Virus record (IMG/VR): IMGVR_UViG_3300005664_000061
Location: 1 to 27,252 of that record
Direction: 5' to 3' (one strand)
DNA: 27,252 nt
From: a virus
Made by a program: the position numbers and the translations under genes. Shown here piece after piece: positions 1-27,252 of the stretch; within the stretch, counting starts at the first letter, position 1; every line of letters starts with the position of its first letter. The notes under the pieces are model-generated. The model had not been told where the DNA came from. It worked only from the letters and a program-made list of their open reading frames with translations, and did no database searches.

Positions 1-191
1 TCCTCCTCAATTTTGACAATCCGGTAATCAAGCATCTCTTGGCCAGTCCGGACTAACGCCCCTTCTTTGAATTGCTCACGCTTTTGAACTGTAAATTCAA
101 GCGTCCTCGGCACAGGCGCAAGATCTGAGCGCAAAACCCATTCGTGAATCAAGTCGGCCCTGATTGCTTGATTGTCTATGTAGAGGTTCAT
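1..191 (-). CDS. Phage tail or baseplate protein, partial (3' end off the left edge)
   Basis: A minus-strand reading frame starts at the ATG at 191-189 and stays open to the left edge, giving 63 residues beginning MNLYIDNQAI. The start lies 3 bases after the stop of the upstream LamG-like gene, which is the usual spacing in this operon. The visible N-terminus has alternating short strands: a basic and acidic stretch (RTLEFTVQKREQFKEG) followed by VRTG and YRIVKIEE. That pattern fits the first beta domain of baseplate hub (gp27 or D-like) proteins, but this is a weak resemblance only. Its place after the fibre genes agrees with a tail component. Function is not established. The reading frame itself is well supported by the operon spacing. 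Confidence 0.6.
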   Translation of the reverse strand, partial: MNLYIDNQAIRADLIHEWVLRSDLAPVPRTLEFTVQKREQFKEGALVRTGQEMLDYRIVKIEE

Positions 192-194
192 ATA

Positions 195-932
195 TCAGCA
201 CGCCACCGATGGATAAGACTCGGTGGGTACAATGCCAAGGCCGCTTGGTCGAATGGCTTGGGTTATGCGGAAGTTGTCGAGTGTGCCGTAGGTTTGATCG
301 GTAAGATTGCTGTTTGTGCCAATATACAATCCTCCGCCATTACGTACATTGGTGTAGTAGGGGTGAGCCTGAGAACCAACCAATATATCATTTAAATACA
401 AATTAATAGATGCTCCATCTTCTGTGACCTTGATATAGTAAACTTGATTAATGGCCCAGCTAAAAACTGGAGAGGTAACAGTTACTGGACTCAGTGGGTT
501 GGAAGTATCCTCATATGCAACGACCACGCCGCCAACAACTTCTGAAACGTATAGGCGAATATACTCAGAAAGGTAAAAGCCCTGAACCCTTTCCATGAGC
601 ATGAATTTTGCCACGATTGCTCTGCTTGGCCTAAACATCAGCTCAATAGTCAGAGGCTTGCTTGGCGGCAACGCGTGGTGGGAACTAATGGTAGTATAAA
701 TCAAACCACCGCTGGTAAAATCACCAGAAGATGTTTCGACAATCGGATTTACTGTTGATATGGTTGCTGAGCCATGTACGCTAAATACCGATATCCCAGA
801 GCTGTCGATAAACGAAGTTGACCCATTTGGCCCCTCAAAATTCAGCAGGCAGGTAGTATGGATCCAATACGGGTCACACGCTGAGCCTGCCGCAAAAGCT
901 GATGCCATTTGACAATGCGCCATTCCAATCAT
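195..932 (-). CDS. LamG/concanavalin A-like lectin-fold tail protein
   Basis: This is a 245-aa protein. The frame extends upstream to 968, but I chose the ATG at 932 because it overlaps the stop of the preceding fibre gene as ATGA, the dominant junction in this operon. An AGGG lies about 8 bases upstream. From about residue 20 (CDPYWIHTTCLLNFEG) the protein reads like a LamG/concanavalin A-like jellyroll: an opening strand, a glycine- and serine-rich loop, a central YYIKVTEDGASINLYLND strand pair and a closing LDNFRIT motif. These domains bind sugars and are common at the tips of phage tail fibres. It lies directly downstream of the repeat-bearing fibre, so it may be a separate adhesin subunit or a tip that assembles on that fibre. 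The sugar target cannot be read from the sequence. Confidence 0.75.
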   Translation of the reverse strand: MIGMAHCQMASAFAAGSACDPYWIHTTCLLNFEGPNGSTSFIDSSGISVFSVHGSATISTVNPIVETSSGDFTSGGLIYTTISSHHALPPSKPLTIELMFRPSRAIVAKFMLMERVQGFYLSEYIRLYVSEVVGGVVVAYEDTSNPLSPVTVTSPVFSWAINQVYYIKVTEDGASINLYLNDILVGSQAHPYYTNVRNGGGLYIGTNSNLTDQTYGTLDNFRITQAIRPSGLGIVPTESYPSVAC

Positions 933-2098
933 AATGCGAACCCTAAGCCAGCGGCAGAAGCTTGCCATTTAGCATCGCCATGCACCTTGGAAAATACCAG
1001 CCTGTTCCATTTGCTGGCGGTGAGTGTTGGTGAACCCGCATCACCCCAATCAATGTCCGCCGCCCAGCTGGCGGTAAATGTAGCCGGATTCACAAACACG
1101 GTAACGCAGACAGCGGTCCCAGCAATCAGGCCGGTTGGAGCTGTTAGACCAAGTGTTGCGTTGGCGGTTAGCGTTAGGCGTGCAACTGAGCCTGAATTGA
1201 TTGCATAATTGTAGGTGCCGGACACGCTGGCTGCCGTAGCTTTCTCAACTGCAATATCAATTTTTGGTGTCAGTAATTGCGTTGCAACCGCCGCTGGCGT
1301 GGTTTTCTCAGAAGCCAGCTCCGCAATGGCATCTTGAACGTTGGTTGCGGCAACATCTCCTGTCGGGCTGCTTGGTATCGCGCTGGCATTGGGAATGCTG
1401 GACGAGCTTATCTCAACGTAAATCGAGCCAGACCAACGATAGATTAAGCCACTATCTATCGCCACATAGATTTTACCTGTTACCCCTGTGGCTGGGAATG
1501 CGGCCAGATTGGCGAACTCAAGAACATCATCAACGTAGCTGGGAAGTTGGTTTGACGGAACCAAACCGCCAATCAAGTCAGCTTTTGCCGCAAAAAAGGT
1601 ATCCAGTTGTGTGTCTGTATAGCCTGATAACTGACTTAACGGTACCTTGCCACCGACTAAATCAGCTTTATCAGCAAAGAATGCATCTAATTGTGAATTC
1701 GTGTATCCAGACAGCTGGCTCAGAGGAACCTTTCCCGCGATTAAGTCGGCCTTTCCATCTAATAGTGCATCTATCTGTGGATTAGTGTATCCACCAGCCT
1801 CTGCTAGGCCAGAATAGCCACCCCCGTCCCACTGATAAATCAATCCTGTGTCTTTTGACACATAAACAATATCAACCGTCCCAGTAGGTGGGAATGCCGC
1901 GTAATTGGCGTGCCACGATATTTCTACAGTACCACCACTGCCACTACCGCCAGAGCCAACACCAGCAGCAGTAGAAAAGCCGCCGCCGCCGCCAGTTAAT
2001 CCACTACCAACAAAGACCGAGCCCTGCCGCCCGATTATTTGGCCGACCTTTAAAATAGCACCATTCTGGTTAGGCTTTCCGCCGGTTATTGTTGCCAT
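929..2098 (-). CDS. Repeat-containing tail fibre protein
   Basis: This is a 389-aa protein. The start is the ATG at 2098, preceded by TGAGG at about 6 bases. An in-frame TTG at 2110 is less likely. Residues 31-57 are glycine- and serine-rich and look like a flexible hinge. Residues 103-186 hold three tandem copies of a 28-residue unit of the form GYTxxQLDxFFxxKADLxGGKVPLSQLS, typical of trimeric fibre shafts. The repeats are bracketed by two copies of a short module, AAFPxTG...IYVxxDxGLIYxWxGxxY, at about 66-98 and 198-230. The C-terminal part (about 245-389) is rich in alanine, threonine and valine and ends with a WNRLVFSKVHGDAKW segment like those closing other fibre proteins. A structural fibre role is well supported; its receptor is unknown. 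Confidence 0.8.
   Translation of the reverse strand: MATITGGKPNQNGAILKVGQIIGRQGSVFVGSGLTGGGGGFSTAAGVGSGGSGSGGTVEISWHANYAAFPPTGTVDIVYVSKDTGLIYQWDGGGYSGLAEAGGYTNPQIDALLDGKADLIAGKVPLSQLSGYTNSQLDAFFADKADLVGGKVPLSQLSGYTDTQLDTFFAAKADLIGGLVPSNQLPSYVDDVLEFANLAAFPATGVTGKIYVAIDSGLIYRWSGSIYVEISSSSIPNASAIPSSPTGDVAATNVQDAIAELASEKTTPAAVATQLLTPKIDIAVEKATAASVSGTYNYAINSGSVARLTLTANATLGLTAPTGLIAGTAVCVTVFVNPATFTASWAADIDWGDAGSPTLTASKWNRLVFSKVHGDAKWQASAAGLGFAL
1541..1792 (-). repeat. Three tandem 84-bp repeats within a tail fibre gene
   Basis: Three in-frame copies of 84 bases encode 28-residue units containing KADL, (G)KVPLSQL and GYT. Copies one and two are closest at the protein level; the third (toward 1541) has LVPSNQLP in place of KVPLSQLS. 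Exact period and in-frame arrangement suggest expansion by slippage or recombination. Confidence 0.75.
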
Positions 2099-2131
2099 AG
2101 CAAGCCTCAAATTCTATGTATTTAACCAATT

Positions 2132-2245
2132 CTACCACGCCACCGGCTTAAATATTTGGCCGCAGTTCTTACAGGTCATTTCCAATGGGACTAATCCCCA
2201 CCAACAATGATTGCAGGTAGGGCACTTACAGAGACCAACTATCAA
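2132..2245 (-). CDS. 37-aa zinc-ribbon microprotein (TTG start)
   Basis: A 37-codon frame runs from a TTG at 2245-2243 to a TAG at 2134-2132. The TTG overlaps the stop of the upstream gene as TTGA, the same arrangement used by the baseplate J-like gene at 10101. The peptide carries CKCPTCNHCWW near the N-terminus and CKNCGQIF near the C-terminus, so two CxxC pairs (C8/C11 and C25/C28) could bind one zinc ion as a ribbon; C6 and C14 are extra cysteines. No ATG is available upstream in frame and no strong ribosome site is visible, so translation probably depends on coupling. Small zinc-ribbon proteins of the Com-like kind are common in phages, but I cannot assign a function. Cysteine spacing of this quality is unlikely by chance. 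Confidence 0.6.
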   Translation of the reverse strand: MIVGLCKCPTCNHCWWGLVPLEMTCKNCGQIFKPVAW

Positions 2246-2472
2246 ACAGGCACTACCAATGAGTCGTCATCCTTGTCTTCTTTGATCTTTCCATCATCAA
2301 AGTGAACAACGTACATCAACTTGCCTTTAACTTTCTTAACTTCAACTTTATCGTAATTAGTCGGTAAAGGCATCTTAGGTACGCGGTAAGTAACATCACC
2401 TAGCGTACCAATATCATCAATTGTTCCTGTGCTGATAACCTCATCTACAGGAATCCTCATCTTTTTCATCAT
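2242..2472 (-). CDS. 76-aa hypothetical protein downstream of a putative receptor-binding protein
   Basis: The ATG at 2472 overlaps the stop of the upstream fibre gene as ATGA, and GAGGTGAT lies about 5 bases upstream. A second ATG follows at once, so the exact first residue is uncertain by one. The product is small and charged, with a lysine- and aspartate-rich C-terminal half (KVEVKKVKGKLMYVVHFDD, then KIKEDKDDDSL) that looks like a beta hairpin followed by an acidic segment. I recognise no family. Small genes immediately after a receptor-binding protein often encode fibre assembly chaperones or tip caps, and that is a possibility here from position alone. Confidence 0.7.
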   Translation of the reverse strand: MMKKMRIPVDEVISTGTIDDIGTLGDVTYRVPKMPLPTNYDKVEVKKVKGKLMYVVHFDDGKIKEDKDDDSLVVPV

Positions 2473-3557
2473 GGTATCACCTCGATGGTTAGCATCTGTA
2501 ACGTGGAATCATCAGTTGTCTGTCCATTCTTGAGCCAGACAGTAATGTAATTCTGGATCGTGTTGTTAACGCTAATTGCCTGCATTGCAATGGATTTACT
2601 TGTTGAGCTGGTTCCGATACTGCTGGACGTGTATGACAAGAAACCAATTTTATCTGTGTTGCTGTTTCTACATGTCAGTGTGTCGAATATGTGCTGACTC
2701 AGTACACCACCAAAATTGAAATACAACATGATCGGGTCAGTGTTGTTAGCGTTAGGTCCGAATCGAACAACTACATATTTACCATTAGCTGTTGTTGTAC
2801 AACTGGTTAGAATGTCAGTTTTGAGCTTGCTATTAACACCTAACATATTTGCTGGAACTGAAATATCAGAACTGATTTTAGTCTCAGTTGCTGTTCCAGT
2901 GTGATTGTATGGTGCCGGTAATGCGTAGAGAATGAATGGGCAGTTGTAATTAGAGCGCGCTTTGAAATCTCTGAAAACCTTAATGTCTCCGTCATTTGTT
3001 ACTCGAACAGCATCATATAGCTGGGTTTTCGGAGTTCCGTTTTTAACTACTCCAATTGTCCACTCAACGCCCGCGTTAGTTGTCGTGTGGTCTTCTGAAG
3101 TACGAGCGGTGATTGTAGCCCCGTAGTTTACGCCTCCTGCGTTATCTCGTGCATATCCTTGAAATGTCACGATGGGCGTATGAGCCAGCACTTGAGTGGG
3201 TGCGTCATAAGTGCCGTTTGAGAACGTAGCTTGGAATGTTGCAGGTCCGCTACCATAACAATTCAGCGTTATATGCTGACCTAAATCTAAATTAAGACCA
3301 TGAAATCCGGCTTGGTAATAACCGCTGCTTTGGTACACGCCGGACGCATCTACATATCGAAACGCAAAGTTTAGTCCAGAGCTTGGCATTGCCAATTTAT
3401 GCGCGATAACCGCTGCCGCGTCCAACGTTACCGTTTTATAACCACCGCTTGTTGTCGTGTTATCGTAGGTATCTTGCATAGAAACAGGCAGAGTATCCCC
3501 TGCCGGTAGCTCAGCATCGCCCGTGCTTGTAATAACCAGAGGCCTGCGGATTGCCAT
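2469..3557 (-). CDS. Putative tail fibre / receptor-binding protein
   Basis: This is a 362-aa protein starting MAIRRPLVI with the motif STGDAELPAGDTLP at residues 11-24, a common opening of phage fibre proteins that attach in series to a tail. The rest is rich in threonine, serine, asparagine and aromatic residues with short strands and no long helices, as expected for a beta-sandwich or trimeric fibre. The segment from about residue 215 (PAPYNHTGTATETKISSDISVPA) to the end looks like a separate globular tip with a regular strand pattern. It follows the short fibre-like gene by 3 bases and overlaps the 76-aa gene by 4 bases. I infer receptor binding from position and composition. No enzymatic motif is visible. 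Confidence 0.7.
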   Translation of the reverse strand: MAIRRPLVITSTGDAELPAGDTLPVSMQDTYDNTTTSGGYKTVTLDAAAVIAHKLAMPSSGLNFAFRYVDASGVYQSSGYYQAGFHGLNLDLGQHITLNCYGSGPATFQATFSNGTYDAPTQVLAHTPIVTFQGYARDNAGGVNYGATITARTSEDHTTTNAGVEWTIGVVKNGTPKTQLYDAVRVTNDGDIKVFRDFKARSNYNCPFILYALPAPYNHTGTATETKISSDISVPANMLGVNSKLKTDILTSCTTTANGKYVVVRFGPNANNTDPIMLYFNFGGVLSQHIFDTLTCRNSNTDKIGFLSYTSSSIGTSSTSKSIAMQAISVNNTIQNYITVWLKNGQTTDDSTLQMLTIEVIP

Positions 3558-3560
3558 AAA

Positions 3561-4082
3561 TTAAGCTCGCAGAACGGCGGCTTTGGGCGTAAACACGATT
3601 GTCGTAGCGGATGACGCTACACCCAATTCCTGAACGATTTGGCCCGAGCCAGTTGGGATTGTGGTTTGTACGCCACCTGCCGTAGTTGTGCTTAGATAGT
3701 ATTTGCTTGGTGTTAAGCCGCTGAGTTGGTTGTTGGCGCTGCCGATAGGATAAACCGTAGCATTGGAGCTGCTGGATACTGCCGCCAACACGAAGCCGTT
3801 AGCTTCCTTTCCGCTGGTTGATGCGTCTGCCTTTCTGCAACGGAATACACCACCGCCGCCATCGTAAATATTGACGAAATGCCCCGCGCTTAGCGCTTCA
3901 CTAGCTTGAATTGACTGAGTATCCGCGCCAATGCCGGATGGTAAGAAACTGGGATCGAGCTTACCTGTTGAGTCGGCCGCAATCGGCTTACCCGCATCAC
4001 CTGCGCCAGCGCTGGTATCAATCGGGCTGAACTCTTCGAAAGGTTGAGATGTTCCTACCTTTAAAATCTTTTGGATTGCCAT
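3561..4082 (-). CDS. Short tail fibre-like protein, single copy of a beta module
   Basis: This is a 173-aa protein. Residues 1-25 (MAIQKILKVGTSQPFEEF) and the segment GKPIAADSTGKLDPSFLPSG resemble the linker found in many tail-fibre proteins. From about residue 55 it carries a module with AGHFVNIY, a KADAS motif, YYLST and a closing TTIVFTPKAAVLRA. The same order of elements occurs twice in the 278-aa protein at 4564-5400, so the two genes look paralogous even though the DHFR gene lies between them. The start at 4082 follows the DHFR stop by 2 bases, and AAAAAGG in the DHFR 3' end can serve as ribosome site. It is probably a virion protein; a decoration role on the fibre or capsid cannot be excluded. 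Confidence 0.7.
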   Translation of the reverse strand: MAIQKILKVGTSQPFEEFSPIDTSAGAGDAGKPIAADSTGKLDPSFLPSGIGADTQSIQASEALSAGHFVNIYDGGGGVFRCRKADASTSGKEANGFVLAAVSSSSNATVYPIGSANNQLSGLTPSKYYLSTTTAGGVQTTIPTGSGQIVQELGVASSATTIVFTPKAAVLRA

Positions 4083-4084
4083 GG

Positions 4085-4567
4085 TTAATTAGCCTTTTTA
4101 ATGTAAGTCGTTGTTGAGTATAGATAAGCATCGTTAAAGATGCTGGTCCGTTTAATTATTTCCCACTCATTTTCGCAAAATTCAGGAAAATAAGCGTCTC
4201 CAGTAAATTCGGCGTTAATCTCGGTCAGAATCAGTTCATCGGCAATCCCTATGGCCTGCTGATAAATCTGGCCGCCACCAATAACGAATATTTTACCATG
4301 GCCATTAGCAGCTTTTAGGGCCTTGTCGAGCGAGTTCACAAAAAACAGATTAGGGCTTTCGCTTGGCTCTATTGATTTTGAGACAACGACATTTAGGCGG
4401 TTTGGTAGCGGCTTGCCAATGCTATCAAAGGTCTTGCGCCCCATGATCACGGCATGGCCGGTAGTGAGTTCTTTGAACCGCTTTAGCTCTGTTGATAAAT
4501 GCCAAGGCATCTGGCCGTTATTGCCGATAACTCGGTTTTTATCGTGCGCTGCAACAATCGTTATCAT
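4085..4567 (-). CDS. folA: Dihydrofolate reductase (EC 1.5.1.3)
   Basis: This 160-aa protein is the normal length of a bacterial DHFR, which reduces dihydrofolate with NADPH to keep tetrahydrofolate available for dTMP synthesis. The family motifs appear in order at nearly the same residue numbers as in E. coli: MPW at 20-22, acidic E27 in STELKRFK where E. coli has D27, IMGRKTF at 41-47, LPNR ending at R57, VIGGGQIY at 95-102 and T115 in LTEINAEF. I chose the ATG at 4567, which overlaps the upstream stop as ATGA; a TTG 15 bases further up is less likely. All key residues look intact, so an active enzyme is expected. What is odd is its position between two related fibre-like genes inside the tail operon. 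Confidence 0.95.
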   Translation of the reverse strand: MITIVAAHDKNRVIGNNGQMPWHLSTELKRFKELTTGHAVIMGRKTFDSIGKPLPNRLNVVVSKSIEPSESPNLFFVNSLDKALKAANGHGKIFVIGGGQIYQQAIGIADELILTEINAEFTGDAYFPEFCENEWEIIKRTSIFNDAYLYSTTTYIKKAN

Positions 4568-5400
4568 GCTCTGATTATCCAAAAATTCGGGTTAAATTTA
4601 ATGGTTGTTGCGTCAATGGCATTAGCTACATGCCATAAAACCCCCGTTGTTGTCACGGTTTCGGTTAGTAAGCCATTGGCGCCAAGGTACAGTTTAGCGC
4701 CAGTTGTCCAGCTCCAGCTAGTTTCCGTGATAAACCCGTTAATCAAAATAGACAGCGGTTGGCCAATGGTTGCGCCATTCTCGGTTAAGCCAATTAGTTC
4801 ACCGGCCCTTGCTGTATTTGAAACATCCGCATAGGTCGAGTCTGAAATGAAAACAACACGATGCCCGCTCAGGTTAGCGGCTGCGGTAATCTCAATTCGC
4901 TGACTGCCATCCGCCAAGCTGTCCGCATTCAGGAATGTGGGCGAGAAGTAGATTTTGGTTGCGGTGATTGCATCGCCAATCTTCCAAGCTGTGGCTGGTG
5001 CGGTTTGCGTCATTAGGCCGTCATCGCCCAGATATAAAGGCATTCCAGCAACCCAACTCCAAGTCGGATTAACCACAAGACCAGCTAAAACCACCCGCAA
5101 AGGCGCACCGTCCAGCGTAGCGGCTACGGTTAAGCCAACGGGGTTATTGATCTTAGTTGTTTCGTCCTTGTCAGCGTAGGCGGTATCAGCAAGCCAAATA
5201 ACACGAAAGGCGGTTAAATCCTGCTGGGCTGTGATTGTGTCGGTAATGACATCAACCAGCTCTAACCCTTCCGGTCCGCTGGCTGGAATGTTTCCAAGAC
5301 CTGTAACGCTGTTGCTGGGTGATGGCTGACCTTTCGGCCCATAGACATTATTTGCCGTTGCCTTGCCGCTCTGTGTGCCTTGTAGCGGTAAATAAGCCAT
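4564..5400 (-). CDS. Tail fibre-like protein with two tandem beta modules
   Basis: This 278-aa protein has an N-terminal linker of about 50 residues (MAYLPLQGTQSGKATANNVYG, then a proline- and glycine-rich stretch). Two related modules of about 100 residues follow, at 57-156 and 171-273. Matching elements are ITAQQDL / ITAAANL, FRVIWLADTAYAD / HRVVFISDSTYAD, TWSWVAGMPLYLGDDGL / SWSWTTGAKLYLGANGL, and ATKIYFSPTF / ATTIKFNPNF. This is an internal duplication of a beta-rich domain. The start follows the 242-aa gene by one base. Its 3' end overlaps the DHFR start. I infer a fibre or fibre-decoration role from the company it keeps. Confidence 0.75.
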   Translation of the reverse strand: MAYLPLQGTQSGKATANNVYGPKGQPSPSNSVTGLGNIPASGPEGLELVDVITDTITAQQDLTAFRVIWLADTAYADKDETTKINNPVGLTVAATLDGAPLRVVLAGLVVNPTWSWVAGMPLYLGDDGLMTQTAPATAWKIGDAITATKIYFSPTFLNADSLADGSQRIEITAAANLSGHRVVFISDSTYADVSNTARAGELIGLTENGATIGQPLSILINGFITETSWSWTTGAKLYLGANGLLTETVTTTGVLWHVANAIDATTIKFNPNFWIIRA

Positions 5401-5401
5401 A

Positions 5402-6130
5402 TCAAACCCCTACATGCCAATTGTCGCCGTAAATATCAATAACCACTGGGAAGCCTTGTGGGCTGTTGGCGCTATTGTCGTTAGGATCGCCAAGCTTGGG
5501 TGCTCTGAAGTAAGGGATAACTACCTTGAGCGTGACGTCAATCGCCAAACAAGTGATATTCCGCTGTCCATCAATCTGAATGTTTGAGGCGCTTGGCTCT
5601 GTCGATTCGATCATAATTGGCGCGTGAACTTCATACTGACCAAACGTGTGCTTGGCCTTGAACCGCTTATTCGATGGCTGAGCCATGAATAGATGGAATT
5701 GGGCTGCTAGGCTGCTTGCGGTTTGGCGCTCGTCTGCAAATATGGCCAACTGCCAACGAATATCACACATAGCTTGTTGGTATTCATACCAAGAGCCATT
5801 AGGTTCAATCTGAACCTGTTGTTTTGGTAGGTGCTTGGCTGCCCAGTCTGCCGTAGTTGGCACATAATCCTTGCCCGTGCATGATATAACGCACGGAAAC
5901 TTAGCGCCTTGGTTGGCTCCACTGGGGCCGGTGTCGGTATTGTTTCGGCGGAACGAATCAAGCATCGCCTGCGCATCGTCAATCATTCGGCCCGAAGCGA
6001 TAAACAACGAATTGGCTGGGCTACGAGCTGCAAACGCCTCTACCCCTTTGGTGGTGCCAATTAGGTCGGCGTGCCAGCGCGTCAGGTAATCCGCTATCGC
6101 AATATCAACTGGTAGCAATTCGCTCATCAT
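5402..6130 (-). CDS. 242-aa phage structural protein of unknown role
   Basis: The start ATG at 6130 overlaps the stop of the large fibre gene as ATGA; a second ATG follows directly. The N-terminal third is helical (DIAIADYLTRWHADLIG, then GRMIDDAQAMLDSFRR). The middle and C-terminal parts are mixed strands (WQLAIFADERQTASSLAAQFHLFM, then NIQIDGQRNITCLAIDVTLKVV). The layout of a helical head followed by a sheet with a long helix is reminiscent of tail-completion or terminator proteins, but I see no diagnostic motif, and its location between fibre genes would be unusual for one. I therefore leave it as an unassigned tail-region protein. The reading frame is secure because of length and junctions. 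Confidence 0.65.
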   Translation of the reverse strand: MMSELLPVDIAIADYLTRWHADLIGTTKGVEAFAARSPANSLFIASGRMIDDAQAMLDSFRRNNTDTGPSGANQGAKFPCVISCTGKDYVPTTADWAAKHLPKQQVQIEPNGSWYEYQQAMCDIRWQLAIFADERQTASSLAAQFHLFMAQPSNKRFKAKHTFGQYEVHAPIMIESTEPSASNIQIDGQRNITCLAIDVTLKVVIPYFRAPKLGDPNDNSANSPQGFPVVIDIYGDNWHVGV

Positions 6131-8043
6131 AGCCGCCCGTCAATGATCATATCGTGAAGCCAAATAACCGCGCCGAACTGGCCCGAGCCGGGCTCAGGGT
6201 CACCGGTAACTCCGGTAAACTCAATTCCAACGGCATTCTCGTGGCTGTGACCGGTTAGCCAACTGGCTGGCGGAACTGTCCAGTTCGAAACCGTTGCTGT
6301 TGATTTGGCAATGGTTCCGCCGCCATTAATCCAACTGAATTTGATGGTATTAGTCCCGTTTTCGATAGTGGTTAGTGCCTCACCGCCGCCTAGGTGTGAT
6401 TCTGACAATGCAATTAATGCCCCAATGTCAGAGTACCGAGCATTAATAACCGTGCCGTAGCCACCCCGAGCGCCTCGGTAGGTTTTAAAGCATTGCTCTA
6501 GCGTGTCATCATAATTAGGCACTTGCGTATAACCATCGTCAACATCGGCTATTTTTAGATTTACGCCTGCTAGATACATCTGGTAATCCGCGCTGGACGG
6601 GGTTGCCGTAGGCGTTATCTCAAACGTTACTGCGGCTTGGGTAGTATCTGTGTCGATATTTACAGGAACCGCAAACCGCTGCCAGCTGCTGGTTAGCGTA
6701 ATGGGATAATTGGCAGTGGTAATTGGCGTACTAAACTCAAATAACGGCTTGTCGCCGCCGGTGAAGTTCTTCCGCTGGATGACATTAGCAACGAGCGTAT
6801 CAGCGAATGCCGTTTCTTTCTTAGCCCAAAACGACAAAATAACCCGCTTGCCACGGGCTCTAATAATGTCCTTGTTGCGAATCACATTAGATATCGTGAT
6901 TGGGTAGGTGTCTGCATCACCTATGGCCCGATTGATTTTTATCGTTTGCGGAAGCGATTGATTAGCTTCTGGGAAACTCATTGGGTCCAGCCGAGAAGCG
7001 GCAACGTTAGCCATGTCGTGATAAACACCGCTCACATAAGAATCAATCCGCCAATGGTCTGATATATAAGGAAATAAATCTAAGTTAATTTGCTTAATTG
7101 TTAATTCACTAAAGGCATCAAGAGCCCATCCATGCGAGAAAAACCCTTCCTTAGCTTCGGTATTTATCTGGAAGCATCCGTTGATTAGCAGCTCTGTCCG
7201 TGCCGTGTTTCTAGCAGCGATAATTAGCCCTTGCTCATCAATACCAAGCAGATTCAGAACCCAATATGGCCCACCAAAGGACGTTGCATTGAATATCAGC
7301 TCAAAGAATCGAGCTGGAACAATGTCATTGTCACCAATGGGAATGCCAGCACCCTTAACAACAGGATAAGAGGTTAAGCCGACCAATCCAGCGGTCATGC
7401 TGGCGTTATTAATCAGTGTTGTGGCCAACAAAACCCGCATACCATCCACATAGCCACCGGTAACATCCTGATTCGGTAGAGTGAATTTAAGGTCGCTATT
7501 GCTCGATGATGCGTGTTCCAAGCCAACCATGCGGCCAGCCTCAAAGGCTATCCGGTCTTTTCTGACGTATTGAGGGTGTGGGTTTACGGCTGTTTCGTGT
7601 GCAACCAAGGCGGCTAGTAATGCCGAATCGGTGCTAATCACCACGTTAACTGAATTTGGCGGCACCACGCTTAATGCCATCTCGTAAAACCCTACGAAGT
7701 CTACGTTAGGCGATTTAACGGCAAATGGTGGGGCGGCGGTTTTAGCGTAGACCGCGAATAGCGTAGAGCCAGCCCAAACGCCGATTGAGCCAATGTCAAG
7801 ATTAGTTAAGTGCGCGTTATCAGACCAAATGCCCGATAGTCGAATCTGTGTTGGGTTTACTCGTAGGCCGATAATTGGCACACGAACATGCTCGGATGGA
7901 ATGGCGGTTTCGGTGCCATCCGGCACAAAATAATGATCGTGAAACGATAGATGGGTTAGCTCAAGCTCAAGCCCGCCTGCATCTGCTGCAATCGCGGCGG
8001 CTTTGCCTGCATCGGTAACGGTTGGGTGTAAGACTGTTGGCAT
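6127..8043 (-). CDS. Large tail fibre protein with collar-type N-terminus and carbohydrate-binding-like region
   Basis: This 638-aa protein is preceded by GGAG about 9 bases before its ATG. Residues 1-140 (VLHPTVTDAGKAAAIAADA, LTHLSFHDHYFVPDG, SIGVWAGSTLFAVYA) match the N-terminal domain of P2-like and related tail-fibre proteins that anchors the fibre to the baseplate. Residues 149-164 contain an HETAVNPHPQYVRKDR segment, common just after this domain. The central part from about residue 285 (INGCFQIN, SDHWRIDSY, VILSFWAKKE, WQRFAVPVNI) resembles a CBM-like jellyroll seen in many fibres. The end (GHSHENAVGIEF) contains a histidine pair. Its position right after the tail protein I-like gene is the classic J-I-fibre order. 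It probably determines host attachment. Confidence 0.85.
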   Translation of the reverse strand: MPTVLHPTVTDAGKAAAIAADAGGLELELTHLSFHDHYFVPDGTETAIPSEHVRVPIIGLRVNPTQIRLSGIWSDNAHLTNLDIGSIGVWAGSTLFAVYAKTAAPPFAVKSPNVDFVGFYEMALSVVPPNSVNVVISTDSALLAALVAHETAVNPHPQYVRKDRIAFEAGRMVGLEHASSSNSDLKFTLPNQDVTGGYVDGMRVLLATTLINNASMTAGLVGLTSYPVVKGAGIPIGDNDIVPARFFELIFNATSFGGPYWVLNLLGIDEQGLIIAARNTARTELLINGCFQINTEAKEGFFSHGWALDAFSELTIKQINLDLFPYISDHWRIDSYVSGVYHDMANVAASRLDPMSFPEANQSLPQTIKINRAIGDADTYPITISNVIRNKDIIRARGKRVILSFWAKKETAFADTLVANVIQRKNFTGGDKPLFEFSTPITTANYPITLTSSWQRFAVPVNIDTDTTQAAVTFEITPTATPSSADYQMYLAGVNLKIADVDDGYTQVPNYDDTLEQCFKTYRGARGGYGTVINARYSDIGALIALSESHLGGGEALTTIENGTNTIKFSWINGGGTIAKSTATVSNWTVPPASWLTGHSHENAVGIEFTGVTGDPEPGSGQFGAVIWLHDMIIDGRL

Positions 8044-8091
8044 TGGGTTTACTCCGTTTTATTGGGTAGATTGTACCGCAAAAATCCGGCA

Positions 8092-8691
8092 TTATGGGTT
8101 TGCCAAATTGCCCGATACTATGTGAGCAACATAACCGTGGAACACTTGCCCTAAAATCACCTCGTTACTCAGCTTTTTGAATATCCGTAATTGCAGTAGG
8201 AAACGGGCTGCAACGGCAGTCCTAACGGCCTTTTGCAAGGCTTCGGGTACGTCTTCTTCAATGTCTAAATCCACAATCACGCGTGAAGTCAAAAAGTAAT
8301 CCGATTCTACTCCAGACACTTGCGCCAACGTCCGTAGATAGGTTGGGTATGGCTCGCTCTTTTTCTGCCACATCTGATTTACGTCATAGGACTCGCCCCA
8401 TAAAGCCTGTAAGTAAGCTTTTAGGAAGTGAAAACCCCGCTCTGGGTTTAGGTAGTTCCATGCTTTAAACAAATACCGGATCGAGTCTTGGCCGCTGTGC
8501 TTACGGGGAATAGCTAAGCCGTCCGCTGTCACCAATCGCTCAAGCAAAGCAATAGAACCGAGAAACGGCGCACCATAAACATTAATCTCGTCTGCAGTAG
8601 GGCGTAGGTCGTCATCGTAGATCCGCATCATAATCTGTTGCAGTTCTGATTCAGTATCGTCATAGGCTGCGCTATGTTGTAACAAATCCAT
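8092..8691 (-). CDS. Baseplate wedge / tail protein I-like
   Basis: This 199-aa protein has a strong ribosome site, GGAGG, 8 bases before the ATG. It lies between the baseplate J-like gene and the fibre gene, which is where P2-type gpI sits. Its content fits: a helical N-terminus (AAYDDTESELQQIMMRIYDDD), a middle segment (DSIRYLFKAWNYLNPERGFHFLKAYLQALWG) and a C-terminal strand and helix region ending EVILGQVFHGYVAHIVSG. In that family the protein joins the tail fibre to gpJ. Sequence similarity alone is modest, so the call rests on gene order together with length. It ends 48 bases before the fibre start. Confidence 0.65.
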   Translation of the reverse strand: MDLLQHSAAYDDTESELQQIMMRIYDDDLRPTADEINVYGAPFLGSIALLERLVTADGLAIPRKHSGQDSIRYLFKAWNYLNPERGFHFLKAYLQALWGESYDVNQMWQKKSEPYPTYLRTLAQVSGVESDYFLTSRVIVDLDIEEDVPEALQKAVRTAVAARFLLQLRIFKKLSNEVILGQVFHGYVAHIVSGNLANP

Positions 8692-8694
8692 GGG

Positions 8695-10101
8695 CTATGC
8701 CTCCACCGGCTGCACAACGATGGTTAGGCTTCCGCTGTTAATGTAGCGGTATGACTCCGGCAACAGCGGCCCAACTGGCTCGGTGATCGTGGCGGTCACA
8801 TCGGATAAAACGTCCTGCAAGGCGTGGATGCTATCAGCCAGTTTTGTGATTAGGTGTTTGTTATTTACCCGTTTACCGCCACGCTTGGCAAATGGCGAAT
8901 CTGGACCAAACTCGGCTAAAACCACATCTTGAATTGCACTAGTCACCTCGGCAGAATCATAAACCGGCGCTATGTAGGCGGTAATTTCAGCGGTTATGGC
9001 CTGCTCGTCTACCGTAACAAATTGGATTTTATAACTATCATCGGCATCCTTGATTATGGCTGTTATCTCGCTTTCAAGTAGCGGCTGTGATACGCCATCT
9101 TTCAAAGCCGTCACGAACAAGGTGTTGATATTGTCAAGGCTCGCCCCGCGTACCTCTTCCTCTTTCTGCTCATTCCAAACTGACAAAAACCGCAAGCTGG
9201 GAAGGTTTCGGCGGATCAAGAAATCGAAATTACCCTTATAAACCGCGCTGGTATCATAAAGGGATGGGTAGCTACACACTTCACGCAAAGCCGTTACTGA
9301 CATCGGGTCGGAGCCGCTGGCCATCTCTGAAAGAACCATTGATATGCGTGCATCCGCTGGGCCTGCAATGGTTTCAAACTCGAATGGACTACCTAAGCCA
9401 AGCTCGAAATACCCTTCTGTACGATAGACCTGAACCGTAAAAACCTCTGTTGCAACAGGCTGATAACCGGCAATATCTGCAATACCAAAAACCACATTGA
9501 TCCGGCGATTAATATCCGACTCCAGATGAAACACTTCATCGCCAGCGCCCACATTCATAAAGTCTTTTTTATAGGCAAAGTTTGCGCTGGTCGTGACGTT
9601 AGTTAGCTGAATGGACTCAACCAGTAAATCGCTGCTTGGAATGGGTATTTTGTAAAACGGCGTTCCAATCGTTACCGTGTGGTTAAATTGATCTAATTCA
9701 CGCTGAATGGCCGTTACTTCACCCGTGCCACCACCGGCAATCGTAGCGCCTACGGTTACCGTGTATTTCCGGCCTTGGGTGTCCAGTAGATGCCTACCGG
9801 TCAGGATCGTGACTGGTGTAGATGGATTGGCATTGCTGACAGTTAAAACCACCGTAGCAGGCTTCCCAAACGGCAATACGCCCTTAACCACTGCATCGGC
9901 CAATACGGTCATATCGCGGGCCTTGGTGAATGGCTCCGCCGCCGCAACATCTTGTTCTGCCGACATCATAGCCAAGATTGCAGCCATAGAATTAAGCTGA
10001 GCCAGCAATAGCGGATCGCCAGCGCGATATAAAGCAGCAACGGATGGGTAATCGGAAACAACCCCAGCAATGGCCTCTTGAAATTCTAAACGTGTTTTCA
10101 A
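8695..10101 (-). CDS. Baseplate J-like protein
   Basis: This 468-aa protein starts at a TTG at 10101 that overlaps the upstream stop as TTGA, with AGAGGT about 9 bases before it; the next in-frame methionine is too far in to be the start. The layout is that of the baseplate J/gp47 family: a helical N-terminus (LLLAQLNSMAAILAMMSAEQDVA), a strand-rich middle containing TVGATIAGGGTGEV and RELDQFNH, a central ALREVCSYPSLYDTSAVY region with LSVWNEQKEEEVRG, and a C-terminal mixed domain (EITAYIAPVYDSAEVTSAIQ). Proteins of this family form the wedge ring of contractile-tail baseplates. It supports the view that this phage has a contractile tail, although the sheath gene is not in the window. Confidence 0.8.
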   Translation of the reverse strand: MKTRLEFQEAIAGVVSDYPSVAALYRAGDPLLLAQLNSMAAILAMMSAEQDVAAAEPFTKARDMTVLADAVVKGVLPFGKPATVVLTVSNANPSTPVTILTGRHLLDTQGRKYTVTVGATIAGGGTGEVTAIQRELDQFNHTVTIGTPFYKIPIPSSDLLVESIQLTNVTTSANFAYKKDFMNVGAGDEVFHLESDINRRINVVFGIADIAGYQPVATEVFTVQVYRTEGYFELGLGSPFEFETIAGPADARISMVLSEMASGSDPMSVTALREVCSYPSLYDTSAVYKGNFDFLIRRNLPSLRFLSVWNEQKEEEVRGASLDNINTLFVTALKDGVSQPLLESEITAIIKDADDSYKIQFVTVDEQAITAEITAYIAPVYDSAEVTSAIQDVVLAEFGPDSPFAKRGGKRVNNKHLITKLADSIHALQDVLSDVTATITEPVGPLLPESYRYINSGSLTIVVQPVEA

Positions 10102-10388
10102 ATTCGTATTACCTCTGCTGTTTGCCCATTAACTTCAACAAAAATCCGTTTTTTGTCATTCCCTTCCGTTTGCTGGTAGATATTAACCGCATCGCCAAGC
10201 TGGGCCAAGATTGGTAGGTCTTCCTTCATCTTGGCAATATAAGCATCTGCTTCCAATGAGTTTAATGGCGCGTGCAACAATGACAGCGGGTCGCTCCCAT
10301 ACCGGCTGCCGATATAGCCGTTGGCCCTTGTTGCCATCCAATGCGCGATCATTTTCATAACGCGATCTAGATTTAGCTCTGTTGTCAT
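10098..10388 (-). CDS. Small baseplate protein, possibly gp25/W-like
   Basis: This 96-aa protein starts at the ATG at 10388 that overlaps the stop of the preceding lysin gene as ATGA; a TTG 6 bases upstream is less likely. It contains a helix (LDRVMKMIAHWMAT), an IGSRYGSDPLSLLHAP segment that could correspond to the loop before the conserved helix of gp25-type wedge proteins, and a C-terminal strand pair (RIFVEVNGQTAEVIRI). Its place directly before the J-like gene is where gpW/gp25 proteins lie in P2 and T4-like baseplate operons. I do not see the clear gp25 signature, so the assignment is tentative. Confidence 0.5.
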   Translation of the reverse strand: MTTELNLDRVMKMIAHWMATRANGYIGSRYGSDPLSLLHAPLNSLEADAYIAKMKEDLPILAQLGDAVNIYQQTEGNDKKRIFVEVNGQTAEVIRI

Positions 10389-12019
10389 GACCAATAATTC
10401 CTATTGCCTTGCCCTATGCCACCTGTGGCAATTTGAGCCAAAGATCGGTCGGTTAGATTCTGGGTTAATGGCTGAATCACACTGCTTGATTGCGCGTTGT
10501 CCGTCTTAGCCTTGGCCGGTGTCGATTCCACCGGCGTTGGCATGGTTGGTGTGCTTGGCTGTGTAGCCTTCACTGGCGCAACTTTTGCCGCTCTGCTGAC
10601 TGCAATTGCTCTGGGTAACTCTTTGGCGTAGCGGGCCAGCTCATGATCAACGTTTTGCTGCGACCATTTACCAGCCTTCTTCGGAAGGCTTGCAACGTAG
10701 GCGCTGCGGGATCCGTAGAATCGCGCTAATTGATCTTCAATGCTCAGGCCTGAAACATCGCCCATCCCTTCGTAAATGATTCTATTGCCTTTGGGGCCAT
10801 GCTGAATACTTCCGCTGAATAGGGCCGCCCTGATTGCTGGATTGGCAATATCAAGGCCAGCCTTGGCGGCAGATGGCAATAATGGTTCTAAGAACTGTTT
10901 CTTAGCTGCCCGTGTTTGCTCTAAAACAAATTCCGGATTAGCTGCAAGGCGCTTCCACTCTGCATTAAATTCGGGTGTTTCTGACGTGAGTGAGGCGAGA
11001 TTGCCGATAGCTGCCGGATTAGCGCCTTCCAGAAATTTTGCCAAGCCTCCAGTTTTGGTATTGAACTGGTACATGCCGTAATTGGTTGATTTGTTAGCAG
11101 GATCGGGATTTATTGCTCCTGCATTACCCGCCGATTCGAATTGGGCCGAAACAGCACCAACATCACCAGCATCCATGGCTGTTGTGCTAGTTGTTTTTAG
11201 GCCAAAAGCACCTTTAACTTTATTCTGCCATGTTTCATCAGTAGCGCCTTCCTTTTTGCTGCTACTACCGCCAACAGCCGCATAAGCCCCAAGTAATGCA
11301 ACGATGGTGGTTAAAAGCGCGCCTTTAATAGCCGATGGTAATCCACCAACTCTACGGGCCACGCTGCGAGTTGCATTTAGGGTGGCAGAGCCAATTGCCT
11401 TAAGGGGCTTTAGGAATCCACCTAACTCATTCAGGGTACTAATAACTGGATCTAGGCGCTCGCTACCTTGAATTGCATTGCCGATATTTCGCACCAATTC
11501 AGCCGATTGAGCTGAGCGCTCCCGACTTTCACGATCTGCCTGTCTTTGTGCTTGCAGCTCAGCTCTACGCGCTTGCTCCTCTGGACTTAATCGCTCAAAA
11601 CGTCCGTTAGAACCTCGGTTTTGGTCCGGTCTTGGCCCCCCATTCGGTGTTGGTGGTGTAGGTGGATTAACATCCACAACCGGCGGAACCGGATTAGGGT
11701 TATTGCTTTCAAACCTGCCACCAGCCCCGCGCCGTGGTGTTGGTCGTGGGTTTTGGGGCGGTACTGGCGGATTGGCATTATTAGGCGCGGGGCGAGGCCG
11801 TGGGCCTCTTGGTCCGCCTGCTGGGTTTGGCGTAGGCCCACCATTAGCACGGCGGCCACCTTGGCGGCTTTGGCGCTGACCTGCTGCCAACAGGCGCTTG
11901 ATTTCGCTAAGCTCGCCCTTTAGCTCATTAACAGCCTCAACAACCCGCTTGGTCTCTTCGATATTGAGTTCAAGCTTTTGGCCGATTAAAAACCCCTGTG
12001 GGTCTGAAGGTAATATCAT
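10385..12019 (-). CDS. Virion-associated protein with lysozyme-like domain and proline-rich linker
   Basis: This 544-aa protein starts one base after the stop of the protease-like gene. Residues 17-48 form a likely coiled coil. Residues 56-145 are rich in proline, asparagine, glycine and arginine, with a repeated GRFE-type element (GAGGRFESN and GSNGRFERL). Residues 146-175 are a charged helix. Residues 228-250 (PSAIKGALLTTIVALLGAYA) look like a membrane-spanning or buried segment. From about 288 the sequence AQFESAGNAGAINPD, NYGMYQF, GGLAKFL and SIQHGP resembles phage and VgrG-associated peptidoglycan hydrolases, with E295 as candidate catalytic acid. The C-terminus is proline- and alanine-rich. 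It probably travels in the virion and cuts the cell wall during DNA entry. Confidence 0.65.
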   Translation of the reverse strand: MILPSDPQGFLIGQKLELNIEETKRVVEAVNELKGELSEIKRLLAAGQRQSRQGGRRANGGPTPNPAGGPRGPRPRPAPNNANPPVPPQNPRPTPRRGAGGRFESNNPNPVPPVVDVNPPTPPTPNGGPRPDQNRGSNGRFERLSPEEQARRAELQAQRQADRESRERSAQSAELVRNIGNAIQGSERLDPVISTLNELGGFLKPLKAIGSATLNATRSVARRVGGLPSAIKGALLTTIVALLGAYAAVGGSSSKKEGATDETWQNKVKGAFGLKTTSTTAMDAGDVGAVSAQFESAGNAGAINPDPANKSTNYGMYQFNTKTGGLAKFLEGANPAAIGNLASLTSETPEFNAEWKRLAANPEFVLEQTRAAKKQFLEPLLPSAAKAGLDIANPAIRAALFSGSIQHGPKGNRIIYEGMGDVSGLSIEDQLARFYGSRSAYVASLPKKAGKWSQQNVDHELARYAKELPRAIAVSRAAKVAPVKATQPSTPTMPTPVESTPAKAKTDNAQSSSVIQPLTQNLTDRSLAQIATGGIGQGNRNYWS

Positions 12020-12020
12020 T

Positions 12021-12866
12021 TCAGAACCACAACCGCGCCAAAACGCGCTCTGTCAGTGATTGCTCGGAGGTTTCTGGCTGCTTTTCCTGTACTGGCTCAA
12101 CAAACATAGGCAAATCGGCGTTTTTGAAATCCACCTTGTCGAGCGTTGGCTTTATCTCGATGAAAGTTGGCTTAATTGCATCAAAGACAGGGCTTGGCTT
12201 GATATTTAGCTTTGACAGTTGTGACAAGTAAGCCTGATTTTCATCGCACGTTTTGCCAAGGCTTTCTAACAAACGGTCGTAGTCGGCCTGCAATGACGAA
12301 AGCTTGCTGCTAACACTATCCAGCGCCGCCATACACTCACTGACACCATCGAACGTCATTTCATTTTGTTGTGCTGTAGCACTGTCGAATACAACTTTAT
12401 AACCCCGATTCTCCGTGTAGTTTGGTTCATAAACATAGTCAAATCCGCCGAACTGCTCTGGTAGTCTTTTAGCACCCACTAAGCGCGTTGCGAACGCCGT
12501 ACTAAACCCACCAAGCTTGGATTTAAATAACCGTTGGGCCACGCGTCCAGCCGTGTTTTCTGCAAACTCAGCTTCGTGTTCAATAGTGCCATCAGGGTAA
12601 GCTTTTAAATAAGTCGTTACTAAAGCCGGTTCTAATGAAACTTGTTTGCCGTCAACTATGCCACCCTCAGGTGGACAGATCCCAAACTGCTCCCGTGGCC
12701 AATGGCCGTAAAACCCATGCAAATCACGCATCTTAACGCGCTCTTGCACTTCAGGGCTGTTAATGAAATTGACCATGGCGGCAGTATCAAAGTTGCGATC
12801 AACGCCACGGTGTAGGCGTTTCCGGTCGCCTAAATTAAACTTGATTACACCCGTTTTAATTCCCAT
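12021..12866 (-). CDS. Putative head maturation protease-like protein with coiled-coil tail
   Basis: This 281-aa protein starts at 12866 with a TAATG overlap of the portal stop, and AGGGGG lies about 6 bases upstream. The N-terminal 150 residues contain DLHGFYGHWPRE (H50, H55), EHEAEF (H97) and a KLGGFSTAF segment with S122. Histidines before a GGFS-type serine are the layout of prohead serine proteases, and the gene directly after portal is the usual place for one. The C-terminal half (SVSSKLSSLQADYDRLLESLG, then a region rich in K, P, D and F) is coiled coil and could serve as a scaffold. I cannot confirm the catalytic set, so a scaffold or unrelated head protein remains possible. Confidence 0.5.
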   Translation of the reverse strand: MGIKTGVIKFNLGDRKRLHRGVDRNFDTAAMVNFINSPEVQERVKMRDLHGFYGHWPREQFGICPPEGGIVDGKQVSLEPALVTTYLKAYPDGTIEHEAEFAENTAGRVAQRLFKSKLGGFSTAFATRLVGAKRLPEQFGGFDYVYEPNYTENRGYKVVFDSATAQQNEMTFDGVSECMAALDSVSSKLSSLQADYDRLLESLGKTCDENQAYLSQLSKLNIKPSPVFDAIKPTFIEIKPTLDKVDFKNADLPMFVEPVQEKQPETSEQSLTERVLARLWF

Positions 12867-14386
12867 TACATACCCCCTTGCTCTGGCTCTGGCATTTCAG
12901 CCAAGGCATCGGCTAACGTCTGTGCCGTTTCATCGTCCAGTTTGCCCAGCTTGCTTAGAATCACTTTAACGGCCTTCGTTGGCAATCCGATGGCTTTAAC
13001 TTGGTCAAGCAATTGTACCACTGCTGATGCGGTCGTAGTGGCCCGCTCTCGCGTTGATTCCCGTTCTGATTCCAGTGCTGACATAGAAGCGGCAAACACA
13101 ATTTGGTAAGGCCGCTCGCCCTCTGGAAGCGTATAGCCGTATTTGTAATACATGTGGATATCCACAATTCGGTGGAATCCTTGCTCTAATGTTGTACGAA
13201 TCACACGAGATTTCTCAGCGGCCTGTATGCTAGTTCTGAAAAAACCACCATCACCTAAACCACCGGACAGCAGGTCAGCAAAGCCCAGCATTGACATATC
13301 AGCGCCAAGGTTTCCTGACAGTATCTTGGCGTGAAACATCACGTCATCGGCTGCGTATGGCATTGAGCCGGACGTGTTAGCAAATGGTTGAATGGTAACC
13401 ATCTGCTTCTCATCATTAACGGGGAAAACGTGATAAGTCGGCTCGGTGATAGGCCGGTTTCGGCTGATTGCATCGGCGATCTTGGCTTTGGATTTCGTTA
13501 AAATGTCGATAATGCTTTTCTTAGTCTTTGCTTGCTGCTCTACCGTCATACCGGTTTGATTTAGCAATAGAATGCTTTCTGAATTGGCCGACTGTATTCG
13601 CTGACCTGTCATGCCAAGCCAAGCACCAATGAAATTATCATAAGCAAGATCGGCCGTTTCAACAAAAGAACCGCCCAACAAACTGGGCAAGATTGGTCCT
13701 TTGTTAGGGTCATCCTCCGCTAAATCCACCTTAACCGACTTATCCAGTGAGCGAATTTGCGGTATGTAAATGGTTCGAGGCATCTTAAAGCGCACCATCT
13801 GCAACACAGATAACCGCTCAATCTCATTTTTCCCAGTTGTTACGATATAACCTACGGTTTCCCCGTTCCGTTCATACGGCTGGACCAATGACGGATAAAC
13901 CGTCTCATCTGCCAGAATGCTGGTAATGCCTTTGCCCCGATCAGCATAAACCCGCGCATAGGAATCACCGAATCCGGCCGCGTTAAACGCTAAAAACGTG
14001 GCGTTCTCGTTGAATAATGCCTGTAGATCCTTCCGTATCTCATCCGCCAGCTTCTCCGCCTCTTTATTGCCTGCAATCGTGGCGGCTGGCTCAATATAAA
14101 TCATTTGGCCGGTGTCGGCATCAGCCCCAAGCGCTGCGGTTATATGGAGCTTTATTGCCGACGAAACAAACGAATTACTCAGCATTCCGTGCCATTTAGT
14201 TAAAATCTGGGCGCGACTCCGTGCGGGGAGCTCGCTAGTGCCAAGCAACATGGCCGTAGAAACGCCATCGTAATTAATGCCGAAGTCCTTTCCAGCCTGT
14301 GCGGCATTGGTCGCTGCTACCGCTTCAACGTCCCTACTTTTATTGCCAAAAATCCCACTAAAAAACCCTTTTTTCTCGGCCATCAT
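12866..14386 (-). CDS. Portal protein
   Basis: This 506-aa protein is of normal portal length. The portal is the dodecameric ring at the capsid vertex through which DNA enters and leaves. Supporting features are an N-terminal region with LTKWHGMLSNSFVSSAIKLHI, a middle region with GDSYARVYADRGKGI and ETVYPSLVQPYE, the YIVTTGKNEIERLSVLQMVRFKMPR hydrophobic segment, and LSGNLGADMSMLGFADLLSGG in the C-terminal third, near an RTTLEQGFHRIVDIH helix. These are typical of portals of large myoviruses and related phages. The ATG at 14386 overlaps the upstream stop as ATGA behind a G-rich ribosome site; a second ATG follows directly. The terminase genes lie to the right, separated only by small head genes and the inverted cassette. 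Confidence 0.8.
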   Translation of the reverse strand: MMAEKKGFFSGIFGNKSRDVEAVAATNAAQAGKDFGINYDGVSTAMLLGTSELPARSRAQILTKWHGMLSNSFVSSAIKLHITAALGADADTGQMIYIEPAATIAGNKEAEKLADEIRKDLQALFNENATFLAFNAAGFGDSYARVYADRGKGITSILADETVYPSLVQPYERNGETVGYIVTTGKNEIERLSVLQMVRFKMPRTIYIPQIRSLDKSVKVDLAEDDPNKGPILPSLLGGSFVETADLAYDNFIGAWLGMTGQRIQSANSESILLLNQTGMTVEQQAKTKKSIIDILTKSKAKIADAISRNRPITEPTYHVFPVNDEKQMVTIQPFANTSGSMPYAADDVMFHAKILSGNLGADMSMLGFADLLSGGLGDGGFFRTSIQAAEKSRVIRTTLEQGFHRIVDIHMYYKYGYTLPEGERPYQIVFAASMSALESERESTRERATTTASAVVQLLDQVKAIGLPTKAVKVILSKLGKLDDETAQTLADALAEMPEPEQGGM

Positions 14387-14889
14387 TCAGCCCCCCCTAT
14401 ACCGTTATCAATATCGCTTCGTGCTGTTATTGTATAACGTCTTGTGTATGGCGGGATCGCAATTGTTCCTTGCACGTCCGCAATCTCGAATGGAATGACA
14501 ATATCAGCACTGGGCATTGAGATAACTAGATCGTACCGCTCTGGCGTGAAGTAGTCCGGATCTGAAAGCTCTAACACACATTCTATCTGAACATTGGTTA
14601 TCGGCATCGGCGCATAATTCAGAGTTGAATTGTCGTCCAACGTGTTATTCAGACTTGCCTCATACTGCCCAAACAACATCTTGGCCTCGCCCAGCTCCGT
14701 GTATTCGTACTGACTTTCATCTTCACTTTCCAAAACCGTCAACCCGCCCAACGTAGGCAGGCCGCCAACTGTAGCGGCATCCGTGCGCGTTACAGTCTTG
14801 CGCCAGACAATACAATCAATCGAATTTGGATGGCGTAAAGTCACTTTTCTGGCGTTACGCGCAACCAGCTCAGGAACCTTGTTCAGCAT
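14383..14889 (-). CDS. 168-aa hypothetical head-region protein
   Basis: The ATG at 14889 is preceded by GGAG about 10 bases upstream and overlaps the 3' end of the 64-aa gene by 20 bases. The protein is mostly strand: DCIVWRKTVTRTD, YEYTELGEAKMLFGQY, PMPITNVQIECVLELSDPDYFTPERYDLV and a C-terminal RRYTITARSDIDNG. The last two segments look like a small beta barrel with a YDLV turn. It lies between portal and other head genes, so a head-completion or connector role is possible, but I recognise no family. Absence of long hydrophobic helices argues against a membrane protein. Confidence 0.65.
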   Translation of the reverse strand: MLNKVPELVARNARKVTLRHPNSIDCIVWRKTVTRTDAATVGGLPTLGGLTVLESEDESQYEYTELGEAKMLFGQYEASLNNTLDDNSTLNYAPMPITNVQIECVLELSDPDYFTPERYDLVISMPSADIVIPFEIADVQGTIAIPPYTRRYTITARSDIDNGIGGAE

Positions 14890-15064
14890 GTTTCAATTGC
14901 TCCGGTGTGAGTTGTGATACTGCGATATCACACAAGGTAAACATTGGCCCGCCAACTGCCGCTTGGTTTAACGCGTCAACAATGCCTTTTTTATATTGAT
15001 AATCGCCGCCTTTGACGTTGACAATAACCAGCCCAACTTCTGGGATTGTTATTTTATTAATCAT
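14870..15064 (-). CDS. 64-aa hypothetical protein
   Basis: The start ATG at 15064 overlaps the stop of the SWIM-motif gene as ATGA and has a strong AGGAGG 6-7 bases upstream, the best ribosome site in this part of the window. The product has an N-terminal strand pair (IPEVGLVIVNVKGG), a central helix (KKGIVDALNQAA) and a C-terminal helix ending PEQLKHAEQGS. No family is recognised. The ribosome site and tight junctions on both sides make it a real gene. Confidence 0.7.
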   Translation of the reverse strand: MINKITIPEVGLVIVNVKGGDYQYKKGIVDALNQAAVGGPMFTLCDIAVSQLTPEQLKHAEQGS

Positions 15065-16164
15065 GATGCACCTCCTAGTGCTGCCGCCTGCGCCCGTAAG
15101 AATGCGGCAAATGCCTCATCACTCAAGCCCAACTGCTGCTGAATTTGCTTAAGGCGATTTTTAGCATCTGCCTCCGCCTTAGCTTTACCTTTTGATGATA
15201 GTTCAGTGGCTGCTTTTTTACGGGCTTTTTGCTGCGTGCTGGTAATCGGTTTTTTCCATCCAGCCCGCTTGGCCCGTTTTTCTTCAGTCGATAAAACTGC
15301 CTTTTGGCGGCTTGATTCTTTCTTAAGAGCTTCAGCAATTGCCTTCTGGTCTGCAACACTTTCAACTTTATCCGCACCGGCGGCAGACTTGCGGAATTGT
15401 GTTAGCACCCGCTCTAAGTACGTTTTCATGTACGGGCTTTGGTCAATCATTGTCATCACCCGTAGAATGTGTTTACAGGCAATACCCCGTAGATCTGGAT
15501 TGCGGATCTTGGGGAATGCGGGTTCAGCACGACCATAGACAAACGCGCCAGCCGTTGCAATGTACCGGTACCAGTAGCGGAATCGCCCGCAATCACACTC
15601 CAATTTTAACGAACCTTTTAGTACTGCCTTAGCTAGCTCAGACTTATCGGCGGGTGATGCAACTGCTGCGAAGAAATCCATTAACAGGACGTTTACGCTG
15701 TGGTGATCATCGGTTGAGCCTTTGGCGGCATTGGTTCTAAAGTGAACCAAAAGCCCTTGACCCGCCTTGGTCTCATAATGCGTTGGCAAGGCGCTTGTAA
15801 TCTGTGTGTGAGCCCTTTCTCGGTCAACCTGTGTCGATAGGTCAATAACACTTCTGGCCTTAATACCGCCCTTGATGCGCTTCTTGGCGAACTCTCGCTT
15901 GAGCTGATCAACGTTATGCGCAAACGTCTTTAAATCTTCGGGCGTTATATCCCGTAACGTACCGCCAAGCTTGGTCTTTAACCCTCGTGATAGCAGGTAC
16001 TCACCGCTGATTTCATCGGGAGTTAATAGTGTGTTGCCAGCCTTTGACTCCTCCGCAATACGGGCTTTTAGCTCGTCCTTGAAGGTTTCACGGGCCGCCT
16101 TGCGTGTCCGTCTGGCGTCTTGAATCAGTTTGTTGGGATCAAACTTAGGCCGCTGTGATGCCAT
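15061..16164 (-). CDS. SWIM-type zinc-motif protein in the head gene cluster
   Basis: This 367-aa protein starts at the ATG at 16164, overlapping the upstream gene by 20 bases. Ends and middle differ. Residues 1-100 and about 265-340 are rich in lysine and arginine and probably helical, as in nucleic-acid-binding or scaffold-like proteins. Residues 188-236 hold a SWIM-like zinc signature: C190-x-C192 in LECDCGRFRYWYRY, then 37 residues, then C230-x-H232 in GIACKHILRVM. SWIM domains bind zinc and usually DNA or protein partners. Its position between terminase and portal suggests a role in packaging or head assembly, but this is inference. I have not seen a catalytic motif. Confidence 0.7.
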   Translation of the reverse strand: MASQRPKFDPNKLIQDARRTRKAARETFKDELKARIAEESKAGNTLLTPDEISGEYLLSRGLKTKLGGTLRDITPEDLKTFAHNVDQLKREFAKKRIKGGIKARSVIDLSTQVDRERAHTQITSALPTHYETKAGQGLLVHFRTNAAKGSTDDHHSVNVLLMDFFAAVASPADKSELAKAVLKGSLKLECDCGRFRYWYRYIATAGAFVYGRAEPAFPKIRNPDLRGIACKHILRVMTMIDQSPYMKTYLERVLTQFRKSAAGADKVESVADQKAIAEALKKESSRQKAVLSTEEKRAKRAGWKKPITSTQQKARKKAATELSSKGKAKAEADAKNRLKQIQQQLGLSDEAFAAFLRAQAAALGGAS

Positions 16165-16429
16165 AACCTGTAACCTGCTTGATTATCTGCAATTGCTCAA
16201 GAGTTGGCAGTATTAGAACTTGCTCTTCCAGTGCCTGCTCCACGTTGTCTAGCCCCGCTGCTGCTTGAATTGCTAACGCCTCTCCGTCGTCGCCATAAAC
16301 TCGGAATGACACTAAATATAAGTCGTATCGCTCATCGGGCAGTGTTTGATACCGGATAGCGTCCTGCCATTTTTTAGTTGATAGCGCGAATTGCCGCACC
16401 GCTTTATAAAAATTAGAAGCCTCAAGCAT
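16145..16429 (-). CDS. 94-aa hypothetical protein, first gene of the structural operon
   Basis: The ATG at 16429 follows GGAG at about 12 bases, a longer than ideal spacing. The product is helical at the N-terminus (EASNFYKAVRQFALSTKKWQDAI), has a central strand pair (ERYDLYLVSFRVYGDDGEALAIQAAAG) and a C-terminal helix pair (NVEQALEEQVLILPTLEQLQIIKQV). It is the first minus-strand gene after the inverted cassette, so the promoter for this operon must lie upstream of 16429 or in the cassette. No family is recognised. Confidence 0.65.
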   Translation of the reverse strand: MLEASNFYKAVRQFALSTKKWQDAIRYQTLPDERYDLYLVSFRVYGDDGEALAIQAAAGLDNVEQALEEQVLILPTLEQLQIIKQVTGYGITAA

Positions 16430-16437
16430 ATTTTTTA

Positions 16438-16466
16438 TTGCTCCGATTCAATTTATCGGCTTTAAT
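16438..16466 (+). promoter_or_regulatory. Candidate sigma70-type promoter for the plus-strand cassette
   Basis: TTGCTC at 16438-16443 (3 of 6 to the -35 consensus) is followed by 17 bases and TTTAAT at 16461-16466 (5 of 6 to the -10 consensus). The predicted start would lie near 16473, about 25 bases before the first ATG. The region lies in the 68-base gap between divergent genes, where a promoter is required. The -35 is weak, so the call is tentative. Confidence 0.4.
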
Positions 16467-16497
16467 TGCTGTCAGTTTATCACAGGAGAGGACAACA

Positions 16498-16689
16498 ATG
16501 GCTTACAACAAATTTTACCAAAGCAAAGCCGAAATGAATCGGGAAAAAGAGGCTATGGATGCCTGTTCAAGAGTTGAAACGATTGAGACATACCTGAAGC
16601 GAGGCGGAAAGGTGGAAGTGCTTCCACCAACGAAATACGTTGAGCCGCCCAGCCGTCCGGTTGGCTTCAACGAGAAGGTGCAATACTAA
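16498..16689 (+). CDS. 63-aa hypothetical protein, first gene of the inverted cassette
   Basis: The ATG at 16498 is preceded by CAGGAGAGG about 7 bases upstream, a strong ribosome site; an in-frame ATG at 16438 lies too close to the candidate promoter and has no such site. The product is charged, with an N-terminal helix (KFYQSKAEMNREKEAMDAC) and a C-terminal part rich in basic and proline residues (RGGKVEVLPPTKYVEPPSRP). GGKVEVLPP is a motif often seen in small phage proteins next to regulatory genes, but I assign no function. It ends directly before the ATG of the dCTP deaminase-like gene. Confidence 0.7.
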   Translation: MAYNKFYQSKAEMNREKEAMDACSRVETIETYLKRGGKVEVLPPTKYVEPPSRPVGFNEKVQY

Positions 16690-17310
16690 ATGATTAAATT
16701 CATAAAGGAATTATTCTGCATGGATGATGACGAACTGCCGTCATACCATGACAGGCTGTTGGCCACCATTCCTAATGGCCTAATTGTTGGGGAAGATTTG
16801 GACAAGCTGAATGAACTGGGCTGCTTTGGTTCGTCTCCATTAAGCTACCGCATTGGCGAAGCATCGGTTGATTTTGCACTGGGAAAGTATTTTAAAACCG
16901 AGTCAATGAATAGCCACTTTCATCCAATCAGCTTAATGACAAAATCACCTCTAGTCATGCGTCAACACGAATCCAGTATTGTGCTGGAGCCGCAAGCGTT
17001 TTGCTTGGCATCTACCGCCAGCACTCTCTTTCTGCCAGACTGCGTTAGCGGCCTGCTACAGGTTCGCTCCAGTGCCGCAAGGGCTGGCGTTGAGCATTGT
17101 TATTCAGGGCTGATTGAGGCTGGCTTTAGTGGCAGTACTATTACACTTGAGCTAACCAATGCCCTTCAATATCATGCAATCCGAATCAATTCAGGTGAAA
17201 TGCTGGTGCAAATCGCCTTTTTTAAACACAAGAAAATCAACAAAAAACACCGTTATTCCGATTGCCAGTTAGGTTCTATCGGTCCCGTGCAGTCAAAAGG
17301 AGTTAGATAA
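16690..17310 (+). CDS. dcd: dCTP deaminase / dUTPase-fold protein
   Basis: This 206-aa protein matches the dCTP deaminase family, which converts dCTP to dUTP and feeds dTMP synthesis. The conserved core spans about 98-180: LEPQAFCLAST (usually ITPDSFVLA or similar), LQVRSSAARAG at 124-133, GLIEAGFSGSTITLELTN at 140-157 and INSGEMLVQIAFF near 167-178. R131 and E154 are 23 residues apart, the same spacing as R115 and E138 in E. coli Dcd. The family's usual DPGF turn reads EAGF here. The end LGSIGPVQSKG resembles the closing lid segment. The start lies one base after the previous stop. An active dCTP deaminase is likely, but a dUTPase-like or bifunctional activity cannot be excluded. Confidence 0.8.
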   Translation: MIKFIKELFCMDDDELPSYHDRLLATIPNGLIVGEDLDKLNELGCFGSSPLSYRIGEASVDFALGKYFKTESMNSHFHPISLMTKSPLVMRQHESSIVLEPQAFCLASTASTLFLPDCVSGLLQVRSSAARAGVEHCYSGLIEAGFSGSTITLELTNALQYHAIRINSGEMLVQIAFFKHKKINKKHRYSDCQLGSIGPVQSKGVR

Positions 17311-17804
17311 TGAGCCTGTTAAGACAAACCATTTTGTCGGTATTAACCGAGGCATTAACCGCTGAGGAAGTTTACGATCTGGTGGAGGCAATTGCACCAA
17401 TGACACACACTAAAAGTGAAGTCATGGGCGAACTGCTCAAAATGTTGCGTCAGGGCATCGCCATTAAAAGCAGCAAGCGTAACCCCGTCAGTCGAAAGTT
17501 CGTTTACGAACTGGCCTTGGATGATATCGATCTACCTGAAAGCGCCGATCCAGAACCATTGCCAATTGCTATCGAGGAAATACCCATGACCGCACCAAAA
17601 GCCGAATTTGTAGAGTTCTTTAGTCTTGCTCGTGTAATCATGGGCAAACTGACAGGCATTAACTCTCTGTTTATCAGCAACGATAAAATAACGCTGCTAG
17701 CAAATGGCACGGCTTACGATGTCTCAACCCCAGAAGACCTAGGGGAGATCATTTCCGCAATGGAAACGTTAAACAAATTCAAGCAGGAGCCTATTGATGA
17801 ATAA
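17310..17804 (+). CDS. 164-aa protein with winged-helix-like N-terminus
   Basis: The ATG at 17310 overlaps the preceding TAA as TAATG, with AAGGAG about 8 bases upstream. Residues 1-65 have helices and a strand pair resembling a winged helix (TAEEVYDLVEAIAPMTHTKSEVMGELLKMLRQGIAIKSSKRNPVSRKFVYEL). The middle (about 75-92) is an acidic and proline-rich linker, and the C-terminal part (EFVEFFSLARVIMGKLTG, then NDKITLLANGTAYDVSTPEDLGEIISAMETL) is a separate small domain. Small proteins of this kind are often DNA-binding regulators, but I cannot say so from sequence alone. It is co-transcribed with the deaminase gene. Confidence 0.65.
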   Translation: MSLLRQTILSVLTEALTAEEVYDLVEAIAPMTHTKSEVMGELLKMLRQGIAIKSSKRNPVSRKFVYELALDDIDLPESADPEPLPIAIEEIPMTAPKAEFVEFFSLARVIMGKLTGINSLFISNDKITLLANGTAYDVSTPEDLGEIISAMETLNKFKQEPIDE

Positions 17805-17988
17805 CTTCATCCCGCCTGCTGAAATGGTTTGGGTTCAGCTAGAGGCTGACGATGTGATTGTGGGGCAAATCACGATCCGGCATATTGGGAAAGGCAAATA
17901 TCAGTTACATGGTGGCAGAATTGTCGGTCGAAATGAAGCGGTCAGAGCTGCTACCAGACTTAACCGCATGATAACCCGAAAAAGTTGA
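17797..17988 (+). CDS. 63-aa hypothetical protein, last gene of the inverted cassette
   Basis: The ATG at 17797 overlaps the end of the previous gene by 8 bases and is preceded by AGGAG at about 7 bases; a TTG one codon earlier is less likely. The product is a compact mixed strand and helix protein (EMVWVQLEADDVIVGQITIRHIGKGKYQLHGG, then RNEAVRAATRLNRMITRK) with a basic C-terminus. No family is recognised. A terminator follows its stop within 10 bases. Confidence 0.65.
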   Translation: MNNFIPPAEMVWVQLEADDVIVGQITIRHIGKGKYQLHGGRIVGRNEAVRAATRLNRMITRKS

Positions 17989-17996
17989 ACTAAAAT

Positions 17997-18025
17997 AAGG
18001 GGCTTAACGGCCCCTTTATTATTTT
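17997..18025. terminator. Bidirectional intrinsic terminator
   Basis: A 7-bp stem AAGGGGC (17997-18003) pairs with GCCCCTT (18010-18016) across a 6-base loop. On the plus strand it is followed by TATTATTTT, ending the deaminase cassette. On the minus strand it is followed by ATTTTAG, so it could also stop transcription coming from the terminase genes. Confidence 0.75.
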
Positions 18026-18038
18026 CGGAGTTACTAAA

Positions 18039-18257
18039 ATGAGCATCGGCATAGTTGCAAAAAACCGCATATCAGCCACTAATTATGCAGTTTCAAAGCA
18101 GATCAAAGACTGGATTTACTGCAAGACAGGCCTAGAGCGCGTATCTGAGATCATCATAACTCGGTGTTGGTTACAGAATCCGGATGCCGGAAAAATCCAA
18201 AGAAATCTCGCTTCAAATACTAATCTAGGTCGTCAAAAGTGGCGCTTGCTTGACTGA
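18039..18257 (+). CDS. Doubtful 72-aa ORF after the cassette terminator
   Basis: An ATG at 18039 follows CGGAG at about 9 bases. The frame gives a basic protein (MSIGIVAKNRISATNYAVSKQ, then DWIYCKTGLERVSEIIITRCW) with no recognised family. The last 38 bases overlap the 3' end of the terminase large subunit gene in antisense. It lies beyond the terminator at 17997-18025, so it would need readthrough or its own promoter, which I do not see. It fills the only gap between the cassette and terminase, so a real gene is possible. Confidence 0.35.
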   Translation: MSIGIVAKNRISATNYAVSKQIKDWIYCKTGLERVSEIIITRCWLQNPDAGKIQRNLASNTNLGRQKWRLLD

Positions 18258-19740
18258 TTAAATCACCAGCGCCGTCAACTTGCTCGCTACCGTTGGGGAT
18301 GTAATAAACACCCAGCATGAATAGGTGGCAAATCGTATCAAACAAGTCTGGCGACTTGATGCCTTCGCTTGCCATCTCGTCTTTACTCATGACCTTGTAA
18401 CGGCCTTGGCCATCGAATGAATAGGGCAGTCGGCTGCCTTGATCTAAAAATTCTTTCTTGTTCTTTTGCGGATACGACAACATGCCGCTTTTGATCGCCC
18501 GTGCCGCTGTCACAATGCATTGGCTACGCAAATTAGCAAACGACTCGGCCATCTCTTTTTTCCAGCACGGCTTGCCCCATTGGACTTTAATCAGATTCGG
18601 CAACCCGTATTGTTGCAGCAACTGATACACCCCAATCCCCATACCATGGCTATCGACTGCAACCGTGCAATAAGGAATGTCTTTTGCCAACTGGAATATA
18701 TCGCCAGCCAGCTTAGGTATGTCCTTTGTGTTTGAATAGATAGGAATATCCATAACATCAACCCGCCTTGGGCTTAGCCTGTCCCCAGCGTTTCCAATCA
18801 CCCGCGCCAGCGTCACTACCGAATAATCACGGCCTTCACCAGCTGCCACGTCAACCGATAGCACCCAGCCCCAAGGCTCACTATCACCAATAACCAGCGG
18901 CGCGTTAATGCAGGTCTCAAGCTGTTTACGGCTCAGTAAATACTCGCTGGATTGATCTGGGAATTTACCTAAAACCTTAATCTGATACTGCGGATCGTCA
19001 CGCCCTCCGTATTGCAGTATTTTCTCTTCAATAAATTCGCGCGATACGCGGGGGCTTTCTTCCGATGAAAAGGTAAGGGAATTCCATTTGCCGCGATTGC
19101 CATTAATATCAACCTCATGACGCGATAACGAATGATGCGTATCGTAGAAAAATCCGACCGGCCTTGTTGGCTGGCTGCAAATCATCATGCGGTTGCGCTT
19201 ATCGGTCATGATGCCGCCGATAACTCCGAAGTTTTCGTCAGGTATGCCGGACGCCTCATCCGCGATCACCAACATCCAATCGTTATGTTCACCGGCTAAA
19301 TTTTCTGGTGAACCTTTCGGAGCTGTCTTTGCATGAATGAACCAATTTGATTTAGCATTGCGGATATAAACCCGCTTATCATCCAAAATTATGTAGTCAG
19401 CAACCCACGCATGTGGCCCCTTTCGAATGCCATTTACTACCGCATTCATCTCCTTCCAAGCGATATTCTTAATCTGGTCGTACTTGGGGCCGGTTAGCAT
19501 CGTGTTGCTGTCTTTGTAACACACCAAATGCCAAATAGCCGCTAATCCAATCGAGCGGCTTTTGCCGGTGCCATGGCCCGATGCCACACTGGTCCGCGAT
19601 CCTGCTGCTTGCAGCGAAACGAATAGCTCTACCTGCTGCCATGTTGGCTGCATCCCTACCACTTCAATAGCAAATCGAGGCAAGTCAAAAGCATAACGCT
19701 TAGCAAATTTGACGTACCTTGGATCGCTGCTTAACTTCAT
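18220..19740 (-). CDS. terL: Terminase large subunit
   Basis: This 506-aa protein is the motor that pumps DNA into the prohead and cuts it. The ATPase part shows a Walker A motif SGHGTGKS (54-61), a Walker B motif MLVIADEAS with D161-E162, and a coupling region near CSQPTRPVGFFYD. The nuclease part has D297 in LSVDVAAGEGRD, D363 in AVDSHGMGIG and D465/D468 in SPDLFDTICH, which form the expected RNase H-like acidic set. The start at 19740 overlaps the small subunit stop as ATGA. Its 3' end overlaps the antisense small ORF on the plus strand. All key motifs are intact, so it is expected to be functional. Confidence 0.95.
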   Translation of the reverse strand: MKLSSDPRYVKFAKRYAFDLPRFAIEVVGMQPTWQQVELFVSLQAAGSRTSVASGHGTGKSRSIGLAAIWHLVCYKDSNTMLTGPKYDQIKNIAWKEMNAVVNGIRKGPHAWVADYIILDDKRVYIRNAKSNWFIHAKTAPKGSPENLAGEHNDWMLVIADEASGIPDENFGVIGGIMTDKRNRMMICSQPTRPVGFFYDTHHSLSRHEVDINGNRGKWNSLTFSSEESPRVSREFIEEKILQYGGRDDPQYQIKVLGKFPDQSSEYLLSRKQLETCINAPLVIGDSEPWGWVLSVDVAAGEGRDYSVVTLARVIGNAGDRLSPRRVDVMDIPIYSNTKDIPKLAGDIFQLAKDIPYCTVAVDSHGMGIGVYQLLQQYGLPNLIKVQWGKPCWKKEMAESFANLRSQCIVTAARAIKSGMLSYPQKNKKEFLDQGSRLPYSFDGQGRYKVMSKDEMASEGIKSPDLFDTICHLFMLGVYYIPNGSEQVDGAGDLISQASATFDDLD

Positions 19741-20324
19741 TCTTCGCTCGGGCCAGACTTGTAGCGATACGCTTCAGCTTGCTCTGCTGCCGCCTTAGCG
19801 CCTTGGGCGTATAACGCATCCAGCTCGCTATCATTCGGGTATGCGTGCGTATTGGTATTAATCGTCTCGATCTTGTCCTTGTATCCGTGCTTGTTCTTCA
19901 GGATAAACGGGGTCATGCGGTCGCTGTAGAGCCCCATTAAGCCGCCCTCAACCAGCAGAGCTTCTTGCAGGTCAATTGCTATTTGATACGCTTCTGCAAA
20001 GTCGGGATACAGGTATTTCTCCGCGTCCTCTGGGCGTTTTGACGTTGCCCAACGTTCAATGGTCCGCAGTGACACGCCAATGGAGCAGGCAAAACGAGCC
20101 ATCATCGGTAGGACCGTGGTCTTTTGAACCTTCCCAACCACGTTTTCCTGTTCGTCCAAAACTTCATGCCAGTACTGAATTGGCTGATTAAACCAATCCA
20201 CCAAGGCTTGGGCGTATTTCGGCAAGTATTGCTCAGCAGTGCCAGCAATAAATTGGATTTTCTGATGCTCTGGCTCAACCGATACCAGTTCGCCTACCTT
20301 CTTATCTGGCTCTAAGTGATACAT
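19737..20324 (-). CDS. terS: Terminase small subunit
   Basis: This 195-aa protein starts at the ATG at 20324, one base after the upstream stop, with GGAGAG about 5 bases before it. Residues 77-93 (RFACSIGVSLRTIERWA) form a helix-turn-helix of the kind that recognises the packaging site. The following DFAEAYQIAIDLQEALLVEGGLMGLYSDRMTPFILKNKHGYKDK is typical of phage terminase small subunits, in which a long helix mediates ring assembly. The C-terminus is acidic and alanine-rich, ending in a lysine and glutamate tail that could bind TerL. The gene order TerS-TerL is standard. I am confident of the role. Confidence 0.85.
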   Translation of the reverse strand: MYHLEPDKKVGELVSVEPEHQKIQFIAGTAEQYLPKYAQALVDWFNQPIQYWHEVLDEQENVVGKVQKTTVLPMMARFACSIGVSLRTIERWATSKRPEDAEKYLYPDFAEAYQIAIDLQEALLVEGGLMGLYSDRMTPFILKNKHGYKDKIETINTNTHAYPNDSELDALYAQGAKAAAEQAEAYRYKSGPSEE

Positions 20325-20325
20325 A

Positions 20326-20547
20326 TCAACTCTCCAAAATTACGGGCAACCTGTCGGCTGGATAACTGCGATCATCCACACGAAACAACTTTTTGCCATT
20401 ATGAATTAATCCGGTATCCACACACTGATACCCACTAACGCGCCTGCGGTTAGAGTAAAATTGACCAAACCCGATCAAAATTGGCTCGGGTAGAAATGGC
20501 GTTGTTAGTGTTAGCCATGCTGACATTACGGCACTAATAAACATCAT
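20326..20547 (-). CDS. 73-aa hypothetical protein upstream of terminase
   Basis: I chose the ATG at 20547, since GGTGAC lies a few bases upstream and the frame to 20652 would run into the divergent lysis gene. The product has an N-terminal hydrophobic stretch (MMFISAVMSAWLTLTTPFLPEPILIGFGQFY) and a charged C-terminus (RVDDRSYPADRLPVILE). The N-terminus could be membrane-associated, but proline residues make a single clean helix unlikely. Its stop is one base before the terS start, so it belongs to the packaging operon. No family is recognised. Confidence 0.55.
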   Translation of the reverse strand: MMFISAVMSAWLTLTTPFLPEPILIGFGQFYSNRRRVSGYQCVDTGLIHNGKKLFRVDDRSYPADRLPVILES

Positions 20548-20571
20548 ATTGTCACCATTAAAGGGCATATT

Positions 20572-20703
20572 ATGAAAAGGTATTTTAACAGAAAGGTATT
20601 GATTGCGGTGGTCGCTGTCGCTGCTGCTTTTGGGTTGATTACTACGGACCAAGAAAAGAGCATTGACGTTATTATCAATCTGTTACTACAGGGGCTAAAT
20701 TAA
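20572..20703 (+). CDS. 43-aa holin-like membrane peptide
   Basis: A 43-codon frame begins at the ATG at 20572 with AAAGGG about 7 bases upstream. Its TAA overlaps the endolysin ATG as TAATG. The peptide is MKRYFNRK, one hydrophobic segment of about 15 residues (VLIAVVAVAAAFGLI), then TTDQEKSIDVIINLLLQGLN. A short basic head, single membrane segment and location directly before the endolysin are what one expects of a small holin-like or accessory lysis protein in proteobacterial phages. A true holin would usually be longer, so another membrane protein could do the job. Confidence 0.6.
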   Translation: MKRYFNRKVLIAVVAVAAAFGLITTDQEKSIDVIINLLLQGLN

Positions 20704-21233
20704 TGCCAACATTCAATGACGCATTTATGAAGGTGGTTGGAATTGAAGGGGGCTATTCTAACGATCCCTCTGATAGTGGTGGTGAGACCATGTACGGCAT
20801 TACCGTGGCCGTTGCTCGTGCGTTTGGCTATATTGGCTCTATGCGTGAATTGCCGCTATCAACTGCAAAAGCGATTTACAAAAAAAACTACTGGGATAAA
20901 TTAAGTTTGGACTCAATGGATTACGCTCTAGCCGAATGCTTATTTAATATCGGAGTGAACTCGGGAACGGGCATGGCGGGAAAGTTCTTACAAACGGCTT
21001 TAAATGCATTCAACAACCAAGGCAAACACTACCCAGATATTGCGGTTGATGGCGATATTGGTGCTGGCACATTGTTGGCTCTGAGTGCGTTTAAACGCCG
21101 TAGAAACGAAGTTGCTACACTGGTTAAGGCGGTTGTGTGTCAGTATGGATCTTTCCTGCTTGGGCTCACTCAGAAGCGCCCGAAGGATGAGGACTTTGCT
21201 TACGGTTGGTTTAAGAATCGGGTATTTATCTAA
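20703..21233 (+). CDS. Endolysin, GH108 N-acetylmuramidase
   Basis: This 176-aa protein matches the glycoside hydrolase 108 family. The N-terminal motif VVGIEGGYSNDPSDSGGETMYGIT (from residue 11) carries E15 as the expected catalytic acid in EGGY, with the typical DSGGET turn after it. The segment RELPLSTAKAIYKKNYWDKL follows, and the C-terminal part (HYPDIAVDGDIGAGTLLAL) resembles the PG-binding_3 domain that follows GH108. No signal peptide is visible, so export relies on the membrane peptide at 20572 or another holin. It cuts peptidoglycan at the end of infection. The gene ends just before a bidirectional terminator. Confidence 0.9.
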   Translation: MPTFNDAFMKVVGIEGGYSNDPSDSGGETMYGITVAVARAFGYIGSMRELPLSTAKAIYKKNYWDKLSLDSMDYALAECLFNIGVNSGTGMAGKFLQTALNAFNNQGKHYPDIAVDGDIGAGTLLALSAFKRRRNEVATLVKAVVCQYGSFLLGLTQKRPKDEDFAYGWFKNRVFI

Positions 21234-21234
21234 T

Positions 21235-21262
21235 AAAAAGGCCACCCGAAAGCGGCCATTTT
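21235..21262. terminator. Bidirectional terminator between convergent genes
   Basis: The plus strand reads AAAAAGGCC, an 11-base loop region, then GGCCATTTT. The GGCC arms pair perfectly and the A and T runs extend the stem with one mismatch. It separates the endolysin (ending 21233) from the 285-aa gene on the minus strand (ending 21267) and can act in both directions. Confidence 0.65.
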
Positions 21263-21266
21263 AGTC

Positions 21267-22124
21267 TTAGCGGACGTTGGTGTTAGCAGCGGTTTGCGCT
21301 AGGCCTGTCAACGAACTGCCGATTGCAATGATATCTTGGTTGCTTCGGTTCAACTGATTAGCTAAGCCTTGTAACGCATTAAGAATCAATTGATTCTGTT
21401 GTTGAGCTTGGGCTTGTGCTTGCGCCTGAACTTGGTTTTGGTTCACGGTTTGGGCAACATTCACTTCAATTTCACGGCTGCGAGTAATAGCGCGTTGCTC
21501 AACTAAAGCGCCTTGAGCCACCGCCAACTCACGATTTAAGTTGGTGTTGTTGATTGACTCAACTAAAGCGCGGGTTTTATCGCCATCATCGCGGGTAGTG
21601 CTTGCCAACTGGTATTGGCTTTCCTTGATTGCTGCAAGGATCGCCGCTGCTTGGTTGGCGGATTGCAACTTGATGTCACCTTGACCAACCAGATTAGCGG
21701 TACTTGCAGCGGTCACATTAGCAGTGATTCCGGCTTGGCCTTGCATCAGCGCGATCTGACTTGCATTGATCTGACCGGCTAACTCGGCCTGCACACCGGC
21801 CAAAGCCAGTTGAACTTGCCCTTCGGCTAATGGTACTGCGGCCTTAATGTCACCGATACCTTGTAGAATGCTGTTCGTATTGGTCGAATCGGATTGACGC
21901 GCTAAAGAGGCCTCCAGCATTGCAGGAGTAACAAAACCGCCGTCCGCGTTATTACCGCCACCGAAAAGGCCGTTTCGGTTGCCAAGAAGGGCGCCGATTA
22001 ATAAACCGCCAAGCGTGCCGCCACCACCCAAAAAACCATCACCACTGCCTGATGGGGTTTTTAACTCGTTTTCGATCTTAACCGGATAATCCATGATTGA
22101 ATCCTCTTGTTGAATTGCTGGCAT
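21267..22124 (-). CDS. 285-aa glycine- and glutamine-rich coiled-coil protein
   Basis: I chose the ATG at 22124 because AGGTGA lies 5 bases upstream; the ATG at 22094 (MDYPVKIENE) also has AGAGGA about 7 bases upstream and is an equally serious start. Residues 28-59 are glycine-rich with a short hydrophobic stretch (FLGGGGTLGGLLIGALLG, then NGLFGGG). The rest is a long alanine- and glutamine-rich helix region, very low in aromatics, with a QVQAQAQAQAQQQNQ tract at 231-245 and heptad-like spacing. This suggests an extended fibrous or coiled-coil protein, possibly a membrane-attached or virion-internal one. I recognise no family. It is a separate transcription unit followed by a terminator, which suggests high expression. 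Confidence 0.65.
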   Translation of the reverse strand: MPAIQQEDSIMDYPVKIENELKTPSGSGDGFLGGGGTLGGLLIGALLGNRNGLFGGGNNADGGFVTPAMLEASLARQSDSTNTNSILQGIGDIKAAVPLAEGQVQLALAGVQAELAGQINASQIALMQGQAGITANVTAASTANLVGQGDIKLQSANQAAAILAAIKESQYQLASTTRDDGDKTRALVESINNTNLNRELAVAQGALVEQRAITRSREIEVNVAQTVNQNQVQAQAQAQAQQQNQLILNALQGLANQLNRSNQDIIAIGSSLTGLAQTAANTNVR

Positions 22125-22137
22125 AGTGCTCACCTGT

Positions 22138-22149
22138 CGGTTGTAACCG
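22138..22149. promoter_or_regulatory. Small inverted repeat upstream of the 285-aa gene
   Basis: CGGTT and AACCG form a perfect 5-bp inverted repeat with a 2-base centre, 13 bases upstream of the chosen start. It lies just before the AGGTGA ribosome site. It may be a weak operator or a leader hairpin, but a repeat this short can occur by chance. Confidence 0.25.
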
Positions 22150-22217
22150 TTTCTGGCCGACAATTAAGACAGTATGCCCATAAAAAAAATTTATCAACAA
22201 GATTAGTTTAAGCGCGA

Positions 22218-22409
22218 TTAATGCCAGTAAAGTAATACCTCACTTGATGCGCCAGAATCAATTAAATAAACGCCTAGTTTTGATTGGATTATTTCATAAA
22301 TCATTAACTTATCTTTTGTGACTGACTCAGCAAGATTAAGCCATTCAAGGGCTAATTCAGGGCTAGTTAGACTTGCAGCGATTGCCATTACGGCTTTGAT
22401 GATTGCCAT
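22218..22409 (-). CDS. 63-aa hypothetical protein
   Basis: The ATG at 22409 has AGGA about 10 bases upstream. The product begins with a mildly hydrophobic helix (MAIIKAVMAIAASL) and is otherwise a helical protein (TSPELALEWLNLAESVTKDKLMIYEIIQSKLGVYL) without clear membrane character. No family is recognised. A hairpin lies directly upstream of its ribosome site. The gene stands alone between two gaps of about 70-90 bases, so it may be independently controlled. Confidence 0.5.
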   Translation of the reverse strand: MAIIKAVMAIAASLTSPELALEWLNLAESVTKDKLMIYEIIQSKLGVYLIDSGASSEVLLYWH

Positions 22410-22424
22410 GCTTATAAATTCCTA

Positions 22425-22465
22425 TTATCTGGTTTGATTATGTGCTCAAACTGCTGGCCAGATAA
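22425..22465 (-). promoter_or_regulatory. Leader hairpin upstream of the 63-aa gene
   Basis: TTATCTGG (22425-22432) and CCAGATAA (22458-22465) are perfect 8-bp complements, and an inner pair (GTTTGA / TCAAAC) extends the structure. On the minus strand the hairpin ends just before the AGGA ribosome site of the 22218-22409 gene. There is no T run, so it is not an ordinary terminator and may be a regulatory leader or processing site. Confidence 0.45.
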
Positions 22466-22477
22466 CAGTACTCGAAT

Positions 22478-22876
22478 TTACCCACGCCGAACTAAATAAA
22501 ACCCGTCAACCATCTCACCATTGATAAGCTTTTTGCCCGAATGGACGGTTACCGCGGTTGGATTGCGCTTCTTCCTAAATTGAGCCGCTGCTAATTTCCG
22601 CAACCGCCTGAATAAGCGGTCTGGCCGGTTTCCTGCGGTCTCAACAAAAAAAGAATCGTTCACTTTCATAAACTGCCACGGATACATGATCGCCGCCGTC
22701 TTTTTGTCGCTCAGCATATCTAGCGGCACCGGTTCTAAGCCGTAGTTTTTAGCCTCTGTGATTGTGTCTATCGCTTCAATCAACATCGACTCGATGAACC
22801 ATGGCGGCAATGGCGTGCTAACGTCAATAAGCCGCTTTCTTATGGCGGCCCATTCCTCTCTTGTCTTCGTAGTCAA
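22478..22876 (-). CDS. 132-aa hypothetical phage protein (TTG start)
   Basis: The frame opens at a TTG at 22876 with GGAG 8 bases upstream; no in-frame ATG offers a better start. The N-terminal half is helical (EEWAAIRKRLIDVST, FIESMLIEAIDTITEAKNYG). The C-terminal half (KKTAAIMYPWQFMKVNDSFFVETAG, then RLFRRLRKLAAAQFRKKRNPTAVTVHSGKKLINGEMVDGFYLVRR) looks like a compact DNA- or protein-binding module rich in basic residues and typical of small conserved phage proteins that I cannot name. It lies between the 35-aa membrane peptide and a non-coding gap, so it is the last gene of its operon. Confidence 0.65.
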   Translation of the reverse strand: MTTKTREEWAAIRKRLIDVSTPLPPWFIESMLIEAIDTITEAKNYGLEPVPLDMLSDKKTAAIMYPWQFMKVNDSFFVETAGNRPDRLFRRLRKLAAAQFRKKRNPTAVTVHSGKKLINGEMVDGFYLVRRG

Positions 22877-22879
22877 AGC

Positions 22880-22987
22880 CTAAGCTCCGACGAACAATAA
22901 CAGCATCACTACAAGGCCCGCTGCAAATCCAAATAACATGAATTTGAGTTGGTCGATTTCAGTTCTCCAAGTAGGTAATAACATCAT
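22880..22987 (-). CDS. 35-aa single-pass membrane microprotein
   Basis: A frame of 35 codons runs from the ATG at 22987 (a second ATG follows) to the TAG at 22880. It begins inside the 3' end of the 96-aa gene, behind GGTGA. The peptide is MMLLPTWRTEIDQL, then a hydrophobic segment of about 19 residues (FMLFGFAAGLVVMLLLFVGA). This fills the gap between the 96-aa and 132-aa genes, and its end carries the GGAG that serves the next gene. Translation is plausible, but such short frames can arise by chance. It could be a small membrane-active phage protein. Confidence 0.45.
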   Translation of the reverse strand: MMLLPTWRTEIDQLKFMLFGFAAGLVVMLLLFVGA

Positions 22988-23249
22988 CAATCACCAGATT
23001 AATTAACTCGATACCAGATTGGCTATCCAGAAACGTTGTGGCCCGCTGCGGATATTTGCCAACGAGCTCGGTTAGTTTCTGCATCTTTTCTGTGCCAATC
23101 GCCTTTTGTAACATCTCTTTACCCGCATTAGCCGCCTTCTCTAATGCCTGCTCGAGCTGTTTTTCAACCGGCTGGATAATCTGGTCTTGCGGCACATTAA
23201 CGCCGTATTTAGCCAGCATATCAGCCAGTTCTTTCGTATAAACACTCAT
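22959..23249 (-). CDS. 96-aa helical hypothetical protein
   Basis: The ATG at 23249 overlaps the upstream stop as ATGA. The product is nearly all helix (ELADMLAKYG, PVEKQLEQALEKAANAGKEMLQKAIGTEKMQKLTELVGK), with a C-terminal hydrophobic and acidic segment (IELINLVIDDVITYLEN). It looks like a small four-helix or coiled-coil protein. No family is recognised. It is in the same operon as the VRR-NUC and helicase genes. Confidence 0.65.
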   Translation of the reverse strand: MSVYTKELADMLAKYGVNVPQDQIIQPVEKQLEQALEKAANAGKEMLQKAIGTEKMQKLTELVGKYPQRATTFLDSQSGIELINLVIDDVITYLEN

Positions 23250-23434
23250 CCACTCACCACGTTCTGAATTATCGTCAACTCGCCTTTTGCTTGCAGCTTC
23301 ACCGCCTCAACTGTGGGCGATACATCATAATCAGACTCACCGCTGAACACGACCACGCTGTGGCGTTTTCCGGTTGTGCCTACTGCTACCCTTGCGCTTT
23401 GTATGGCCTTGCGCAATTCCTTGTCATTCAGCAT
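23246..23434 (-). CDS. 62-aa hypothetical protein
   Basis: The ATG at 23434 overlaps the end of the VRR-NUC gene by 11 bases. The product is small and mixed (KELRKAIQSARVAVG, then RHSVVVFSGESDYDVSPTVEAVKLQAKGELTIIQNVV), with a likely alternating strand and helix fold. No family is recognised. Overlaps on both sides support that it is translated. Confidence 0.6.
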   Translation of the reverse strand: MLNDKELRKAIQSARVAVGTTGKRHSVVVFSGESDYDVSPTVEAVKLQAKGELTIIQNVVSG

Positions 23435-23843
23435 TTACAATACCCCGCCATTCGTTAAAAGCGGCCTCTGCCGCATCCGCACCCAGTGCAACACACGCAA
23501 ACGCCCCTTGCTCTTGAGCCGTTCGAAGATAACTTAGCTGCTCGTCATCGATCTTGGATAATAGCGGATTTTGACGTTTGATTTCACACAAAAACGATAC
23601 CTGAGCTGGGATGATAATGTCTGGCGCTCCTTTGGTTAATCCCTCCATTTTCTCGCGCCGTATTTGCCCCATAGTACGCTTTCCTTCGTTTCGTACATGC
23701 ACAACCAGCCGACCAAACGTGTCGGGGTATTTCATGCGCATACGGTTAACGAAAGTCACTTGCTCTTGTGACTCCAGCGGGCAAATTCCCCTAAACTGCC
23801 AATCGCCGTAGCTCGGAATATCAATGGGCCTTTTCAATTGCAT
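23424..23843 (-). CDS. VRR-NUC domain nuclease
   Basis: This 139-aa protein is a stand-alone VRR-NUC domain, a PD-(D/E)xK-type nuclease fold. Key positions are E24 in ESQEQVTFVNRM, D75 in KGAPDIIIP and the E87-x-K89 pair in LCEIKRQNPL, followed by an SYLRTAQEQGAFACVALG helix and strand. VRR-NUC proteins of phages act on branched or flap DNA in repair and recombination. The ATG at 23843 lies only 3 bases from a perfect AGGAGG; a TTG at 23837 (MKRPIDIP) would have a better spacing of 9 bases and is a real alternative start. It overlaps the end of the helicase gene, so the two are translationally coupled. Confidence 0.85.
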   Translation of the reverse strand: MQLKRPIDIPSYGDWQFRGICPLESQEQVTFVNRMRMKYPDTFGRLVVHVRNEGKRTMGQIRREKMEGLTKGAPDIIIPAQVSFLCEIKRQNPLLSKIDDEQLSYLRTAQEQGAFACVALGADAAEAAFNEWRGIVNAE

Positions 23844-25629
23844 CTACCTCCTGATTGTATCCGTGAATCTTAAAAAACTCGGTGTCTTTGTTCTTTTGGT
23901 ATGTCACTGAATCTGGCATGACTGCTAGATCGTAAGTCGCCTCCATCAGTTGGTGATAGTCCGCACGTTGCCACGAATGGGGGCTTTGCGGATGAAACCA
24001 CGCCGAAAACTTCCTATATTCCGTCTTAAAATCCACCCGCAAAACCTCAAGCCCCGACTTCTGGGAAATGCTCGGGCGCTTGCTCCATTCTAAAACCTTG
24101 TCGGTTTGTAGTCTGGTTGGGTCACGTTTAAGCCGCTTAAACTCCATTGTCAGCTTTTCGTTAGGATCAACCAACTCATGCTTACAGTTGCAGCAATACC
24201 GCGCCGCAATATCGTTACTCGACTCACAAACTGGACAGGTTTTATCTGTCCACCTTTGGGCACATTGGTGATACACCCCATTGATGATCGCCATGTTTTG
24301 ACACCTGCGGCCATAATGTGCCGGAATTGGTCCTATATCGGTTTGGATTCTATTACCGTCCAAATCAATAAAATAACCCTCCTCGTCCACATCAAATCCA
24401 TCGTCATTCTTGCGTGCGCTGAACTGATTAACGCCGTTACACATGGGGCAAGTCACGCTCAGAATAACGGTTTCACCCTTGATCGCCGCCTTGATCATCG
24501 GCTTGAAGATTCGGCCATCTGGCGCATGTGCCGTCAGGTTTTCAGCATAATCCAGAATCAAGAAATTCTTTTTACCCTCGCATAACCGCATTCCTCGGCC
24601 TAAAATCTGCTGCAATAGGCTGGCCGACTCGGTTTTGCGTAGCAGAGCAATCACGTCAACATGGGGAGCATCAAAGCCCCTTGTCAGCGTGCCAACAGAC
24701 ACCAGATACTTAAGTTGCTGGTCTTTGAAGCGGTTGATGATGCTTGCCCGCTCGTTGGTGCTGGTATCGCCCGTGATTGACGCCGATATTAATGGTGGTA
24801 GGCTGGCTAGAATTTCTCCTGCGTGTTGAACGGTGGCCGCAAACAACATCACACCTTTACGGTTTTTGCTCTGCTCCACCACGTCTGCCACGATCTCGGC
24901 AGTTTTCCTGCCATGACCAACGAAGGCGCGATCTACGCTGGCACTAGTGAATAAGCCGTTTTTACCAAGCTCAAGCCCAGCTGTGTTGTAGCTGTCAGCA
25001 AGCGGGCTGCCGACATCTGGCGGGGTCAAGAATCCACGTTCTAACAGCCATTCAGCATCGTACCTACGAACGCACTTTAGATAAAAAGGGTCGGTGCATT
25101 GGTGCTTTGGCATTGGGCTATCATCGGTATCCAGCTGATAAATAAAGCCCGTACCCATGCGATACGGGGTAGCAGTTAAACCAACCACCCGCACATTGGG
25201 ATTAACAGCCCGACAATCGTTAATAATTTGCTTTATCTCGTTGGTGGTCTCGTGGCATTCGTCCACCACAATCAAGCCAACCTGAGCCGCGATTGCGCGG
25301 ATCTTGGTTTTAATGGATTTAGGACTAGCAAAAATCACCGTATGCCGTAGGTCTTTCTGATTTAAGCCAGCACAATAAATACTTGCCGGTTCGCCAGTGT
25401 GCAAATACTTGCTGTGATTCTGCTCCACCAGCTCTTTACTTGGCTGTAGCGCCAGAACTTTCTTACCGCTGGACTCCTTCACCAAATACGCCAAGCCAGC
25501 GACGATAAAGCTCTTGCCAGCACCAGTGCCAAGCTCTGCCATCACTGGATCGATGCAGCGCTTGATTTGAGTAAACAGCCCGCGAACGGTGTCCTCTTGA
25601 TAATCCCGCAGGTCTAATGGAATTTGCAT
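23821..25629 (-). CDS. radD: RadD-like superfamily 2 helicase with zinc-binding cysteines
   Basis: This 602-aa protein matches the bacterial RadD (YejH) repair helicase over its length. Residues 1-160 hold the Q-like region (LRDYQEDTV), Walker A GTGAGKS (34-40), DECH box (123-126) and TAT (152-154). Residues 180-360 include GFLTPPDVG, GVMLFAATVQHA, TRGFDAPHVDVIALLR and QILGRGMR (341-348), the arginine-finger motif. From 394 it carries C394/C397 and a cluster C443, C456, C465, C468, C479, C480, C482, the zinc-binding part seen in RadD. A C-terminal domain of about 100 residues follows. The ATG is behind AGGAG at about 8 bases. It probably processes recombination intermediates with the neighbouring nuclease genes. 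Confidence 0.9.
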   Translation of the reverse strand: MQIPLDLRDYQEDTVRGLFTQIKRCIDPVMAELGTGAGKSFIVAGLAYLVKESSGKKVLALQPSKELVEQNHSKYLHTGEPASIYCAGLNQKDLRHTVIFASPKSIKTKIRAIAAQVGLIVVDECHETTNEIKQIINDCRAVNPNVRVVGLTATPYRMGTGFIYQLDTDDSPMPKHQCTDPFYLKCVRRYDAEWLLERGFLTPPDVGSPLADSYNTAGLELGKNGLFTSASVDRAFVGHGRKTAEIVADVVEQSKNRKGVMLFAATVQHAGEILASLPPLISASITGDTSTNERASIINRFKDQQLKYLVSVGTLTRGFDAPHVDVIALLRKTESASLLQQILGRGMRLCEGKKNFLILDYAENLTAHAPDGRIFKPMIKAAIKGETVILSVTCPMCNGVNQFSARKNDDGFDVDEEGYFIDLDGNRIQTDIGPIPAHYGRRCQNMAIINGVYHQCAQRWTDKTCPVCESSNDIAARYCCNCKHELVDPNEKLTMEFKRLKRDPTRLQTDKVLEWSKRPSISQKSGLEVLRVDFKTEYRKFSAWFHPQSPHSWQRADYHQLMEATYDLAVMPDSVTYQKNKDTEFFKIHGYNQEVDAIEKAH

Positions 25630-25640
25630 GATGGCAACTC

Positions 25641-26462
25641 CTAACGGAATTGCCAGAATTCAGAACCACCTTTGCGGTACTGCTCTAAATCCACGGCCTT
25701 CGCGAACTCTTCCGCGATCTTCTTGTAATCAACGGAGCCTTGACGGGTAACCTTGCTCAGGCTTCGCCCGCAGATGATCGCCGGTTCGTTGTTAGCGAGT
25801 GCCTGTAGTTCCGCGATTATCTCTTTCTGGCGCTCGCTGGCGTTATCAACCGCAATTTTTAATTGGTCGTACTCATCAATCAGCATTTGCGCTTCTTGAG
25901 TGTCGATTGTGACTTTGAGCGGCTTTAGGTGTGGCTCAACATCTTCGTTGGCCAGTTCTTCTATGAACTGGTCAATATGGGGTAACAGCGCCTCTATGTA
26001 GTCCATATCAAGCTGCACCTTTTCGCTGCAACTTTCAGCTGGCCACCATTGGAAAAATACGCCCTCTTGCTTATCCATGACGAACAAAGACAGCTGTATC
26101 CGTGCAAACACGTCAGGCCGCTGGGCCAACTTCTTAAACTTCAGCATGTCGTTATCGCGCATGGAATAAGGCGCATACACGAATACGGGCAAGCCCTCTT
26201 TAGTGAAGCAATCGGCCTTGGCAATAAGGTTGCCTAGACTGAACTCTAACTCATAGTCCTGCGCCGTCTTGCCACTACAGAACGTCACATAATCATCAAT
26301 CGCTGCCGCCTTAAACTCACGCCCATACGCTGCCGCCGGATTGTCCTTAAACTCGATTGGGGCGTGCTCAAAGCGCCGGATAATGGCCCTCTTGGCCTTT
26401 TCCTTGGTAACGCCAGTGACCATGCCAAGCAGCGAAACAACTTCATAAACCGATATTTTCAT
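25641..26462 (-). CDS. Lambda exonuclease (YqaJ)-like protein, apparently lacking catalytic E-x-K
   Basis: This 273-aa protein starts at 26462 behind GGAG at about 9 bases. It follows lambda exonuclease closely in layout: AYGREFKAAAIDDYVTF with E49 (lambda E85), LIAKADC with D84 (lambda D119), a strand 10 residues later, PYSMRDNDMLKFKK (lambda CPFTSRDFMKF), FARIQLSLFV with Q123 (lambda Q157) and a final IDQFIEEL helix. In lambda the strand carries the metal-binding E129-x-K131, but here it reads PVFVYAP, with F94 and Y96. The C-terminal part (about 185-273) is an extra helical domain. It is therefore probably not an active nuclease on its own, unless another residue substitutes. It lies in a recombination operon. 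Confidence 0.75.
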   Translation of the reverse strand: MKISVYEVVSLLGMVTGVTKEKAKRAIIRRFEHAPIEFKDNPAAAYGREFKAAAIDDYVTFCSGKTAQDYELEFSLGNLIAKADCFTKEGLPVFVYAPYSMRDNDMLKFKKLAQRPDVFARIQLSLFVMDKQEGVFFQWWPAESCSEKVQLDMDYIEALLPHIDQFIEELANEDVEPHLKPLKVTIDTQEAQMLIDEYDQLKIAVDNASERQKEIIAELQALANNEPAIICGRSLSKVTRQGSVDYKKIAEEFAKAVDLEQYRKGGSEFWQFR

Positions 26463-26479
26463 TGTTTTTATCTCCGATT

Positions 26480-26502
26480 AAAAAGCCAGCTTATTGCTGG
26501 CT
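26480..26502 (-). terminator. Intrinsic terminator with the DUF6378 stop codon in its loop
   Basis: On the minus strand, AGCCAGC and GCTGGCT form a 7-bp stem with the 5-base loop AATAA, followed by TTTTTAATC. The stop codon TAA of the DUF6378 gene lies inside the loop. It would limit transcription into the exonuclease-like gene unless readthrough or antitermination occurs. Confidence 0.75.
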
Positions 26503-26757
26503 GTTCTCTGTCAATGTCACTTCAACTAACCGAGTGTATCCTATGATGTCATGCCACGAATCGGCATACTCAGGGTCGCCATTCAAAATACGCCCGATTT
26601 TGTGGGCCACCATTTCGAGGGCCTCTTTTTTGTCATCACTCAAGCCTTCCCAATTATGGCTATCCTGCATGGCCCGTTTCAGGTTTTGCGTGATCCGCGC
26701 ATGTCCAGCAAAATCGCCGTAGCGCTTGCCGCGCTCTGTTAGTGTGTCGTCAATCAT
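26491..26757 (-). CDS. DUF6378 family phage protein
   Basis: This 88-aa protein is called at the ATG at 26757, which has GGAG 6 bases upstream; an ATG four codons earlier overlaps the terminator's T run and is less likely. The conserved core of this phage family is present in order: LTERGKRYGDFAGHARI (6-22), KKEALEMVAHKIGRILNGDPEYADSWHDIIGY (43-74). The YGDF, HKI-RILNGDP and D-WHD elements are the recognisable signature. The function of the family is unknown; it often lies among phage recombination and nucleotide genes. The protein is small, acidic and probably cytoplasmic. Confidence 0.75.
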   Translation of the reverse strand: MIDDTLTERGKRYGDFAGHARITQNLKRAMQDSHNWEGLSDDKKEALEMVAHKIGRILNGDPEYADSWHDIIGYTRLVEVTLTENSQQ

Positions 26758-26775
26758 AACCTGCTCCATAAAAAT

Positions 26776-26795
26776 AGGCGCTAATTAAAGCGCCT
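26776..26795. terminator. Intrinsic terminator after the SSB-like gene
   Basis: A 6-bp stem AGGCGC (26776-26781) pairs with GCGCCT (26790-26795) across an 8-base AT-only loop. On the minus strand it is followed by TATTTTTATG, a good T run that ends at the DUF6378 region. On the plus strand it is followed by GTTTTAG, so it may act weakly in both directions. Confidence 0.65.
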
Positions 26796-26803
26796 GTTTT
26801 AGA

Positions 26804-27252
26804 TTAAAATGGGATTTCTTCGTCAATATCATCCGCCTCAATCTGTGGTGTTGCCGCCGCAACTGGTGCCGCCCGCTCAGCCCGTAGGCGAGCTTGGCGC
26901 TGTGCCGGTGTCTCAACTGGCGTTTGTGGCGCTGCCGTTTGAGTCGGTGCTGCGGCACTTCCGCCACGGACACGGGGGGCCACCTTCTTAATCCAGTTGA
27001 TGCCGGACTTTCCCGCTTCCTTAGTATCAAACAGGCCCAGTGTAAGCATCATGGGGCGGTTAATCAGCGCCTGAGCCAAAATGTTATCGTCTGGTGCTTG
27101 GCCGGTAGCCGCCACCTTGGCCATGATTTTACCGCCGCAGATGGTGTCCATAACCGCCAACATGGTTTTAGCTTTATCGGACACGCTGTCCTTTCCATCA
27201 CAGACCTTGAGCGTCTGGTAGACTTTGCGGCCAGCGTACTCTTTAGGCTCCA
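26804..27252 (-). CDS. SSB-like single-strand DNA-binding protein, partial (5' end off the right edge)
   Basis: The frame is open from the right edge with no start needed in the window; a GTG at 27184 is internal, since the frame continues upstream as EPKEYAGRKVYQTLKVCDGKDS. About 149 residues are visible. The N-terminal part and KSGINWIKKVAPRVRGG fit the phage OB-fold family that resembles DUF669. A flexible alanine-, proline- and glutamine-rich linker follows, and the protein ends in an acidic tail DDIDEEIPF, the hallmark by which SSB proteins recruit partners. It would bind single-stranded DNA and recruit the nucleases and helicase encoded downstream. The first part is missing, so the fold is inferred only. 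Confidence 0.6.
   Translation of the reverse strand, partial: EPKEYAGRKVYQTLKVCDGKDSVSDKAKTMLAVMDTICGGKIMAKVAATGQAPDDNILAQALINRPMMLTLGLFDTKEAGKSGINWIKKVAPRVRGGSAAAPTQTAAPQTPVETPAQRQARLRAERAAPVAAATPQIEADDIDEEIPF

Follow-up and report, generated by a model that had tools for sequence, protein, structure and literature searches.

A gene in the window, a 27,252-base fragment deposited as an IMG/VR virus record, encodes a protein of the YqaJ/lambda exonuclease family in which most of the catalytic residues have been replaced. We consider it likely that this protein is a pseudonuclease, kept for a non-catalytic, structural job in its recombination module. The ORF has an ATG start preceded by a GGAG ribosome-binding site, and the gene order is SSB, DUF6378-like ORF, Exo-like gene, RadD-like helicase, VRR-NUC. 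The gene thereby occupies the exonuclease slot of a module consisting of Sak4, SSB, Exo, RadD-like helicase, and VRR-NUC, of which the window contains the following parts:

26804-27252, minus strand: SSB, its 5' part cut off by the end of the window, with the C-terminal tip DDIDEEIPF
26491-26769, minus strand: small DUF6378-like (phrog_16943) ORF between the SSB and Exo-like genes
25641-26462, minus strand: predicted nuclease-dead protein of the lambda-Exo/YqaJ fold, 273 aa, from ORF reading, family profile, alignment, and predicted structure
23821-25629, minus strand: RadD-like SF2 helicase with intact GAGKS and DECH motifs
23424-23843, minus strand: VRR-NUC nuclease with intact catalytic E, D, and E-x-K residues

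Elsewhere on this tailed-phage contig, ORFs at 4085-4582 (minus strand) and 16690-17310 (plus strand) resemble, by eye, dihydrofolate reductase and dCTP deaminase.

The window protein belongs to the YqaJ/lambda exonuclease family by homology and by its core fold. On its own, it did not match the YqaJ model of Pfam and matched the PHROGs family "RecE-like recombination exonuclease" only partially; catalytic relatives such as those of H103 and VaS_L1 match the Pfam model strongly. Relatives with 24-33% identity to the window protein were found in 12 phage records. A profile built from catalytic members only matches the window protein with an E-value of 2.3e-62, and the family profile in turn matches LHK-Exo (3syy, E 5e-32) and lambda Exo (1avq, E 8e-20). 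The AlphaFold2 monomer model of the window protein has a mean pLDDT of 91.8, and VIA-align superposed 166-169 of its residues on lambda Exo (1avq) and LHK-Exo (3syy) with a Z-score of 16.2 at 3.0 Å. The initial annotation had read the protein as a lambda Exo homologue and had proposed a structural comparison as a check; profile match and predicted fold both bear this reading out.

The protein thus shares the PD-(D/E)XK core fold with lambda exonuclease (Red alpha; 1avq, 3sm4) and LHK-Exo, and the genes of its relatives, like those of these enzymes, adjoin recombinase and SSB genes, although the recombinase in the relatives is Sak4 rather than the Red beta of lambda. Unlike these enzymes, it carries an additional conserved domain of about 90 residues, present in active and dead members alike, which gave no confident match when searched alone against the PDB (best E 0.32):

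25644-25910, minus strand: conserved C-terminal domain, residues 185-273

Alignment to lambda Exo (NC_001416) places the residues of its active site and DNA channel at the following codons, with F94 and Y96 additionally read directly from the ORF:

26310-26312, minus strand: K51, at the position of lambda E85, a metal ligand
26211-26213, minus strand: D84, at the position of lambda D119, kept
26181-26183, minus strand: F94, at the position of lambda E129
26175-26177, minus strand: Y96, at the position of the catalytic lysine K131 of lambda
26157-26159, minus strand: R102, at the position of lambda R137, kept, which contacts DNA in the central channel (PMC7496540)
26100-26102, minus strand: R121, at the position of lambda Q157

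Three of the four residues of the core catalytic set (E85, E129, and K131) are therefore lost, and D119 is the sole survivor. The initial annotation had pointed to the missing E129-x-K131 pair, and the ORF and its codons leave no ambiguity: the segment reads PVFVYAPYS, and as the strand itself (PVFVY, residues 92-96) has no charged residue, no register shift restores E-x-K. An inspection of this column among homologues, suggested at the same time, showed that E85, D119, E129, K131, and Q157 are invariant across 57 non-redundant catalytic relatives. Of the lambda-Exo spacing described in the annotation, the assignment of D84 to D119 held, while those of E49 to E85 and Q123 to Q157 were each two residues off: the ungapped match of NPAAAYGREFK in the window protein to NVATEYGTFHE in its relatives puts E85 at K51, and Q123 corresponds to lambda Q159.

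The losses extend beyond the metal site. Besides Q157, the protein lacks W24 and R28, as the N-terminal segment that bears them and forms part of the 5'-phosphate pocket is deleted. A frameshift or wrong start concealing this motif was rejected, since no displaced copy of the segment was present in any frame of the 420 bases upstream. In lambda Exo, W24 and R28 hold the 5' phosphate, and the K131A mutant is inactive (PMC7496540). The case for a dead nuclease is thus stronger than first claimed, and we are highly confident that the window protein is nuclease-dead, a loss of activity predicted from the residues that are gone. Because losses of this class also occur in cultured isolates, a sequencing error is not the explanation.

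Active-site residues can migrate in the PD-(D/E)XK superfamily, and the protein could in principle still be a nuclease with a rearranged site, for example one combining D84 with a displaced E49, K82, K88, or E89. D84 is indeed kept, with K82, K88, and E89 near it. However, the E-x-K strand is uncharged, a lysine stands at the E85 position, the 5'-phosphate pocket is missing, and other dead lineages have lost different subsets of residues, some including D119, so that we regard this reading as highly improbable.

Catalysis has been lost more than once in this family. The relatives, comprising 80 from viral contigs, those of further scans, and phage records, number about 120 and were grouped into 84 clusters at 95% identity. 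The majority are catalytically intact, while the catalytic set is missing in nine of the 84 clusters: the window protein, those of Torfinnsbu, DDSR119, and L086 (all Pseudomonas-type), Proteus ZX7 (with which BCPPmi_001 clusters), ct7L0027, L033, L037, and L044. Cultured Pseudomonas and Proteus phages are thus among the carriers of dead forms. Outside the nine stands L042, in which D119Y is the sole catalytic change and which is more than 95% identical to an active relative.

In trees computed without the catalytic columns, the Proteus ZX7 protein joins active Vibrio phage proteins (support 100/99) and ct7L0027 joins the active L040 (98/97), placing both next to catalytic relatives and making their losses separate. 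The six deeply dead proteins require at least three changes on starred branches and form one clade in 0% of bootstrap trees. With all dead labels included, L042 among them, seven changes are needed, at least six of which are forced by supported branches. Independent loss of catalysis therefore occurred in no fewer than three deep events and in several shallow ones. The window protein groups weakly with the Pseudomonas clade (52/94), possibly through long-branch attraction; its end branch measures about 2.1 changes per site. The replacements also differ: the proteins of Torfinnsbu, DDSR119, ZX7, BCPPmi_001, and ct7L0027 share with the window protein the missing catalytic set and the module, but carry Y/F-x-R or E-x-R in place of the E-x-K pair. 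In contrast, the YqaJ exonucleases of Pseudoalteromonas phage H103, Vibrio phages pYD21-A and VaS_L1, and Alcaligenes phage CASP1, which have the same family, module slot, and C-terminal domain, retain an intact E-D-E-x-K site and the WFxAR motif.

Two further observations concern the wider family. In three dead groups, F or Y stands at the E129 position, which hints at convergence; as two of these groups are possibly sisters, this was given no weight. In addition, YqaJ-like domains occur in Erwinia, Pantoea, and Escherichia phage records (H42-H82) inside genes whose annotation is tail fibre, tape measure, or virion structural protein, a link also found in phrog_19855 that may represent fusion or misannotation.

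The most obvious rival to a retained function is plain decay, in which the exonuclease has become dispensable and its gene is drifting towards loss. The window protein sits on a very long branch, which would fit such decay, and the single catalytic change of L042, D119Y, may have arisen recently as a lesion or may be an error. The dead Exo genes of the Proteus pair, however, have a dN of 0.025 and a dS of 0.787, giving a dN/dS of 0.032, a sign of strong purifying selection that already disfavours decay for this lineage. Within the same pair, dN/dS is 0.020 for Sak4, 0.021 for the helicase, 0.053 for VRR-NUC, and 0.165 for SSB, and an active Exo pair from Vibrio phages gives 0.039. The dead pair L033/L037 likewise argues against decay, with a dN/dS of 0.22, as do the ORFs of the dead Pseudomonas clade, which remain full-length at about 50% identity, and the C-terminal domain and gene order, which are retained in every case. 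Decay is therefore quite unlikely, and the dead forms are likely selected for a non-catalytic role.

Searches of viral contigs with single proteins (the window protein and L006) and of genome contigs yielded no close relatives of the window protein. That it is itself under selection is suggested by an ORF that has stayed open and kept its C-terminus while evolving fast, with the dN/dS values coming from other dead lineages. Of the conserved positions, it keeps 72% in the C-terminal domain, 33% in the catalytic core, and 0% in the N-terminal motif. Residues common to every dead protein include R25, R29, E37, P98, Q138, W139, G242, Y246, and W270. The channel arginine R137 of lambda is an arginine in all dead members, with a lysine in Proteus; the other lambda channel contacts, R45 and K76, are unconserved, also among active members.

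The module is conserved around the dead genes. SSB, helicase, and VRR-NUC are present at every dead locus, and Sak4 at all of them except the window, which includes SSB but ends before the Sak4 position. Helicase and VRR-NUC are likewise present in all 69 active loci with enough flanking sequence, and the SSB C-termini are mostly IPF or VPF. No loss of VRR-NUC or helicase motifs was seen to accompany the loss of Exo catalysis. The genes beside dead Exo (among them dUTPase, DUF3850, Nmad5, and zinc-finger genes) included no shared replacement nuclease. The initial annotation had called the protein a paralogue, which does not hold: neither the 27-kb window nor the complete genome of Proteus phage ZX7 contains a second lambda-Exo/YqaJ homologue, none was found in 50 of the 53 kb of phage Torfinnsbu, and the position of the gene in the conserved module is that of the orthologous exonuclease. 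As a separate observation, Walker A of the RadD-like helicase is not always GAGKS: L037 has ASGKS, and 17 further helicases have AAGKS.

A partnership with the VRR-NUC enzyme encoded two genes downstream had also been suggested. In a strict form of this idea, VRR-NUC would depend on the dead Exo for its delivery or activation. The two belong to the same module, and the E, D, and E-x-K residues of VRR-NUC are kept beside every dead Exo, where sequence reaches. Next to active Exo, however, VRR-NUC is just as regularly found (69 of 69 loci) and just as intact, so that nothing singles out this partnership, and we consider it unlikely.

Near-identical genes in four contigs (L033:1847-2707, L037:3647-4507, L055:630-1493, and L085:2291-3151) diverge strongly across codons of about 76-180, the catalytic core. 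Two members of this group hold a non-catalytic core (R-x-Y, Q157R), and the same divergence is seen in active pairs too. In this group, the catalytic core looks like a cassette exchanged by recombination.

Another reading is that dead forms serve to inhibit or poison, through mixed trimers, the active Exo of other phages, whether co-infecting or resident. Active and dead cores do occur on near-identical gene backbones, as in L033 and L055, both from metagenome 3300022822. Mixed trimers of lambda Exo with K131A subunits do show reduced activity (PMC7496540). Yet deeply dead and active forms are only about 25-50% identical, which makes mixing doubtful, and the deeply dead forms keep their full module position, suggesting a role in their own module. 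We therefore judge poisoning very unlikely.

Under the preferred reading, a structural role for the dead protein, the gene descends from that of an active YqaJ/lambda-Exo exonuclease of the Sak4/SSB/Exo/RadD-like helicase/VRR-NUC module and has lost the metal-binding and catalytic E85, E129, and K131, together with Q157 and the 5'-phosphate pocket. The likely task of the protein would be to form a ring or clamp that encircles or caps the end of the DNA duplex and keeps SSB-tail-linked machinery in place there, with strands being processed by VRR-NUC, the RadD-like ATPase, or nucleases of the host. The active enzyme is a toroidal homotrimer; for the dead form, DNA binding, ring formation, and partner contacts are proposals only. 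A putative clamp or scaffold role is compatible with the kept R102, the retained C-terminal domain, and the surroundings of the gene in the module. A precedent is found in RecBCD, where the C-terminal nuclease-like domain of RecC is a non-catalytic PD-(D/E)XK domain retained for DNA handling, forming a hoop for single-stranded DNA (PMC1185551). RecC belongs to a different branch and works within a large complex, however, while the window protein is encoded by a stand-alone phage gene whose relatives show repeated losses. We found no description of phage pseudonucleases of this sort in the openly licensed literature.

In the usual picture of two-component recombination in phages, the single strands made by an exonuclease are passed to an annealing protein. 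The exonuclease partner described here stays under strong selection even in lineages in which it is not expected to cut. Tentatively, and with slightly less than even confidence, we propose that the lambda-Exo-type exonuclease of this module has repeatedly given up catalysis to become an essential clamp or hoop for DNA ends in the module, with resection catalysis being optional and the ancestral main task structural. What the exonuclease ring adds besides cutting, and who resects the DNA in these phages, thereby become testable questions. Labels such as "exonuclease" or "RecE-like" in phage records, including those of Torfinnsbu and ZX7, may mark proteins that are not nucleases.
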